Below, one piece after another: positions 1 through 64,000 of a stretch of DNA of 64,000 nt. Within the stretch, counting starts at the first letter, position 1; the number at the start of each line of letters is the position of its first letter. The stretch spans positions 494,434 through 558,433 of the forward strand of contig NZ_KE386848.1 in assembly GCF_000429105.1 (NCBI RefSeq), given 5' to 3'. The DNA comes from Schaalia suimastitidis DSM 15538 (GTDB lineage: Bacteria > Actinomycetota > Actinomycetes > Actinomycetales > Actinomycetaceae). The position numbers and the translations under genes were made by a program. The notes below the pieces were generated by a model. It had not been told where the DNA came from, did not search any database, and saw only the letters and a program-made list of their open reading frames with translations.

Positions 1-2
1 GT

Positions 3-263
3 GTCGCCCTGGTCTTTGTATGGCAACGCAACAAGCGTATTAGCGCTGAACGCGAATATGCACAGCAGGAGGCCAAAGCATGGGCCACCGAGTCACGCAC
101 CGCAATTGCGACAAAGAGAGATTCGGTAAGTGCACGCAAGGAAATATCAGACACGCAAGACCCAAACGCGCGCAAGTCAAGCGCAACGGCTGCTGCGGGC
201 GAGTGTGAACCGGGAACGGCAGACGCAAACACGCGCCAATCGGAGACCGCAACCGATGAGTGA
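3..263 (+). CDS. C-terminal end of a membrane-anchored protein (5' truncated by the window)
   Basis: An open frame enters from the left edge and stops with TGA at 261-263. The visible 86 residues start with a short hydrophobic stretch (VALVFVW) followed at once by basic residues (QRNKR), the usual end of a C-terminal membrane anchor, then a cytoplasmic-looking tail of about 75 residues rich in Ala, Thr, Ser, Arg and Glu. It overlaps the following ABC ATPase gene by 8 nt (ATGAGTGA), so the two are probably translationally coupled. In the family of actinobacterial 'anchored repeat-type' ABC systems the gene at this position is a surface-anchored or substrate-binding protein, which fits, but the diagnostic domains lie outside the window. 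The membrane anchor and coupling are seen; the role as binding protein is inferred. Confidence 0.6.
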   Translation, partial: VALVFVWQRNKRISAEREYAQQEAKAWATESRTAIATKRDSVSARKEISDTQDPNARKSSATAAAGECEPGTADANTRQSETATDE

Positions 264-996
264 AATGCCGTTATCGTTAAGCAATATTTGTGTGAGCCTC
301 GGCGGACGCCAAGTACTGACCGATGTCACCCTATCGGTGGATAGTGGTGAACTGGTCGGACTGATCGGCCCCAACGGCGCCGGTAAAACCACGGTGTTGC
401 GCACCATTTTACGCATCCTGACACCACGAAGTGGCACAGTGACCACATCACAACCCCCACGCAATATCGGATACGTGCCGCAACGCCACGAATTCTCGTG
501 GGACTGGCCCCTTTCCGTACGAGACGCTGTCATGGCAGCACTCACGAGCCGCATGGGTTTACTGCGCCGACCCCGCCTAGATGCTCAACGCGCAGTAGAA
601 AAGGCACTATTTCGCACCGACATGACCCACCTGGCCAACCGTGTTGTCGCAGAACTATCAGGCGGCCAAAAACAACGGGTCCTGGTCGCGCGCGCACTCG
701 CGCTCAACCCGGATCTACTCCTCCTGGACGAGCCTTTCACCGGACTCGATATGCCGACACAAGAACTCCTCCAAGACCTTTTCAATGGCCTGGCACACGA
801 TGGTTGCGCCGTGTTGATGACAACACATGACCTGGTAGCCGCTAGGGCACACTGTGACAGGTTACTTCTGCTCAACGGAACCATCATTGCTGATGGCTCA
901 CCACAATCACCTGCACTCAATACGCCTGACGTATGGGTAAGGACATTCAATATTCGGCCCGATAATCCGCTGCTTGATGCACTCGGAGTTGCCTAA
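256..996 (+). CDS. ABC transporter ATP-binding protein, metal (Zn/Mn)-type
   Basis: This 246-residue ATPase powers the adjacent membrane permease. Walker A (GPNGAGKTT, about residues 38-46), the signature LSGGQKQR, Walker B LLLLDEP and the H-loop TTHD are all intact. An in-frame ORF extends upstream to 130, but the ATG at 256 is preferred: it gives the normal family length, begins just before the first beta strand, has GGAG about 10 nt upstream and overlaps the preceding stop codon. Its stop shares a base with the next start (TAATG). The sequence resembles the ATPases of ZnuC/MntB-type systems and of the actinobacterial anchored-repeat ABC transporters; the actual substrate is not visible. 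Confidence 0.88.
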   Translation: MSEMPLSLSNICVSLGGRQVLTDVTLSVDSGELVGLIGPNGAGKTTVLRTILRILTPRSGTVTTSQPPRNIGYVPQRHEFSWDWPLSVRDAVMAALTSRMGLLRRPRLDAQRAVEKALFRTDMTHLANRVVAELSGGQKQRVLVARALALNPDLLLLDEPFTGLDMPTQELLQDLFNGLAHDGCAVLMTTHDLVAARAHCDRLLLLNGTIIADGSPQSPALNTPDVWVRTFNIRPDNPLLDALGVA

Positions 997-1853
997 TGCT
1001 CACGCCGTACGACTTCATCCTTGACCTATTTAATCCCGTCCTTGCATTCCTTCCGCGGGCACTACTGATGGCCTGCCTGGCGGCCCTCGTCTGCGGCGTA
1101 GTCGGTGTCCATATTGTCCTCCGTGGAATGGCATTTATCGGTGATGCCGTCGCGCACTCGGTATTTCCAGGCCTCGCCATTGCGTTCATACTCAATACGT
1201 CACTGGTACTTGGAGGCGCCATCGCTGGTGTCGTCACCGCAATACTGGTTGCCGTCTTGGCACACCGCGGTCGCGTCAAAGAGGACTCCATCATTGGGGT
1301 GCTATTTGCGGGCGCTTTTGCCCTTGGCGTCGTCATCATTGCCCATGCTCCTGGCTATGCCGGATCCCTCCAGGATTTCCTATTCGGCTCCATCACGGGC
1401 GTGCCTGCCTCAGATATTCCTGTGGCATTTGTCGGCACCGCCGTCATTATGGGCATGATGATACTTTTCCACCGGCCTATTACCGCAGTCGGCTTGGACC
1501 GCGAAACTGCGCGTGCAGCGGGCATTCCCATACTGGCAAGCGACATCGTTCTTCATGTGGCCGTGGCACTGGCAGTGGTGCTTTCAGTACAAACCATTGG
1601 CAATATTCTTGTCTTAGCGCTACTGGTCACGCCCGCAGCAACGGCGCGACTGCTCACTGACCGTTTGGGGACGATGTTCGTTCTGGCCCCTGCCATCGGT
1701 GTCGTATGCGCTGTCCTGGGCTTATATCTTTCGTGGTCAATTGATGTGCCAACCGGTGGCACCATTGTCTTGGTCCTGACCGTAGTCTTTGCCCTGTCCT
1801 GGCTTGCGGCGCCACGCCACGGCGTACTGCGTCGGCGCTGTCAGGGTAGCTAG
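996..1853 (+). CDS. ABC-3 family metal-type ABC permease
   Basis: The product (285 residues) is a strongly hydrophobic protein with about eight predicted membrane helices, resembling ZnuB/MntB permeases of the ABC-3 family. It follows the ATPase with a 1-nt overlap, so both should be made in equal amounts and form one transporter with the anchored protein encoded upstream. Conserved family features include the early 'GDAVAHSVFPGLAIAF' segment and the 'ALLVTPAATARLL' segment. Uptake of Mn, Zn or Fe is likely from the family; which metal cannot be told. The gene ends 60 nt from the convergent ABC exporter gene, and I see no clear terminator hairpin between them. Confidence 0.86.
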   Translation: MLTPYDFILDLFNPVLAFLPRALLMACLAALVCGVVGVHIVLRGMAFIGDAVAHSVFPGLAIAFILNTSLVLGGAIAGVVTAILVAVLAHRGRVKEDSIIGVLFAGAFALGVVIIAHAPGYAGSLQDFLFGSITGVPASDIPVAFVGTAVIMGMMILFHRPITAVGLDRETARAAGIPILASDIVLHVAVALAVVLSVQTIGNILVLALLVTPAATARLLTDRLGTMFVLAPAIGVVCAVLGLYLSWSIDVPTGGTIVLVLTVVFALSWLAAPRHGVLRRRCQGS

Positions 1854-1912
1854 CAGTTCAATGTCGCTGGAGCACGGCTGTCGCACGAAGAAATGCTGCC
1901 GTATGCGTGCCA

Positions 1913-3640
1913 CTATGTGAGGTGCCAACGTTCCACATCTGACTGATCATCCCAAAACTGGCGGTAGGTACCGTCACGCTCGTACAGTGCCTGATGTGTG
2001 CCGCTATCCTCAATGCGGCCATCGTTAAGGACAACTATCTGGTCGGCCCTACGGATAGTGGATAAACGGTGTGCGATGACAAGGACAGTACGATCCTCGG
2101 CCAGCTTTTCGATTGCCTGAGCTACCGTGCCTTCATTGACACCATCCAATGAACTCGTCACCTCATCAAGCAGGACAACGTCACTGTCTTTCAGGATTGC
2201 GCGCGCCAAAGCGACACGTTGGCGCTGCCCGCCGGACAGTGTATTACCCCCTTCACCGACACGCGTATCCCATCGTGCAGGCAACCGTTCAATCACCTCT
2301 GATAACCCTGCCAAGCGGGCTGCCTCTTGGATCTCGTCGCTGGTGGCATCTGGCCGACCAATCCGTATATTTTCTTCAATGCTCGTATCGAATAGGTACA
2401 CGTGTTGAAAGACCACTGATATGCGAGACATAAGTGCAGCGGTGGTGAAGTCGCGCAGATCAGCGTCGCCGAGTTTAATAGTGCCCCTATTGGGATCCCA
2501 AAAACGGGCAACGAGGCGCAGCAGGGTACTTTTTCCAGAACCAGACGGGCCAACCAGTGCCGTCACTTGTCCACGGGGAATCACAAGATCAACGTCGTGC
2601 AGGACCTGTGTGTCGTCACGATACCCGAAGGTGACATCATTCAAGGTGATACCACCTGTAGTGCCGCCGGTGTCTTCGTCTACCTCACGTGGCTCGGGCA
2701 ATACTTCAGCGTGCATCACTGAGGTGATGCCTTTAAGGGCGACGCTGCATTCGTGGAGGGCGTCAACATAGAAGGCAACCATGCCGATAGGTTCAGCAAA
2801 ACGAACCGCAAGCAGCGTCAAAACAATACACACTGCAAAAGAAAGACGACCCGTGGCGGCATGTGCCAGGCCAATACTGATCGCACACAATACCGCAAGG
2901 AGCACACCCAAATGGAACAGTGACGCTGCTGGCCCTTTTGCGCCACCAGCACGATCAGTGGCACGGTGTTCCTGGACCAAGGTCGTTGTCAGCAAATTCC
3001 ATCGTCCGATATTGGGATCACTGGCCCGCAGCACAGCTTGCATGCGTGAAAACTCAAGGACACGACCGGAAAGTTCTTCAATCGCTACAGCATGAGCATT
3101 GTGGTGCACAATGACAGCTCGACGTAACAAATACAACGCCCAAATACCAACCGGTACCGACAACAGCAGTGCCAAACCCATGTGCCAATCCCACACGACA
3201 ACACCAATAAGGATCGTCACCGCAGTACCAATATTTTGTGCAACATAGGGCAGCACGATCGACGGAAGATGCGCCAAAGTATTCACGCCCGTTGACGTGG
3301 CCGCCGTAATACGACCTGTTGTAGTGGCGTCAAAATATCCTAATGGTAGATGTTGGACACGCTCGGCAATCTTTCGAATAAGGGTGCCACAAATGTCGAA
3401 AGAACCGATCCGAAAACCGGTAAGAGAGCCATAAATATTACATGCGAAGGCGCATAGTGCACACAGCACAGGTGCGACAAGGCTAAGGGCGAGTCCGTCG
3501 CCACCACTAGTGGCCGCTTGCACCACCGGGATCAACATCAATAGTGCGACACCTTGAAATACACCTGACAGCACATGCGCAACAATATGCGCATAAAGGC
3601 CCACGGGGCGGTCAATCAGCTCCGCGAATTGTCTCATCAT
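1913..3640 (-). CDS. ABC half-transporter, exporter fold (YbtQ/IrtB-like)
   Basis: A 575-residue fusion of a six-helix membrane domain and an ATPase domain (Walker A GPSGSGKST, signature LSGGQRQR, Walker B VVLLDEV with an unusual V after DE, H-loop AHR). The start chosen is the ATG whose last bases overlap the upstream stop (ATGA), preceded by GGGAGG; the longer ORF start would overlap the upstream gene by 49 nt. It is the last gene of a five-gene coupled operon behind an ECF module and a second half-transporter, with which it probably forms a heterodimer. Exporter-fold pairs that import siderophores (YbtPQ, IrtAB) are established; import of a metal chelate here is inferred from context. A peptide or drug exporter remains possible. 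Confidence 0.82.
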   Translation of the reverse strand: MMRQFAELIDRPVGLYAHIVAHVLSGVFQGVALLMLIPVVQAATSGGDGLALSLVAPVLCALCAFACNIYGSLTGFRIGSFDICGTLIRKIAERVQHLPLGYFDATTTGRITAATSTGVNTLAHLPSIVLPYVAQNIGTAVTILIGVVVWDWHMGLALLLSVPVGIWALYLLRRAVIVHHNAHAVAIEELSGRVLEFSRMQAVLRASDPNIGRWNLLTTTLVQEHRATDRAGGAKGPAASLFHLGVLLAVLCAISIGLAHAATGRLSFAVCIVLTLLAVRFAEPIGMVAFYVDALHECSVALKGITSVMHAEVLPEPREVDEDTGGTTGGITLNDVTFGYRDDTQVLHDVDLVIPRGQVTALVGPSGSGKSTLLRLVARFWDPNRGTIKLGDADLRDFTTAALMSRISVVFQHVYLFDTSIEENIRIGRPDATSDEIQEAARLAGLSEVIERLPARWDTRVGEGGNTLSGGQRQRVALARAILKDSDVVLLDEVTSSLDGVNEGTVAQAIEKLAEDRTVLVIAHRLSTIRRADQIVVLNDGRIEDSGTHQALYERDGTYRQFWDDQSDVERWHLT

Positions 3641-5370
3641 TGTTGTGCCTCCCACATCTTCCAGTACAGGCCGCCTGCTGCACACAGCGCATCGTGGCGC
3701 CCTTCCTCTTCGACTACGCCATCGTTGAGGACAATAATGTGATCAGCATCGACAATGGTGCGCAGCCTGTGTGCAATGACGACAACCGTTCGGTTGGCCA
3801 CGAGGTTACCCAAAGCCCGCTGCACGTCACGTTCAGAATGCGGATCTGCATGTGCCGTGGCCTCGTCAAGAAGCAGTATCGGCGGATCGGCAAGGAATGC
3901 GCGAGCAATTGCAAGACGCTGCAATTCCCCACCGGAAAGGTGCGCACCCTGCATTCCTAAAACCGTGTCATAACCGTGAGGTAGTTGCTCAATACGCTCG
4001 TGTATGCACGCACGTTTGGCCGCGCGAATCACGTCATCGCGCGTTGCCGCAGGGCATCCAAGCGCAATATTGTCAGCCACTGTGGCACTAATACAGCCGT
4101 CATCTTGCAGGACGATACCCATCGCATTGAGGAGCTCGTAGCTACTGACTTGCCGAATATCAACCCCACCAATACGAACACTGCCCGCATCAACGTCCCA
4201 GAAACGGGCAATCAAACGAATGAGTGTCGATTTGCCCGACCCTGACGGTCCAACGATCGCAGTAACGGCACCTGGTTGAAGGTGAAGGGAAATGTCGCGA
4301 AGTACCGGCGGCGCATCTTCCACATACCCGAAGGTCACATGATCGAATTCGATGCCAAGCGGTGCCGATGTTGGCAAGCGAAGGGGGTGCTCCGCCTCGG
4401 GCAGCTGTGGCGTATCGAGCAGGGTCCCAATACTGTCTGCTGCGTCATTACCCATCGCAATGAGATGCGATAGGCGCGTCACCTCAATGAGACCAACTGG
4501 CAGCATCACGCCGACAAGGAGGAAGGGGATAAGCAGCGTTGGGCTTAAGGCCGCACATGCGTGAAGGAACCATGCGCCACCAAGGATGGGCACCAGCATT
4601 CCGGCTGGTGACAAGGCGGCACTGATAATGGCGATGGGTGTACCAGGGCCTTTCATCCACCGATAAGCGGCGTTGGTATAGCGTCGAAGCGCGTCATCGA
4701 AACGTCCAAAAAGCATGCCCGACAATCCGAATATCTTAATCGTTGCGATACCGTCAACAAGCTCAACAGTGGACGTGGCCAGATCTTTCTCAGCATCCAT
4801 GAAATCTCGGTTGACGCCTTCTTGACTACCTGCCATCAATATCGTCAGCACAATAAGGAAAATAAGGATCCAGGCAAGTAAAACCAGCGCGTAACGCCAC
4901 GATAGCGAGAAAAGAAAGATAAAGCCCACAATTGGTGTGCCAAGCCCGAGGCCAAGATCAGCGCCGAAGTGGGCGATCAGTGTGTGAATACGCGAGACGT
5001 CTTCGACAATGATACTCCGGAGTCTGCCTGAGGTCTCTTGTGTGTGCCAGCCCAAGGGCAGTCGCGCAACGTGCGCCAAAATCCGTTCACGTAATTGCCG
5101 ACGGTAACGGGACTCAACAAGGTGCGCATATCCGGTGACTATTTTGTGCAGAAAATGGCTGCCTAAGAAACCTGCGGCAATGATGGCAACATATATCCAC
5201 ACGTGTGACAGGATGAATGTGCCATTCTCATAAGCTCCAGCTGCCTGTAACAGCGCAAAAGCGGGCCACAGGCCAAAAAATGCGGCAAGAAATCCGCCCG
5301 CAACCGACAGCGCCATTGAGCCTCGTACAGGTTTGAGCAGCGAAAACAGCGTAGTGCGTTCCTGGGTCAT
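3637..5370 (-). CDS. ABC half-transporter, exporter fold (YbtP/IrtA-like)
   Basis: A 577-residue protein with an N-terminal membrane domain and a C-terminal ATPase (GPSGSGKST; signature LSGGELQR; Walker B ILLLDEA; H-loop AHR). The signature Gln is replaced by Glu (LSGGE), a variant common in one partner of this kind of pair. The start is the ATG overlapping the upstream TGA (ATGA) with a G-rich ribosome site (GGGGG) ahead; the track-length ORF would intrude 51 nt into the upstream gene. Adjacent, coupled and similar in size to the following half-transporter, it is presumably the other subunit. The siderophore or heme uptake role is inferred from the ECF genes, the DtxR-like palindrome and the nearby reductase. 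Confidence 0.82.
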   Translation of the reverse strand: MTQERTTLFSLLKPVRGSMALSVAGGFLAAFFGLWPAFALLQAAGAYENGTFILSHVWIYVAIIAAGFLGSHFLHKIVTGYAHLVESRYRRQLRERILAHVARLPLGWHTQETSGRLRSIIVEDVSRIHTLIAHFGADLGLGLGTPIVGFIFLFSLSWRYALVLLAWILIFLIVLTILMAGSQEGVNRDFMDAEKDLATSTVELVDGIATIKIFGLSGMLFGRFDDALRRYTNAAYRWMKGPGTPIAIISAALSPAGMLVPILGGAWFLHACAALSPTLLIPFLLVGVMLPVGLIEVTRLSHLIAMGNDAADSIGTLLDTPQLPEAEHPLRLPTSAPLGIEFDHVTFGYVEDAPPVLRDISLHLQPGAVTAIVGPSGSGKSTLIRLIARFWDVDAGSVRIGGVDIRQVSSYELLNAMGIVLQDDGCISATVADNIALGCPAATRDDVIRAAKRACIHERIEQLPHGYDTVLGMQGAHLSGGELQRLAIARAFLADPPILLLDEATAHADPHSERDVQRALGNLVANRTVVVIAHRLRTIVDADHIIVLNDGVVEEEGRHDALCAAGGLYWKMWEAQQ

Positions 5371-6170
5371 TGTGCAGCCCCCATGTAATGAGAAGGTCCG
5401 ATGCCAAATCCGGCATCCCACGACAGTGATATGAGCGTGACCGCGAGTACCATGCCGATGATCACGATCAACGTGTCACGTAGGCGCCAACGGAATGGCA
5501 CGTCAATGCTTCTTTTGGGATAGGCACCAAAACCTCGCGTATCCATTGAAATGGCGATGCGTTCAGCGTGACGGACGGCAGCTGCGAGCAGCACCGGCGC
5601 GGAACGTAGCCAATTCACGCAGGCTCTTGCTGCTGGTATGGTGCAGCCTCGTCCACGTAATTCGAGGGCCTCCAAAATGCTACGATGTTCGCGTCGAAGC
5701 ACCCGCATCATTCCTAGCGAGGTGATACCTGCTTGGGCGATACGCCACGGCAGGTGGAGGTGGATGACGCAGGCGAGCAACATATTTTCAGGCGAGGACA
5801 GCAGGCCCGCGAGGATCACCATGCTTAAGATCGCGGCAAGACGCAGTCCAAGGGTGATGCCGGGACTGTCAATGAGCCAGCGTTGCTCCAGTGGGAGGCG
5901 CTCGAGCGGTATCGCAAGGGTGGTGCCGCATGCAACGAGCGACGATCCTGCAATGACGACAAGCGCCGCAAGGGTGCCTCGATAGGGTTGCACGCTCACC
6001 AGCGCCACTAACAACACTGCGACCAAAGCAGGCAGTATCGGGATGTGCTGGGCAAAGGCAACGACGGCAAGTGGCACAACGACTGCAAGGAAAGGGGAGA
6101 GGGGGTCAAATTTTAGTTTTCCGGCCAACCCAGGTAGGGGAGGATACGCTGGCGCGTGGCAGGGATTCAC
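5367..6170 (-). CDS. ECF transporter T component (EcfT/CbiQ family)
   Basis: A hydrophobic 267-residue protein with several N-terminal membrane helices and the long cytoplasmic coupling region of EcfT/CbiQ proteins, including an Ala-Arg-Gly-like motif ('LRGRGC') where the coupling helices contact the ATPases, and a later 'DTRGFGAYPKR' that matches the family's conserved region. I place the start at GTG 6170, which overlaps the upstream stop (GTGA) and sits about 9 nt after AGGGGG; a GTG at 6179 is also possible. It links the S component to the double ATPase. Position between ECF ATPase and two exporter half-transporters is unusual. Confidence 0.85.
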   Translation of the reverse strand: MNPCHAPAYPPLPGLAGKLKFDPLSPFLAVVVPLAVVAFAQHIPILPALVAVLLVALVSVQPYRGTLAALVVIAGSSLVACGTTLAIPLERLPLEQRWLIDSPGITLGLRLAAILSMVILAGLLSSPENMLLACVIHLHLPWRIAQAGITSLGMMRVLRREHRSILEALELRGRGCTIPAARACVNWLRSAPVLLAAAVRHAERIAISMDTRGFGAYPKRSIDVPFRWRLRDTLIVIIGMVLAVTLISLSWDAGFGIGPSHYMGAAQ

Positions 6171-7909
6171 GAGGCGCACACCCCCTGATGCGCATTGCGT
6201 AACGCCGCGTAGAGGGCAGTTATCTGGTTACCGTTGTAGTGGGCGTGCCAAGCCAATTCCAAGGTGACGCTAGGATCAATGTTGGCCAGGGCAAAGATGT
6301 GAGGATCGGCCACAATGGCAGGTGTTGGACCATATGCGACAATACGGCCCTGGGCGATCACGGCAATTTTGTCGGCGTAGTGTGCCGCCATATCGATGTC
6401 GTGGGTGGCAAATAGTGCGCTTCCACCGTGAAGGGTGAAATTGCGCATGTGCATCATGAGCGTGTGGGCATTTTTGTGGTCTTGCCCGAAGGTCGGTTCA
6501 TCCAAACATAAGAAGGTGCCTTTGGTGCTCAAAGCGGCAGCAACGCTGAGGCGCCGCTTTTGCCCACCAGACAAGGTAAAAGGGTTAGCGTGCCGCAGTT
6601 CCTTAAGGTCGAAGGATCGCAGCAGCGTGTCGACTGTTGTCGCGATGTCGTCGTCGTGTCTGCGTTGTATACGCATGGTGTGAGCCAATTCGTCTTGGAC
6701 ACTATTGGTGACAAATTGGTGCTCAGGATTTTGTGTCACCAATGTGGCTGCGATATTCGCGTTACCGCCTTGCCTCGTGTACCTGATTGTTCCCGAGGTG
6801 ACTCGTTCAAGGCCGACAAGGGTGCGCAGCAGTGTCGTTTTGCCGCTACCGTTGGTGCCAATGATGGCGACGAGTTCTCCTTCAGCGACGTCGAAAGAAA
6901 CGTCTGTGATGATGTCGTATTGAGCGCGTGTGACGCGGAGCTTGTCAACCACAAGTGCACGAGGAGCATCAACCTGCGGCACTACGGTGGCCTCTGTGCG
7001 CGGACACCACCTCGCGTTCACATCGGCTACCACCGGATCGATCACGGTGGCCTCAGTGTGCGGACGCCACTGTTCCAGACATGTCAATGCATTGTCCTTG
7101 GTAAGGTCCACGTGCGCTGCCTGCAAAGATTTGCTTACCTTCACGGTGGTGGGTATCGCTATCCCGTGCCGTTGCAGCAGGTCGCAGGTTTCAACAAAGA
7201 CATGGTGTGGTGTACCTTGACACAGGATATGTCCTGTAGTGTCGAAGGCTACGACGTGGTCCACTTGGTCGATGAAATAGTCGATGGTGTGTTCGACGGC
7301 CAGTACGGTCGTTCCAGCGGCGCGAATACTGGCCAGTAGGCGGTAAAACTCCCGGGCGCCTCGTGTATCGACATTGGCGGTGGGTTCGTCGAGGATGAGC
7401 ACTTGCGGACGTTGTGCCAGTGCCGAGGCGAGCAGTACGCGTTGGCGTTGCCCGCCGGACAGTGTCCACGGATCTGCCTGAGCGTAATCGTCGATGCCCA
7501 TTGCCTGCAGGGCGTACCACACGCGTGCGCAGATTTCCTCGCGTGGAAGGCAAAGGTTTTCGAGGGCGAAGGCGACCTCGTCCCATACACGTGTGGTGAC
7601 GATTTGTGTGTCTGGATCTTGTAGGACGACCGCGATTTTTGTTGCGAGATCAACGACGGTGGCCTGCGCTACTTCTTCGTCGAATACCTGTGCGTCACCC
7701 ATGTATACCGACGCGATACTATGTGGCACGACTCCTGATATGAGGTGTGTGAGCGTCGACTTGCCGCATCCACTTGGCCCAAGAAGAACCGTAAAGCTTC
7801 CGCGCGGGACAGACAGGGTGACTGGAGAGGAAGGCACCCAGGTCGCACTGTGACCGTACCGGATCTGAGTGTCGGTAAGTGTGGCGATGCATGGTGATGG
7901 TGTGTTCAC
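6167..7909 (-). CDS. Duplicated ECF transporter ATPase (fused EcfA1-EcfA2 type)
   Basis: A single 580-residue chain carrying two complete ABC ATPase domains. The first has Walker A GPSGCGKST, signature LSGGQRQR and LILDEPT; the second has GTNGSGKTT, signature LSGGQKRR and LCLDEPT. They are joined by a linker of some 90 residues with a repeated 'RPHTEATV/CPRTEATV' segment, which may reflect a small internal duplication. GTG at 7909 is chosen because it forms a GTGA overlap with the S-component stop, with AGG/GGAG upstream; the longer ORF (to 7960) would overlap by 55 nt. It should energise the ECF module in which the S and T components are the flanking genes. Confidence 0.87.
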   Translation of the reverse strand: MNTPSPCIATLTDTQIRYGHSATWVPSSPVTLSVPRGSFTVLLGPSGCGKSTLTHLISGVVPHSIASVYMGDAQVFDEEVAQATVVDLATKIAVVLQDPDTQIVTTRVWDEVAFALENLCLPREEICARVWYALQAMGIDDYAQADPWTLSGGQRQRVLLASALAQRPQVLILDEPTANVDTRGAREFYRLLASIRAAGTTVLAVEHTIDYFIDQVDHVVAFDTTGHILCQGTPHHVFVETCDLLQRHGIAIPTTVKVSKSLQAAHVDLTKDNALTCLEQWRPHTEATVIDPVVADVNARWCPRTEATVVPQVDAPRALVVDKLRVTRAQYDIITDVSFDVAEGELVAIIGTNGSGKTTLLRTLVGLERVTSGTIRYTRQGGNANIAATLVTQNPEHQFVTNSVQDELAHTMRIQRRHDDDIATTVDTLLRSFDLKELRHANPFTLSGGQKRRLSVAAALSTKGTFLCLDEPTFGQDHKNAHTLMMHMRNFTLHGGSALFATHDIDMAAHYADKIAVIAQGRIVAYGPTPAIVADPHIFALANIDPSVTLELAWHAHYNGNQITALYAALRNAHQGVCAS

Positions 7910-8487
7910 CGGTGTATGCCTACTCCGGTCCGGGTCAACGTCTTTTTCAGGGCGCAACATATCGCGGTGCCTGCCCAGCAGGACAGGACGCTACTGAGGA
8001 TGCAGATGGTTGTTTCTGTAGAGGTGAGCGCAATATTGTAGGCGCCACCAAACATGGCGGCGTTAATGGCGCCGAAGACGGTGGCGCTGATCCCGTATGA
8101 CCACCATGTCCATTTTTTATAAAGCAACAATGCTAAAGGTGTTTCGGTGAATAGGCCGCCGATCAGGCTTCCGATTATGGCTGTGAAGCCTAGTGGCGTC
8201 GTGAAGGCCATGACGATCCCCATGACAAGGCTCGCGATAATAATGGCGCCTGGACGTGGGACGATCACGGCTGGCAGCAAGTATGGGATCAGCCATGCGC
8301 CCATCACCACGCACAGGATGATGATGCCTCGGGGTGAGACTGCCAGGAGTGGTGACACATACTGCAATGGCACCGTCAGCAGAGAACCGACGATACCCAG
8401 GGCGCAGATTGTCATCAGGTGACGTGTGCCAAGCGCTGACTCTCTGAGTCCTTGCCGTGACGAGGTTCGAATAGGCGTGTCGTTCAC
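7906..8487 (-). CDS. ECF transporter S component (substrate-binding membrane subunit), YkoE-like
   Basis: A 193-residue, six-helix membrane protein and the first gene of the ECF/exporter operon. The segment around 'LLPAVIVPRPGAIIIASLV' and 'TTPLGFTAIIGSLIGGLFTE' resembles the YkoE (PF09819) group of S components, which in known cases bind small vitamins or precursors. GTG 8487 is chosen over the upstream ATG at 8550 because GGAGGA lies about 5 nt before it and it starts shortly before the first helix. The substrate is unknown. Neighbouring exporter-type half-transporters and a DtxR-like palindrome in the leader suggest a metal-linked cargo, but a vitamin cannot be excluded. Confidence 0.78.
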   Translation of the reverse strand: MNDTPIRTSSRQGLRESALGTRHLMTICALGIVGSLLTVPLQYVSPLLAVSPRGIIILCVVMGAWLIPYLLPAVIVPRPGAIIIASLVMGIVMAFTTPLGFTAIIGSLIGGLFTETPLALLLYKKWTWWSYGISATVFGAINAAMFGGAYNIALTSTETTICILSSVLSCWAGTAICCALKKTLTRTGVGIHR

Positions 8488-8545
8488 AGTTCCTCCGTTG
8501 GGACATCGACGTTGTGTGCGTATCCACAGAGAAACTCTAGTCACC

Positions 8546-8575
8546 CTCATCTAAATTAGGTAGACCTAATAATGA
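8546..8575 (-). promoter_or_regulatory. Candidate promoter with DtxR/IdeR-like palindromic operator
   Basis: The sequence ATTAGGT-AG-ACCTAAT (8555-8570) is a perfect inverted repeat with 7-bp arms. Its TTAGG-N4-CCTAA core matches the left two thirds of the published DtxR/IdeR iron box. On the minus strand a weak -35 (TTCATT) and -10 (TAGATG) lie 17 bp apart with the palindrome exactly in the spacer, about 70 nt upstream of the ECF S-component start. A repressor bound there would block transcription. The palindrome is seen; identity of the regulator is inferred. Confidence 0.5.
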
Positions 8576-8586
8576 AATGTGATGCC

Positions 8587-8877
8587 TTAGACCTCGGGGT
8601 GAAGGAAGGTAAGCTGCGAATGCGCCTCAATAATGATCTGTTCCAGGCGGTCATTAAACGGTTTCCCATACGGCATAGCAAGATGTGCTTCAAATGCTGC
8701 CTGGTCTTTATAGACTTCAAAGACGAAAAATGACGCAGGATTATCTGCCCGGCGATACACATCAAAAACAACGTTGCCAGGCTCGGTACGCACTTTTTGT
8801 GCAAGGTCAGCAATCATTTGCGCAACCTCATCCTCATAGCCGGCACGTGCAGTGAATGTGGCATATAGCGTCGTCAT
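8587..8877 (-). CDS. ABM-domain (antibiotic biosynthesis monooxygenase/YgiN-like) protein
   Basis: A 96-residue protein of the dimeric alpha-beta barrel superfamily, with the typical 'FFVFEVYKDQAAFEAH' segment around residues 50-65. Family members are quinol monooxygenases, autoinducer-2-related proteins or heme-degrading IsdG/MhuD enzymes. The IsdG heme-degradation residues (Asn7, Trp about 66, His about 76) are not present here (Thr7, no Trp), so a YgiN-like role is more likely than heme degradation. The start ATG has GAGGAG about 8 nt upstream. It precedes the ECF operon on the same strand, separated by about 100 nt holding the palindrome, and diverges from the reductase gene. Confidence 0.75.
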   Translation of the reverse strand: MTTLYATFTARAGYEDEVAQMIADLAQKVRTEPGNVVFDVYRRADNPASFFVFEVYKDQAAFEAHLAMPYGKPFNDRLEQIIIEAHSQLTFLHPEV

Positions 8878-9002
8878 CGCATTCGCTCCTCAGGTGTAGA
8901 TCGAGGCAGTGAGATATAGCTAATACTATGCTGGGCACTTACACAGCGTCTTCATAGACTTCTCAGTGTTTGCGCACAACTGCGTCAATTTCACTGATCG
9001 CT

Positions 9003-10391
9003 ATGACAGTTCTTCATTCTGAGCTCGCTTTTCCTGGACTTGGCACCCGTGCGATACGCGCAAAACACCGCACACTCCGGGCATCGCGTCCCCTCGGAAC
9101 TATCGCCGACCCCATGGTCACAGCCATATTTGCACTGGGTTTAGGCATCTCCCTTGGTCTGACCGCGATGTCGCTGATGCCATTTGAAGCACATACGACA
9201 AGCGTGATCTACGCCGTTCAAGCAGTGGCAGCGGTGACAGGCACCTATCTCACCTTGGTTCTTCTCCTTCTGATCGCCCGCATCCCTATCCTTGACCGCA
9301 CCCTTGGTCATGATGGCGTCGTTCGCGCACATAAGACACTTGGGCCGTGGGCCGTGTGGCTCATCGCGCTTCATGTGCTGCTGGTTGTGCCACTACCTGT
9401 GGTTGGCGCCCAGTGGCCCGCACAGATGTGGCAGCTTGTGACCTCCGATATTTGGGTCGCTTTGGCAGCTCTAGGCACCCTACTATTGCTCGCCGTTGGT
9501 ATCAGCTCATGGAGGCGTCTGCGCAGCCGCATCGCACGCAGCACATGGTGGAGTATCCATCTCTACGCCTACGTTGCAATCGCCCTCGCCTTCGGGCACC
9601 AAATCCTCAGCGGCGGACCGTTTACCTCCGGCTGGGCTCGCCTGTGGTGGATGAGCCTCTACGTCATCGTCTTCACCAGCATCCTTACCTGGCGTGTAAT
9701 CGTGCCAGCGGTACGCAACCACCAGATGCAGCTCCGCGTCCACGCTGTTGTGCAAGAAAGTACTGACACGTCATCGGTGTGGATCAGCGGACATGGGATC
9801 AACCGCCTCGGCGCGCAGGCAGGACAGTTCATCACTGTTCGTTTTTGGGAAAAAGGCCTGTTCTGGGAAGGTCATCCTTACTCACTATCAGCTCCTCCGC
9901 GCCCAGACATGCTGCGCATCACCGTGAAAGCGCTGGGCGATGCCTCCAGTGCCACCCAAAGTATCCAGCCTGGTACGCGTGTCTTTATTGAAGGTCCACA
10001 CGGCATTATGACCGCGCGCGCACAACGCCACTCACATGCACTCCTCATCGCAGGCGGCGTCGGCATCGCCCCTATGCGTGCCCTTGCCGAATCGCTTGCG
10101 GCGAATCACTACGTTGACCTCGTTGTGCGTTCGCGAACCTGGGACGACCTGGCACTGAGAGAGGAACTACGTCAACTCAGCGAATCACCCACTGTCACCG
10201 TTCACTTCCTCATTGGAAGTCGCCAACAGCACCCTATGAATGCAGAACTCATCAACCCGCTCGTGTCGCATTTTGACGGTTCAGATATCTACGCCTGTGG
10301 GCCCCGTTCCATGATGGATGACGTCATTGACGCCACAAGGCGCCTGAAAATACCCCGCGAACGCGTTCACATTGACTCATTCGATATGTAA
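9003..10391 (+). CDS. Ferric-reductase-like transmembrane flavocytochrome
   Basis: About 462 residues: an N-terminal membrane domain with paired heme-ligand-type histidines (RAHKTLGPW, LIALHVLL, WWSIHLYAY, AFGHQI), followed by an FAD-binding domain (HPYSLSAPP motif, residues about 293-301) and a NAD(P)H-binding domain (GGVGIAPM and a terminal CGP). It should take electrons from cytoplasmic NAD(P)H across the membrane. It leads an operon with a secreted FMN-binding protein and ApbE, which indicates transfer to an extracytoplasmic flavoprotein, and perhaps ferric iron reduction. The start is uncertain: ATG 9003 has no clear ribosome site, and a TTG at 8970 in the same frame is possible; a leaderless message would fit either. 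Confidence 0.82.
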   Translation: MTVLHSELAFPGLGTRAIRAKHRTLRASRPLGTIADPMVTAIFALGLGISLGLTAMSLMPFEAHTTSVIYAVQAVAAVTGTYLTLVLLLLIARIPILDRTLGHDGVVRAHKTLGPWAVWLIALHVLLVVPLPVVGAQWPAQMWQLVTSDIWVALAALGTLLLLAVGISSWRRLRSRIARSTWWSIHLYAYVAIALAFGHQILSGGPFTSGWARLWWMSLYVIVFTSILTWRVIVPAVRNHQMQLRVHAVVQESTDTSSVWISGHGINRLGAQAGQFITVRFWEKGLFWEGHPYSLSAPPRPDMLRITVKALGDASSATQSIQPGTRVFIEGPHGIMTARAQRHSHALLIAGGVGIAPMRALAESLAANHYVDLVVRSRTWDDLALREELRQLSESPTVTVHFLIGSRQQHPMNAELINPLVSHFDGSDIYACGPRSMMDDVIDATRRLKIPRERVHIDSFDM

Positions 10392-10400
10392 GGAAAACTA

Positions 10401-10952
10401 ATGACTACACCACGCCCTACTGTACGCGCCATCGCCGCAACCACCGCTGTTCTTGGTGGTATCGGAGCAGTCATTGCGCTGAGTCCAATTGGCCAAAATA
10501 TTGCCGCCGCTGAGCAACAAACATCATCGACACAAACAACGTCCACCACCGATGCTGAGACGACAACATCGACACAGACAACGACCAGCAGCGCCGACGA
10601 CACGACGACCGCCAGCACTGCTACAACGGACACGTCAACAACAACTCAAAGCGCAACTGAAGCAACGGCCTCGTCAAGCGACGGCACGTGGGAAGGTTCT
10701 GTCTATCAGACCCCTTACGGACCCATGCAGGTGTCCGCCACCATCAGCGGCGGCACGATCACCGCTATCGATTGGCTACAGCTTCCTTCTGACAACCATT
10801 CGCAACGCATTAATAACACGGCTGCACCTCGCCTAGTGGAGAGCGCACTTGCCGCTCAAAGCGCCGATGTCGACAGCGTTTCAGGCGCCTCGTATACCTC
10901 TGCCGCCTTTAAATCTTCACTACAGGCGGCCCTGGCACAGGCTGGCCTATGA
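10401..10952 (+). CDS. Secreted FMN-binding domain protein (ApbE flavinylation substrate)
   Basis: A 183-residue protein with an N-terminal hydrophobic segment (residues about 9-33) that serves as signal or anchor, a Thr/Ser/Gln-rich linker of about 60 residues, and an FMN_bind domain (about 95-183). The flavin attachment motif reads D-S-V-S-G-A-S-Y-T-S, where most relatives (for example NqrC) have SGAT; here the acceptor would be Ser rather than Thr. AAGGAAA lies just upstream of the ATG, 9 nt after the reductase stop. It is expected to carry covalently bound FMN outside the membrane and pass electrons from the flavocytochrome to an external acceptor. Confidence 0.85.
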   Translation: MTTPRPTVRAIAATTAVLGGIGAVIALSPIGQNIAAAEQQTSSTQTTSTTDAETTTSTQTTTSSADDTTTASTATTDTSTTTQSATEATASSSDGTWEGSVYQTPYGPMQVSATISGGTITAIDWLQLPSDNHSQRINNTAAPRLVESALAAQSADVDSVSGASYTSAAFKSSLQAALAQAGL

Positions 10953-11791
10953 GTAGAGCACCATTGATTCGCCGCGAAATTGAGGCATGGGGAACAATTA
11001 TTACTATCGACGTACCTGCCAACGGAGACGTTTGCGAACGTGAAAAACTTCTTGACGAGGCGCTTCCAGCCTTAGTTGCGCAAACGGAGGATATCGACCG
11101 GGCACTATCGCCTTATCGGGCTGAGTCTCCAGTATCAGCTCTACGGAGGGGCGCCATCACGGAACGGGATTTAGAGCCTTTCGGTGACGATGGGGATATG
11201 CTGGCAGATGTCATTGAACAGTGTCGGCAGTTGCGACACTTGACCGATGGAGCTTTTGACCCGTGGACAGCTCCGGGCGGTTTTGACCCGTGTGGCTACG
11301 TCAAAGGCTGGGGCGCACAACAGCTCGCTGATCTTGCGTGGTCACGAGGATTATCTGATGTATGCGTCAATGCTGCAGGCGATATTGCGACACGAGGCAG
11401 ACCAGCATCGGGTCGCGTATGGTGCGCAGGCATCGCTCACCCTGAGCAGCCACAGGAGCTGTGTGCAGTCGTTGACACGACACCTGTTGAAGATATTGAC
11501 ATCTTGCGTGGGGCAGTGGCCACATCAGGGTTTTCTCAGCAGACGGGACACGTCTCCACCGATTCACGAGGCGGTGCAGCGCCTCGTGCCACACAAGCCA
11601 CCGTGGTGGGCCCCGACGCAGGTATTGCCGATGCGATGGCCACCGCACTGCTGATTGACGGCACCGAGGGCGCGAGGTGGTTCAATGCCTTTGCTGACAG
11701 CGACCTTACTATTGGGCGTAGTCGCAGCCGGTGGGGTGCGATCGTCATAGAAAACGGCAAGTTGTGGCGTATGGGTGGCCTCGCACACTAA
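10949..11791 (+). CDS. apbE: FAD:protein FMN transferase
   Basis: This 280-residue ApbE-family enzyme attaches FMN from FAD to Ser/Thr of target proteins. Recognisable features are TDGAFDP and FDPCGYVKGW (about residues 99-125), NAAGDIATRG (about 146), AVATSG (about 195) and the Mg-binding ADAMATALLI near residue 232. The family's usual 'HIxDPxTG' is degenerate here (HVSTDSRGG). The ATG overlaps the stop of the FMN-binding protein (ATGA), so enzyme and presumed substrate are co-translated. No lipobox or signal peptide is seen, so it probably acts in the cytoplasm or on the nascent protein, unlike lipoprotein ApbEs. Confidence 0.85.
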   Translation: MSRAPLIRREIEAWGTIITIDVPANGDVCEREKLLDEALPALVAQTEDIDRALSPYRAESPVSALRRGAITERDLEPFGDDGDMLADVIEQCRQLRHLTDGAFDPWTAPGGFDPCGYVKGWGAQQLADLAWSRGLSDVCVNAAGDIATRGRPASGRVWCAGIAHPEQPQELCAVVDTTPVEDIDILRGAVATSGFSQQTGHVSTDSRGGAAPRATQATVVGPDAGIADAMATALLIDGTEGARWFNAFADSDLTIGRSRSRWGAIVIENGKLWRMGGLAH

Positions 11792-11855
11792 TCCATCGCA
11801 TCACCGATAGCATCGGCACAATAGCAGTCGTCGCCTGCGCTCGGTCCTAAGTAGC

Positions 11856-11888
11856 GTGAACCTCTTCGCGCTGCGGTGCAGCGTTCAC
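11856..11888. other. Inverted repeat in the apbE-der convergent gap
   Basis: The 246-nt region between the convergent apbE and der genes holds a hairpin: an inner 6-bp stem CGCTGC/GCAGCG with loop GGT and an outer 5-bp stem GTGAA/TTCAC, separated by an 8-nt one-sided bulge. A related AGCGTGAAC element recurs near 11989. There is no U-run, so a rho-independent terminator is not convincing. Nothing else is visible in this gap. Confidence 0.3.
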
Positions 11889-12037
11889 CCATTCGCAGTG
11901 CTACACAAGGTCCATCGGTTCGCCGCGCTGCACGGCTGTGGCGGGTTAACACACGCTGTGCGCCTTTATGCTCTTGGCAAGCCGTTGCAGCGTGAACCCG
12001 TTCGTTGTGCCACGCATCATTCGTGGCGATGGCGTTG

Positions 12038-13531
12038 TTAGCGGCGACGACGTTCCCGGACGCGAACCGAGATCTGAATAGGGGAGCCGATAAACCCAAA
12101 GTCTTCACGCAAACGACGCTCAATAAAACGACGGTAGGCCGGATCGAGGAATCCAGTCGTGAACAGGACGAAGCGTGGGGGTTTAGACGATACCTGTGTA
12201 CCAAATAGGATGCGCGGCTGTTTTCCTCCGCGAAGAGGGTGCGGATGTGCGGCAACAAGCTGGCCAAGGAAAGCGTTCAGACGCCCTGTGGCGATGCGTG
12301 TCTGCCACCCTTGAAGCGCGGCATCAAGGGCGCGGGTAATACGGTTCGTATGCCACGAGGTTTTCGCCGAAAGATTGATGCGCGGTGCCCACTGGACCTG
12401 GACGAGTTCACGTTCAAGTTCGGCTTTGAGTGCACGTTGGCGGTCTTCATCAACAAGATCCCATTTGTTGTTGACAATAACTAGTGCACGACCTGCATCG
12501 ACGACCTGCTGCACAACACGCACATCCTGTTCGGTCAGCGGCACTGAACCGTCGAAGAGGACCAGGGCGACCTCGGCTTTTTCCAGTGCCGCCTGGGTGC
12601 GAATCGATGCGTAATAGTCCGCGCCGGTAGTGCGGTGCATTTTCCGCCGAATGCCAGCGGTATCAACGAACCACCAGTCACGCCCATCCAAGTGAATGAA
12701 TTCATCGACCGGGTCACGTGTCGTTCCAGCAAGTTCGTTGACCACGACGCGCTCTGAACCTGCCAGTGCATTGAGAAGTGACGACTTACCAACATTGGGG
12801 CGACCGATGAGCGCCACACGACGCGGCCCACCTTCCGGAACTGCCTGTGCAACCGCTGATTCAGTTGGCAATACGTCCATCACTGCCTCAAGCAGGTCAC
12901 CGGTTCCGCGCCCGTGAAGTGCTGAGATGGGGTATGGCTCACCCATGCCGAGGGACCAAAGATAGGCCGCATCGGCCTCTTGCATGGCCGAGTCAACTTT
13001 ATTGGCTGCCAAGATCACAGGTTTGCCTTTGCGTCGGAGCATCTGCACGACCCGCTCGTCAGTATCAGTGACACCTACGGTGACATCCAAAACCAGAATC
13101 ACCGCATCAGCGAGGTCGACAGCCACCTCAGCCTGCTGCGCAACAGAGCGGTCGAGCCCTTCAACATCAACTTCCCAACCTCCGGTATCCACAACCGTGA
13201 AGTCACGACCGGCCCATTCGGCGGGGTAGGACACGCGGTCACGGGTAACGCCTGGCGTGTCTTGGACGACGGCTTCTCGTCTGCCGAGGATACGGTTCAC
13301 CAACGTGGATTTGCCGACGTTAGGGCGACCCACGATGGCCAAGACTGGCAGGCCTGCTGTGATATCAGAATCGACCTGAGAAGCGAAGTCGCCATCGAGC
13401 AGCGCCAGGTCTTCTTCGTCGAGTTCGAATTGTTCGAGGCTGGCACGCATCGCGCGTGCGCGCGTTTCAATATCCGCCTCACTCAATTCCGGCATCGCTT
13501 CGAATGGCATATTTTCGTCAAATTCAGTCAC
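12038..13531 (-). CDS. der: Ribosome-assembly GTPase Der (EngA)
   Basis: 497 residues with two tandem GTPase domains, each starting with GRPNVGKS (about residues 68 and 228), each followed by a switch-I Thr, DTGG/DTAG (G3) and NKVD/NKWD (G4), then a KH-like C-terminal domain. Der is essential for 50S subunit maturation. The N-terminal extension of about 60 acidic residues before the first G domain is common in actinobacterial Der. In many relatives cmk precedes der; here the gene upstream (sucrose hydrolase) diverges and no cmk is seen. The annotated GTG start lacks a clear ribosome site, and ATG codons 7 and 12 residues further in are alternatives. Confidence 0.93.
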
Positions 13532-13661
13532 TTGACGATTCTACGCTGCTTGACAGCGCGCTGCGCCCTGCACAATATGACCCACCGTCCATTGCCTATA
13601 GTGACTATTTTTACCAGAGGCGCTGTCTGCGCCATGCGGCTTGTCGTCACACTCCAGGCTA

Positions 13662-13689
13662 TTGCTCAATATTGATGTGGCGAACCTAT
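13662..13689 (+). promoter_or_regulatory. Candidate scrB promoter
   Basis: TTGCTC at 13662-13667 and a weak -10 ACCTAT at 13684-13689, spaced 16 bp, lie immediately upstream of the 13689-13704 palindrome, about 50 nt before the scrB start. The arrangement mirrors the PTS gene promoter. Confidence 0.4.
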
Positions 13690-13704
13690 GTCAATCGAAT
13701 GGCA
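13689..13704. promoter_or_regulatory. LacI-family operator upstream of scrB
   Basis: TGTCAATCGAATGGCA is a 16-bp near-palindrome with a central CG, the form bound by LacI/GalR repressors. It differs at one position from the site at 15260-15275 before the PTS gene. The LacI-type gene at 17410-18444 is the obvious candidate regulator. It overlaps the end of the -10 region, so binding should repress transcription. Confidence 0.7.
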
Positions 13705-13739
13705 TTCCTGCTAGCGTGGGGGTCGTGGATATTGATCTC

Positions 13740-15206
13740 ATGAAAGCTGCCGCCGACGCTGTTGCAGCTTCCCGCGCAACCGATGATGCTGACTACCCGC
13801 TATTCCACGTCGCCCCACCTGTAGGCCGACTTAATGACCCCAACGGTCTCATCACAGATGGCGACACCTATCACGCCTTCTTCCAATACACGCCCAACCA
13901 TCCCCAGCGCCTCGTCTATTGGGGGCATGCTCGTTCACGCGACCTCACACGTTGGGAATATCTCGATCCCGCTATCGTCCCCGATAGTCGCTACGACCGT
14001 AACGGCGCCTATTCCGGTACTGCCTTTGCTGGTGAGGACGGCTACGAGCTGTGGTACACGGGCAACTATAAGGACCCAGAAACGGGCGAGAGGGAAGCGA
14101 CCCAGTGCCTTGTGACCAGTCCTGACCTTGTCACCTTCACTAAAGATGCGGCCAACCCCATTGTTGAACGCCAACCAGATGGCTACACTGCTCATTTCCG
14201 TGACCCACAGGTGTGGCGTGACACGACAGATAATCCTCACCACCCTGATGGTGCGTACCGGATGCTGCTGGGGGTACAACGTGAGGACGAAACAGGTGCC
14301 GCCCTTTTGTACCGTTCCCATGATCGCCGCACGTGGACCGTGGAAGGTGAGGTCACATTCCCAGACACCGACGTTTTCACCACATTTGGGTACATGTGGG
14401 AATGCCCTAACCTTTTGCGCCTGCGCGATGAGGTCACAGGTGATGACCGTGACGTGCTAATCTTCTGCCCGCAAGGCATTCACCCCAACAGGGAAGGTTT
14501 TGAAAATATCTTCCCGTGTATCTATGTGGTCGGCGAACTGCGCGGCACTCAATTCGTTGGCACCAAAGGTCACTACGAGGAGGTTGACCGCGGTTTCGAG
14601 TTCTACGCGCCTCAAATCTTCGCACGTGGACACGGCGATGAACGAGGCGAACAACCGCTACTCATGGGGTGGGCTGGTAACGCCGGTGAAGATGACCAAC
14701 CGTCAATCGCAACGGGGAACTGGGTCCATTGCCTCACAGTGGCACGCGAATTATCGCTGCGTGACGGGCGGCTCTATCAGCGTCCTCGTCTTGACGGACT
14801 ACCTACTACGGTTGCCGTCGAACAGGGAATGACGACCACCTCGTGCGCATTGAGTGCATTAGAGAATTCGCGGTCGTGGCGCCTCATACTTGAACTTTCG
14901 GATACTGCAGCATGGGAAATTGTTGTGGGCCGTCAGCTGCGGATTACCTATGACAGGGGTGTCCTTACCGTCGACCGGTCCACCAGTCGATACCCTCACG
15001 GTGAGACTCGACACATTACGCTGCCTCAAGGCTCTCATCAACAGGTGGAGATCCTGCATGACCGCTCCATCACCGAGATGTATTTCGGTGGGGGAGTACT
15101 GGCATTTACCTGCAGGTCCTTCCTGGATGCTGATAGCACTGGGGTGACATTGACAGCTCCTGAACCACTCACCCTTAAGACTGTTGAGATCGCCCGCGCT
15201 GACTAA
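13740..15206 (+). CDS. scrB: Sucrose(-6-phosphate) hydrolase, GH32
   Basis: A 488-residue GH32 enzyme cleaving sucrose-6-phosphate made by the PTS into glucose-6-phosphate and fructose. The catalytic residues are all visible: RLNDPNG (nucleophile Asp, about residue 33), FRDP (transition-state stabiliser, about 156) and WECPNL (acid/base Glu, about 220). The C-terminal beta-sandwich follows. The ORF is open 33 codons further upstream, but that would start inside the operator/promoter; ATG 13740 gives the usual length. A GTG at 13725 is an alternative. No signal peptide, so cytoplasmic, which suits a PTS-fed pathway. Exact preference (sucrose-6-P, sucrose or short fructans) cannot be read from sequence. 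Confidence 0.88.
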   Translation: MKAAADAVAASRATDDADYPLFHVAPPVGRLNDPNGLITDGDTYHAFFQYTPNHPQRLVYWGHARSRDLTRWEYLDPAIVPDSRYDRNGAYSGTAFAGEDGYELWYTGNYKDPETGEREATQCLVTSPDLVTFTKDAANPIVERQPDGYTAHFRDPQVWRDTTDNPHHPDGAYRMLLGVQREDETGAALLYRSHDRRTWTVEGEVTFPDTDVFTTFGYMWECPNLLRLRDEVTGDDRDVLIFCPQGIHPNREGFENIFPCIYVVGELRGTQFVGTKGHYEEVDRGFEFYAPQIFARGHGDERGEQPLLMGWAGNAGEDDQPSIATGNWVHCLTVARELSLRDGRLYQRPRLDGLPTTVAVEQGMTTTSCALSALENSRSWRLILELSDTAAWEIVVGRQLRITYDRGVLTVDRSTSRYPHGETRHITLPQGSHQQVEILHDRSITEMYFGGGVLAFTCRSFLDADSTGVTLTAPEPLTLKTVEIARAD

Positions 15207-15230
15207 CACCCAGCATGGGAGCAAGGCCCC

Positions 15231-15260
15231 TTGTAACAAACGTACGTCACAGCCTAGTAT
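15231..15260 (+). promoter_or_regulatory. Promoter of the sucrose PTS gene
   Basis: TTGTAA (15231-15236) and TAGTAT (15255-15260) are spaced 18 bp and are directly followed by the operator palindrome, placing the repressor site over the transcription start. The leader to the ATG is about 75 nt. Confidence 0.6.
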
Positions 15261-15275
15261 GTCAATCGATTGGCA
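15260..15275. promoter_or_regulatory. LacI-family operator upstream of the PTS gene
   Basis: TGTCAATCGATTGGCA is palindromic except for the T/G pair next to the outer positions, with CG at the centre. It matches the scrB site in 15 of 16 positions. It overlaps the last -10 base and the presumed +1. Confidence 0.75.
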
Positions 15276-15343
15276 CATGGTGGTGACATAGTGCCCTACC
15301 GATAACCCAATCACCCCCTCATACAGTGGAAGGACCCCTGTTT

Positions 15344-17317
15344 ATGGAGCACAAGAGCGTCGCCTCCGACGTAGTTGCTGCCGTGGGCGGAACCGACAAT
15401 ATTTCCGCCGCTGCACACTGCGCAACCCGCCTCCGCCTCGTCATTGCTGACCAGAGCAAAATCGACCAGGCCGCCCTCGACAACCATCCCGACATCAAAG
15501 GCACATTTGCCGCTGGCGGCATGTACCAAATCATTGTCGGCCCCGGTGACGTCGATATCGTCTACCGCCACATGGTCGCCGACCACGGTGTGCGCGAAGT
15601 AAGCAAAGACGAAGCCAAAGCTGAAGCTGATAAGAGCGGCAATCTGTTCAGCCGCTTTATCAAGATGATCGCCGATATCTTCGTGCCCATCCTGCCAGCA
15701 CTGGTCGCAGGTGGCCTCATGATGGCCATCAACAACGTGCTTACCGCCGAAGGTCTGTTTGGCGAACAGAGCGTTGTGGGCATGTACCCGGCTGTCAGCG
15801 ACTACGCCAGCCTCATCAATATGATCTCGGCGGCAGCATTCGCCGCCCTACCAGTCCTGGTTGGTTTCTCTGCCGCCAAGCGTTTCGGTGGCAATGTCTA
15901 CCTTGGTGCAGCCCTTGGTGCAGCAATGATTTCGTCGGACCTGCTCAACGCATGGAATACCGGCGCAGCATTGGCTGGTACCGAAGATGTCACCGTCGAA
16001 TACTGGCACCTCTTTGGTATGCAGGTCGCCAAGATCGGCTACCAAGCACAGGTAATCCCCACACTGGCCGTGACCTGGGTGATGTGCCTCATTGAGAAGC
16101 AACTGCACAAACGCCTCTCCGGCACCGCAGACTTCCTGTTGACGCCGCTGATTACCCTCCTTGTTACCGGCTTCCTTGCCTTCATCCTCATCGGCCCTAT
16201 CACACGTACACTGGCTGAATACCTCACCTACGGCATTTCATGGGGTTACGACAACCTTGGTGTCATCGGCGGTCTGCTCTTCGGTCTGGTATACAGCCCG
16301 ATCGTTGTTACCGGCCTGCACCAGTCCTTCCCTGCAATTGAAATTCCGCTCATTGCTAATATCGCTGAAACCGGTGGTGACTTCATCTTCCCGATCGCCT
16401 CGATGGCAAACGTCGCTCAGGGCGCGGCAGCACTTGCGATCTTCTTCAAGGCGCGTGACGCCAAACTCAAGGGTATCGCTGGTGCTGGTGGCGCCTCGGC
16501 AGTCTTCGGTATTACCGAACCTGCCATCTTCGGTGTCAACCTGCGTCTGCGTTGGCCATTCTTTATCGCTATGGGCGCCTCCGCCATCGGTTCTGCCCTG
16601 GTTGCCCTTTTCGACGTCCGTGGTCAAGCACTGGGCGCTGCAGGTTTCGTCGGTTTCGTCTCCATCGTTCCTGAAGACATTCCGATCTACCTCGCACTTG
16701 AAGCCCTGGTCTTCGTCCTCGCATTTGGTACCACCTTGGCCTACGCCATGACCAAGGGCCGTGACTCCATCGCTGATAAGAGCATCCCAGCTGCCGACAC
16801 ACCCGAAACGGCTCCTGTTGCTGAAGCACCTGTTGTGGTCTCCGATGACTTCACCGTGACCGCACCGTTGGCAGGCACCGTTGTGTCACTGGACCAGGTC
16901 AAAGATCAGACTTTCGCCTCAGGGATGCTTGGCCCTGGCCTTGCAATTGAACCCGCAAATGGCACCGTTCGTGCGCCTTTCGATGGTGTCATCAAGGTGG
17001 CTTTCCCCACCGGTCACGCTTTCGGTGTGCTCTCCGATTCCGGTGTTGAGGTCCTCATCCACGTTGGTATGGACACTGTGAGCCTTGAGGGTCGCGGTTT
17101 CACTCCAAAGGTGGAAAAGGGACAGCGTGTTCGCCGTGGCGACGTGCTGGCTGAAGTTGACCTTGATGCTATTCGCGCGGCTGGATTGCCCACCGTCACC
17201 CCGGTAGTGGTCTCCAACCGTAAGAAGCTCGGCGGGCTTGATGTTCTGGTTGCTGACGGCACCGTGAACCATGGCGACACCCTGATGGTCGCTCAACCCA
17301 AGACTGTCAATGCGTAG
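15344..17317 (+). CDS. Sucrose-type PTS permease EIIBCA
   Basis: A 657-residue fusion. EIIB is at residues about 1-85 with the phosphorylated Cys in 'AAAHCATRLRL'; EIIC (about 100-470) is the membrane channel of the glucose/sucrose superfamily; EIIA (about 505-650) has its phospho-His in 'VLIHVGMDTV'. It imports and phosphorylates a sugar at the expense of PEP. Sucrose is inferred from the GH32 neighbour and shared operator. The start at ATG 15344 is supported by GGAAGGA about 10 nt upstream; a GTG 18 nt earlier lies inside that ribosome site. A fused EIIA means no separate crr is needed, although HPr and EI are not in this window. Confidence 0.9.
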   Translation: MEHKSVASDVVAAVGGTDNISAAAHCATRLRLVIADQSKIDQAALDNHPDIKGTFAAGGMYQIIVGPGDVDIVYRHMVADHGVREVSKDEAKAEADKSGNLFSRFIKMIADIFVPILPALVAGGLMMAINNVLTAEGLFGEQSVVGMYPAVSDYASLINMISAAAFAALPVLVGFSAAKRFGGNVYLGAALGAAMISSDLLNAWNTGAALAGTEDVTVEYWHLFGMQVAKIGYQAQVIPTLAVTWVMCLIEKQLHKRLSGTADFLLTPLITLLVTGFLAFILIGPITRTLAEYLTYGISWGYDNLGVIGGLLFGLVYSPIVVTGLHQSFPAIEIPLIANIAETGGDFIFPIASMANVAQGAAALAIFFKARDAKLKGIAGAGGASAVFGITEPAIFGVNLRLRWPFFIAMGASAIGSALVALFDVRGQALGAAGFVGFVSIVPEDIPIYLALEALVFVLAFGTTLAYAMTKGRDSIADKSIPAADTPETAPVAEAPVVVSDDFTVTAPLAGTVVSLDQVKDQTFASGMLGPGLAIEPANGTVRAPFDGVIKVAFPTGHAFGVLSDSGVEVLIHVGMDTVSLEGRGFTPKVEKGQRVRRGDVLAEVDLDAIRAAGLPTVTPVVVSNRKKLGGLDVLVADGTVNHGDTLMVAQPKTVNA

Positions 17318-17334
17318 TTGACATTTCGCCAATA

Positions 17335-17375
17335 GGTGGGTCCCGCAGCTCAAAGCTGCGGGACCCACCTTTATT
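17335..17375 (+). terminator. Strong rho-independent terminator after the PTS gene
   Basis: Left arm GGTGGGTCCCGCAGC (17335-17349), loop TCAAA, perfectly complementary right arm (17355-17369), followed by TTTATT. The stem is 15 bp without mismatch. On the opposite strand no U-run follows, so it works mainly for plus-strand transcripts. Confidence 0.92.
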
Positions 17376-17409
17376 GTTGTTCTAGGTTGATTGATGTTCT
17401 AGTGTCTCG

Positions 17410-18444
17410 TTACGTGGTAGCGCCAACGATAAGATCGGGAGCAAATTCAATCGGAGCGACGCGACGCGTCTGGGCACTGTGGTCAGCAGGGATGCCATTG
17501 CCCGTGCGGATCATATGCACTAGTGTTTCTACCGCTTCGAAGGCAATACGTTCAACCGGTTGACGCACAGTGGTCAGCGTCGGCAAGGCACGCCGCAGTG
17601 TCGTCGTTCCGTCAAAACCCACGACCTTGATATGCCGAGGGACATCAACATTACGTAGCCGCGCCCACTCAATCACTTCAGCCGCAGCAAGATCATCCGT
17701 ACAAAAAACTGCATCAACATGGCTGGCAACCGCATCCATCCGTGAGTTCACCAGATCCTGACGTTCACCAGGAGGCGTATGAAAATCCACCGTAAGCACG
17801 ACCGGCCGGATCCCGTGTTCTTGCAACACTTTCCGATAGCCTTTTTCACGAAGATTGAGCGGACCGCTGCGGCTTGTCAGAAGAGCCGGTGCCTGCGCAC
17901 CTCGATCCAGCAAATGCTGTGTGGCAAGCTGGCCACCGAGCTCGTTATCACAGCGCACATTGGGTATCCACGGCGCAATTTCGCGGTCAACGGTCACCAA
18001 TGGCATGTGGATGCGGTGATATTCCAACATCTCCTCGTTATGTGCACCCGAAATAATGCCGTCAACACGGTGTCCGACAAGCAGATCTAAATACTCACGT
18101 TCACGATCAGCACGTCCCATCGAATTGCATACCAAAATACGGTACCCGTGATTGGCCAACGCATCTTCGATATGTACCGCCACTTCGCCGAAGAACGGCA
18201 GGGCCACGCTGGGCACAATCAACCCCACTGTCTGCGTTGCGCCACCGTGAAGGGCGCGTGCCACTTGATTTGGGCGGTACCCCAATTTTTCGATGGCTGC
18301 TGCGACACGATCTTTCAACGATTGGGACAGGTAACCCCTTTCGTTAAGGACACGCGATACCGTTGTGGGCGAACACCCGGCCTCGCGCGCTACGTCAGCC
18401 AGCGTTGGCTGACGCGTGCCGTTTGCACTGTCATCCTGCGTCAT
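17410..18444 (-). CDS. LacI-family transcriptional repressor, probably of the sucrose genes
   Basis: A 344-residue regulator with an N-terminal helix-turn-helix ('TLADVAREAGCSPTTVSRVLN', residues about 14-34, followed by the hinge 'YRPNQVARALHGG') and a periplasmic-binding-protein-like ligand domain. The central-CG palindromes at 13689 and 15260 have the form expected for this family, and no other LacI gene is in the window. It would act as ScrR. Its ATG overlaps the stop of the MurE-type ligase gene (ATGA), so it appears to be co-expressed with a cell-wall gene rather than from its own sugar-controlled promoter; no operator copy is seen before it. The ligand is unknown. Confidence 0.87.
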   Translation of the reverse strand: MTQDDSANGTRQPTLADVAREAGCSPTTVSRVLNERGYLSQSLKDRVAAAIEKLGYRPNQVARALHGGATQTVGLIVPSVALPFFGEVAVHIEDALANHGYRILVCNSMGRADREREYLDLLVGHRVDGIISGAHNEEMLEYHRIHMPLVTVDREIAPWIPNVRCDNELGGQLATQHLLDRGAQAPALLTSRSGPLNLREKGYRKVLQEHGIRPVVLTVDFHTPPGERQDLVNSRMDAVASHVDAVFCTDDLAAAEVIEWARLRNVDVPRHIKVVGFDGTTTLRRALPTLTTVRQPVERIAFEAVETLVHMIRTGNGIPADHSAQTRRVAPIEFAPDLIVGATT

Positions 18445-20012
18445 TTGCCCGTCCTCGGGTCCTGTGCGAGTACTTCAAGGGCAACGGGCACATCGTTATA
18501 GACGTGTTTAATGCCATCAATATCTTGATACCATTCAGCACCCTTTCCAGTAATTAAAACAACGTCACCCACCTGCGCGTGCAGAATTGCTTTGCGGACT
18601 GCGTCACGACGACACGTGGTGATCTCAACGACGTCACTCATATCGGGTCGAACCGAGGCAATGCCGCGCAGCAGGTAATCGCGGATCGACTGTGGATTCT
18701 CTGTCCGAGGATTCTCGTCGGTCACCCACAAATAATCAGCCTTCCGGGCAGCTAGAGCAGCAAGTTCTTCTCGTTTACTTGCATCGCGGTCACCGTCGGT
18801 ACCAAATACCAGCACCAGTTTTCCTGTGACAAATTCACGCACTGTTTCGATTGTCCATGCCAATGCTTCGGTTGTATGGGCAAAATCAACGATCACAAGT
18901 GGCTGAGTGGTTGACCCAGGGTTCAGCATCTCCATGCGACCGGGAACCTGATCCGCGTGGGCGAGGGCAGCTATCACCTCGTCAATATCGAAGCCTGTCA
19001 CTACAGCGGAAAGTATGGCAACGGCGGCGTTTTGGACATTCACTTGACCTGCGATGGGCAGCGACACCGTATGCTGACGGGCATCTGGGCCGGTCAGCGT
19101 AAATAGCGTCGCTTGTGTCACGGTGTCGACACGAATACCGCTCACTCTCCAGTTGGCAGGTGCGTCGCTGAGCGCAGACACAGTCGTCACCGGAATCTCC
19201 GCTTCATTGGCGAGGCGTTGGCCCCATTCGTCGTCAACGCAGACAACACCTTGTTTCGCGTGGGCAGGCGTAAAAAGCAGACGTTTTGCCTCAAAGTAGG
19301 CGCCCATATCGCCATGGTAATCAAGGTGGTCGTGTTGAAGGTTAGTAAAACCTGCAACATCAAAGACGATGCCGTCAACGCGATCAAGTGACAAGGCATG
19401 TGACGACGTTTCAACGATCGCCGCACCACAGTTCTCTTGCCGTGCAAGACTCAGGAAACGGTAAATGACGGGGGATTCTGCAGTGGTGTTATCAGAGGAG
19501 AACTCCACCGGTCCCACATGTGTTTGGACGGTTCCACACAAGGCCGCCTGAGGATACTTCGTACGAATAATCGAGCGCATCAGGTACGAGGTAGTGGTTT
19601 TTCCGTTCGTACCAGTGATTGCCATAGTGAAAAGTTCAGCGGCAGGGTTGCGGTAGACGGCATGTGCGATACGTGCTGCAGCCAGGCGAGGATCGTCAAC
19701 GACGACCACAGGAATATCGGCCTCGGCCAGGTAGCGATGCGCACGATCAGCTCCGGCCTGGTCAGTGACGATCGCTACTGCACCGCGGGTGAGCGCACCG
19801 CGAGCGTATTCGATCCCGTGCTGCTTCATGCCGGGGATTGCAACGAAGATCCACCCGTTGTCGATATCGCGGCTATTGACACTTACCCCTGTGACGTGGG
19901 TATTCCAGTGTTCCTCGGAGGGATTGACCAGCTGCGCCTTGGGCATTTCAGCAAGTGCGTCGCGTAGGAGCACTGGTGAAACTGACGGGCGAATATCCAA
20001 AACTGAAGTCAT
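18441..20012 (-). CDS. MurE-type Mur ligase (UDP-MurNAc-tripeptide synthetase)
   Basis: A 523-residue Mur ligase with the three family domains. The ATP loop is TGTNGKTTT (about residues 131-139), the carbamylated-Lys motif is 'YFEAKRLLF' and the UDP-binding N domain has 'SVNSRDIDNG'. Near residue 430 the amino-acid specificity motif reads D-E-N-P-R; the Asn-Pro-Arg part is the signature of meso-diaminopimelate-adding MurE, while Lys-adding enzymes lack that Arg. The gene is isolated from any division/cell-wall cluster and is followed, with an ATGA overlap, by the LacI gene. It could be the only MurE or a second paralogue; the window cannot decide. Function as MurE is likely, the amino acid added is less certain. 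Confidence 0.8.
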   Translation of the reverse strand: MTSVLDIRPSVSPVLLRDALAEMPKAQLVNPSEEHWNTHVTGVSVNSRDIDNGWIFVAIPGMKQHGIEYARGALTRGAVAIVTDQAGADRAHRYLAEADIPVVVVDDPRLAAARIAHAVYRNPAAELFTMAITGTNGKTTTSYLMRSIIRTKYPQAALCGTVQTHVGPVEFSSDNTTAESPVIYRFLSLARQENCGAAIVETSSHALSLDRVDGIVFDVAGFTNLQHDHLDYHGDMGAYFEAKRLLFTPAHAKQGVVCVDDEWGQRLANEAEIPVTTVSALSDAPANWRVSGIRVDTVTQATLFTLTGPDARQHTVSLPIAGQVNVQNAAVAILSAVVTGFDIDEVIAALAHADQVPGRMEMLNPGSTTQPLVIVDFAHTTEALAWTIETVREFVTGKLVLVFGTDGDRDASKREELAALAARKADYLWVTDENPRTENPQSIRDYLLRGIASVRPDMSDVVEITTCRRDAVRKAILHAQVGDVVLITGKGAEWYQDIDGIKHVYNDVPVALEVLAQDPRTGK

Positions 20013-20081
20013 AGGACGATCTTAGTGTGCCCAAGACCCAACCGGTGGGTCACATAGCAGGTGCTGGACGAGGCTACTACG

Positions 20082-22664
20082 ATGCAACCTATGAAGCCCC
20101 TTAGCCGTATCGAAGCCCAGGAACGTCGTCGTCATATTGAACTGGTTGCGATGGACGTTGCGGTGGATCTTCGAGGCGGCGCCGATAAACAGCACAGTCA
20201 CTATCCGGTTACTTCAACACTGACGCTTGTCACATCTGCCCCCACAGTAGTGATTGATTGTGATGGAGTAGTGGAAAATGTCACGATTAATGATCAGGTG
20301 TGGCAGTGGCATCACGCCGATGAACGTCTCACCCTTTCACACCTGCCCCTTGACTGCACCCTCACCATCACAGTGAGCGCCCAATGCGCCTATTCACGTA
20401 GCGGTGAGGGACTCCACCGATACTTCGACCCCGAAGATCATCGCGTTTACCTGTACACACAATTCGAACCTGCTGACGCCCACCGCGCTTGGCCTTGTTT
20501 TGATCAACCCGATTTCAAGTGCCCGTGGACATTCCACGTGAGTGCACCCGCCGATTGGGTCGTGACCTCAAATGGCATTTGTCAAGACACGCAACGTCTT
20601 GACCAAGACTCGTTGTGCCACCATTTCGCACCGACGCCACCTTTATCGAGCTATATCACCGCAGTAGTTGCTGGCAACTATGCCATTGTCGATGGCGGCG
20701 TGTGGAACGGATGTGGAAGCGATGGCGTTCAGGTGTCAGTACCGTTGCGTCTGATGTGTCGCCAAGCATTGGCCCCTCATATGGACAGTGATGACATTTT
20801 CACTGTCACCAGGCAAGGCCTCGATTTTTTCCACCGTCACTACGGCACAACCTACCCGTGGGGCAGTTATGACCAGGTATTTGTCCCCGAATATAACCTT
20901 GGCGCGATGGAGAATCCTGGGTGCGTCACCTTCACCGAGACCTATTTATCGCGCGACACGCTCACTTACATTCAAAGGCAACGGCGTGCAAATACGATTC
21001 TTCACGAGATGTGCCATATGTGGTTTGGCGACTTAGTAACCCCCGCATGGTGGGACGACTTGTGGTTGAAAGAGTCCTTTGCTGATCACCAGGGAACCTA
21101 CAGCGCTGCCGCTGTCACACAGTACACGGGGGAATGGGCATCATTCGCCATTAGTCGCAAAGCATGGGCCTACCAACAGGATCTACTGCCCACAACGCAC
21201 CCCATCATCGCCGATATTCCCGACGTTGCAGCCGCGAAGAATGCCTTCGACGGCATTACTTACGCCAAAGGTGCTTCTGTGCTCAAGCAGCTTGTCGCAT
21301 GGGTAGGGCACGAAGCGTTCTTCGCTGGGGCACGCCAATATTTTCAACGTTATGCCTATAGCGCCACTACAATGGACGATTTGCTCAACTGTTTGGAAGA
21401 AGCCTCGGGCCACGACCTTACTGAGTGGACGACACTGTGGTTACGTTCGACAAGCCCGTCGTTATTGCGTGCAGACATTGACGTGCAGCCCGATGGGGCA
21501 GTGTCGTCCTTCGTATTGCGACAAGAGGCTACCCCTGGTACCGCCCTCACAGTGCGGCCCCACTACCTTGTGGTGTCAACATGGGCACTACGTGACGGCG
21601 TTTTGCAGCGCACACATCGTATAGATACCCGACTGGACGGCACCTCGGTCGACCTTGATCCGCAGGGGATTTTCGCAACCGCCGGTGCCGCCGAAGACGC
21701 TGCTCTGATTGTTGTCAATGACGAAGATTTGACCTATGCCATCACGCGCCTTGATCAGGCGTCAATGCGTGTCGCATTGAGCCATATCAGTACCTGCCCG
21801 TCGGCTATCACTCGTGCCGTAGTGTGGTCCTCATTGTTTAACAGTGTGCGCGATGGAGAATTGGCGCCCCAAGAGTATATTCGCGCTGTCATGCGTCACT
21901 GCCCAACCGAAGACGACGAGGCGATTGCGAGTCGTCTCCTTGATACTGCCGCGCTTGCGCTACGACGCTATATTCCACGTCGGGATCAAAATGATCTTGC
22001 CGCTCAATGTCTTGATACTGCCGCTGAGCTTTGCACCCGCTTATCAGCTGCACGCAGCGACGTCTGGCGAGAGTGGCTGCATTTCTACATTAAAGCCGCG
22101 CAGTGCTTGACGGCATCAGTCTTTTCTGAGGATCACAATATCGTTGACCTCTCTAGCGGGCACTGGCGCGGCGTCGAGGTACCTCAAGCCGTCGCATGGG
22201 GGGCACGGGCAGCACGAGCCGCCTACGGACTCGTTGGCAGCGATGCCCTGACAAAGTGGCTCGACAGTGATTTCTCAGCTGAAAACAAGCGTTTTTATCG
22301 CACTGCCCTGTGCGCATTGCCAAGTGAGTCACGCAGTGAACACTGGAGGACCGCATTGGGACATACGCTGTCAAATGATGATCTTTCAGCGTCGTTGCGC
22401 GGGTATTTTTCTTCAACAGCCTCGGGTAGGCAAGATGTGATTGCTTTCTTTGATGCTGTCACCACCTACTGGGACACCCATTCTATTGGGATGGGTATTC
22501 GCTTCGTGAATGGCGCATTCCCCACCGACCCAGAGTTGTATGCGCCCGAGGAAGTACAAGCATGGCTTGATGCGCACCAGGAACTTGCTGCGCCACTGCA
22601 ACGGCTACTTGTTGAACACCACGATGAATTGCAGCGCACAGCACGTATTAGGCAAGTGTCATGA
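20082..22664 (+). CDS. pepN: Aminopeptidase N, M1 family
   Basis: About 860 residues, the usual length of actinobacterial PepN. The exopeptidase motif GAMEN (about residue 280) and zinc site HEMCH...E (HEMCHMWFGD about 316, then Glu in 'WLKESFAD') are intact. It removes N-terminal residues from peptides in the cytoplasm. The ATG at 20082 has GAGG 8 nt upstream; an in-frame GTG at 20061 and an ATG at 20091 are alternatives. The stop overlaps the next start (ATGA), tying it to the DUF881 gene. It is read divergently from the MurE-type gene, sharing a short 69-nt promoter region. Confidence 0.92.
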   Translation: MQPMKPLSRIEAQERRRHIELVAMDVAVDLRGGADKQHSHYPVTSTLTLVTSAPTVVIDCDGVVENVTINDQVWQWHHADERLTLSHLPLDCTLTITVSAQCAYSRSGEGLHRYFDPEDHRVYLYTQFEPADAHRAWPCFDQPDFKCPWTFHVSAPADWVVTSNGICQDTQRLDQDSLCHHFAPTPPLSSYITAVVAGNYAIVDGGVWNGCGSDGVQVSVPLRLMCRQALAPHMDSDDIFTVTRQGLDFFHRHYGTTYPWGSYDQVFVPEYNLGAMENPGCVTFTETYLSRDTLTYIQRQRRANTILHEMCHMWFGDLVTPAWWDDLWLKESFADHQGTYSAAAVTQYTGEWASFAISRKAWAYQQDLLPTTHPIIADIPDVAAAKNAFDGITYAKGASVLKQLVAWVGHEAFFAGARQYFQRYAYSATTMDDLLNCLEEASGHDLTEWTTLWLRSTSPSLLRADIDVQPDGAVSSFVLRQEATPGTALTVRPHYLVVSTWALRDGVLQRTHRIDTRLDGTSVDLDPQGIFATAGAAEDAALIVVNDEDLTYAITRLDQASMRVALSHISTCPSAITRAVVWSSLFNSVRDGELAPQEYIRAVMRHCPTEDDEAIASRLLDTAALALRRYIPRRDQNDLAAQCLDTAAELCTRLSAARSDVWREWLHFYIKAAQCLTASVFSEDHNIVDLSSGHWRGVEVPQAVAWGARAARAAYGLVGSDALTKWLDSDFSAENKRFYRTALCALPSESRSEHWRTALGHTLSNDDLSASLRGYFSSTASGRQDVIAFFDAVTTYWDTHSIGMGIRFVNGAFPTDPELYAPEEVQAWLDAHQELAAPLQRLLVEHHDELQRTARIRQVS

Positions 22665-23503
22665 ACGACCGGTCAGTACCCTCAACAGCCGCAACAACGC
22701 CTGGAGACAACGATCCTGCTGCGTCAATGTCCCTTATCACGCAGATCCTGTTTAATCCGCTTGACGCTGGGTACCAGGAAGGTGCACCGCCACCGCCCTC
22801 AGTTGCTGCGCGCGTAGCGTATAAAATCCTTGTGGCCGTGCTCGCCGTCATCCTTGGTGTTGGCTCGATGGCTGCCATCACTGCGCTGAAAGAGCCCCAG
22901 CGCACCGATGTTGCTGATGATCTTCGGCAACGTGCCCTTGAAGAACAGCAGCTCGTCACGGATCTTGAAACCGAGGTGCAAGACCTTGGGCAGCAGGTCG
23001 CTTCGTATGCGCAATCTGCCAGCACGTCGGTCGCCGCCGATCCCGCATTGTCGCTGCTCACCGCTTCAAGTGCCGTCAGGGGGCCCGGGATCGTTGTCAC
23101 GATTGCCGATGCGTCGCAGGCAAAAACGGGTCTGCCAGGTTCTGGTGCGGTACGTGACCAAGATTTACGTATGGTGGTCAATGCGCTGTGGTCAGCTGGC
23201 GCTGAAGCCATTAGTGTCAATGGGCACCGCATCGCACCAGGGACCTTTATTCGAACAGCAGGCAACTCGATCCTGGTCAATATCACGCCAATCGCTTCGC
23301 CGTATGAGGTCACTGCGATAGGTGATGCCAATGCCATGCAAACGGCGTTGTTGCGTGGCTCCACCGGTGACTATTTGTCGAGTGCCCAGTCGCTTATCGG
23401 CATTTCGCTGACAACTTCGAAACGTTCTGAGGTAAGAATGGATGCAATGGATCTGCGCGTCATCCGTTACGCGCAGCCTGTCACCACAGGCGAAGGGAAA
23501 TGA
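22661..23503 (+). CDS. DUF881 family membrane-anchored protein (first copy)
   Basis: A 280-residue protein with one N-terminal membrane helix (residues about 50-72), a coiled-coil stretch ('EEQQLVTDLETEVQDLGQQV', about 89-108) and the extracytoplasmic DUF881 domain ('GPGIVVTIADAS', 'VNALWSAGAEAISVNGHRI'). Function is unknown; the family is found in Actinobacteria and Firmicutes, usually as pairs around sbp, next to cell-division genes. The first about 48 residues are a cytoplasmic, Pro/Ala-rich region. Confidence 0.85.
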   Translation: MNDRSVPSTAATTPGDNDPAASMSLITQILFNPLDAGYQEGAPPPPSVAARVAYKILVAVLAVILGVGSMAAITALKEPQRTDVADDLRQRALEEQQLVTDLETEVQDLGQQVASYAQSASTSVAADPALSLLTASSAVRGPGIVVTIADASQAKTGLPGSGAVRDQDLRMVVNALWSAGAEAISVNGHRIAPGTFIRTAGNSILVNITPIASPYEVTAIGDANAMQTALLRGSTGDYLSSAQSLIGISLTTSKRSEVRMDAMDLRVIRYAQPVTTGEGK

Positions 23504-23504
23504 G

Positions 23505-23837
23505 ATGATCGCCGTACTTGGCTTAATATGTGGCCTGATCCTCGGTTATTTCATTGACCCTACTGTGCCAGTATGGATGCAGCCCTTCCTTCCTGTTGCG
23601 GTTGTAGCCGGACTCGATGCCCTCTTTGGTGCTGCTCGTGCGTGGCTTGAAGGTAAATTTCAAGACCGCGTCTTCGTGACGTCATTTTTTTGGAATGTTG
23701 TCGTTGCTTGCCTTTTGGTTCTATTGGGTACACAGCTTGGGGTCGGCTCAGCGATGACGACCGCCGTCGTCGTCGTCCTTGGGATCCGTATCTTCTCCAA
23801 TACTGCATCCATTCGACGCTTACTGCTCAAGGCGTGA
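23505..23837 (+). CDS. sbp: Small basic protein Sbp (DUF1290)
   Basis: A 110-residue protein with three to four membrane helices and the conserved 'YFIDPTVPVWMQPFLPVAVVA' region (positions about 17-37). It lies between two DUF881 genes, as in many Gram-positive bacteria. Function is unknown. The ATG directly follows the DUF881 stop (one base between). Confidence 0.85.
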   Translation: MIAVLGLICGLILGYFIDPTVPVWMQPFLPVAVVAGLDALFGAARAWLEGKFQDRVFVTSFFWNVVVACLLVLLGTQLGVGSAMTTAVVVVLGIRIFSNTASIRRLLLKA

Positions 23838-23838
23838 G

Positions 23839-24588
23839 ATGAACGAAAAAACATCCGATATGCAGGCTCAGGTACCTGAGGCACCATCGTGGCGTAAATT
23901 AAGGGACGCAATCTTAGCGACGCCTCGTGCTCTACATGTCCTTTTGCTTGTTATCTGCTTTTCTTTGGGCGTGGCACTTGTTACCCAAGTGAAAGCGCAG
24001 CGCCTCGATCCACTTGAAACCCTCGATCAAGAAGACCTTGTGGTCTTGCTTAACGAATTGGATGCTCGTGAACAGGTTTTGCGACAAGAACGCAATGACC
24101 TGCAAGGTCAATTGACCGCTTTACAAAATGCGGCATCCGAACAGGAAGCAGCAGCCGAAGCAGCTCGGGCCGCTACGGAAGTGGCTCAGATCTTGTCGGG
24201 TGCGGTGCCTGTCCACGGCGAAGGTGTGTTACTGATCGCCACCGATCCCACACGATCGTTGACCGCAACGCAATTTGTGATGACTCTTGGTGAATTGCGT
24301 AATGCTGGTGCTGAAGCCATCGAACTCAACGGATTACGCGTCACGATGCGTTCGTCCTTCGTGTCGAATGATTCAGGGATTTACCTCGATGGGACGCTGA
24401 TCAGTTCCCCATACCGGTGGAATATTATTGGACCTGCGCAAACTATTGCTACCGCTTTAGAAATACAAGCCGGGTCGGCGGCACAGATGCGCGCAAAGAA
24501 CGCAACCGTTGATGTCATCATCAAAGATGACATTCACATCACCTCGGTGGCCCCTGAGTTTCAGCATCAGTGGGCAACGATTGAATAA
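23839..24588 (+). CDS. DUF881 family membrane-anchored protein (second copy)
   Basis: 249 residues with a membrane helix at about 30-50, an Ala/Glu/Gln-rich coiled coil (about 66-115) and a DUF881 domain ('VMTLGELRNAGAEAIELNGLRV', 'IISSPYRW'-like stretch). It shares the domain plan of the first copy and probably forms a complex with it and Sbp at the membrane. The start ATG is one base after the sbp stop with the ribosome site inside the sbp end. It ends 87 nt before garA. Confidence 0.85.
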   Translation: MNEKTSDMQAQVPEAPSWRKLRDAILATPRALHVLLLVICFSLGVALVTQVKAQRLDPLETLDQEDLVVLLNELDAREQVLRQERNDLQGQLTALQNAASEQEAAAEAARAATEVAQILSGAVPVHGEGVLLIATDPTRSLTATQFVMTLGELRNAGAEAIELNGLRVTMRSSFVSNDSGIYLDGTLISSPYRWNIIGPAQTIATALEIQAGSAAQMRAKNATVDVIIKDDIHITSVAPEFQHQWATIE

Positions 24589-24675
24589 TTGACGACATAT
24601 TGATGTGTCCGTGCCTCAGCGGCGCAGCCGTTGACGCACTACAATGGCACAGTCAGACATGCTCGGGAGGAACAG

Positions 24676-25107
24676 ATGGAACACACTCAGGAATTCGACC
24701 CCACCTTGACCTCTGTCTTCGGTGCACCTTTAGTTGATGACTTTGTTGGTGACCTTCCTCCTTTGTCGCCGCGTGATCGCGACGCAGTTGCAGCCCTCCC
24801 CGCCGGGTCAGCGCTCCTCATTGTGTTAAGAGGGCCCAATACTGGCGCGCGTTTCCTGCTGGATACACAGACAACTAATGCGGGCCGTTCCCCGAAGTCT
24901 GACATTTTCCTTGATGACGTCACTGTTTCACGCAAGCACTGCCAGTTCCTTCCTCATGAGGGACGCCATATGGTGCGTGATTCGGGTTCCCTCAACGGCA
25001 CCTATGTCAACCGCGAACGTGTTGACAGCTACGTGTTGAGCGCTGGTGACGAAGTCCAGATTGGCAAATACCGCCTCACATATCATCCTTCTCCCGCACA
25101 GGCATGA
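24676..25107 (+). CDS. garA: FHA-domain regulator GarA
   Basis: 143 residues. The N-terminal tail carries 'LTSVFG' (residues about 13-18), matching the conserved TTSVF phospho-site of GarA/OdhI. The FHA domain (about 50-135) has its phosphothreonine-binding residues in 'GRSPKSDIFLDDVTVSRKH' and 'GSLNGTYVN'. GarA/OdhI proteins inhibit 2-oxoglutarate dehydrogenase and control glutamate metabolism, switched off when Ser/Thr kinases phosphorylate the tail. GGGAGG precedes the ATG by 6 nt. The glycine cleavage gene gcvH, often upstream, is not present. Confidence 0.88.
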   Translation: MEHTQEFDPTLTSVFGAPLVDDFVGDLPPLSPRDRDAVAALPAGSALLIVLRGPNTGARFLLDTQTTNAGRSPKSDIFLDDVTVSRKHCQFLPHEGRHMVRDSGSLNGTYVNRERVDSYVLSAGDEVQIGKYRLTYHPSPAQA

Positions 25108-25853
25108 GCGCATCACCCGTTCATCATCTTGCAACAGCCGATATTCAACCGTGGCCGCGAGGCGTCTCGCGTGATCCGGCCCTGACTATCGGTCAGGTTG
25201 TTGACACTTTAAAAAAGGAATTCCCGGCAATTAGTCTGTCGAAAATTCGCTATCTAGAGGACCAACAACTGGTGTCGCCGCATCGTTCGGGTGCTGGCTA
25301 CCGCAAGTATTCCGCTGCCGACGTTGAACGATTGCGGTACATCTTGTCGCGTCAACGTGACTCTTTCACTCCGCTAAGGGTCATTGGCGACGAATTGCGT
25401 GCGCTGGATGCAGGGCACACGGTGGAGCCTCGTCCGACTGCACGCATTGTCGCCTCGGAAGGCCATGTTGTCTCCACCGGTAATAGACCGGCGATACCGG
25501 CAACTGATCTGGCGGATTTAACTGGCGCTGATATCGAGGACCTCAGGCGCTACACGCGCTTAGGCTTGATCACACCTGATTTAAGTGGCTATTTTCCTGC
25601 ACGGTGCGTCCAGGTGGTGCAGATCCTTATTTCCTTAGAGGGGCAGGGGATCGACCCACGTATTTTACGTTCGGTACGTAACGGTGCTGAGCGCAGCGCT
25701 GACCTTATTGATCAAACACTGTCATCGCAACGGTCGCGGTCACGGGCGGCCGATAAGGAACGTGCCGCCGCTCGTTGCGTTGAACTTGGCGAGGCTTTGG
25801 CTGATTTACATCGGGAAATGCTTCGGGTTTCGCTGTCTCAACTCAATAGCTAA
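25104..25853 (+). CDS. ftsR: MerR-family regulator, FtsR-like
   Basis: 249 residues with a winged helix-turn-helix ('TIGQVVDTLKKEFPAISLSKIRYLEDQQL', split here: TIGQVVDTL about 28-36, SLSKIRYLED about 44-53) and a 'YRKYSAADVERLRYI' wing. It corresponds to Corynebacterium FtsR / M. tuberculosis Rv1828, an activator of ftsZ, by position directly after garA and by the long C-terminal region with a second HTH-like module. The ATG overlaps the garA stop (ATGA). Sequence family is clear; the division role is by orthology. Confidence 0.83.
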   Translation: MSASPVHHLATADIQPWPRGVSRDPALTIGQVVDTLKKEFPAISLSKIRYLEDQQLVSPHRSGAGYRKYSAADVERLRYILSRQRDSFTPLRVIGDELRALDAGHTVEPRPTARIVASEGHVVSTGNRPAIPATDLADLTGADIEDLRRYTRLGLITPDLSGYFPARCVQVVQILISLEGQGIDPRILRSVRNGAERSADLIDQTLSSQRSRSRAADKERAAARCVELGEALADLHREMLRVSLSQLNS

Positions 25854-25876
25854 ACCTTGAAGTTCAACTTGAGGTT
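25854..25876. promoter_or_regulatory. Palindrome before the second merR gene
   Basis: An imperfect 23-bp palindrome with a perfect 11-bp core AAGTTCAACTT (25860-25870) starts inside the ftsR stop codon region. Its outer CTTGAGG/CCTTGA arms resemble the CCTCAAGTT half-sites bound by MerR-type proteins. Either MerR protein encoded next to it may bind here. It lies about 95 nt before the second merR start. Confidence 0.5.
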
Positions 25877-25968
25877 GAGGCGCGCCGCGCCGGTGGTTGA
25901 CGTTGGCCCGTTAACGGCATAGCGTACTAAGCGTATTGCTTATCCCGTTTTGCACTAGAGGAGACGCT

Positions 25969-26526
25969 GTGAACAGCACATCAGGGTCTGGTCTGGCTCA
26001 CGCGCGCCAAGGACTCCTTTTTGGCGACACCTTAGCAGACCAAGATGACGACCTTGGGTATCGCGGTCCTGTCGCCTGTGCTGCTGCTGGCATCACATAT
26101 CGTCAGTTGGATTACTGGGCACGAACGGGTTTGTTGCAGCCCTCTGTGCGCGCGGCCCGCGGTTCAGGCTCACAACGTCTGTACTCGTTCAAAGATATCC
26201 TTGTGCTAAAAATTGTGAAGAAACTGCTGGATACGGGTGTTTCACTTCAGCAGGTTCGCACTGCAGTCAGTCAACTTCAAGATAGGGGAGTGGAGGACCT
26301 AGCCTCAATCACCCTCATGAGTGATGGTGCATCGGTATATGAATGCACATCCACCGATGAAGTCATTGACCTTCTCCAAGGCGGACAAGGTGTCTTCGGT
26401 ATCGCAGTGGGTCGCGTGTGGCGCGAAGTTGAAGGCTCACTTGCCGATATTCCCGTAGAGCAAGCCGAGGCACCTATTATTGATGACCTTGCTCAACGGC
26501 GACGCCTCAAGCGTTCAATTTCTTAA
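25969..26526 (+). CDS. MerR-family regulator, Rv1830 (ResR/McdR)-like
   Basis: 185 residues with the HTH segment 'AAAGITYRQLDYWARTGLL' (about 35-53) and 'GSQRLYSFKDILVLKIVKKLLDTG' following; the rest is an all-alpha C-terminal region. It is the second MerR of the garA cluster, as Rv1830 is in M. tuberculosis. The GTG start is selected because GAGGAG lies 7 nt upstream; the longer ORF to 25936 lacks this. The DUF151 nuclease gene found between the two regulators in mycobacteria is missing. The gene ends head-on with the Hsp70-like gene. Confidence 0.82.
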   Translation: MNSTSGSGLAHARQGLLFGDTLADQDDDLGYRGPVACAAAGITYRQLDYWARTGLLQPSVRAARGSGSQRLYSFKDILVLKIVKKLLDTGVSLQQVRTAVSQLQDRGVEDLASITLMSDGASVYECTSTDEVIDLLQGGQGVFGIAVGRVWREVEGSLADIPVEQAEAPIIDDLAQRRRLKRSIS

Positions 26527-28040
26527 TGCGGGTGTCCCAGACCTTGTCGTACCGAGTAGCCCGTGTCAAGGTCCACGATTTCAACATCAATTATCCCGTT
26601 AGTATCCACCCTATACCGCTCTTGTACCCGCGGCCCGTCGAAGGTTCGTTCAACAGCGATCACCGATAGGTCGATCGTGCCGTGCTGCAGGTGAGGATCA
26701 AAGGGCATCCGCAATTCGCCGTAGGGGAGTACGTCGCCAGATGGAACCCCCGCCTCGTCTGTGCGCGAATATTCGACGAAACGGAACCAGCCAACATTGT
26801 GCGCTGCTTTGTAGGTGCGCGTAAAGGTCATTGTGCCATCCAGATTCAGGCGCATATCGGGTGTCAATAGCCTGTCGAAGGTTACCTGAGCGCCCGCTTC
26901 ACCTTCGCGGAATACGCCAACGCCTCGGGCAAGCGTGTCGCGCAAGGTGAATGCGGCGTCTGGATCTGCCGCAATTGCCAGACCGATGGCGGTGGACGTC
27001 GAGCCATGCGGTGAACGATGGACACGCCGACCAAAACGCGTCCGCAGGAGGCGTGAGACCAACGGAAGTTCCGCGCCTCCGCCAACGACATAGAGCCCTG
27101 CAATATCAGCGCCGAGCTGAGCGTCACCATCAGCGTCGGTATGAAGCAGCGGAAGCATTGTCGTGAAGGTTTCCTCCACCAAGCAGGTGGCTGCGTCGTA
27201 GAACTGGGCAACGGGCACACTAATGGCTTTACCTTGCACTTCCAAGGTGAGAAACCGTGTCTGCGCATTCAGGGATTCTTTGGCGATGCGACATTGTTCC
27301 ACGAGCTCTGCCCAACCCGCGTCACCAAGTTGTGCAGCGGCGATACCTGCGACTTGCAAGGTGACATGGGCAAGGACGAGGTCGAAGTCGTCGCCTCCAA
27401 GCATATTGTGGCCACGAGAGGCCTGTACCTCGTGGGAGGTGCCGCGCGCATGTACGAGCGAGGCGTCGAACGTGCCACCACCTAGGTCATATACCAGCAC
27501 CGAGGTCCGCTTCGAGTTGAGTGTGCCGCCATGTCGGTGCGTGTATTCGAAACCTGCAGCGGATGGTTCGTTGATCATCGAATGAACGTGCCATCCTGCA
27601 TTGCGGAAAGCTTCAAGGGTGAGGAAACGCTGCCCGGAATGCGCGTGTGCGGGGATACCGATAACGGCTTCCAGGGGGCCCTTACCTAACTCGCTTGTCG
27701 CTGACGAGGCGTAGCGCAAGGTATCGGCAACATGCGCGAGATAACGGGTCACCAAGTCCAGCAGCCCAATATCGCGCCGAGCGAGACGTATTGTCGTCTG
27801 TTCGGTGACCTGCGGATCAGAAAGAAGGCGTTTAAAAGAGCGAAGGGCTGGCGCGCCCTGCGCTGCCAAGGCTTGTGCTTGGAAGCCAAAAACCAAATGG
27901 TCGCCATCGAGGGCAGCAATCGAGGGGATGTAGTCATGGATATCCCCTTGATGGTCTTCGAATGAAACCACCGGATAATTGCCGCGATCGCATGATGCAA
28001 TGGTCGTGCGAGATGTCCCGAAGTCAACGCCAAATCTCAT
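26523..28040 (-). CDS. Hsp70-like protein
   Basis: A 505-residue protein with a complete actin-like ATPase domain: phosphate-1 'FGVDFGTSRTT' (about 3-13), 'VYDLGGGTFDASL' (about 195) and 'VVGGGAELPLVSRLL' (about 315). The C-terminal part (about 385-505) is a beta-rich substrate-binding-like region with no helical lid and no EEVD-like end, so it is shorter than DnaK (about 610). It is not in a grpE-dnaJ operon. Such short Hsp70 relatives are of uncertain function. Stop codons of this gene and the merR gene share the sequence TTAA at 26523-26526. Confidence 0.8.
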   Translation of the reverse strand: MRFGVDFGTSRTTIASCDRGNYPVVSFEDHQGDIHDYIPSIAALDGDHLVFGFQAQALAAQGAPALRSFKRLLSDPQVTEQTTIRLARRDIGLLDLVTRYLAHVADTLRYASSATSELGKGPLEAVIGIPAHAHSGQRFLTLEAFRNAGWHVHSMINEPSAAGFEYTHRHGGTLNSKRTSVLVYDLGGGTFDASLVHARGTSHEVQASRGHNMLGGDDFDLVLAHVTLQVAGIAAAQLGDAGWAELVEQCRIAKESLNAQTRFLTLEVQGKAISVPVAQFYDAATCLVEETFTTMLPLLHTDADGDAQLGADIAGLYVVGGGAELPLVSRLLRTRFGRRVHRSPHGSTSTAIGLAIAADPDAAFTLRDTLARGVGVFREGEAGAQVTFDRLLTPDMRLNLDGTMTFTRTYKAAHNVGWFRFVEYSRTDEAGVPSGDVLPYGELRMPFDPHLQHGTIDLSVIAVERTFDGPRVQERYRVDTNGIIDVEIVDLDTGYSVRQGLGHPH

Positions 28041-28177
28041 GTGACCAGCCTAGCGGCACGTGATGCGTTTTGGTCAGGATCGGACGTTGTAGTCAAAATT
28101 GTGTGTGACGCGCTATGGATGAAGCCCAGCCGCGGTGTGCGGCAATGCGTAGGCAGCCACAGCAGGCATGGATGGAC

Positions 28178-28957
28178 TCAATGTGATGTCTGGCGAAGGC
28201 TGCGGCGACGGGGGAGAGGCCTGACATAACGCGCAATAAGGATGGCGACACCAAAGCCAATCAGGCAGTAAAGTGCACCGAATATGGCGTCGAGGATGTA
28301 GTGGTTGGCCGTTGCCATAATCGCCAAAACGGTAAAGATTGGGTAAAGACTCAAGATAATGCGCTGCCACCAGCGGCGATAAACAAATGCTCCCAAACTT
28401 AATGCCACCCATAGTGACCAACCGGTATGCATAGAAGGCATAGCGCCATAGGCATTTGCAAAATCTGACATAAAACTGGCATATACCGTTCCACCTGAAT
28501 TTGCGTGCGCCACAGTGTCAACAAATGGTGAACCGTCCAACAGGCGAGGCGGCGCCACAGGGAACGCCCAATAGGTAATGGCGGCACCACCGGTCATCAC
28601 AAACAAGGCATTGCGACTGAGAGCATAATGATTGGCGTTTCGGTGCCATAACACCACGAGAGCGGCAACCGTGCCAACAAAGAAAGAGATTGTGTAGAAC
28701 AGCGTCACAATATCGGCAAGCATTTCAGATTGACGCATCAGCCAACGGTTGAGGTCAATTTCGTAGGTCCACCCATATGCGCGCTGAAGGTGATAGATGG
28801 CCCAGCCATTTGCCTTAGCTAAGGCGGGGCGAACAGGAGCCATTGCACACAAGACGAGGTAGGTAATACATGCCATTGCAACGAGTGCAATCTCGTAGGT
28901 GCCGCGCCAGCGCAGTGCGATAGAGGAGTATCGCTGCATTGATGACGCACTGCCCAT
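28178..28957 (-). CDS. PAP2-family membrane phosphatase / inositol-phosphotransferase-like
   Basis: A 259-residue, six-helix membrane protein with the PAP2 signature parts 'AMPSMHTGWSLW' (about 166-177) and 'ANHYILDAIFG' (about 220-230), whose His residues form the catalytic site. The arrangement matches the PAP2_3 (AUR1-like) subset. Activity on a lipid phosphate or polyprenyl phosphate is likely; substrate unknown. ATG 28957 has GAAAGGG about 5 nt upstream; an ORF extending to 28993 is possible. It is divergent from rbpA. The 137-nt gap to the Hsp70-like gene shows nothing notable. Confidence 0.75.
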   Translation of the reverse strand: MGSASSMQRYSSIALRWRGTYEIALVAMACITYLVLCAMAPVRPALAKANGWAIYHLQRAYGWTYEIDLNRWLMRQSEMLADIVTLFYTISFFVGTVAALVVLWHRNANHYALSRNALFVMTGGAAITYWAFPVAPPRLLDGSPFVDTVAHANSGGTVYASFMSDFANAYGAMPSMHTGWSLWVALSLGAFVYRRWWQRIILSLYPIFTVLAIMATANHYILDAIFGALYCLIGFGVAILIARYVRPLPRRRSLRQTSH

Positions 28958-29086
28958 AACAACCCTTTCTGACATAATATTCATTATCGGCATTTAAGGT
29001 TCAGGTATTGCACAAACAGGAGACTATGTGCACAATACGCTAGAATATACAGGTTCATGCCTGAAGGACAGCACTAGGAGGAAACC

Positions 29087-29452
29087 GTGGCAGATCGCGC
29101 ACTTCGAGGGATGCAAATCGGCGCTAAATCGATGGAATCCGAAGATGGCGTTGTCTTCGCTGACCGCTATATCGTGCGCTACGCCTGCGCCAACGGTCAC
29201 GAATTCGAAGTCACCCTGTCCACCGAAGCCACCGCGCCAGCAACATGGGAATGTCGCTGCGGAATCACCGCTGAGCTCCTTGGCGATACTGTTGAAGATG
29301 ACGAACCCAAGGTCATTAAGCCGGTACGTACCCACTGGGATATGCTGCGCGAACGCCGCAGCCTAGAAGAACTCGACGAAGTGCTTAACGAGCAGCTCGC
29401 TTTGCTGCGCGAGGGCCGCCTGCGCCCCGAAGGCGCTTACCGTAAAGGCTAA
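29087..29452 (+). CDS. rbpA: RNA polymerase-binding protein RbpA
   Basis: A 121-residue actinobacterial transcription factor that stabilises the holoenzyme with the primary sigma factor. The core domain has the zinc-knuckle-type residues 'ACANGHEFEV' and 'WECRCG' (about 33-67), and the sigma-interacting helix is 'THWDMLRERRSLEELDEVL' (about 84-102). It starts at GTG with a full AGGAGG 6 nt upstream. The last 68 nt overlap, in antisense, the 3' end of lnt. Confidence 0.95.
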   Translation: MADRALRGMQIGAKSMESEDGVVFADRYIVRYACANGHEFEVTLSTEATAPATWECRCGITAELLGDTVEDDEPKVIKPVRTHWDMLRERRSLEELDEVLNEQLALLREGRLRPEGAYRKG

Positions 29453-30998
29453 AAACCAGACCGCTTACCGCATATATGCCACCTACAACCAGGGCACCTA
29501 AATGCCAGTAGGTGGCATATTTCGTCACCGGTGTCATGCTGGTACGTAAAGGCAAAATGCCCTGAAGGTGCGCAGCAGTCATCCTGCCACTGACTGACTG
29601 AATAGATCCGTCAGGGCGAATAAGCATCGACTCACCAGTCGTTGAGGCTTGTATTGCTGCCCGAGAAAATGCCGCCGCACGGAAACGCAGCATCTGGGCT
29701 TGTTGTGCGGGCTCAGCAGTGCGCGCGAAATGGTAGTTATTTGTTGGAATAACGAGGATTTGGCCACCTTGACGCACACCTTCAGCCAGAAGCGTCTCGT
29801 AGGCCACTTCAAAACAAATACCGACAGACATCGGCACTACACGACCATCATTAAGTCGGGCCTCCAGGTACGCAGGATTGTCAACAGCTACCAGGTCAAC
29901 ACTGATTTGAGCAGCCTCGGTCGCAAGGGCCGACACCAGGCCACGCCAAGGAATGTATTCACCGAAGGGCACAGGTATCTGCTTCCCATAAAGCACATCC
30001 GACAAGCCTGTATGCGGATACCACATACCAATCCAATTCCACCGCTGGTCGTCACGATACTCAGGTAGACCCACCAACGTCGGCACGCCTACTGCATCGA
30101 CAGTGGCGCTGACCTGCTCACGCACAACCGCGTTGACCCGAGGGTCACGATCCAAGGAATTTTCGCCCCAGATTATCAGATCAAGACCACTCCCCTGCTC
30201 ACCAAACTGACGATGTTCAGATACATGATTTGCTGTTACTTTACCTTCGATGCTGTAGGTCGCTGCACCAGGTAATTCAATATTTCCTTGGACGACGCCA
30301 ACACCGAGCGTTCCGCTTTCTGGCAGTTTCGGCAGGGACATCGTCGATGCCACAACGAATACTGTCACAACCGCACCACATGCCCACAGGCGCACCAAAA
30401 CACCATGATACTGTGGCGCCAACGCGAAGCCTCGGCGCAACAATACTGCCACTGCCACCACTGTGAAAGACACCAACACTTCCCCACCCAGCGGAGCAAA
30501 TGTCACCAGCGGGCTGTCCACCTGCGGATATGCAAGGTTGCCCCACGGAAACCCAGACCAGGGCCAAGAAGAACGCAGCTGCTCAACACCGACCCACACG
30601 CTGGCCACACCGAGCACTTGGCCTAACAAAGTCTTTCCAAAAGGCAGGAAACGGATACGTGACGCAAAAAATGCCCACAGCGCATACGCAATGATTTGCG
30701 TTGTTGCTAAAGCCACCCACGGGAGCCATCCGCCTGTGGCAGGTAAGACCCACGTAATATGCGGAAGCCAAAAAGCTGCGCCAAAAAAGGTTCCAATAAG
30801 TAACGCGCGCCCACTGGTGGCATTCTCCAGACGCGAAAACACCAAAGCAAGTGCCACAAAAGACAAGAACCACAGTCCAACATCAGGAAATGATGCCCAC
30901 AGCAATGCGCCCGATATGGAAGCCACAGCACTATCGCCCAGCCAACGCCGCTTCTTGCCACCTGCACGACGAGCTTTGTCTTTCACAGTGCTGACCAT
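29385..30998 (-). CDS. lnt: Apolipoprotein N-acyltransferase
   Basis: 537 residues: about eight N-terminal membrane helices and a nitrilase-like domain with the catalytic triad Glu in 'IIWGENSLD' (about 290), Lys in 'LYGKQIPVPFGEY' (about 340) and Cys in 'SVGICFEVAYE' (about 395). It N-acylates lipoproteins. In mycobacteria Lnt is fused or adjacent to the polyprenyl-phosphomannose synthase Ppm1; no such domain is present. The start ATG overlaps helY by 16 nt; a GTG 12 nt downstream (GTGA overlap) is an alternative. The C-terminal Arg/Ala-rich tail is encoded opposite rbpA. Confidence 0.92.
   Translation of the reverse strand: MVSTVKDKARRAGGKKRRWLGDSAVASISGALLWASFPDVGLWFLSFVALALVFSRLENATSGRALLIGTFFGAAFWLPHITWVLPATGGWLPWVALATTQIIAYALWAFFASRIRFLPFGKTLLGQVLGVASVWVGVEQLRSSWPWSGFPWGNLAYPQVDSPLVTFAPLGGEVLVSFTVVAVAVLLRRGFALAPQYHGVLVRLWACGAVVTVFVVASTMSLPKLPESGTLGVGVVQGNIELPGAATYSIEGKVTANHVSEHRQFGEQGSGLDLIIWGENSLDRDPRVNAVVREQVSATVDAVGVPTLVGLPEYRDDQRWNWIGMWYPHTGLSDVLYGKQIPVPFGEYIPWRGLVSALATEAAQISVDLVAVDNPAYLEARLNDGRVVPMSVGICFEVAYETLLAEGVRQGGQILVIPTNNYHFARTAEPAQQAQMLRFRAAAFSRAAIQASTTGESMLIRPDGSIQSVSGRMTAAHLQGILPLRTSMTPVTKYATYWHLGALVVGGIYAVSGLVFSLYGKRLRGAGGPRAAKRAAR
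29474..29524 (+). terminator. Terminator of rbpA inside the lnt coding region
   Basis: Perfect 13-bp stem ATATGCCACCTAC (29474-29486) with GTAGGTGGCATAT (29508-29520), containing a smaller GGCA/TGCC stem in the loop, followed by TTTCG. It begins 22 nt after the rbpA stop but lies within lnt on the other strand. The U-run is short, so efficiency may be partial. Confidence 0.65.
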
Positions 30999-33748
30999 GA
31001 CACCACCCCATGAGCTAATGCGTCGCGCGCCTCACGCGCACGCTGAGCCAACGCCTCGTCTCCCACATGTCGTAACTGGTCAAGAAGATCCATGACTTGA
31101 CGCATCCATCGCACAAAATCGCCGCCCGCCAGATCACATTCACTCAGCGCAGTCGTCAACGATGCTCCACGAGCCCACGCGGCGGTCGCGGCCATAATGC
31201 CACCATCCACGCAGGGAGTCATATGTGCGACCCCTACCTCAGCCTCAACCTTCGCGATACGCTCATGGGCTCCGCAGGCCTCACGCCATGCCTGACGCAG
31301 CGGTCCTTCAATCCTTGAAGGAACCTGTGCGGACTCCCCCGCTTCGCCTCGTGACTCATATACGAAACACGAAACCGCGCCCGCTAGCTGAGCCGCATCA
31401 AGGCCACGCAGAGCACCGCCGCGCAGTGCCTCGACGATCACAAGGTCTCTTTCGCCAAAGACGTGGGTCAAAGCACGCCCAGCATCAGTGACCTGATCGC
31501 CACTGAGAAAAGCCAAACGGTCCAGAACGTCACAGACCTTATCGAATTCTTTAGCCACCGAATTCGTACGCCCGTCAATGGCGGCAAGCAACCTATCCGC
31601 CTCCCGTTTCGCACGCGCCCACCCATGCCCAGCACGTGCGTGGCTTTCGCGTTCTGGACAGCGATGGACTGGATGAGCACGCAAACGTTGTTCAAGTTCT
31701 TCCGTGGCGCTAGACGGCAATATCGTGTCACCACTGCCCTGCACCTCAAGACTCCCCGTACGCACAAGGTGTGACAATTCGTTTCCAATTGCGGCGCGAA
31801 CCGAGGCTCGGCGAAGGTTTTGCGGCGTCGGCACCGTCATGCGTCCCACTACGCCAATCCACTGCATGGCGTTATGTGCGCCAATATGGTGCCATTTTCC
31901 GTCAGTGCCCAGGGCGCGCACACCCACAGCGTTATGCCCTGCTCCCGTCGCGGTCTCACAGACCACGGCATGAAGGACTCGTCTGCCTTTGCGGTAACGC
32001 ACAATATCGCCGCGTCGGCACCGATGAAGGTCCTTCACGGCGCGGTCTCGGTCGATCTGCGTACGCGCTTTGGCCTGTTCCTTTTGAAGGCGCGCAATTT
32101 CTTCCCGCAAAGCGAAGTATTCCTGCGCATCTCCAGCATCGCAATGCAGTTCCTGCGCGAGCAGATCCACCTGCTGTTGTGCTCGACGTGCCTGTCGCGC
32201 CAATGTGACAACAGCACCATCGGCCTGAAACTGTGCGAAAGACGTTTCCAAAACTTCACGCGTTGCTGCCCGTGTGGCGTGGGTCAGCAGATTTGCCACC
32301 ATATTGTAGGTGGGCCTAAAAGCACTGATCAGCGGGTAGGTGCGTTTTGAAGCCAAGGCCGCAAGTTCTTCGGGGGCAACCTGGCCGCGATGGAGCACCA
32401 CTGCATGTCCTTCGGTGTCAATACCTCGTCGACCTGCACGGCCAGAAAGCTGAGTGTACTCCCCCGCTGACAGCATCACATGCTGCGCACCATTCCACTT
32501 GAAAAGAGACTCAATGACCACAGTGCGTGCTGGCATATTAATACCTAACGCAAGGGTTTCCGTTGCAAAAACGACCTTTACGAGGCCACGGGTGAAGAGC
32601 CGCTCAACGGTTTCCTTAATCAGCGGCAACAGCCCCGCATGGTGCGCTGCCACACCGGCTTCAAGGGCACGCGCCCACGCTCCAAGTCCAAGCGCCGCAT
32701 GATCTCTTACGTCGATACTGGCCATCACCTCGTCAATGGCAATGCGGATCTGCGCCGCCTCGCGCCTATCAGTGAGTACTAAGCCACCTGCCATCACCTG
32801 CCTCACCGCGTCCTCACATCCTTGACGGGAGAAGATAAAGACGATCGCAGGCAGTAGGTCGCGCCCTCTTAACGCTGCAAGGACACCTAAACGCGTCTCC
32901 CGCACACCGCCAGCTTTTGTTCCACGGGGCCGACCAACAGGTGAAGTCGCCGACAGCAGTTGCGGGTTGATACGAGCTGAGGGACCGTGACCTTTTCGGC
33001 TCGGCGCGTATACGTCAAGGAGACGATCGCCCACCATCATGTGTTGGAATAACGGCACGGGCCGGTCTTCTGAGAGGATCACCGAGCAGGAACCCCGCAC
33101 CTCATTAAGCCAGGCACCAAATTCTTCAGCATTGGAAACCGTCGCCGACAGCGCCACAATGTTGACATGGTCGGGAGCGTGGATAATCACTTCTTCCCAC
33201 ACAGGTCCCCGCATCCGGTCCGCCAGGTAGTGGACTTCGTCAAGGATGACGTGGCTCAGGTCGCTGAGATCTGCATTGGCGTAGATCATATTGCGCAATA
33301 CTTCAGTGGTCATCACCACGATGGGAGCGCCAGGATTGACCGACACATCCCCCGTCAACAGGCCCACGGTATGTTCACCAAATATTTTTTGCAGATCAAA
33401 GTACTTTTGATTCGATAGTGCCTTAATCGGCGTCGTATAGAAAGCACGTTTACCTGCCTGTAGCGCCAGGTAGGTAGCAAATTCACCGACAACAGTTTTT
33501 CCAGCACCAGTTGGAGCCGCAACAAGTACGGTGTTGCCGGACTCTAAGGCATCCATTGCCTCCACTTGGAAGGTATCTGGCTGATATGGCAGACGCGCCG
33601 TCCACTGGTGACGTAGGGATGCCTCTTCGGCTTGCGCGGATTTGAAGGCAGCAAAACGTTGGGAGGGACTTAACAACTCCATGTCCTGGGTGCGCGGTGG
33701 TTCCGCGCTCGATGCGGTGGCTCTGCGGCGACGCCGGGCAGGGCTCAT
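30983..33748 (-). CDS. helY: Ski2-like DEAD/DEAH RNA helicase HelY
   Basis: About 921 residues. The helicase core has APTGAGKT (about 78-85), motif II DEVH (VILDEVHYL), SATV motif III, and 'QLSGRAGRRG' motif VI (about 445-455), followed by the long C-terminal DSHCT region typical of Mtr4/Ski2 relatives. It probably unwinds structured RNA. The start is the ATG overlapping the pafC stop (ATGA); the track-length N-terminus would intrude on that gene. It sits between pafC and lnt as in other Actinobacteria, but the tatA and tatC genes that commonly intervene are missing. Confidence 0.92.
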   Translation of the reverse strand: MSPARRRRRATASSAEPPRTQDMELLSPSQRFAAFKSAQAEEASLRHQWTARLPYQPDTFQVEAMDALESGNTVLVAAPTGAGKTVVGEFATYLALQAGKRAFYTTPIKALSNQKYFDLQKIFGEHTVGLLTGDVSVNPGAPIVVMTTEVLRNMIYANADLSDLSHVILDEVHYLADRMRGPVWEEVIIHAPDHVNIVALSATVSNAEEFGAWLNEVRGSCSVILSEDRPVPLFQHMMVGDRLLDVYAPSRKGHGPSARINPQLLSATSPVGRPRGTKAGGVRETRLGVLAALRGRDLLPAIVFIFSRQGCEDAVRQVMAGGLVLTDRREAAQIRIAIDEVMASIDVRDHAALGLGAWARALEAGVAAHHAGLLPLIKETVERLFTRGLVKVVFATETLALGINMPARTVVIESLFKWNGAQHVMLSAGEYTQLSGRAGRRGIDTEGHAVVLHRGQVAPEELAALASKRTYPLISAFRPTYNMVANLLTHATRAATREVLETSFAQFQADGAVVTLARQARRAQQQVDLLAQELHCDAGDAQEYFALREEIARLQKEQAKARTQIDRDRAVKDLHRCRRGDIVRYRKGRRVLHAVVCETATGAGHNAVGVRALGTDGKWHHIGAHNAMQWIGVVGRMTVPTPQNLRRASVRAAIGNELSHLVRTGSLEVQGSGDTILPSSATEELEQRLRAHPVHRCPERESHARAGHGWARAKREADRLLAAIDGRTNSVAKEFDKVCDVLDRLAFLSGDQVTDAGRALTHVFGERDLVIVEALRGGALRGLDAAQLAGAVSCFVYESRGEAGESAQVPSRIEGPLRQAWREACGAHERIAKVEAEVGVAHMTPCVDGGIMAATAAWARGASLTTALSECDLAGGDFVRWMRQVMDLLDQLRHVGDEALAQRAREARDALAHGVVSWSAL

Positions 33749-34683
33749 GGGTACTCGTGTCCTCCAATACTGGTCCATACGTCAAGCGCCTGATCCGCTT
33801 TTTCGCGGATTCGGTCGCGGACGTCAGGCGGAATATCAATGATATGCGCACTAATATCAATGAGCAGCGCATCCACCCATTCTTGGTCCCACACGGGGAT
33901 CGACACCGTCATCGTCTGTGCCGTTTCGCTGTGCACCTCAAGTCGATAATCATCCACGATCCACTGCGCACCTTTTTTGAGTGTCACTAGTAGCTGACGC
34001 GTATCGTCCTGCTGCGCGACTTCACCGTGCGCCTGGACAGTATGGTCGATTGCTTCGGGCAGCAACTCTACGCTATCGATGCGGTCGACAGCGAAAGAAC
34101 GTTGCGCGTTGGCTGTGTGGCACCAACCCGTGAGGTACCACATTCGACCGCGCGGTGACAGTGTCCACGGGTCAATATGCCGGTGACTGTGGCGTCCCTT
34201 CACGTCGCGATAGGTCATCGCAATACGGTGTGCTCCTTCGATAGCCTCCCGCAGTGTCGGTAGATGCCGCACCCCCGCATGTGACGACACGGTCAGCGTT
34301 TGTGCTGTGTCGTGCGGGTAGATGGCCAAGGCGATCCGGATAATGCGGTCGCGCAACGTAGGATCAAGGGCCTCGGAAATCGCTGTCAGGCCCACAATTA
34401 TGGCGAGAGCCTGATCGGATGTGAACTGTGGGGGAAGCTCTAATCCCATGGTGCTGCGGATATACAGCGCGTCATCTGCGTAGTAGCGCTCCCAATCGAT
34501 TTCGAAGGAAGCACCAGGTAAAGAGTCACCAACGCTGGCCAAATACTCGATATCACGGCGAATTTGTCGTTGTGTGCGTCCAAATTGCTGAGCCAGCGCG
34601 TCAACACGTGCCCCCTGATGCGCGCCCAGCCATGTCACCATCGACAATAGACGCACCACTGCACTGCCCACATATTCAGGCAT
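33745..34683 (-). CDS. pafC: WYL-domain transcriptional regulator PafC
   Basis: 312 residues with an N-terminal winged helix ('RVDALAQQFGRTQRQIRRDIEYL', in two parts around residues 24-46) and a WYL domain whose motif reads 'MWYLTG' (about 190). PafB and PafC together activate the mycobacterial DNA-damage response. The ATG lies 6 nt after GGAGG and overlaps the pafB end by 8 nt, consistent with tight co-expression. In mycobacteria these genes follow pafA; here no pafA precedes them. Confidence 0.87.
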   Translation of the reverse strand: MPEYVGSAVVRLLSMVTWLGAHQGARVDALAQQFGRTQRQIRRDIEYLASVGDSLPGASFEIDWERYYADDALYIRSTMGLELPPQFTSDQALAIIVGLTAISEALDPTLRDRIIRIALAIYPHDTAQTLTVSSHAGVRHLPTLREAIEGAHRIAMTYRDVKGRHSHRHIDPWTLSPRGRMWYLTGWCHTANAQRSFAVDRIDSVELLPEAIDHTVQAHGEVAQQDDTRQLLVTLKKGAQWIVDDYRLEVHSETAQTMTVSIPVWDQEWVDALLIDISAHIIDIPPDVRDRIREKADQALDVWTSIGGHEYP

Positions 34684-35596
34684 GGGGCACCTCCGTTGCC
34701 GAGCGTAAACGGTCAAGGATTTGCGCACGCAACAACGCGGGTTCGATGACGACAACGCTGCTGGCCTTACGCAGTATCCGCGTCATCCACGTGCCGTACT
34801 CACCGGCGTGTCCTTGATAGTAATGCCACCCATCAGGTGCTTCACGAGGCGCCGCCACGCGTTGCGTATAGGCGGCAAGGTAGGCGGCCGCATCGTGTCG
34901 AATAAGAAGTAGCGGAGCAACCGTCAACGCGTCGAAAGGATCGGGCAGCCCCTCCGGCATTGGTGCTGCATCGGCGCTGTCGCCAAGATATTCAACTGCC
35001 GAGGTCACCCGCGAAAGCCGGAAAAGACGCTGGTCGTAGCGGTCCAGATCGAAACCCCACAGATAGAGCCGACCAAAGCGAATGATGAGGCGCCACGGTT
35101 CAACAGCGCGCTCTGCACTGCCTGAAAGGCTGCTATAGGTGAAGGCGACAACGCGGCGTTGCATAATTGCCTGGGCGAGGTCGGCAACGACGTCGGCCCC
35201 TTCCAGGTCAAGATTAAAGGGCATCGTGTGGCGTGTAAGTGGTGAGGAGGTGGTGGCCGCAAGCTTGGGCGTAATGAGGCTGAGGTCATTACCTTGCCAG
35301 GCGTGAGCCGCCATGTTGATCAGTGCTTTATCTGTATCGTCGAGGCTGTCCATTCCATGCGGGAATGAAGCCTCAGCAATCCGGTAGCGGTGCGATGCGC
35401 CAATCACCTCTAAGGTGGCACCAATGGTACGCAAGGTATCTTTGTCGCGTTCAAATTGTGCCTCAAAATTATGTTCGTCAAGGTCACGATAACCTGGCAG
35501 GGCCGCCAATTCGGACTTCGTTTTGCCGCGCCTAGTGCCAAGGAGCGCGAAAAACAGGTCAAGGACCCGCTGATTACTTGAAACGGCAGCACTCAC
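34676..35596 (-). CDS. pafB: WYL-domain transcriptional regulator PafB
   Basis: 306 residues with an N-terminal winged helix ('RVLDLFFALLGTRRGKTKSEL' region, about 10-30) and WYL domain ('RLYLWGFDLDRYD', about 183-195). It forms the first gene of the pafB-pafC-helY-lnt operon. The GTG start has AGGA about 7 nt upstream. Presence of pafBC without the Pup-ligase gene suggests it serves DNA-damage control rather than proteasome function, as has been shown in mycobacteria. Confidence 0.85.
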   Translation of the reverse strand: MSAAVSSNQRVLDLFFALLGTRRGKTKSELAALPGYRDLDEHNFEAQFERDKDTLRTIGATLEVIGASHRYRIAEASFPHGMDSLDDTDKALINMAAHAWQGNDLSLITPKLAATTSSPLTRHTMPFNLDLEGADVVADLAQAIMQRRVVAFTYSSLSGSAERAVEPWRLIIRFGRLYLWGFDLDRYDQRLFRLSRVTSAVEYLGDSADAAPMPEGLPDPFDALTVAPLLLIRHDAAAYLAAYTQRVAAPREAPDGWHYYQGHAGEYGTWMTRILRKASSVVVIEPALLRAQILDRLRSATEVPHA

Positions 35597-35691
35597 ACAG
35601 ACATCCTAGGGCTGACTGCAACAAAAAGGCGCGGTGTATGACAACACGTCGGGTTTTTTCAGGCGGCTTATGGGATGGCCGTGCCGCTGCC

Positions 35692-36549
35692 TTAGAGACG
35701 GGATGCGGCAAGCTGGGTGACAATAATGCCCCTTGCACCCATGTCGTGAAGCTCATCCATCACTTGATTCACGCCCTTGGCTGGTACCATCGCACGCACC
35801 GCAATCCATTGTGTATTTACTAATGGGCTGATTGTTGGCGAGCCAAATCCAGGCGTGATGGCGATCGTCGCTTCTAAATCGACCTCACGAACGTTGTAGT
35901 CAACCAGCACATATGCCCGGGCTACCTGAACGCCTTCCAGACGCCGATCGAGGATGGCAATACGCGGGTCGTCACGCAATTCTTCACGGGTAATCAAGAC
36001 GGCCTCTGACGACAGGATCGGTTCACCGAATACGTCAAGGCCGGCGGCCTTCAACGTTGACCCTGTTTCGACGACATCTGCGATGAGATCAGCAACGCCT
36101 AGACGCACAGATGATTCCACGGCACCGTCGAGGTGCACAACCTCGGCTTCAATATCACGCTGAGCAAGGTAGTTGCGGACAAGGTTGTCGTAGGATGCAG
36201 CAACGCGTTTACCTTCGATCTGCCTGATGTCGCTCATCGTGCCGCTGGGAGCAGCAAAACGGAATGTGGAACGCCCGAAACCAAGGCTGCGGTGTTCAAC
36301 GGCATGTGTTTCAGAGTCGAGGAGCAGATCACGCCCCGTAATGCCCACATGTATAGACCCACGGCCCACATACACTGCAATATCGCGCGGACGCAAGAAG
36401 AAGAGTTCGACGCTATTAGCAGCGTCAGTGAGTACAAGTTCGCGTCCGCGACGCCGCGTTTTATAACCGGCTTCGGCAAGCAGGGCAATCGCAGGTTCCG
36501 ATAGTGAACCTTTATTGGGTACTGCGATACGCAGCATGTCAGTATTCAT
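35692..36549 (-). CDS. hisG: ATP phosphoribosyltransferase, long form
   Basis: About 285 residues, with the catalytic PRPP-binding '[12 protein letters not shown]' (about 165-176) and a C-terminal ACT-like regulatory domain ('[23 protein letters not shown]'-like, split at about 243-265). This is the HisG_L form that binds histidine for feedback inhibition and needs no HisZ. It catalyses the first step of histidine synthesis. The start ATG 10 nt after the hisE stop avoids the long overlap of the unsplit ORF. No terminator is evident in the 95 nt before pafB. Confidence 0.92.
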
Positions 36550-36559
36550 TCGTGTTCTT

Positions 36560-36823
36560 TCAGAGCTTTGAGTAGACGTCATCAAGGGTGAGGCCACGGG
36601 CAATCATCATCACTTGCGCGTGGTACAGGAGCTGTGAGATCTCCAATGCCAGGTCGTCATCCGATTCATAGCGGGCAGCGATCCACACTTCCCCGGCTTC
36701 TTCCGCGATTTTTTTACCAATGTAATGGATACCCCGGTCAAGTTCGTCAACCGTGCTGGACCCGGCTGGGCGGGTGCGGGCTTTATCTGATAGTTCGGCA
36801 AAAAGTTCCTCAAATCTACTCAC
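36560..36823 (-). CDS. hisE: Phosphoribosyl-ATP diphosphatase
   Basis: An 87-residue all-alpha enzyme of the MazG-like superfamily with conserved Glu residues in '[15 protein letters not shown]' (about 37-51) and 'EISQLLYH' (about 61-68). It performs the second step of histidine synthesis and is placed directly before hisG, as in M. tuberculosis. The other his genes are elsewhere. Confidence 0.92.
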
Positions 36824-36875
36824 CTACCCAGCCTAACCCTCTTTGCCTTGTGACAGTGAAAGCCAACCAGTAGGC

Positions 36876-36904
36876 GGAATCACGCCCTTGCATTAGCGTG
36901 ATCC
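36876..36904 (-). other. Hairpin between ribY and hisE
   Basis: ATCACGC (36879-36885) pairs with GCGTGAT (36896-36902) and the stem extends by GG/CC with a bulged A. It lies in the 213-nt gap after the RibXY-like operon and about 55 nt before hisE. No U-run, so it could be a weak terminator or leader element. Nothing else is visible in this gap. Confidence 0.3.
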
Positions 36905-37036
36905 TGTCGGCGATCAGCGTGCATGTCACTGCGCGCCACACGCAGTCGTGCTGTCTCTCAAGCGATATCCCACGGAGTCTGCCAACGGTGCATGTGCAAT
37001 CGCGTGGCGACCGTCCCAAAGCCGCCTGTACCTCGA

Positions 37037-38056
37037 TTAGCTGACGTAGTCATTCGACATCGCGGCACCAAGGTCAGCGGGTGTCGAAAGCACGTTGGGT
37101 ACCGTGAGGAAAAATGCCGCCATCTGCGCCCATTTGCGTTCATCTTGCCGCATAGATACCGTGCCGTCACTGTTCTGCCACAAGGTAATGGTGGCGTTAA
37201 GTACTGCACGCGCCGTGTCAACTGCCTCACCGCTGAGGGTCGGATCAAGCGTTTGCGTGGCAGTGATAGCCACTTCAGGATCGGCAATAACGGCATTGAT
37301 ACCGTCCGTCGTCCCTTTTATCACGCTGCGCAGCGTATCTGGGTGTTCCTGTGCGAAAGTGCGTGTTGTCACCAGTGAAGCTGATACCAGTGGCAGTTGT
37401 TCAGGGTCGGGGTTGAGTGCACGAACCTCCTGTCCTGAGGCTTGGATCTGTACGAGGTCATTATTGGAAAAACCGACGACAACATCGACTTGGCCACCTG
37501 CTAATGCAGCCTGTTGGGTGTATCCAATTGATACCACCTCAACGTCGTCGCGGGTAAGTCCCTCATTGGCCAGGACCGCTAATAGCGCGTACCAGTTAGA
37601 GCCGTATTCGCCGGGCACACCTATGCGACGACCTTTAAGGTCGGAAAGGCTCGCAATGTCAGACTCCGTCGGCACAATGAAGGTCACCGGGTGGCTCGCA
37701 TAATAGGTTGCGACCGATACCAGGTCCATTCCAGCCTCGCGTGCCTGGAGGACCTCGTCGCCTGATGCCAAAACAATATCTTCTTCGCCCGACACTAACG
37801 CCGTAAACAGGCCTTCATCTGAGCCGTGGTGGCGCACAGTGACCTCGGTACCAGCAGCTGCGTACAGCCCCTGCTCATTGGCAACATAGACTGGAGAAAA
37901 CTGGACATTAGGGATATAGGTCAACCCAAGGGTGACACCGTCAGTGGCGTTACCTGTTGTCGTACCCGTCTCTTGTGACGAGGCGGTGCAGGCGGTGAGG
38001 CCGAAGAGTGCTGCGACTCCAAGGGCTGTGAAACGGCGTATACGTGACGTTATCAT
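37037..38056 (-). CDS. ribY: ABC substrate-binding lipoprotein, NMT1/THI5-like (probable RibY)
   Basis: 339 residues. A lipobox LTAC at Cys23 follows a short basic-hydrophobic signal, so it is a membrane-tethered lipoprotein. The mature part is an NMT1/THI5-type binding protein ('YIPNVQFSPVYVANEQGLY' about 47-65, 'GVPGEYGSNWYA' about 146). Members commonly bind thiamine precursors, taurine or, in RibXY systems, riboflavin. The upstream riboswitch is of the FMN class, which points to riboflavin. It overlaps the permease gene (ATGA). No ATPase gene follows. Confidence 0.78.
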   Translation of the reverse strand: MITSRIRRFTALGVAALFGLTACTASSQETGTTTGNATDGVTLGLTYIPNVQFSPVYVANEQGLYAAAGTEVTVRHHGSDEGLFTALVSGEEDIVLASGDEVLQAREAGMDLVSVATYYASHPVTFIVPTESDIASLSDLKGRRIGVPGEYGSNWYALLAVLANEGLTRDDVEVVSIGYTQQAALAGGQVDVVVGFSNNDLVQIQASGQEVRALNPDPEQLPLVSASLVTTRTFAQEHPDTLRSVIKGTTDGINAVIADPEVAITATQTLDPTLSGEAVDTARAVLNATITLWQNSDGTVSMRQDERKWAQMAAFFLTVPNVLSTPADLGAAMSNDYVS

Positions 38057-38844
38057 CGGCTTTTCCTTTGCTGTGGTGAAATGTCGCGGCGCTGGCGACG
38101 TTCAATGCGATACACAGCGACGTAGGCCAACGTCGCCATGGTGGCGAGGATGAAGATTGTCACGAATAGGGAGGAGGTATCGACGTTATTGCGTGCCTGA
38201 ACCAACACCTGGCCAAGGCCCGAACCGCCCATTACCATTTCGCCCACCACCGCACCTGTGACCGAAAGCGTAAAGCCGTTGCGTAGACCCGCAAGGATTG
38301 AGGGGGCGGCAAGTGGCATCTCTATGCGTCTAATCATGGTCCACCCCGAGGCGCCGTCCAGTTCGGCCGCCTCGCGCACCTCTGGATCAAGGTGACGCAA
38401 CCCCACTACGGTGGAGACAAGGATGGGGAAAAAGACCATCAATGCGCATAGCATTGCAATCGCCCACGTTCCATATCCAATCCAAAGGACAAGGAGCGGC
38501 GCGATAGCGATCGCAGGTAATGCCTGCGTGGCACCAAGAAAAGGTTCCACGGCGGCAGACAGTACAGCATTGCGGTAGATGAGCCAGCTCAGCGGCAATG
38601 CAAGGCTCGCACCGATGGCGCTTCCTAGGAGCGCTTCAAGGGCCGTGATGCCGATACGTTGCCACATCCACGTGTGGCTGAGCATGTCGATTGCTTGCGC
38701 TGCGACCTGCCCAGGTCCGGGCAGTCGCCATTCTTCGATGCCGGAAAAAGCGGTGATTACCCACCACAGGCCGATGAGGCATGCAAGAAAAACCACAGGC
38801 GCTACATAGGTCACCTGAGGCTTGAGTGGTGTCTTGCGCGCCAC
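38053..38844 (-). CDS. ribX: ABC transporter permease, probable RibX
   Basis: A 263-residue permease of the SsuC/TauC/ThiX type with about six helices and the EAA loop 'EVREAAELDGASGWTMIRRIEMP' (about 175-197). GTG 38844 is preferred because GGAGAGG lies 8-9 nt upstream and it leaves an untranslated leader for the riboswitch; the longer ORF (38910) would start in that leader. The FMN riboswitch and the binding-protein partner argue for riboflavin uptake as in Chloroflexus RibXY. The ATPase must come from elsewhere. Confidence 0.78.
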   Translation of the reverse strand: MARKTPLKPQVTYVAPVVFLACLIGLWWVITAFSGIEEWRLPGPGQVAAQAIDMLSHTWMWQRIGITALEALLGSAIGASLALPLSWLIYRNAVLSAAVEPFLGATQALPAIAIAPLLVLWIGYGTWAIAMLCALMVFFPILVSTVVGLRHLDPEVREAAELDGASGWTMIRRIEMPLAAPSILAGLRNGFTLSVTGAVVGEMVMGGSGLGQVLVQARNNVDTSSLFVTIFILATMATLAYVAVYRIERRQRRDISPQQRKSR

Positions 38845-38880
38845 GACGGTTGTCCTCTCCGGCATCCGGGGCGCTAAACA

Positions 38881-38914
38881 ACGGTAGACCTGCCCATAGA
38901 CACAGGTCACCCGT
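38881..38914 (-). promoter_or_regulatory. Expression-platform hairpin behind the FMN aptamer
   Basis: ACGG..GACCTG pairs with CAGGTC..CCGT (10 bp with a 2x2 internal loop) between the riboswitch and the ribosome site of the permease. No long U-run follows, so it may act on translation or be an antiterminator arm; the mechanism is not clear. Confidence 0.45.
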
Positions 38915-38919
38915 TATTG

Positions 38920-39035
38920 CTCCTCCCATCCGGACTTTCACCGTCGGTGCCGGAATTTCACCGGCTCAACCGCTTGTTTGAGCGGGTCGCGGACTTTCAC
39001 CGCCGGTTCGGACTTACACCGACCCCGGAGCACTC
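38920..39035 (-). ncRNA. FMN riboswitch (RFN element)
   Basis: On the minus strand the conserved RFN blocks appear in order: CGGGGTCGGTGTAAGTCC, CCGGCGGTGAAAGTCCGCG, a variable stem CCGCTCAAACAAGCGG, CCGGTGAAATTCCGG, and GACGGTGAAAGTCCGGATGG. It ends about 75 nt upstream of the permease GTG and lies in a 306-nt gap between rpe and that gene. It should shut off the transporter when FMN is plentiful. The remainder of the gap (39036-39150) shows no gene. Confidence 0.95.
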
Positions 39036-39150
39036 CCCCATTGTGCCACGGCGGCGAGAAGGAGGAAAGTTGAATACCACGGAGGTGATATGCGTGCGTC
39101 GTGACTACGCCGGTATCTACCGATAGTTGTCAGCGACAAATCTGCGTGCG

Positions 39151-39813
39151 TTAATGGCAGTGATGCGCTGCAAGTTCCCGCAATAATTCAACTTCGTCCC
39201 AGGCATTATCGGCGGTGAAGACCGCTGAGCCAGCCACGAAGTTATCTGCACCAGCCTCAGCTGCCATTTCGATCGTGGCACGCGAAATGCCGCCGTCAAC
39301 CTGAATGGTCACTGGCAGGTTCGCGCTGCGGATCGCTTCGCGTGTACGGCGCACTTTCGGCATCATTGAGTCGATAAATGACTGCCCGCCAAAGCCTGGT
39401 TCCACTGTCATAATGAGGATCATGTCGAATTCGTGGAGGATATCCACAAAAGGAGCAATATCCGTAGCGGGACGCAACGCTAAACCCGCACGTGCGCCAA
39501 GACGGTGAAGTTCACGCGCTAAACGCAGCGGCGCCGTCACAGCTTCAGCGTGGAAGGTCACGGATTCACACCCCGCCTCTGCGTATTGTGGTGCCCACCG
39601 GTCAGGATCTTCAATCATCAGGTGTGCGTCAACTGGGAGGATCCCGGATTTGACGACCGCTTCTACAACCGGGAGTCCCCACGATAGGTTGGGAACGAAG
39701 TGGTTATCCATCACGTCCACGTGGGCGATATCGGCGTTGCCGATCCGTTCCAATTCACCGCGGAGGTTACCAATATCGCAGTTGAGAATTGACGGTGAAA
39801 TAATTGCGCTCAT
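39151..39813 (-). CDS. rpe: Ribulose-phosphate 3-epimerase
   Basis: 220 residues with the TIM-barrel motifs 'ISPSILNCD' (about 5-13), '[12 protein letters not shown]' (about 31-42), '[12 protein letters not shown]' (about 140) and 'VDGGIS' (about 175). It interconverts ribulose-5-phosphate and xylulose-5-phosphate. It follows rsmB in the conserved actinobacterial order fmt-rsmB-rpe. Confidence 0.95.
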
Positions 39814-39868
39814 AGGTCAAGGTTACCGGTTTACTGTGTACCAATGCGGGTCGTTCGCCCCGTGGCAC

Positions 39869-41305
39869 TTAGCGTTTACGCATCGCAGCGATATACATCA
39901 GGTCACTGCCATGACGATGCTGCCACAGTTGTATGCCGATCCCGCTTTCACCGATACCCTCTAAAGGCTCAGGTGCGACGCGACAGGCCACAGCAGCCGT
40001 ATCCAGTAATTCGACGGCGCCACCATCAAGGAGTATGCGCACTTGATCGATAGTTTCCGCGACGTGTGGTGAGCAGGTGACATAGGTGAGGCAGCCACCT
40101 GGTCGTAGAAGCTGCACGGCACGGGCTAATAGTTCTTTCTGCAATATCAGCAATGCTTCAAGGTCCGCTTCGCTGCGTCGCCAGCGCGATTCTGGGCGTC
40201 GACGCATAGACCCCATGCCACTGCAGGGGGCGTCAACAAGGATACGGTCAAATGATTCCAACGGCCATTTGGTACCAACACCCCCAAGGGTGCGCCCATC
40301 GCCACAGATAACATCGACATTGTCCAGTACGCGGCAGCTACGTTCGACGAGGCGGGCGCGATGTGGGTGCACCTCGTTGGCTAGGATGGTGGCGCCTCGT
40401 ATCGCACCAATCGCGCCGAGTAACGCTGTTTTTCCGCCTGGTCCTGCGCAAAGATCCAGCCACGCGTTGTCTTTACCGTCCACTGGTGCCTCAGCTGCGA
40501 TAATGGCGGCCAGTTGACTCCCTTCATCCTGCGCACCTGCATACCCGCTGCGTATCGACGGCAGGCGCGCGGGGTCGCCAGATTCAATGAGCACCGCGTA
40601 GTCGCTTAACGCGCCAGGTGCCACGCGCGTACCAAGGTAGTCTTCAGCTTCGTCGGCAAGTTCTTCAGGTGTCATCAGGCCAGGACGTGCCACCAGGGTC
40701 ACCAGCGGCGCCTCATTGTCGGCGGCCAACAGCTCCTCAATTTCGTCGCCCGCCTTGGAGTGTGCGCGAAGAGCCTGGTCAAATGCGGCCACCATCCACT
40801 GTGGGTGGGAATATTGGATGGCGAGGCGTTCTTCAGGAACTTCAATCGCTGCAATAGCTTCGTCTCTGACCTGTGGATCTTCGCGGGTGATCGAGCGAAG
40901 GACAGCATTGCAAAATTTTGCTGGGCCGTCGGTGGTCACTTCGCGTGCAAGGTCAACAGTGGTCGCTACCGCAGCGTGCTGAGGTACGCGCATAAAAAGT
41001 AGCTGGTAGCTGCCCATCCGCAGCAAGGTGGCCACACGTGGATCCACGTCGGCTAGTTGCCGCGCCATATGCCGACCAAGCACCCAGTCAAGGTAGCCGC
41101 TCCAGCGCAGCGTACCGTATACCAGTTCCGAGGCGAAGGCGGCGTCACGCTGATCCAGCCGTGCCTCTCGTAGGGCCTGAGGTAAGGCAATATTGGCAAA
41201 TGCGCCGTCAACATTGACCTGATGAAGGACCTCGTAGGCGAGCTGGCGTGCAGGGTCAACATTTTGGCGGCGCCGATACCCGTCGGCGTATCGTTTGGTC
41301 GACAT
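39869..41305 (-). CDS. rsmB: 16S rRNA m5C methyltransferase, RsmB/NOP2-Sun family
   Basis: 478 residues: an N-terminal NusB-like RNA-binding domain (about 12-150) and a SAM-dependent methyltransferase domain with 'LCAGPGGKTALLGAI' (about 270), 'VDAPCSGMGS' (about 345) and 'YVTCSPH' (about 410). The two catalytic cysteines are in these last motifs. It starts in the fmt stop (TAATG). Target C967-type methylation is inferred by family. Confidence 0.92.
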   Translation of the reverse strand: MSTKRYADGYRRRQNVDPARQLAYEVLHQVNVDGAFANIALPQALREARLDQRDAAFASELVYGTLRWSGYLDWVLGRHMARQLADVDPRVATLLRMGSYQLLFMRVPQHAAVATTVDLAREVTTDGPAKFCNAVLRSITREDPQVRDEAIAAIEVPEERLAIQYSHPQWMVAAFDQALRAHSKAGDEIEELLAADNEAPLVTLVARPGLMTPEELADEAEDYLGTRVAPGALSDYAVLIESGDPARLPSIRSGYAGAQDEGSQLAAIIAAEAPVDGKDNAWLDLCAGPGGKTALLGAIGAIRGATILANEVHPHRARLVERSCRVLDNVDVICGDGRTLGGVGTKWPLESFDRILVDAPCSGMGSMRRRPESRWRRSEADLEALLILQKELLARAVQLLRPGGCLTYVTCSPHVAETIDQVRILLDGGAVELLDTAAVACRVAPEPLEGIGESGIGIQLWQHRHGSDLMYIAAMRKR

Positions 41306-42243
41306 TAGGCCTCCTTTGCGCGCCCAAGGGCGAAATCAGCGGTGGGACGTGCGCCTCGAGCCCAGGCTGCGCCGTCCATCCACCCTTTACCAGCCGGCGC
41401 GACCGTATCCAAACGTAGGCAGGTGTCGCTGCACCCAACCTCCACGCTATTTTTCGTCACCACGAGACGACCTGGGCCCAGCGAAGTGGAACTGGTAGGC
41501 GTCACCTGCGCGATCTTCATGCGGCGGCCATCAGGCAGCAGTGTCCACGCACCAGGATTGGGCGTGACCGATCGGATAATGCGTTCTGTTGTTGCAGCAT
41601 CGGCAGCAAAATCGACGAAACCATCAGCGTGAGTGAGCATTCGGGCAACGGTCACGCCCTGTGATGTTTGTGGCACAGCGATTGCCGTCCCGTTTTCGAT
41701 GGTATTGACTACCTCAAGGAGCTGCTCTGCCCCACTGTTAGCCATAGATTCCAACAATTCGCCCGCGTTTTGGTCGGCGATATCCACCGTGACGCGTGAA
41801 TACACGTCTCCGGTATCAAGGGTTTCTTCGAGTTGGAAGACACAGCTCGCAGTTGTCGTATCGCCAGCACGAATTGCCCACTGAACTGGCGCGGCCCCAC
41901 GCCACCTGGGCAAATCAGAAAAATGCAGGTTAATCCACCCGTGGCGCGGCATGTCAAGAACTGCGGCAGGTACGAGGCCGCCGTAGGCAACGACAACACC
42001 GAGATCAGCGTGGAGCGCGTGCACATACTGTGCGACATCATCGCCTTTCAGGGAGGCCGCTTCCATTACATTCAGCCCCAATTCGGTGGCGCATTGAGCT
42101 ACCGGAGACGGGTGCATTCCTCTGCCTCTGCCGCTGCGTGCAGGAGGACGAGTGATCACAGCACAGACGTCATGCGGTGAATTGACGAGGCGCTGCAACG
42201 TGGGAACAGCAGCATGGGGGGTTCCAGCAAAGATAATACGCAC
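41305..42243 (-). CDS. fmt: Methionyl-tRNA formyltransferase
   Basis: 312 residues. Conserved features are 'RIIFAGTPHAAVP' (about 2-14), 'NLHFSDLPRWRGAAPVQWAI' (about 108-127) with the formyl-transfer Asn/His/Asp site, and the C-terminal tRNA-binding OB domain. It formylates initiator Met-tRNA. It follows priA with 24 nt between. Confidence 0.94.
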   Translation of the reverse strand: MRIIFAGTPHAAVPTLQRLVNSPHDVCAVITRPPARSGRGRGMHPSPVAQCATELGLNVMEAASLKGDDVAQYVHALHADLGVVVAYGGLVPAAVLDMPRHGWINLHFSDLPRWRGAAPVQWAIRAGDTTTASCVFQLEETLDTGDVYSRVTVDIADQNAGELLESMANSGAEQLLEVVNTIENGTAIAVPQTSQGVTVARMLTHADGFVDFAADAATTERIIRSVTPNPGAWTLLPDGRRMKIAQVTPTSSTSLGPGRLVVTKNSVEVGCSDTCLRLDTVAPAGKGWMDGAAWARGARPTADFALGRAKEA

Positions 42244-42267
42244 GATCTTAAGTCTATCGGTGTGTAG

Positions 42268-44217
42268 CTAGAAGAGTTCCGGTGGATTCACCGTGATTTT
42301 CACCAGCGTGAGTTTACGGGCGGCGCGGCGCTGCTGAATAGCTTTTAGTCGAGCGAGTCCTGCAGCAGCCTCATCTTTAGAAAAACGGATGAGGCTACGC
42401 ACACCGGTGTCGTCACGGTTAACGGTACCCAGTAATTCGCCGTGCGCTTCAGTGACGACGGCGAGGACATCAGCATTCGCACCGTCGATGGCGACGATCG
42501 TTGCAGCAGGAAAATACTGCAGGCTTTCGCGTTCGTCCAACGCCCGCTGCGCAAAACCGGTATAGTCACCGCGGATCAGCGTTTGCGCAAGGACTGAATC
42601 GACGCCCCCAGCAATGAGGGCTGGCGCTTGCGGGCGGGCGAGGGACAGGGCGTGTGCCCAGCGGCGGACGGCCTCTTCAGGTGCCCATAACTCGCTTCGA
42701 CCTGCAATAGCTGGCGCATCCAAAATTACTACTGCCGCATAACCGTCCGTCGCTTGCGGTTCGGCGCCAGGCGTCGCCACGACCAGACGTGGACGTGCGT
42801 CAATGGTTCGTGTGATCTCATGGCTGGCGGAGGAGACCGAAAGCGGAACACCGGGGAATGCTTTGCCCAGCTCTTCACCTGTGCGTTGTGAACCCACACG
42901 AATGTGGACCCACTGGCTGGAGTGACATTGAGGGCAACGCCATGCGTCGGCACTGCGGGCACACCACGTGCATACCGCGCATGATGCGCTGGTGAGCGTC
43001 AGTGGCCCTGTGCAATGCGGGCAGCGTACGCCTTGGCGACACCGTTGGCACACAAGCGCCCCAACGTATCCGGCAAAAGGTACGTGTACCAGTACCGGCC
43101 CGTGAGCGAGGCCAGCTTTGATGGTGCGTGTCACCAGCGGCGACAGACGTAGGTGTGCAGCAGGACCTTCCCGTTCAATATCGGCATAGTCCTGAACACG
43201 CACGCGGGCATTGAGGGCGCGGCGTGTCGCAAGATCAGATTCGACCTGGTGTGCCCAGCCTGAACGGATGAGTGCCTGTGCACGGGTTGAACGGCTCCAC
43301 GCCCCTACAACGAGGGCACATCCTTGTGTGTGTGAGCGTGTCACGGCCACCTCAAGTGCATCCGTGCAAGGATGACGTCGCTCACGCAAGTGATCGTCAG
43401 CGTCATCCCACACGATGATGAGTCCCAGTTGCGGGACTTGACACCACACGCTTGAACGCGTCCCCACGAGTACATGGAAGTCTCCGCGCTTTGCCCGCAG
43501 ATAGGTGGCGTAACGTTCAGCCGGTGAGAGTTGGCCAGTGTACAGCGCAACGGCACTGAAGTGGTCTGCGATCACTGCATGTAGTGCTTCAGCATCGCGC
43601 TGCGTGGGGGTAACAACGATGGCGCGCCGCCCAGAGGCAATAGTGGCACCAATCAAGGCCACCAACTGTGCATCACGTCGTGGCCGCAGTGCAGTCCACA
43701 CCGCACGGGGGTTACCTGCATTGTGTAGATGCGCCGCCAAGGCATCGCCCCCAGGAAAACCGTGCCAGACATCCGCATTAAATGGTTGCGGCTCAGGTAG
43801 GGCCGTTGCGTGCTGGGCATACACGTCCTTTTCTGCAGCGACATGTATGGCGGGCACGGCAATACTCAGTGTTTGTGACAGCGTTGCCACATGTTTGTCT
43901 GCAATAATGCGGGCCACGCGAAGTAACGCATCAGTAAGCACCGGTATACGTGTGGTCACTCTGAGCAGTGGCTGTAGTCGCGACACCGATGGCACCTGGC
44001 GCGCGCGTTCAACGATCCACCCATTACTTCGGCGCCCGCCCACTGTGACGGTGACTCCCGCTCCAACGACCGCCTGGTCAAGGAGATCATCGGGTACGTA
44101 GTAATCAAGCGGATGGTCAAGATGAGGCAGATCTGTTAACACGATGACGCGCGCAACCTCAACCTCAGCAGCACCCGGAGGTGTCATGCCAGGAAGCGTG
44201 TCTTGCGCATTCGTCAT
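42268..44217 (-). CDS. priA: PriA-like primosomal protein without helicase motifs
   Basis: 649 residues, with the N-terminal DNA-binding domain and the Zn-binding insert ('CQRCRQGVRCPHC' and 'CAVCTWCARSADAWRCPQC', about 385-425). The helicase core is degenerate: where PriA has GVTGSGKTEVY the sequence is 'LRPRRDAQLVALIGATIASG' and the DEEH box reads 'VWDDADD'. So it is unlikely to hydrolyse ATP. This loss is known for actinobacterial PriA. It is probably a structural replication-restart factor. Confidence 0.88.
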   Translation of the reverse strand: MTNAQDTLPGMTPPGAAEVEVARVIVLTDLPHLDHPLDYYVPDDLLDQAVVGAGVTVTVGGRRSNGWIVERARQVPSVSRLQPLLRVTTRIPVLTDALLRVARIIADKHVATLSQTLSIAVPAIHVAAEKDVYAQHATALPEPQPFNADVWHGFPGGDALAAHLHNAGNPRAVWTALRPRRDAQLVALIGATIASGRRAIVVTPTQRDAEALHAVIADHFSAVALYTGQLSPAERYATYLRAKRGDFHVLVGTRSSVWCQVPQLGLIIVWDDADDHLRERRHPCTDALEVAVTRSHTQGCALVVGAWSRSTRAQALIRSGWAHQVESDLATRRALNARVRVQDYADIEREGPAAHLRLSPLVTRTIKAGLAHGPVLVHVPFAGYVGALVCQRCRQGVRCPHCTGPLTLTSASCAVCTWCARSADAWRCPQCHSSQWVHIRVGSQRTGEELGKAFPGVPLSVSSASHEITRTIDARPRLVVATPGAEPQATDGYAAVVILDAPAIAGRSELWAPEEAVRRWAHALSLARPQAPALIAGGVDSVLAQTLIRGDYTGFAQRALDERESLQYFPAATIVAIDGANADVLAVVTEAHGELLGTVNRDDTGVRSLIRFSKDEAAAGLARLKAIQQRRAARKLTLVKITVNPPELF

Positions 44218-44262
44218 AGCTCTATTGGAACACGCATCACCAATATCTGCGTCACGTGAGGC

Positions 44263-44871
44263 TTAGCCAAAGAGGTCCATACCATAGCGGGCGACAACCA
44301 TCGCTGCAATGCCGAAGATCACCAGGCCGGTAATTGCCCAGTCCGCGCCACTACGCACCACGCTGCGCACCGCCTCGGGAGCGGGAATAACGCCGGATCG
44401 AATATTGATACGCGTCAGTCCCGCCCACACCAAGGTTGTCGTGATTGTGACGAGGAGACACCACGGACACAGGACATGCAGTACAAAATACGACTGGCTA
44501 AAAAGCCATAGGGCAAAAGCCAGACCAATCGTGTAAAGCGCTTGGACACACAGCATGTACCATCGAGGGAAGCGAACAGAGCCGATAAGGGCAAATGACA
44601 CGGCCAGCACCACGGTTTCGAAGAGGATACCAAGGAAGGCATTGGGGAAACCGAGCAGTGTTGCCTGCCACGACCGTGCCACCGCTGAGCATGACAGCAC
44701 TGAGGATACGTCGCAGTTAAATGAGGCATTCGCGTCCCCAGCAAGTATCCACGCCTCTATCGACAGGACGAATGAGGCGTATAGGCCAATCAGACCAGAG
44801 ATGGCCATTTCGATGGCAGTACGCCGCTGCCACCTGCGATAGGACTGATCGTCGATTTGCTCAGTGCTCAC
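44263..44871 (-). CDS. VKOR-like membrane thiol oxidoreductase
   Basis: A 202-residue four- to five-helix membrane protein. Two Cys pairs match vitamin K epoxide reductase homologues: 'CDVSSVLSC' in the loop after helix 1 (about 53-61) and the active-site 'CPWC' (about 136-139). VKOR homologues re-oxidise a DsbA-type protein to form extracytoplasmic disulfides, using quinone. GTG 44871 is chosen for its GTGA overlap with metK and AAGGG ahead. It is inserted between metK and priA. No DsbA-like partner is nearby. Confidence 0.85.
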
Positions 44872-46058
44872 AATGCACCCTTCAATTCCTCCACGCGGTT
44901 GGTTGCCTCCCACGTAAATTCGCTGCGCCCGAAATGCCCGTATGCGGCCGTAGCCCGGTAGGTGGGGCGCAATAAATCCAACGCCTGGATCATCGCGGCT
45001 GGACGTAGGTCAAATACAGCGCGCACCGCGCGACTGATATCGGCATCATCTACGAGCCCTGTACCGAAGGTATCGACATAGAGCCCGACAGGCTGTGCAC
45101 GCCCAATCGCGTAGGCAACTTGTATTTCGCAGCGGCGCGCAAGGCCCGCAGCAACGATATTCTTCGCTACCCACCGTGCCGCATAGGCAGCCGAGCGGTC
45201 AACCTTTGACGGGTCTTTCCCTGAAAACGCGCCTCCACCATGCCGTGCCATACCGCCATAGGTGTCAACGATGATTTTGCGACCGGTCAGGCCGGCATCG
45301 CCAGCGGGGCCACCGATGACGAAACGACCTGAGGGATTGATCAGTACGGTGGTATCGCGTCGATCGAGGTCAAGCCCACATTCGGCAAATACCGGGTCGA
45401 TGACGTGGCGGCGTATCGCATCATCAAGGGCGGCCTGCGTCACCGATTCATCGTGTTGTGTTGATACGACCAGCGTATCGACACTCACCGGCCCACTGTG
45501 ATCGTAGCCAAGGGTCACCTGGGTTTTTCCGTCGGGCCTCAATCCCTCGACCTCACCGCTACGGCGTACCTCAGCTAGGCGCCGTGCAAGTCTGTGGGAC
45601 AGCCATATCGGTGCTGGCATCAGGTCAGGTGTTTCGTCACAGGCATAGCCGAACATCAGCCCTTGGTCGCCTGCCCCTTGCAGGTCTCGTGGATCCACAC
45701 TATGGTCTTCACGTGCTTCAAGTGCCCGATCGACGCCGCCTGCAATATCTGGACTTTGCTGTCCGATAGATACCGACACCCCGCAGGAGTGACCATCAAA
45801 GCCAATATCTGAGGACGTATACCCGATACCTGTGACTGTTTCGCGCACAATTTGGGGGATTTCCACATAGGCGTCCGTTGTGACTTCGCCTGCCACATGA
45901 ACTAAACCTGTTGTTGCCATTGTTTCCACTGCTACACGTGCGTGTGGATCGCTGCGAAGCAGTGCGTCAAGTATCGCGTCAGAAATCTGATCACAGACCT
46001 TATCGGGGTGTCCTTCGGTGACCGATTCTGAGGTAAAGAGTTTAAGTCGTTCCTTCAC
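44868..46058 (-). CDS. metK: S-adenosylmethionine synthetase
   Basis: 396 residues with '[21 protein letters not shown]' region (about 9-29, key His and Asp), the active-site lid 'QSPDIAGG' (about 98-105) and the '[16 protein letters not shown]' loop (about 271-286). It makes SAM from methionine and ATP. GTG start overlaps the coaBC stop (GTGA). Confidence 0.96.
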
Positions 46059-47332
46059 CTTGCTATGGTACCCAGCAATGTAGCGACGTGTTCAAGGAGC
46101 GCGCGGGCCACGAGTTCTTTCTCACCTTCAATGTGGTCGACGTATTCTCCTTGCGCGTTTAGCAAATCCACCGAATTAGGCACGTCACCGAAGCCATGTC
46201 CGTCGCCGACACGATTGACCGCCAGTAGGTCAGCACCTTTGCGTCGGGCTTTGTCGGCGCCAAGCGCGCGGACCGTCTCCGCATCACCGGTTTCGGCTGC
46301 AAAACCAACAATTACCGGTGGTCGGTGCGGGTGGGTTGTCGCTGCAGCAAGGATGTCGGTGGTGCGTTCAAGGACGATGGTAGGCGCATCAAGGGTGGCG
46401 GGGTCTTTTTTGATTTTCGAGGCGGCCACGACGCTAGGCCGAAAATCGGCTACCGCTGCTGCCATGATGAGTACGTCATGGCCGTCTAAGCGAGACAGTG
46501 TTTCCCGTTCAACGTCGGCTGCCGTTACTGCTTCGATGATCGTCAGGCGCTCCTGCGGTACTGGTAGTAACGCAGGTGAAATATTTGCTGTGATCAATGT
46601 GACGGAGGCACCCATCTCAAGGCCAGCCTGCGCGATGGCACAACCTTGCCGTCCGCTGGATGTATTGCCAATGAAGCGCACAGGGTCGATGGCTTCACGA
46701 GTGCCACCGGCGGTAACAAGTAGACGTTGCCCGTCCAACGGTGCACCAAGACGTGGCGTTGATACATCAAACCCCTGTGACCCGTCGTTTGGCGAAACGT
46801 GGCTGCATTTGAGGATACTGGCAGCGGCCTCGGCGATGACGTGAGGTTCGACCATCCGGCCTTTGCCTACATCACCTGACCCTAATGCACCTACTTCAGG
46901 GTCAAGGATGTGGATGCCACGTTGACGAAGCTGTTTGATATTGTCCTGGGTCGCGGGGTTTGCCCACATCGCGGTGTGCATTGCTGGTGCGAGCAGGACA
47001 GGACAGGAGGAGGCTAGGACGGTTGTAGTGAGCAGATCATCTGCCGCGCCGATACGTAGGCGAGCGATCAGGTCTGCGGTGGCTGGGGAAATAACAATAA
47101 GATCAGCTCTGCGTGCGAGCTCTACATGGTCAGCGTCACCCGTGTCAAAAACACCTGTATGTACCGGGTGTTGACTTAATGCTTGCCAGGTTGCGGTACC
47201 AACGAAGGCAAGGGAGGCTGGCGTCGGAACAACATGAACGTCAAAACCGCGTTTGCTCAGGTCCCGCAGAAGATAAGCGGCCTTATATGCAGCAATGCCC
47301 GCACCGACTCCAAGAACGACGGTTGCGGGCAT
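46055..47332 (-). CDS. coaBC: Bifunctional phosphopantothenoylcysteine decarboxylase/synthetase
   Basis: 425 residues in the usual fused order: an FMN-dependent CoaC (about 1-190) with the catalytic His in '[11 protein letters not shown]' and '[11 protein letters not shown]', then CoaB (about 195-425) with '[19 protein letters not shown]' and 'AAAVADFRP'. The flexible-flap position that is Cys in E. coli Dfp ('ACGD') reads 'GSGD' here, as in other actinobacteria I recall. It makes phosphopantetheine for CoA. Confidence 0.93.
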
Positions 47333-47348
47333 TGGCGGTCACTTACTT

Positions 47349-47615
47349 TCAGGCGCGCGCTTGGGTGTCAAGGGTGAGCAGACCCTCGTTGATTTCGCGC
47401 AATGCAATAGCCAGAGGCTTTTCACCCGGTTCACTGTCAACAACAGGACCAACGAATTGAATCATATTTTGTTCAAGCTGTTGGTTATATGAGTTGATCT
47501 GGCGGGCACGGCGGGCAGCGAAGATGACAAGGGCATATTTTGAGTCGACATGCTCAAGTAGGTCATCGATCGGCGGGGAGGTAATACCCACGGGCTGCGC
47601 GACGATTCCAGACAT
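47349..47615 (-). CDS. rpoZ: RNA polymerase omega subunit
   Basis: 88 residues with the omega core '[23 protein letters not shown]' (about 25-47) and '[15 protein letters not shown]' (about 66-80). It helps assemble RNA polymerase. It sits in the conserved gmk-rpoZ-coaBC-metK order, with GGAGGAG just before the ATG. Confidence 0.94.
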
Positions 47616-47635
47616 TTGGCTCCTCCTGATTTATC

Positions 47636-47657
47636 TATTATCCCTGTGGGGACAATA
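47636..47657 (-). other. Hairpin between gmk and rpoZ
   Basis: TATT-A-TCCC / GGGA-C-AATA forms a stem of eight pairs with one mismatch and loop TGTG, lying 21 nt before the rpoZ start and 18 nt after the gmk stop. It could stabilise or process the mRNA. There is no U-run. Confidence 0.35.
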
Positions 47658-47674
47658 AGCCACGGCTATAGAGT

Positions 47675-48232
47675 CTAGCTTAGGCCCATCAACTCAGCCA
47701 GTTTCGACACTGCCTGGTCAAGGTCGTCATTGATCACAATGACGTCAAATTCGTCTTTTGCTGCCATTTCGGTCTTCGCTGTCTCCAGGCGCCGCTCCCG
47801 CTCCGCGGCATCTTCTGTACCACGTCCAATGAGGCGACGCTCAAGTTCTTCCCACGACGGTGGCGCAAGAAAGACGAAAAGGGCATCAGGGAAAGATTTG
47901 CGTACTTGCCGCGCACCTGCGAGGTCGATTTCTAAAAGAACGGGGCGCCCTTCGTTGAGGGCACGTTCCACAGGCTCGCGCGGTGTCCCGTATTTGTGCC
48001 GGCCGTGCACGAGCGCCCATTCCAACATGCCTCCTGTGGCGATAAGCTCGTCAAATGCCTGGGGGCTAAGAAAATGGTAGTGCGTTCCGTCGACTTCACC
48101 CGGGCGCGGGGCCCGGGTGGTAGCCGAGACGGACAGCACTACCTGTGGATGATGCTGAAGGAGTGCACGGACAACCGTGCCTTTACCAACAGCAGTGGGA
48201 CCGGCGAGAACAACGAGGGTCGGTGAATCCAT
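47675..48232 (-). CDS. gmk: Guanylate kinase
   Basis: 185 residues with P-loop 'AGPTAVGKGTV' (about 9-19), GMP-binding 'TTRAPRPGEVDGTHYHF' (about 38-54) and 'LLEIDLAGARQVR'. It phosphorylates GMP to GDP. It lies directly after mihF, as expected. Confidence 0.95.
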   Translation of the reverse strand: MDSPTLVVLAGPTAVGKGTVVRALLQHHPQVVLSVSATTRAPRPGEVDGTHYHFLSPQAFDELIATGGMLEWALVHGRHKYGTPREPVERALNEGRPVLLEIDLAGARQVRKSFPDALFVFLAPPSWEELERRLIGRGTEDAAERERRLETAKTEMAAKDEFDVIVINDDLDQAVSKLAELMGLS

Positions 48233-48258
48233 AACCTCATTTTCTCACCTTAGCACCC

Positions 48259-48570
48259 CTAGCCGAAACGCTTGGTGAGTTCCTGGCGTTGCACCTGGCC
48301 CAGGCCACGAACGCGACGTGAGGCGGCGATGCCCACTTCGTTCATGATTTGAGCGGCAGTGTTGACACCGACACGCGGCAGTGACTCGAGCAGTGCGACT
48401 ACTTTCATCTTGGCAATTGCCTCTTCCTTTTCAGCAAGGGCAAGGACCTCAGAGAAGGTAATCTTACGGCTCTTCAGAGCGGTCTTTACCTCCGCCCTGC
48501 GACGCCGTGCGGCCGTAGCCTTCGCGAGCGCTTCTGCACGTTGTTCGGGGGTGAGGTCGGGCAGGGCCAT
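48259..48570 (-). CDS. mihF: Integration host factor, actinobacterial type
   Basis: 103 residues, a basic DNA-binding protein with the S13-like helix-two-turn-helix part 'LLESLPRVGVNTAAQIMNEVGIAASRRVRGLG' (in pieces about 60-91). The start at ATG 48570 has GGAGG 5 nt upstream; the ORF runs on to 48645 but without such a site. It binds DNA non-specifically to shape the nucleoid. Confidence 0.92.
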   Translation of the reverse strand: MALPDLTPEQRAEALAKATAARRRRAEVKTALKSRKITFSEVLALAEKEEAIAKMKVVALLESLPRVGVNTAAQIMNEVGIAASRRVRGLGQVQRQELTKRFG

Positions 48571-48666
48571 TAGAGCCTCCTGAGTAGCAGTGATTCCTAC
48601 AAGTTTCAGGATGCCACTATTTTCGGCATTTTGTGGCGAAATCACGCCGTTTTCTTCAAATATCTT

Positions 48667-49509
48667 TCATCGGACAATTTCGTCGACACATTGTCGGTAT
48701 GCGCGCCGCAGCCCATCAATACTTGGGCCGGCTTGAAGGATCACACGTGAGCTTGATGCCAAAACTTTCGGCACACTTTCACGAAAAACCTTTGTGACCT
48801 CTGTATTTCCTGCGCCTTGTGCACCTACGCCTGGCGCAAGTATGGGGCCATTGAAAGTGTTGAAGCTAATCCCCAGTTGTTGTGGCGCATCGCCAATCGT
48901 GGCGCCGACAACGAGACCAAATGAACCCATGTGACGATAATCACATGCTTGGTTGGCGTCCTGCACAGCCTCAATCACACCTTGCGCCACCGACGTACCG
49001 TCTGCCATACGCGCATGTTGGACACGTGCCCCTTCAGGATTCGACGTAAGAGCAAGGACAAAAATACCTTTACCGTTCGCTGCGGCAGCCTCAAATGCAG
49101 GCGCAAGCGATCCCACTCCCAGATACGGTGACAAAGTCACCGCATCCCCCGATAAAGCCGAGTCCGTATCAAGGTAGGCACGCGCGTAGCCTGCCATCGT
49201 CGAACCAATATCGCCGCGCTTAGCATCGACAATACACAGCGTGTCAGTCGCGCGACATGCTGCGATAACCTCTTCGAGGGCAGCCACTCCCCCGCTGCCG
49301 TATTCTTCAAAGAACGCCGCCTGCGGCTTACAGGCTCCAATCCGACCACCTAAAGCCTCAACGAGGCGCAGGCCAAAGCGCCGCACACCATCAGCACTAC
49401 GCGGCAAATTCCACGCATCTAATAACGTGGGGTGCGGGTCAATACCGACACATACTGGACCGTGATCCGCCATTGCCTGCGCAAGCCGGTCACCAAAGGG
49501 CGTCGTCAT
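48667..49509 (-). CDS. pyrF: Orotidine 5'-phosphate decarboxylase, type 2
   Basis: 280 residues with '[11 protein letters not shown]' (about 91-101), the catalytic Lys-Asp array of the longer type 2 form. It makes UMP, the last step of the pathway. ATG 49509 overlaps the carB stop (ATGA). Confidence 0.95.
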
Positions 49510-52500
49510 CGTATTACCTTTCGGGCCGCATCCCACTCTTGCAGTGAACGCACACGGTAGGGACCTTTGAGGCGCACCTCAATTGCCTGCACCACCGCAT
49601 TAAACGCCTGCAACGTCGTAATAATCGTTCGGTCATTCGATGTCGCGGCCGTACGAATCTGGTACCCATCATGACGATCAGACGACGTCTGCGGCGTATT
49701 GACAATGATGTCAATCACCCCGTCATTAATCAGATCCACAACGGTCCGCTCGCCATTAGGGCCACGGCCATCTGAGGATTTACGCACAACCTGCGCCTCG
49801 ATCCCATTGCGCCGCAACACCGATGCCGTGCCCTGGGTCGCCATAATCGTGAAACCCAGTTCCTGCATCCGCATCACAGGAAATACGATTGCCCGTTTAT
49901 CAGCATCCGCAATGGAAATAAAGACGTTACCTTCAGTTGGCAACTCAGAAAATGCTGCAGACTGCGATTTCGCAAATGCCGCCGGGAAGTGCTGGTCGAT
50001 ACCCATTACTTCACCAGTGGACCGCATTTCAGGTCCCAAAATCGTGTCCACCACCGACCCATCAGCGCGCCTAAAACGCCTAAAGGGCAGCACCGCTTCC
50101 TTCACTGCGATAGAGCCATCAAGGGGCAGATACCGCGCATCAGTCGCCGGAAGTACCCCCGCCTCGCGAAGCGACGCAATCGAATGACCCACCTGGATCA
50201 GTGACGCCGCCTTCGCCAACGGAACACCCGTTGCTTTTGACGCAAACGGCACGGTACGTGAGGCCCGCGGATTCGCCTCAATGACGTACAACGTGTCCGA
50301 CAGCAAAGCGAACTGAATATTAATGAGGCCACGCACGCCAACACCGTGGGCAATCTCCTGCGTGGATTCAGTGATGCGCTGCATTTCGCGTTCTGACAGC
50401 GTCATCGGTGGCAAAACACACGCTGAGTCACCAGAGTGTACCCCGGCTTCTTCAATATGTTCCATCACCGCACCCATAAAGAGGTCGGTACCGTCATAAA
50501 GCGCATCAACGTCGATTTCCACGGCGGCGTCAAGGAAGCGGTCAATAAGTAGGGGACCGCGTTCAAAGAGATCAGCTAAATCTGGCCGTTGAAGGTAGCG
50601 ACGCAAAGCGGCAGGATCGTTGACGACCTCCATACCGCGCCCACCTAAGACGAAGGAGGGACGTACCAGCACCGGATAACCCACTTCTTCAGCGACCGCC
50701 AACACTTGGCTGGGTGTATGCGCCACATCATGCGCAGGAGAGGGACAATTCGTGGCGGCAAGTACCTTCCCGAAGGCCTCGCGATCTTCTGCCATGGCAA
50801 TGGACTGCGGGCTTGTCCCCAGGATTGGCACCCCAGCGGCAGCTAAATCTTCAGCAAGCGACAGAGGTGTTTGACCGCCCAGTTGCACAATCATGCCTTT
50901 TACTTCGCCGGCCGCAGACTCAGCCCGATAGACCTCAAGGACGTCCTCTAGCGTCAGTGGTTCAAAATATAGGCGGTCAGAAATGTCGTAGTCAGTAGAC
51001 ACGGTCTCTGGATTACAGTTCACCATCACCGTGTCGTATTCCTCGCGCAGCGCCATCGTGGCGTGAACACAGGAATAGTCGAACTCAATCCCCTGTCCAA
51101 TACGGTTGGGGCCGGCGCCAAGGATAATAACGGCGGGACGTTGGCGTGGCATGATTTCCGTTTCCTCGTCATACGAGGAGTAGTGGTACGGCGTGTTGGC
51201 AGCAAATTGAGCAGCGCAGGTGTCAACCGTTTTATATACGGGACGGACATTGAAAGCTGAACGCACCTCACGCACAGTCGTTTCACTCAACCCGCGCAGA
51301 TGCCCAATCTGCTGGTCAGAAAAGCCATGTCGTTTCGCGCGGAATAGCAGGTCTCGACCCAACGCTGGTGCGGTCGCTATTTCATGAGCAATTTCGTCCA
51401 ACAGCACCATTTGGTCAAGGAACCACGGGTCGATGCCTGTGGCAGCGTACAAGTCCTCGATGGTGGCACCGCCGCGGATGGCTTGCTGCACTTGGACGAG
51501 GCGCCCTTCTGTGGGTATTGCGGCCGCCTTGACCAGTGCCGCAGTTTCGTCGCCGCTGGGTGCTGGCCCATTCCAGTGGAATTGCACACCACCTTTGTCG
51601 ATTGAACGCAACGCTTTTTGTAGTGCTTCAGCATAGTTACGGCCAATAGCCATCGCCTCCCCCACGGCTTTCATGGAGGTCGTGAGGGTCGGATCCGCTT
51701 CAGGGAATTTCTCGAAGGTAAAACGCGGAACCTTCACGACGACGTAGTCCAACGTCGGTTCGAAGGATGCGGGTGTTGAACCAGTGATGTCATTGGGTAT
51801 TTCATCAAGGGTGTAGCCAGCGGCTAGCCTCGCCGCAATTTTTGCGATGGGAAAGCCGGTAGCCTTTGATGCCAAGGCCGAGGAACGCGAGACACGCGGA
51901 TTCATTTCGATGACGATCACGCGTCCCGTTTGTGGGTGGATAGCGAATTGGATATTACAGCCACCCGTATCGACGCCCACTTCTCTAATCACTGCGATAC
52001 CAATATTGCGCAGGTTTTGCAGCTCACGGTCCGTCAGCGTCAGTGCTGGCGCCACCGTAATGGAATCACCAGTGTGTACCCCAACAGGGTCGACATTCTC
52101 AATCGAACACACAACCACCACGTTGTCAGCGGTATCGCGCATCAATTCGAGTTCAAATTCTTTCCACCCCAGGATGGATTCTTCCAGGAGCACCTCAGTA
52201 GTGATGGAGGCAGCTAAACCTTGCCCTGCGATACGTTTAAGATCCTCAGGTGTGTAGGCAAAACCAGAACCGAGTCCACCCATGGTGAAGGAAGGGCGTA
52301 CAACAAGCGGATAGCCCAATTCTTCAGCTGCCGCAAAGCATTCGTCCATTGTGTGGGCGATACGGGAGCGTGCTACTTCGCCGCCACAGCGTTCAACGAC
52401 GCGTTTGAAGATGTCACGGTCTTCCCCGGCACGGATGGCATCAATTGACGCGCCAATTAACTCAACGTTATATCGCGCGAGGACACCTTGTTCGTGAAGA

Positions 52501-52802
52501 GCAATTGCGGCATTCAGTGCGGTTTGCCCACCCAAAGTTGGCAGGATTGCGTCGGGCCGTTCCTTGTCAATAATGCTGGTGAGCACCTCGGTGGTAATGG
52601 GCTCAACATAGGTGGCATCAGCCATCCCCGGGTCGGTCATAATCGTTGCGGGATTTGAGTTCACCAGGATGACGCGGAGGCCTTCTTCTTTGAGGACCCG
52701 GCACGCTTGGGTACCCGAATAGTCAAATTCGCAGGCTTGCCCAATAACGATGGGGCCCGAGCCGATAACGAGGACCGAGTGAAGATCTGAGCGGCGGGGC
52801 AT
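49506..52802 (-). CDS. carB: Carbamoyl-phosphate synthase large subunit
   Basis: 1098 residues with two ATP-grasp halves, each with its dinucleotide/ADP signature ('[21 protein letters not shown]' region about 300 and '[20 protein letters not shown]' about 850), an oligomerisation domain in between and a C-terminal MGS-type allosteric domain (about 960-1090). It makes carbamoyl phosphate from ammonia passed from CarA. It starts inside the carA stop (TAATG). Confidence 0.97.
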
Positions 52803-53983
52803 TACTTCGCTTCCTTGTGTGCAGTCATCGCGGCAATAAAACGGTCAAAGAGATGTTCACCGTCATGGGGGCCTGCCGCGGCTTCAGGGTGGTATTGGAC
52901 GGAAAATGCAGGCCGGTCCAGTGTCCGTAGTCCTTCGACGACGCCATCATTGAGGCACACGTGCGTGACCTCCACCATGCCGTAGCGCCCATTGTCGTAT
53001 GGGGCAACCGAGGGAGCTTCGACGGGCGCATCAACAGCGAAACCGTGGTTTTGTGATGTGATTTCTACGCGGCCTGTCGCCAATTCTTTCACCGGCTGGT
53101 TAACACCGCGATGTCCGAAGGGCAGCTTGTAGGTTCCGTATCCCAATGCCCGTCCCAGAAGCTGGTGTCCGAAACAAATGCCGAAAAATGGGATCCGCTC
53201 ATCCAAGATTGCGCGGAGCAATTCGATTTCGTTGTCGGCCGTTGACGGGTCTCCGGGTCCGTTCGAGAAGAATACGCCGTCTGGTTCAAGCGCAAGGATT
53301 TCGGCGAAGGTAATCGTATTGGGCACGATAAGTACGCGCGCGCCACGTTCAGCGAGGTGTTCTGGTGTGCGCGATTTGATGCCCAGATCAACCGCCACGA
53401 CGGTGGCCAACGGGTCGCGTCCTTCCCAGGCTCCCGCAGGCTCGTAGACGTAGCTTTCCTGCGTCGACACCTCGTGGGCAAGTGCTGCCCCGGACATTGT
53501 GGGTTGTTCGACGACAATTCTTACCAGCGCATCTTTCACGTGCTCGGTGAGGTTTTCTGCGCCAGCTGGAAGTGCATCACCAGAGAAAATACCTGCCTTC
53601 ATGGCGCCGTGAGAGCGAATATGGCGGGTGATGGCACGCGTATCGACCTCCGCTATTCCCACGATGTGCTGGTCGATGAGTTCTTCTTCCAGGCTGCGGG
53701 TACTGCGCCAATTAGATGGGCGCCGCGCGGGGTCGCGGACCACGTAGCCCGCGACCCACATGCGTGCCGATTCAGGGTCTTCGTCGTTGACACCGGTATT
53801 GCCAATATGTGGCGCGGTCATCACAACGATCTGCCGGTGGTATGACGGGTCCGTCAGGGTCTCCTGATAACCCGTCATACCGGTGGCAAAGACTAGTTCC
53901 CCGAGGGTCCGCCCTCTCGCCCCCCAAGCGCGTCCGCGAAATACGGCGCCATCTTCAAGGACAAGAAGTGCACTGACACTCAT
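52802..53983 (-). CDS. carA: Carbamoyl-phosphate synthase small subunit
   Basis: 393 residues: an N-terminal CPSase domain ('[19 protein letters not shown]') and a class I glutamine amidotransferase with the catalytic Cys in '[16 protein letters not shown]' (about 265) and His/Glu in '[13 protein letters not shown]' (about 362). It releases ammonia for CarB. ATG overlaps the pyrC stop (ATGA). Confidence 0.97.
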
Positions 53984-55302
53984 CGGTTTTCCTTTGCAAT
54001 AGGTTGGCCGCCATCGACCGTGATCGCACCCTGATAGATGGTGTAGAGCACCTGACTGGGCAGTTCATGCCCAGCGAAGGGGCTATTTGTCGACCGGGTC
54101 CACTGGGCATGGGGATCGACGAGGCGGCGCACCGTTGGGTCAACAAGGGTGATATTGGCGGGGGCACCTTTTGCGATGCCTTGGCCTTGTGCGGTGACGC
54201 GACCAATGCGTGCAGGTGCTGTTGACATTACCCTTGCCACATCCGCCCACGTCATGCGCCCGCTTTCCACCATGGTGGCAACAACAACTGGCAGTGCGGT
54301 TTCCAGGCCTGTCATACCGAAGGCGCCGGCTTGCCACTCGCAGTCTTTGTCTTCCAGTGGGTGTGGAGCGTGGTCAGTACCAACGATATCGATGGTGCCA
54401 TCGGCCAGGCCTGCGCGTACCGCTTCAACATCTTCCGCGCTACGCAGTGGCGGATTCACCTTGTACAGCGGATCGTAGGTGGCTGCCAGTTCTTCGGTGA
54501 GGTATAGGTGATGCGGGGTGACTTCTGCGGTGACTTGAACGCCCATACGTTTGGCCCAGCGGATAATTTCTACTGAACCTGCCGTTGACAGGTGGCACAC
54601 GTGGAGCCGTGAGCCCACGTGCTTTGCCAACAGTACGTCGCGGGCGATGATGGCTTCTTCGGCAACCGCTGGCCATCCAGCAAGACCCAATTCGCCTGAT
54701 AAGGGCGATTCGTTCATCTGTGCACCGTCGGTCAGTTGTGGGTCTTGTGCATGCTGTGCGACCACACCGTCAAAAGCTTTGACGTATTCAAGGGCGCGTC
54801 GCATGAGCACCGGATCAAATACGCATTTACCGTCATCAGAAAAGACGCGCACACCTGCACGCGATTGTGCCATTGCACCCATGGCAGACAGGCGTTTACC
54901 TTCGAGTCCGACGGTGACGGCACCAACCGGTCGCACGTCAACCCATCCTGCTTTGCGCCCTAATTCCCATACCTGTTCCACCACTGACGCGGTGTCAGCC
55001 ACTGGGGTGGTATTCGCCATAGCGTGGACGGCAGTGTATCCACCTACCGCTGCGGCTCGTGTGCCCGTATATACGGTTTCGGCGTCTTCTTGGCCGGGTT
55101 CGCGCAAGTGGGTATGCAGATCAACGAGGCCGGGCAACGCAATAAGGCCGTCGGCATCGATTGTGCGTGGGTCCGTTGCAAGATGACGTGCGTCGTCACC
55201 GATGGCGGCAATAACGCCATCACGGAGCAGGATATCGCTGCGCCCTTGACCGAGGATATCGGCAGCGGTCAGCAGTATGTCTTGACGTTGTGTCTCAGTC
55301 AC
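53980..55302 (-). CDS. pyrC: Dihydroorotase, type I
   Basis: 440 residues with the metal motif '[18 protein letters not shown]' (about 59-77), '[11 protein letters not shown]' and 'GTDHAPH' (about 311-317). It closes carbamoyl aspartate to dihydroorotate. GTG 55302 is used because GGAAGGA lies about 10 nt upstream; it overlaps the pyrB end by 8 nt. The longer ORF (to 55377) would overlap 83 nt. Confidence 0.95.
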
Positions 55303-56287
55303 GGGTATTTCCTTCCGGGGCAAGCAGCAAATACAGGGCGGCCATACGGACGGAGACACCGTTGGCAACTTGTTCAACGATCACGGAGCGTTCAGAGTCT
55401 GCTGCTTGTGCGCAGATTTCCAGGCCGCGGTTCATCGGACCGGGGTGCATGACAATGCAGTGGGATGGGAGCCGGTCGAAACGTTGGCTGTCGAGTCCAT
55501 AAACTGAGTGATACTCGCCAGGTGACGGGAAGAAACCACCGCCTTGGCCGCTCATACGTTCACGTTGTACGCGCAACATCATGATGGCATCAGGTTCGCT
55601 GTCGATGGCGCGGTCAAGGTCATAGTCAACGGCGCAATTCCACCCTTCAATGCCAACAGGCAGCAGTGTCGGCGGTGCGACCAAGGTGACTTCAGCACCG
55701 AGCAAGCTGAGAAGGTCAACATTTGAACGAGCAACACGGCTGTGAAGGACGTCGCCGACGATCACAACTTTGGCGCCTTTAAGATCGGTGCCAGGAGCTA
55801 GCGGCGCTACCTGCGGGTCAGCAACTTCCCGGTTGAAGTGGCGCCGCAATGTCATCGCATCTAGGAGCGCCTGGGTTGGGTGTTGGTGTGTGCCGTCTCC
55901 GGCATTGAGGACCGGCAGGTCCATCCATCCTGCATGGGCGAGGCGGTGGGCAGCGCCGGAGGAGGAATGACGCACGATCACCGCGTCTGCGCCCATTGCT
56001 TGTAGCGTCAGTGCAGTGTCTTTAAGGGACTCGCCTTTCGACAGGCTTGAACCTTTGGCAGAAAAATTAATGACGTCAGCGCTCAGACGTTTCGCAGCGG
56101 CCTCAAAGGACAAGCGCGTCCGAGTGGAATCTTCGAAGAAGAGGTTGACAACTGTCTTGCCGTGCAGGGTGGGAAGTTTCTTCACGCGTCGCGACTGAGT
56201 GGCTGCCATTTGTTCGGCAGTGTCAAGGATCAGAACAGCTTCGCGGTAGGTCAGGTCACGGATCGAAATAAGATGATCAAGACTCAT
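55295..56287 (-). CDS. pyrB: Aspartate carbamoyltransferase
   Basis: 330 residues with the carbamoyl-phosphate site '[19 protein letters not shown]' (about 51-69) and the later '[14 protein letters not shown]' (about 139-152). It makes carbamoyl aspartate. No regulatory PyrI gene is seen, as expected in this group. It begins 3 nt after pyrR. Confidence 0.96.
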
Positions 56288-56290
56288 CGT

Positions 56291-56857
56291 TCAGCCCTTC
56301 TTTCCCAAGATAACGGCGTCACGTCCACACGCCTCGTCAAGCAAAATGGTGACAGTTTCTGAGCGTGCTGTGGGCAGGTTCTTTCCCACGTAATCCGGTC
56401 GGATGGGCAGTTCGCGGTGTCCTCGGTCAACGAGGACTGCCAGTTGTACGGCGGCGGGGCGCCCGATACTAGACAGGGCGTCAAGGGCTGCTTTAATGGT
56501 GCGTCCTGTGTACAGCACGTCGTCAACGAGAACCACCGTGCGCGCCTCGATGCCACTTGCGGGAATGTGGCTTTCCTTTGGGGTACGCAGCGGCTGTGTG
56601 GCCAAATCGTCACGGAACATTGTCGTGTCGATAATGGCCAAATCGGCGTGAATACCGGCAAGGTCTTTGAGTCGAGCAACGAGGCGACGAGCCAGATGGG
56701 CACCGCCCGTGGGGATACCCGCGATAACCAAGTCACCGCCTCGGTTCTTTTCAATGATCTCGTAGGCGATACGGGTAAGGGAACGGGAAATATCTTCCGC
56801 TCCAAGGACTTCTTTGCCGTCTGGAGCGGCATCTGGATATGCAGCGGCCAAGGCCAT
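56291..56857 (-). CDS. pyrR: Pyrimidine operon regulator PyrR / uracil phosphoribosyltransferase
   Basis: 188 residues with the PRPP-binding 'VLVDDVLYTGRTIKAALD' (about 107-124) and the early 'IAGIPTGGAHLARRL' (about 44-58). It senses UMP/UTP and binds pyr mRNA. It is the first gene of pyrR-B-C-carA-carB-pyrF. The predicted binding hairpin lies just before its ATG. Confidence 0.95.
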   Translation of the reverse strand: MALAAAYPDAAPDGKEVLGAEDISRSLTRIAYEIIEKNRGGDLVIAGIPTGGAHLARRLVARLKDLAGIHADLAIIDTTMFRDDLATQPLRTPKESHIPASGIEARTVVLVDDVLYTGRTIKAALDALSSIGRPAAVQLAVLVDRGHRELPIRPDYVGKNLPTARSETVTILLDEACGRDAVILGKKG

Positions 56858-56866
56858 CTCTCCTTC

Positions 56867-56884
56867 CTCGCCTCACTGGACGAG
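56867..56884 (-). promoter_or_regulatory. PyrR-binding RNA hairpin in the pyr leader
   Basis: On the minus strand CTCG-TCCAGTGAGG-CGAG forms a short hairpin whose loop matches the conserved PyrR-binding loop TCCAGNGAGGC. It sits immediately before the ribosome site (GGAAGGAG) and about 10 nt before the pyrR ATG, so bound PyrR would block ribosome entry, as shown in M. smegmatis. No terminator/antiterminator pair is visible, which supports translational rather than transcriptional control. Confidence 0.8.
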
Positions 56885-56952
56885 CGTTAAAGGACTATTG
56901 CATATCTCAGACTAGCTCACACCCACGCGTATCAACTACCGCTGTCCACATG

Positions 56953-59070
56953 TCAGTGACCGCGTGATCCTCCAAAGCGACGATCACCTCGACCTTTTTT
57001 GTCAAACGAACGCGTGCTATATTCGTCACGTTCTGAGCGGCGTCCGCCTCGGCCCTCACCAAAGGCACGGCCAGCACCTGGCCCTTCGTCTTCACGGATA
57101 CGCAGCGCACGACCAGAGACGCGTGCTTTTGCGATCTTACCCATTGCGGTGGGCGAAATATCGCCGCTAATTTCGACCAGCGAGAAGGTGGGGAAGATTT
57201 CGATATTGCCAATATCGGATCCGGCTAAGCCGCCTTCACCAGTGATCGCACCAACGATAGCTCCGGGTTTCACGCGGTCTTTCTTACCCACTTCAACCCG
57301 GTAACGGCGTCCTTGGCCAGCGAAATGACGTCCGCCACCGCGTCGACGCGCACCATCTTTTCCACCCTTGAGGGGGCGATCTTTGTCGCGCCCCACCTCA
57401 AAACTTGCGCCAAGGAACTCGCCTGATTCGTCAAGCTCTTCCTCGCGGCGAATCTTGCCGTCGCCTCGTCGATCTTTTTCAATGCGCCGCTCGGGTCCTT
57501 CATCGCCGACGGCCTGAGCGAGCAACGCAGCCGCAATATCGGATACGTCAAGCTCGGTGGTGTCATGCATTTCATCCAACAGGGTGTAATACAGGTCAAG
57601 GCGTCCACGTTCAATACGTTGGTTCAGAGCGTCCAAGGTACGTCGAGCACGGAATTCCGATACCGCTGCCGGAGAAGGTATCGCCACCTCTTCCATAGGT
57701 GTTCCGGTAAGTTTCTCAATGCGCCGTAGACGGGAATGTTCACGAGGCGTGAAGAAGGTGAGGGAACGCCCTGCTCGCCCAGCTCGCCCAGTACGCCCAA
57801 TGCGGTGAACATACGCCTCTGGTTCGCGTGGGACATCGAAGTTAATGACAAGCCCGATACGTTCAACGTCAAGACCACGTGCCGCAACGTCGGTAGCCAC
57901 AAGAACGTCAAGTGCGCCCTTCTTCAGGCGATCCACCATACGTTCACGTTCTGTCTGCGCAACGTCACCACTGATACCCGCGGCCCTAAATCCGCGTCCG
58001 GCAAGTTCAAGCGATATTTCTTCAACGTCGAGGCGTGTACGGACAAAAACGATGGCAGCATCTGAGTCTTGTGTGACATGTTGCGCACGCGTTGCCAGTA
58101 CGCGAGCAAGCGCGCCAATCTTGTGTTTATAGGGCACGACCGCGTATGTCTGGTAAATGGTGTCAACCGTCGACGATTCTTCAGACACCGCGATGCGGAG
58201 AGGATTGGTCAGGTGCGTGGCGGCAACCCGTTCGATTGCGGCGGGCATCGTCGCAGAAAACAGTGCGGTGAGACGGTCGGTGGGTACTGACTCGGCGATC
58301 GTTTCGACGTCTTCCGCAAAGCCCATCCGAAGCATTTCGTCAGCCTCGTCAAGGACCAACATCCGCACACCCGATAGGTCAAGGGCACCCTTTTCGATGA
58401 GGTCGATAATGCGGCCAGGTGTGCCCACAACGACCTGTGCCCCACGTTTAAGGGCACCAATTTGAGGACCGTAGGCTGAGCCACCATATACGGCAACAAC
58501 GTCTAAACCTCGGGTCTTTGCAGCGAAATTGTCGATGGCTTGTGCGCTTTGCATGGCAAGTTCACGCGTGGGTGCAAGGACCAGCGCCTGAACTGATTTT
58601 TCTTTTGCGTCGACAAGTGAGATCAGAGGCAAACCGAAGGCGGCTGTTTTGCCCGTGCCTGTTTGGGCAATACCGACGACATCGCGCTTTTCAAGTAGTG
58701 CAGGGATTGATTCTGCCTGGATGGGAGTGGGCGTGACAAAGCCCATAGCGGTGATGGCATCAAGTACGTCTTGAGGTAGGCCAAGGCTGCCAAAGGTCAC
58801 GACGTCATCTTCGCCAGCGTCGCTGTCGTCGTCCTCGTCGGTGTCACTGTCGAAGTCTTCATCGGTATCGATGTCTTCGTCGCCGTCTTCTTCCTCGTCG
58901 GTGTTGGAGTCGAAGTCTTCGTCGGTGTCGATAGCATCATCGATTTGATCGGCATCGCGATCATCCGCATCGACGGCTTGGTGAGCCAAGGCGTCGTCGA
59001 TATCAATAGTGTCGCCACCGGCATCGAGTGAGCGTTCACGGTCAGCAAAAGAAAGGTCTGGAGTGGGCAT
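56953..59070 (-). CDS. DEAD-box RNA helicase, DeaD/CsdA-like
   Basis: About 705 residues. An N-terminal acidic region (about 15-95, rich in Asp/Glu with DTDEDFDS repeats) precedes the helicase core: AQTGTGKT, PTRELA, DEAD, SAT, and 'HRIGRTGRAGR'. Then come a dimerisation region, an RG-rich stretch and a DbpA-type RNA-binding domain ('GAIVGAITGEGGLAGSDIGNIEI'), ending in a basic Arg/Gly tail. It remodels structured RNA or ribosomes. ATG 59070 has GAGGA 6 nt upstream; a GTG at 59154 would add 28 residues. It follows a 346-nt leader gap. Confidence 0.9.
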   Translation of the reverse strand: MPTPDLSFADRERSLDAGGDTIDIDDALAHQAVDADDRDADQIDDAIDTDEDFDSNTDEEEDGDEDIDTDEDFDSDTDEDDDSDAGEDDVVTFGSLGLPQDVLDAITAMGFVTPTPIQAESIPALLEKRDVVGIAQTGTGKTAAFGLPLISLVDAKEKSVQALVLAPTRELAMQSAQAIDNFAAKTRGLDVVAVYGGSAYGPQIGALKRGAQVVVGTPGRIIDLIEKGALDLSGVRMLVLDEADEMLRMGFAEDVETIAESVPTDRLTALFSATMPAAIERVAATHLTNPLRIAVSEESSTVDTIYQTYAVVPYKHKIGALARVLATRAQHVTQDSDAAIVFVRTRLDVEEISLELAGRGFRAAGISGDVAQTERERMVDRLKKGALDVLVATDVAARGLDVERIGLVINFDVPREPEAYVHRIGRTGRAGRAGRSLTFFTPREHSRLRRIEKLTGTPMEEVAIPSPAAVSEFRARRTLDALNQRIERGRLDLYYTLLDEMHDTTELDVSDIAAALLAQAVGDEGPERRIEKDRRGDGKIRREEELDESGEFLGASFEVGRDKDRPLKGGKDGARRRGGGRHFAGQGRRYRVEVGKKDRVKPGAIVGAITGEGGLAGSDIGNIEIFPTFSLVEISGDISPTAMGKIAKARVSGRALRIREDEGPGAGRAFGEGRGGRRSERDEYSTRSFDKKGRGDRRFGGSRGH
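58835..58932 (-). repeat. Internal direct repeat in the acidic helicase tail
   Basis: Two 38-nt copies, 58835-58872 and 58895-58932, are identical except for a few positions and are spaced 60 nt. Each encodes the same acidic DTDEDFDS unit. It may expand or contract between strains. Confidence 0.8.
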
Positions 59071-59416
59071 AGGTGTCCTCATAGTCGTCAAATCAGGTTT
59101 CGAAGCCAAGATGGCCGGGCCAGTAGCCTTTGGCGCGGCCTCTTCATCATCCACAACAACACCGGATTACTCCGGACACCATTACAGAGGGCAGCGCCTC
59201 ATCGCCCTACCACTGTAGCGGCACAGAACGTGTTTTCCGCATTATTGCGCGGTGAATTGCCTCACCGAGGTGCCAACAACGATCCACACACGTGCACCAT
59301 CTCTCACATTGGCACACTGATATGCCACAGCATCTCTGCATTATTCGCAGGCGCAACAAAACTCCCCACGTCGAATTCAGGCAGGGCGAAACGCGTGACG
59401 CAACGAACTCCTCCAC
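59071..59416 (-). other. Intergenic leader of the DEAD-box gene
   Basis: A 346-nt stretch between the MFS stop and the helicase start. It holds a possible hairpin AGGGC/GCCCT (59188-59208, minus strand AGGGC...GCCCT with an 11-nt loop) and a CCGG-N-CCGG inverted element near 59160-59175. No gene, tRNA or clear terminator is seen. A long 5' leader, as is common for cold-shock RNA helicases, is possible. Confidence 0.3.
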
Positions 59417-60619
59417 CTACGCACTGACAGACCTGAGACGCTGCCCAACACTGATACCAACCATCGCACCACCTGCCAGTAAAGCAGGGACAACAGACAA
59501 AACAAGGTTCTGGTCACCAAGATAACCCGCAGTGGCACTGCCGGTAGACACACCCGTAACAAGGAAGGTCGCGCCAATCGTCATCGCCGTCGTCACGCGC
59601 GCTGCGGGTGCAAGCCGCTCAACGAGGGCATAGGAGGTCACCAAAGTAGTACCGGCACCACAGCCAATCAGCAACACAATGACCAGGCAAAGTACCGTTG
59701 ACGGCACCGTCATCATCACACCAGCCCCAACTACCACCAGTAGGCCCGCAACCAACGTTTTGGCGCTTGCGCTACGCCCAATAGCTGGGCTCAGCAAACC
59801 TGCCAAAGCTGATGTTACTCCCATCGCACCATATATCACGCCCGTCAACTCGGGCGTCCCTTGTGCCAGGTGATATGCGGTAAGCGTCGTTTGAATAGAG
59901 CCAAAAACCATACCCACACTGAAAATCTGGGCAAATATGGGTCCCAGTAGGGACCAGACCAGACGCTGCGAAGGTCCAACAACGCGCGACTGTGTATGGC
60001 TCCCTCCCGTGCGGTGCGACAGCAGCCACGCCAGAAAAACGCCCTCCCCCAGTGCTGTCACTATCATCAGCGCCATCACAGCATCATGAGGACCGTATAG
60101 CGTCACTAAAGTGCCTGCCGCAATGGGACCAACAACAAAGGATATTTCGTCGGCTGCCGTTTCAAAACCCATTGCAAGACGGACAGCCTTCACACGCTCA
60201 TTCGCATCCTTTTCCTTGCGGACAGCATGAGACCAGATTGCCCGCGCAACTGACCCAATCTGTGGATTTGCACAGCCAACGACGAAGCCTCCGATAAAAA
60301 GTGCGTTGATGCTGTGGTGGCCGACAGCCCAGAGGATAATGCCCAGGGCAAGTATTTGGACCGCTAGGGCAGCGGCAACAACAGGTGCCGGACCCCATCG
60401 ATCAATCGAGCGTCCAACAATTGGCGCCCCTATTGCGGTGCCGATACCGACAATCGCCACGGTCGCACCCGCGACGGTCAAACCAAAATCTGAGGCAGCC
60501 ACCAGGAGTAGCCCCAGTTGGATCATCGCTGCCGGTAAGCGGCCAAGAAAGGACAATAGCGGGAAGGGATAACCGGCGACGCTTATCAGACGACGAAATG
60601 CGGTAGCGGCATATGACAT
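59417..60619 (-). CDS. MFS transporter of unknown substrate
   Basis: About 400 residues with twelve predicted helices and the MFS loop 2-3 pattern 'GRSIDRWGPAPVV' (about 71-83). ATG 60619 has AGGA 8 nt upstream. Related proteins export drugs or sugars; nothing indicates the substrate. It lies between hisS and the DEAD-box gene without obvious functional link. Confidence 0.8.
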   Translation of the reverse strand: MSYAATAFRRLISVAGYPFPLLSFLGRLPAAMIQLGLLLVAASDFGLTVAGATVAIVGIGTAIGAPIVGRSIDRWGPAPVVAAALAVQILALGIILWAVGHHSINALFIGGFVVGCANPQIGSVARAIWSHAVRKEKDANERVKAVRLAMGFETAADEISFVVGPIAAGTLVTLYGPHDAVMALMIVTALGEGVFLAWLLSHRTGGSHTQSRVVGPSQRLVWSLLGPIFAQIFSVGMVFGSIQTTLTAYHLAQGTPELTGVIYGAMGVTSALAGLLSPAIGRSASAKTLVAGLLVVVGAGVMMTVPSTVLCLVIVLLIGCGAGTTLVTSYALVERLAPAARVTTAMTIGATFLVTGVSTGSATAGYLGDQNLVLSVVPALLAGGAMVGISVGQRLRSVSA

Positions 60620-60790
60620 GGGATCGTTCCTGGGGTAGGCCAACAGTGGACTGCCAGCCCGTCCTCACAAGCAGTCGCGGATCCCACTTCCAGTGAAGCC
60701 TAACAGATAATTGCCCTTACGCAACCAGCAGGCGCAGTCTCTCCAAGGTTGACGACCTTCTCAGTGAGTGATATCGCACGCAGAAGAGCA

Positions 60791-62143
60791 TTAATCCACC
60801 GCAATAATGAGCGGCCGCGCATCTTCAGCGCAGATTTGCCACGTTGTGGCACAAGCTTCGCCTTGTTCCCCGCTGCGAATATCCTTCACTGTATCCGGCT
60901 GCCCATCCACACCAGGGAACCACACATATGGGATACCGCGTTTGTCGGCATATTTAATTTGTTTGCCAAATTTTGCCGCACTTGGTGCGACATCGGTGCT
61001 GATCCCTCGACCACGCAAAATGGTGGCCACCTCAAGCGATTTCGCACGCTGCGCCTCGTCAACAACAGCCACCAGCACCGCAGTCGGTACCTTTCGGCTG
61101 GCACGCACCATCGGAACCGACAGCATCCGCGACACGAGGCGTGACACCCCAATCGACATTCCTACACCCGGGTAAGTGCGTTTCCCATCTTTAGCGAGGG
61201 AATCGTAACGGCCACCAGAGCAGATTGAACCAAGCTCCTCATGCCCAACGATCACCGTTTCATACACGCTGCCGGTGTAGTAATCCAGTCCGCGGGCGAT
61301 CTTCAAATCAGCGACGATCACACCCGGCAGGCTCGCTTGTGCCTGATCCAGCAATGCACACAACTGCGCCACACCTTCATCGAGTAGATCACTGTGCAGG
61401 CCAAGGGCAGCAATACCAGAACGAATCTCAGCAGAATCGGCGCCCTGAATCTGCGCCATCGCAAGTAAGGTATCGGCCTGGGTGAGGCTGATACCCGCCT
61501 GCGCGAGCTCTTCACGCACACCATCGACGCCCACCTTGTCGAGTTTGTCAATCCCGCGCAAAGCGGCGTCGATATCGCTCACCCCGACCGCTTCGCACAC
61601 GCCCTGAACGACCTTGCGGTTATTCACCATGACTTTCACTGGTGGCAGGGGCAGGGACGATAAGGCGCGTGCCATCACCAGTGGTGCCTCCACTTCGAAA
61701 TGGAAGGGCAGTTCTCCCATACCAACGACGTCAATATCGGCCTGAGTGAATTCACGGAAACGTCCCTCTTGAGGTCGTTCGCCGCGCCACACCTTCTGAA
61801 TTTGATAGCGTTTAAACGGAAAATCTAATTCATTGGCGTTCTCAACGACATAGCGGGCAAATGGGACCGTCAGGTCAAAATGCAACCCCATTTTGCGTTC
61901 TTTTGACGGGGTACGCTCACCCTGTTCAGCAGCTTTCACTGCTTGAAGACGGTCAAGGACATAGACCTCTTTGGAGGTTTCACCTTTTGCTTCAAGCTGC
62001 TCTAAGGTCTCCACCGCACGGGTTTCAATACTGGTATAGCCATGCAACTCGAAGACCTGACGTAAATGGTCAAGAACAAACTGTTCGACTATGCGACCTT
62101 CGGGGAGCCATTCAGGAAAACCAGATAATGAAGTACGTGCCAT
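60791..62143 (-). CDS. hisS: Histidyl-tRNA synthetase
   Basis: 450 residues with class II motif 2 'RYQIQKVWRGERPQEGRFREFTQ' (about 111-133), motif 3 ('GVGMSIGVSRLV', about 325) and the histidine-binding 'RGLDYYTG' (about 280) loops, plus the C-terminal anticodon-binding domain. It charges tRNA-His. It is followed on the strand by the MFS gene after a 171-nt gap. Confidence 0.96.
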   Translation of the reverse strand: MARTSLSGFPEWLPEGRIVEQFVLDHLRQVFELHGYTSIETRAVETLEQLEAKGETSKEVYVLDRLQAVKAAEQGERTPSKERKMGLHFDLTVPFARYVVENANELDFPFKRYQIQKVWRGERPQEGRFREFTQADIDVVGMGELPFHFEVEAPLVMARALSSLPLPPVKVMVNNRKVVQGVCEAVGVSDIDAALRGIDKLDKVGVDGVREELAQAGISLTQADTLLAMAQIQGADSAEIRSGIAALGLHSDLLDEGVAQLCALLDQAQASLPGVIVADLKIARGLDYYTGSVYETVIVGHEELGSICSGGRYDSLAKDGKRTYPGVGMSIGVSRLVSRMLSVPMVRASRKVPTAVLVAVVDEAQRAKSLEVATILRGRGISTDVAPSAAKFGKQIKYADKRGIPYVWFPGVDGQPDTVKDIRSGEQGEACATTWQICAEDARPLIIAVD

Positions 62144-62221
62144 AGCTCTATCATAAAGGCGGCTGCCCCCTCACCGTGCCAGGCAGCATGTGAGAGGGCA
62201 GTCAGTCGTGCGGCGGGGACG

Positions 62222-62950
62222 CTAGCCGAGGCGGCAGGCCCGCAGCAGGTAAGGATTCGTTTTCAGTTCATCACCCAAGGTCGTGGTAGGGCCATGTCCA
62301 GGGAACAGTATGGTGGCTGGATCTAAGGCATTGGCCACGGTACGAAGCGAATGGCGCATCTGGGTTTCATCGCCGCCGATTAAGTCGGTGCGCCCCACCG
62401 ACCCAGCAAAGATGACATCTCCCGATAATGCCCATGGGACAGGCATGGTGGACGTGATGAGTGGTGCACCGTCGTGGCATACTTCAAGCTCAGTGTGGGC
62501 AATGAAGAGTGCCGAACCTTCGGTATGTCCAGGGGCAGGAACCATCTTCATCCACAGACCACCGATGAGCTCTACCGATCCCGCCGGCATATCGCGCAGT
62601 GACTGTGGCCGTTCCCACGGGCTCAGTTCAATGCCCGCAGGTAGGCCCGCAATGGAGGCCAAGGGGTCGTCCATACGATAACGATCCGGTCCTGGTATCC
62701 ACACGGGCGCAGCACCGTTATCTGCCCACCGTGCCACCTCAGCGCTGTCCCACACGTGATCGGGGTGACCATGTGTGAGGAGCACGCCATCAACTGTTGC
62801 GCCCTCAGCGTCAAGGATGGCGCGAAGTGCGTCAAGTACACCCGTAGAAGGGTCAACAATGAGGGCACGGCGAGCATCAGATGCGGACGGCGCCACGATA
62901 ACCATGGCGTTGGCGCCATAGTAAGGCGATGGTATGACGTGGAGTCGCAC
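62222..62950 (-). CDS. Metallo-beta-lactamase-fold hydrolase, glyoxalase II-like
   Basis: 242 residues with the metal motif 'LTHGHPDHVWD' (about 57-67), later His in 'PGHTEGSALFI' (about 140) and 'LFPGHGPTT' (about 220). Members hydrolyse thioesters such as hydroxyacyl-glutathione or mycothiol analogues. It usually precedes hisS in Actinobacteria. GTG start, 3 nt after the DUF349 stop. Confidence 0.85.
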   Translation of the reverse strand: MRLHVIPSPYYGANAMVIVAPSASDARRALIVDPSTGVLDALRAILDAEGATVDGVLLTHGHPDHVWDSAEVARWADNGAAPVWIPGPDRYRMDDPLASIAGLPAGIELSPWERPQSLRDMPAGSVELIGGLWMKMVPAPGHTEGSALFIAHTELEVCHDGAPLITSTMPVPWALSGDVIFAGSVGRTDLIGGDETQMRHSLRTVANALDPATILFPGHGPTTTLGDELKTNPYLLRACRLG

Positions 62951-62953
62951 TGC

Positions 62954-64000
62954 TCAGCCCATGGAGGAGCGAATCTGCTCCAACCATGCTTTCTTCGTGA
63001 CGAGGGCATCAGAAAGCTCTTTGGCTTTCTTAGCGTTACCTGCGGCTTCGGCGCGACCAAGGTCTGCTTCAAGGCGCTCGATCTGGTCTTCGAGTTGTCC
63101 TAGCATCCCCTCTGCGCGCGCACGCGTCTCAGGGTTGGTACGACGCCACTCTTTTTCTTCCGCAGAACGCACAGCATCTTCAACGGCGCGCAAGCGCTGC
63201 TCGACACGTGGGTGTTCCGCCGAGGGAACACGACCAATCGCATCCCATCGTTCCTGTATCCCACGCAATGCGGCTTTCGTGGCCTCAAGGTCACCAATCG
63301 GCAGTAGCGCCTCTGCTTCCTCAAGAACAGCCAATTTAGCGACCAGATTTTCCTGATATTCAGCATCCGTGGCCTGGTCTTTGGCTCGGCGAGCCTCGAA
63401 GAACACCTGTTGTGCAGCACGGAAGCGTGTCCACAAGGCGTCGTCTTCTTTGCGGGACGCACGAGGCGCTGCCTTCCAACGGTCCATTAACTGACGGTAC
63501 GCAGTGGTGGTAGCGGACCAGTCAGTGGAGCTTTGCAGGGCCTCTGCCTCGGCAATAATTTGCTCTTTGACGCGTTTGGCTTCTGACTGCGCTTGGTCGA
63601 GGGCAGCGAAATATTGGCGTCGGTTACGGTCAAATTGTGTGCGCGCTGCAGCAAAACGCTTCCACAGACCGTCTTCGACCTGCTTGTCGAGGCGTGGGCC
63701 GCGACGTTGCAGCGTCTTCCACTCTTCAAGGAGGTCACGCAGTGTTTGGCCTGATTGTTTCCAATGAATCCGCTCAGGATCCTGAGCGGTGATAGCTTCG
63801 GCTTTTTCCACTACCGCGGTACGTTCAGCCAAGGCAGCCTCTTTTGCTGCACGGCGTTCCTCGCGGGCCTCTTCTTTGCGCACTTCGGCACGCTCAGCCA
63901 CCGCCTCGAGGCGGGCACGCAGACCTGGGAGGTCACCTATGGCTGCGGGAAGTTCCACTGCTTCACGCAGCGTAGCAAGCGTTTGATCAATTTCTTTGGG
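62954..64000 (-). CDS. DUF349 coiled-coil protein (5' truncated by the window)
   Basis: The frame is open to the window edge, so at least 14 more codons precede the listed ORF and the true start is outside. The visible 349 residues are almost all charged helices: repeated DUF349 units of about 70-80 residues (e.g. 'LWKRFAAARTQFDRNRRQYFAAL', 'LWTRFRAAQQVFFEARR', 'RWDAIGRVPSAEHPRVEQRLRAVEDAV'). Function is unknown. It lies directly upstream of the MBL gene, as seen in relatives. Confidence 0.9.
   Translation of the reverse strand, partial: PKEIDQTLATLREAVELPAAIGDLPGLRARLEAVAERAEVRKEEAREERRAAKEAALAERTAVVEKAEAITAQDPERIHWKQSGQTLRDLLEEWKTLQRRGPRLDKQVEDGLWKRFAAARTQFDRNRRQYFAALDQAQSEAKRVKEQIIAEAEALQSSTDWSATTTAYRQLMDRWKAAPRASRKEDDALWTRFRAAQQVFFEARRAKDQATDAEYQENLVAKLAVLEEAEALLPIGDLEATKAALRGIQERWDAIGRVPSAEHPRVEQRLRAVEDAVRSAEEKEWRRTNPETRARAEGMLGQLEDQIERLEADLGRAEAAGNAKKAKELSDALVTKKAWLEQIRSSMG

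Follow-up and report, generated by a model that had tools for sequence, protein, structure and literature searches.

A palindrome as putative IdeR half-site operator of an ECF/IrtAB-like transporter operon in Schaalia suimastitidis

The locus and its genes

In Schaalia suimastitidis DSM 15538, five minus-strand genes that overlap end to end encode an S component, a double ATPase, a T component, and two ABC half-transporters. They lie in the window considered here, which is the whole 64-kb stretch of DNA that was analysed, and a palindrome is found in the short gap between this operon and an ABM-domain gene (8587-8877, minus strand). The features are:

8555..8570, no strand assigned: palindrome ATTAGGT-AG-ACCTAAT, proposed IdeR operator, with arms at 8555-8561 and 8564-8570 and a 2-nt gap
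8556..8569, no strand assigned: core of an IdeR half site (14 bp), TTAGGTAGACCTAA, with a 4-bp spacer between two CCTAA repeats (consensus in PMC8464063)
7906..8487, minus strand: ECF S component of the YkoE/ABC_cobalt type, first gene of the operon (Pfam PF09819)
6167..7960, minus strand: double ECF ATPase with two ABC domains (domain search), overlapping the S gene
5367..6179, minus strand: CbiQ-like ECF T component (PF02361, E 1.5e-06)
3637..5421, minus strand: ABC membrane and ATPase half-transporter, IrtA-like (solved-structure match IrtA)
1913..3685, minus strand: second ABC half-transporter (solved-structure matches YbtQ and IrtB)

The preliminary description of this DNA had spoken of an ECF operon, and this is borne out by the S, ATPase, and T components that were identified. 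Judged from the sequence, the GTG at 8487, which has a GGAGG upstream, is the most likely start of the S gene, and the in-frame ATG at 8550 is a less likely one; with a 193-residue S query begun at the GTG, the alignments to most relatives set in at residues 2-6 of the query. The solved-structure search gave no match for the S component. For the last two genes, the best single-half solved structures among the matches listed were IrtA (6e-107) for the gene at 3637-5421, and YbtQ (6.2e-83) and IrtB (1.5e-74) for the gene at 1913-3685; full-length eukaryotic ABCB proteins outrank these structures because both ABCB halves score. The cargo of the operon would be iron, an iron chelate, or heme, and the half site described below predicts that this ECF and IrtAB-like operon belongs to iron or heme uptake. 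The bifidobacterial sifABCDE genes were considered as a relative of the operon and rejected, as the gene content differs.

Divergent from the ABM-domain gene, ferric-reductase-like, FMN-binding, and ApbE genes are encoded at 8970-11791, and no IdeR-type site was found before this cluster, where the best candidate scored 7/10. On its other side, a metal ABC system converges on the operon (L010:7439-9061, window 130-1853), with a 540-aa ZnuA-like binding protein, an ATPase, and a permease; no pattern of the TTCGG or Zur type turned up in front of the gene of the binding protein.

The palindrome contains an exact half-site sequence

The inverted repeat at 8555-8570 is perfect, as had been described, without any mismatch between the arms. 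Its geometry alone is ordinary, since 60 shuffles gave 5.05 perfect 7-2-7 palindromes on average and the window itself holds three. The core TTAGG-N4-CCTAA, however, is rare by chance (mean 0.017 per shuffled window), and the copy at 8556-8569 is the sole exact one within the 64 kb. The palindrome begins 16 bases past the stop of the ABM-domain gene, which ends at 8587, and the distance from the 14-bp core to the likely GTG start is 68 bases.

The full DtxR/IdeR box is the 19-bp sequence TTAGGTTAGSCTAACCTAA, in which four CCTAA repeats serve two dimers, and in Saccharopolyspora erythraea the 14-bp TTAGG-N4-CCTAA has been described as the half site for one IdeR dimer (PMC8464063). The core is indeed contained in the 19-bp box, in agreement with the preliminary description, and at 8556-8569 it matches the half-site consensus exactly (10/10). 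The repeats for a second dimer are missing, with both 5-bp-shifted registers at 3/10, which is the background level (the mean for the better of two registers is 3.4). In total, the site agrees with the full box at 13/19 positions and in two of the four CCTAA repeats, and it does not qualify as a full box. The preliminary description had also suggested that a variant regulator may bind because of the short spacing; no such regulator is needed, as TTAGG-N4-CCTAA is the ordinary one-dimer half site of IdeR (PMC8464063).

Position relative to the promoter

At IdeR-repressed genes, the box sits over the -10 element or the transcription start, according to a review (PMC10317159). It had been claimed that the palindrome falls exactly between a -35 and a -10 element 17 bp apart, and this could not be upheld: a promoter scan of 8400-9000 gave no -35/-10 pair reaching 9/12, and the hexamers on the operon strand that are 17 bp apart, identified by eye, are TTTCAT and TTAGAT with 2/6 and 3/6 consensus positions, respectively. 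A TANNNT-like TAATTT, also found by eye, overlaps the right arm of the palindrome, and it is plausible that the site overlaps with a -10 element.

As perfect 7-2-7 palindromes are common and this one begins so shortly after the ABM-domain gene, it might be a mere chance palindrome, or form an RNA hairpin or terminator of that upstream gene, but this is extremely unlikely. There is no terminator-like site in the scanned 8400-9000, and the RNA fold z-score at the palindrome is only -0.61, on which grounds the terminator or hairpin reading was rejected; moreover, the site is conserved before orthologous S genes.

Conservation before orthologous S genes

The S gene is present in 52 of 213 genomes of the family, and leaving out the own genome, 51 upstream regions of relatives could be scored (the 19-bp scoring also leaves out P. 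australiense). For the 19-bp scores, a degenerate DtxR consensus was used, and for the half-site scores, at the S genes as well as at the FTR1 genes, the exact sites of the genus, and the own-genome boxes described below, A or T was allowed at positions 2 and 13. At least 15/19 positions of the DtxR consensus were found in 25 of the 51 regions, with a shuffle mean of 0.125 and not a single case in 51 coding windows. A half site of at least 9/10 was found in 33 of the 51 (shuffle mean 0.77) and is absent from the other 18, and within the genus, with the own genome left out, it was found in nine of 12 regions (shuffle mean 0.07). Due to the shared ancestry among the relatives, these conservation counts are not independent trials. 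P. australiense has an 18/19 box before its S gene, and when it is added together with the own genome, the half site of at least 9/10 occurs in 35 of 53 S-gene regions, six of the 35 being located some 280-300 bp upstream, and these six may have another role.

Among these 35 sites, the second register reaches at least 7/10 in 11 and at most 5/10 in 14, and within the genus, seven of 13 S-gene promoters, including the own one, have the half site only. The 11 orthologous sites with a good second register would suit the view that the Schaalia site is a full 19-bp box in degenerate form to which two dimers can still bind, but its own second registers are at background, and this alternative is thus very improbable.

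In 13 of the 51 relatives, all of one genus (L039-L050, L052), a Fur/Zur-like AATGATAATSATT is found before the S gene, instead of or besides an IdeR-type box, which in some of these genomes is located about 300 bp upstream. In its resemblance to actinobacterial Zur boxes (PMC2823685), AATGATAATSATT suggests a change of the metalloregulator.

Further boxes in the genome

The preliminary description had proposed that hits of TTAGG-N4-CCTAA in the genome should precede iron genes. In number there is nothing to support this, as the exact core occurs three times against two for the reversed control, and the core with up to one mismatch 21 times against 44. In position, several of the sites do precede iron genes, and as the counts show no excess, it is the position that carries the signal. 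The second exact copy is located 25 bp upstream of two IrtAB-like ABC genes, and the third (C3:2845) shares bases with a stop codon and has no visible iron gene nearby. With the 19-bp consensus and at most three mismatches, two sites were found (five with the reversed control), and both precede iron operons, namely the FecB-FecC-FecD-FecE-SIP siderophore operon, the site of which is near-full with 8/10 in the second register, and EfeU-EfeO-EfeB, the site of which is partial with 6/10. Of the 18 sites with one mismatch in the core, 17 were inspected, the remaining one being that at 32306 in the window; they include sites upstream of the Fec-SIP and EfeUOB operons, of a ZnuA-like operon, and of an FG-GAP protein, and the rest has no evident iron link. 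The ZnuA-like operon of the own genome (C3, L088:3936-3992) has the half site TTAGGTACGCCTTA and also a AATGAGAATGATT motif upstream, and it may be under dual metal control.

FG-GAP-repeat secreted proteins were noticed at two loci with an IdeR-type half site upstream, one in the own genome (L095:858-4007, 20 bp) and one at L148:1553-3013 (38 bp). It is possible that these are unrecognised iron-regulated surface proteins.

Half sites throughout the genus

The same picture is obtained in the genus, where 46 exact 14-mers in 28 of 35 genomes stand against 59 reversed controls, which is no excess. The location differs: 26 of the 46 exact cores precede iron, heme, or metal-uptake genes, and none of the 23 controls that were examined out of the 59; likewise, 32 of the 46 but only seven of the 23 lie outside long open frames. 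Genes were assigned to the 46 sites by hand from a mix of blastp and Pfam results, and of the 27 candidate proteins of the controls, 24 were scanned in Pfam and three are homologues of scanned ones. A like-for-like comparison, by blastp to 17 proteins of the own genome and with the own sites left out, gave 22/43 versus 0/22 (nominal Fisher P 1.3e-5, kinship ignored). As orthologous sites of the genus share ancestry, these counts are not independent, either.

The targets of the 26 are FTR1 (10), IrtA-like proteins (6), YkoE-type S components (5), FecB (2), HtaA (2), and ZnuA (1). Other exact cores precede genes of ferrochelatase, a DUF364 protein, Trep_Strep membrane proteins, iron-dependent alcohol dehydrogenases, an NDH-2-like protein, and an FG-GAP protein, and the sites L003, L151, L162, and L166 have no clear target. 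In 18 of the 26 sites of the iron class, the second register is at most 5/10. When the 20 FTR1 genes of the genus were chosen by protein and not by motif, a half site scoring 9/10 or better was present in 17 of their promoters, with a shuffle mean of 0.32; in 15 of the 20, no second register exceeded 5/10.

Two further arrangements were observed among the exact sites. In five genomes (L136, L139, L153, L155, L158), the half site is located between a divergent pair of genes for an M13 peptidase and an FAD oxidoreductase, with no evident iron link. In two genomes, it is found directly before an HtaA plus leucine-rich-repeat protein (by Pfam in L128, and by blastp for the homologue in L168), possibly a heme-binding surface protein.

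The likely regulator

Two DtxR-family proteins are encoded in the genome, one on C2 and one on C1:

G000:C2:461756-462469, strand not given: IdeR homologue (L009 protein), PDB best match M. tuberculosis IdeR (E 1.9e-63)
C1:370662-371345, strand not given: Mn-type DtxR paralogue of 228 aa, with Asp and Glu at ligand positions

With the residues named as in PMC8464063 and PMC10317159, the IdeR homologue keeps the iron-type ligands Met10 and Cys102 as well as the DNA-contact residues Ser37, Pro39, Thr40, Gln43, and Arg60. The paralogue has Val, Ser, Thr, and Glu at the positions of Ser37, Pro39, Thr40, and Gln43, and three of these four base-contact positions thus differ. An IdeR match at E 1e-20 is found in 208 of the 213 family genomes, in some of which it includes the paralogue, and the Mn-type protein has a strong match in 34 of the 35 genomes of the genus. 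Since nearly all genomes of the genus encode both regulators, their presence or absence cannot tell them apart and was rejected as a discriminator.

It could be that the Mn-type paralogue reads the box and that the operon is repressed by manganese. The paralogue is encoded in this genome, the own ZnuA-like metal operon has a similar core (TTAGGTACGCCTTA), and TTAGG-type boxes are found at ZnuA-like genes of several relatives. However, Val, Ser, and Glu replace the base contacts Ser37, Pro39, and Gln43 in the paralogue, and the sites precede iron and heme genes, such as FTR1, Fec, EfeUOB, HtaA, and ferrochelatase, which makes this an unlikely alternative. The paralogue may also, speculatively, have a box of its own: a TTCGG-N4-CCGAA palindrome was observed in seven of 30 ZnuA-like loci, in L100, L101, L113, L114, and L115 at most 170 bp upstream, and one may speculate that this is the box of a second metalloregulator, possibly of the Mn-type DtxR protein. 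For the TTAGG-type site, contact residues and target genes point to IdeR as the binder.

It is thus very likely that the palindrome is an IdeR half-site operator of the five-gene ECF/IrtAB-like operon, which would be bound by one dimer and repressed by iron. From the sequence we infer the binding as such, the stoichiometry of one dimer at this site, repression rather than activation, and the cargo. The iron-box reading, and with it the metal repression that had been predicted, is favoured because the box is conserved before orthologues and in its positions throughout the genus, because other iron-import operons have such boxes, and because a canonical IdeR homologue is encoded. In an iron-replete cell, one Fe(II)-loaded IdeR dimer would occupy the two CCTAA repeats, and being bound over or just beside the promoter, it would block access of RNA polymerase. 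On a drop in iron, the dimer would dissociate, and the transporter would be made.

Comparison with known systems

The closest precedent is the half site of S. erythraea. With Co(II) in the assays, one dimer bound a designed half site with an apparent KD of about 78 nM and the natural site C23S1 of the nuo promoter with about 102 nM (PMC8464063); the authors proposed TTAGGNNNNCCTAA as redefined IdeR consensus and left the function of half sites for future study. The Schaalia site has the same 14-bp TTAGGNNNNCCTAA consensus, lacks the second-dimer repeats, and would be served by a regulator of the same family, in which the contact residues are the same. The natural example in S. erythraea precedes respiratory complex I, whereas the Schaalia site stands before an uptake operon of the iron type and is found again in relatives; also, binding has been measured in S. 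erythraea and is predicted at the Schaalia site. Of the four CCTAA repeats in the full box TTAGGTTAGSCTAACCTAA, the Schaalia site has two in correct spacing, and like that box it is found before iron-uptake genes, but the other two repeats are absent, and cooperative binding of two dimers is not expected.

In gene content, the operon resembles the sia operon of Streptococcus pyogenes, where siaD and siaE encode putative ABC transporters, siaF, G, and H encode the ECF S, T, and A components, and the regulator MtsR is a DtxR-family repressor (PMC6593403). That operon belongs to another phylum and has another regulator, the likeness is drawn from gene content and not from protein homology to SiaD-H, and no Shr-, Shp-, or SiaABC-like genes were identified in the Schaalia operon. 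The parallel makes heme or an iron chelate a plausible cargo. As the last two genes have their best single-half solved matches, among those listed, in IrtAB and YbtPQ, they can also be compared to these importers of mycobactin and yersiniabactin, respectively, but the Schaalia half-transporters share their operon with an ECF transporter.

Implications for iron regulation

According to a review (PMC10317159), the existence of half sites in other species is an open question, and for neither Actinomyces nor Schaalia did a search of the open-access literature, with subscription journals largely outside its scope, bring up a paper on half sites of DtxR or IdeR. More tentatively, it is possible, if somewhat doubtful, that this Actinomyces-related genus commonly uses single-dimer half sites and not the 19-bp box at its iron-uptake promoters, and that this results in a tiered iron response. 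One dimer cannot bind cooperatively, and half-site operons would therefore switch gradually. If this is true, the ECF/IrtAB-like operon with its half site and the Fec-SIP operon with its near-full site would switch at different iron levels in the same cell. A natural half site before iron-uptake genes that is kept between species, together with near-full sites elsewhere in this genome for comparison, would open the role of half sites to direct tests.
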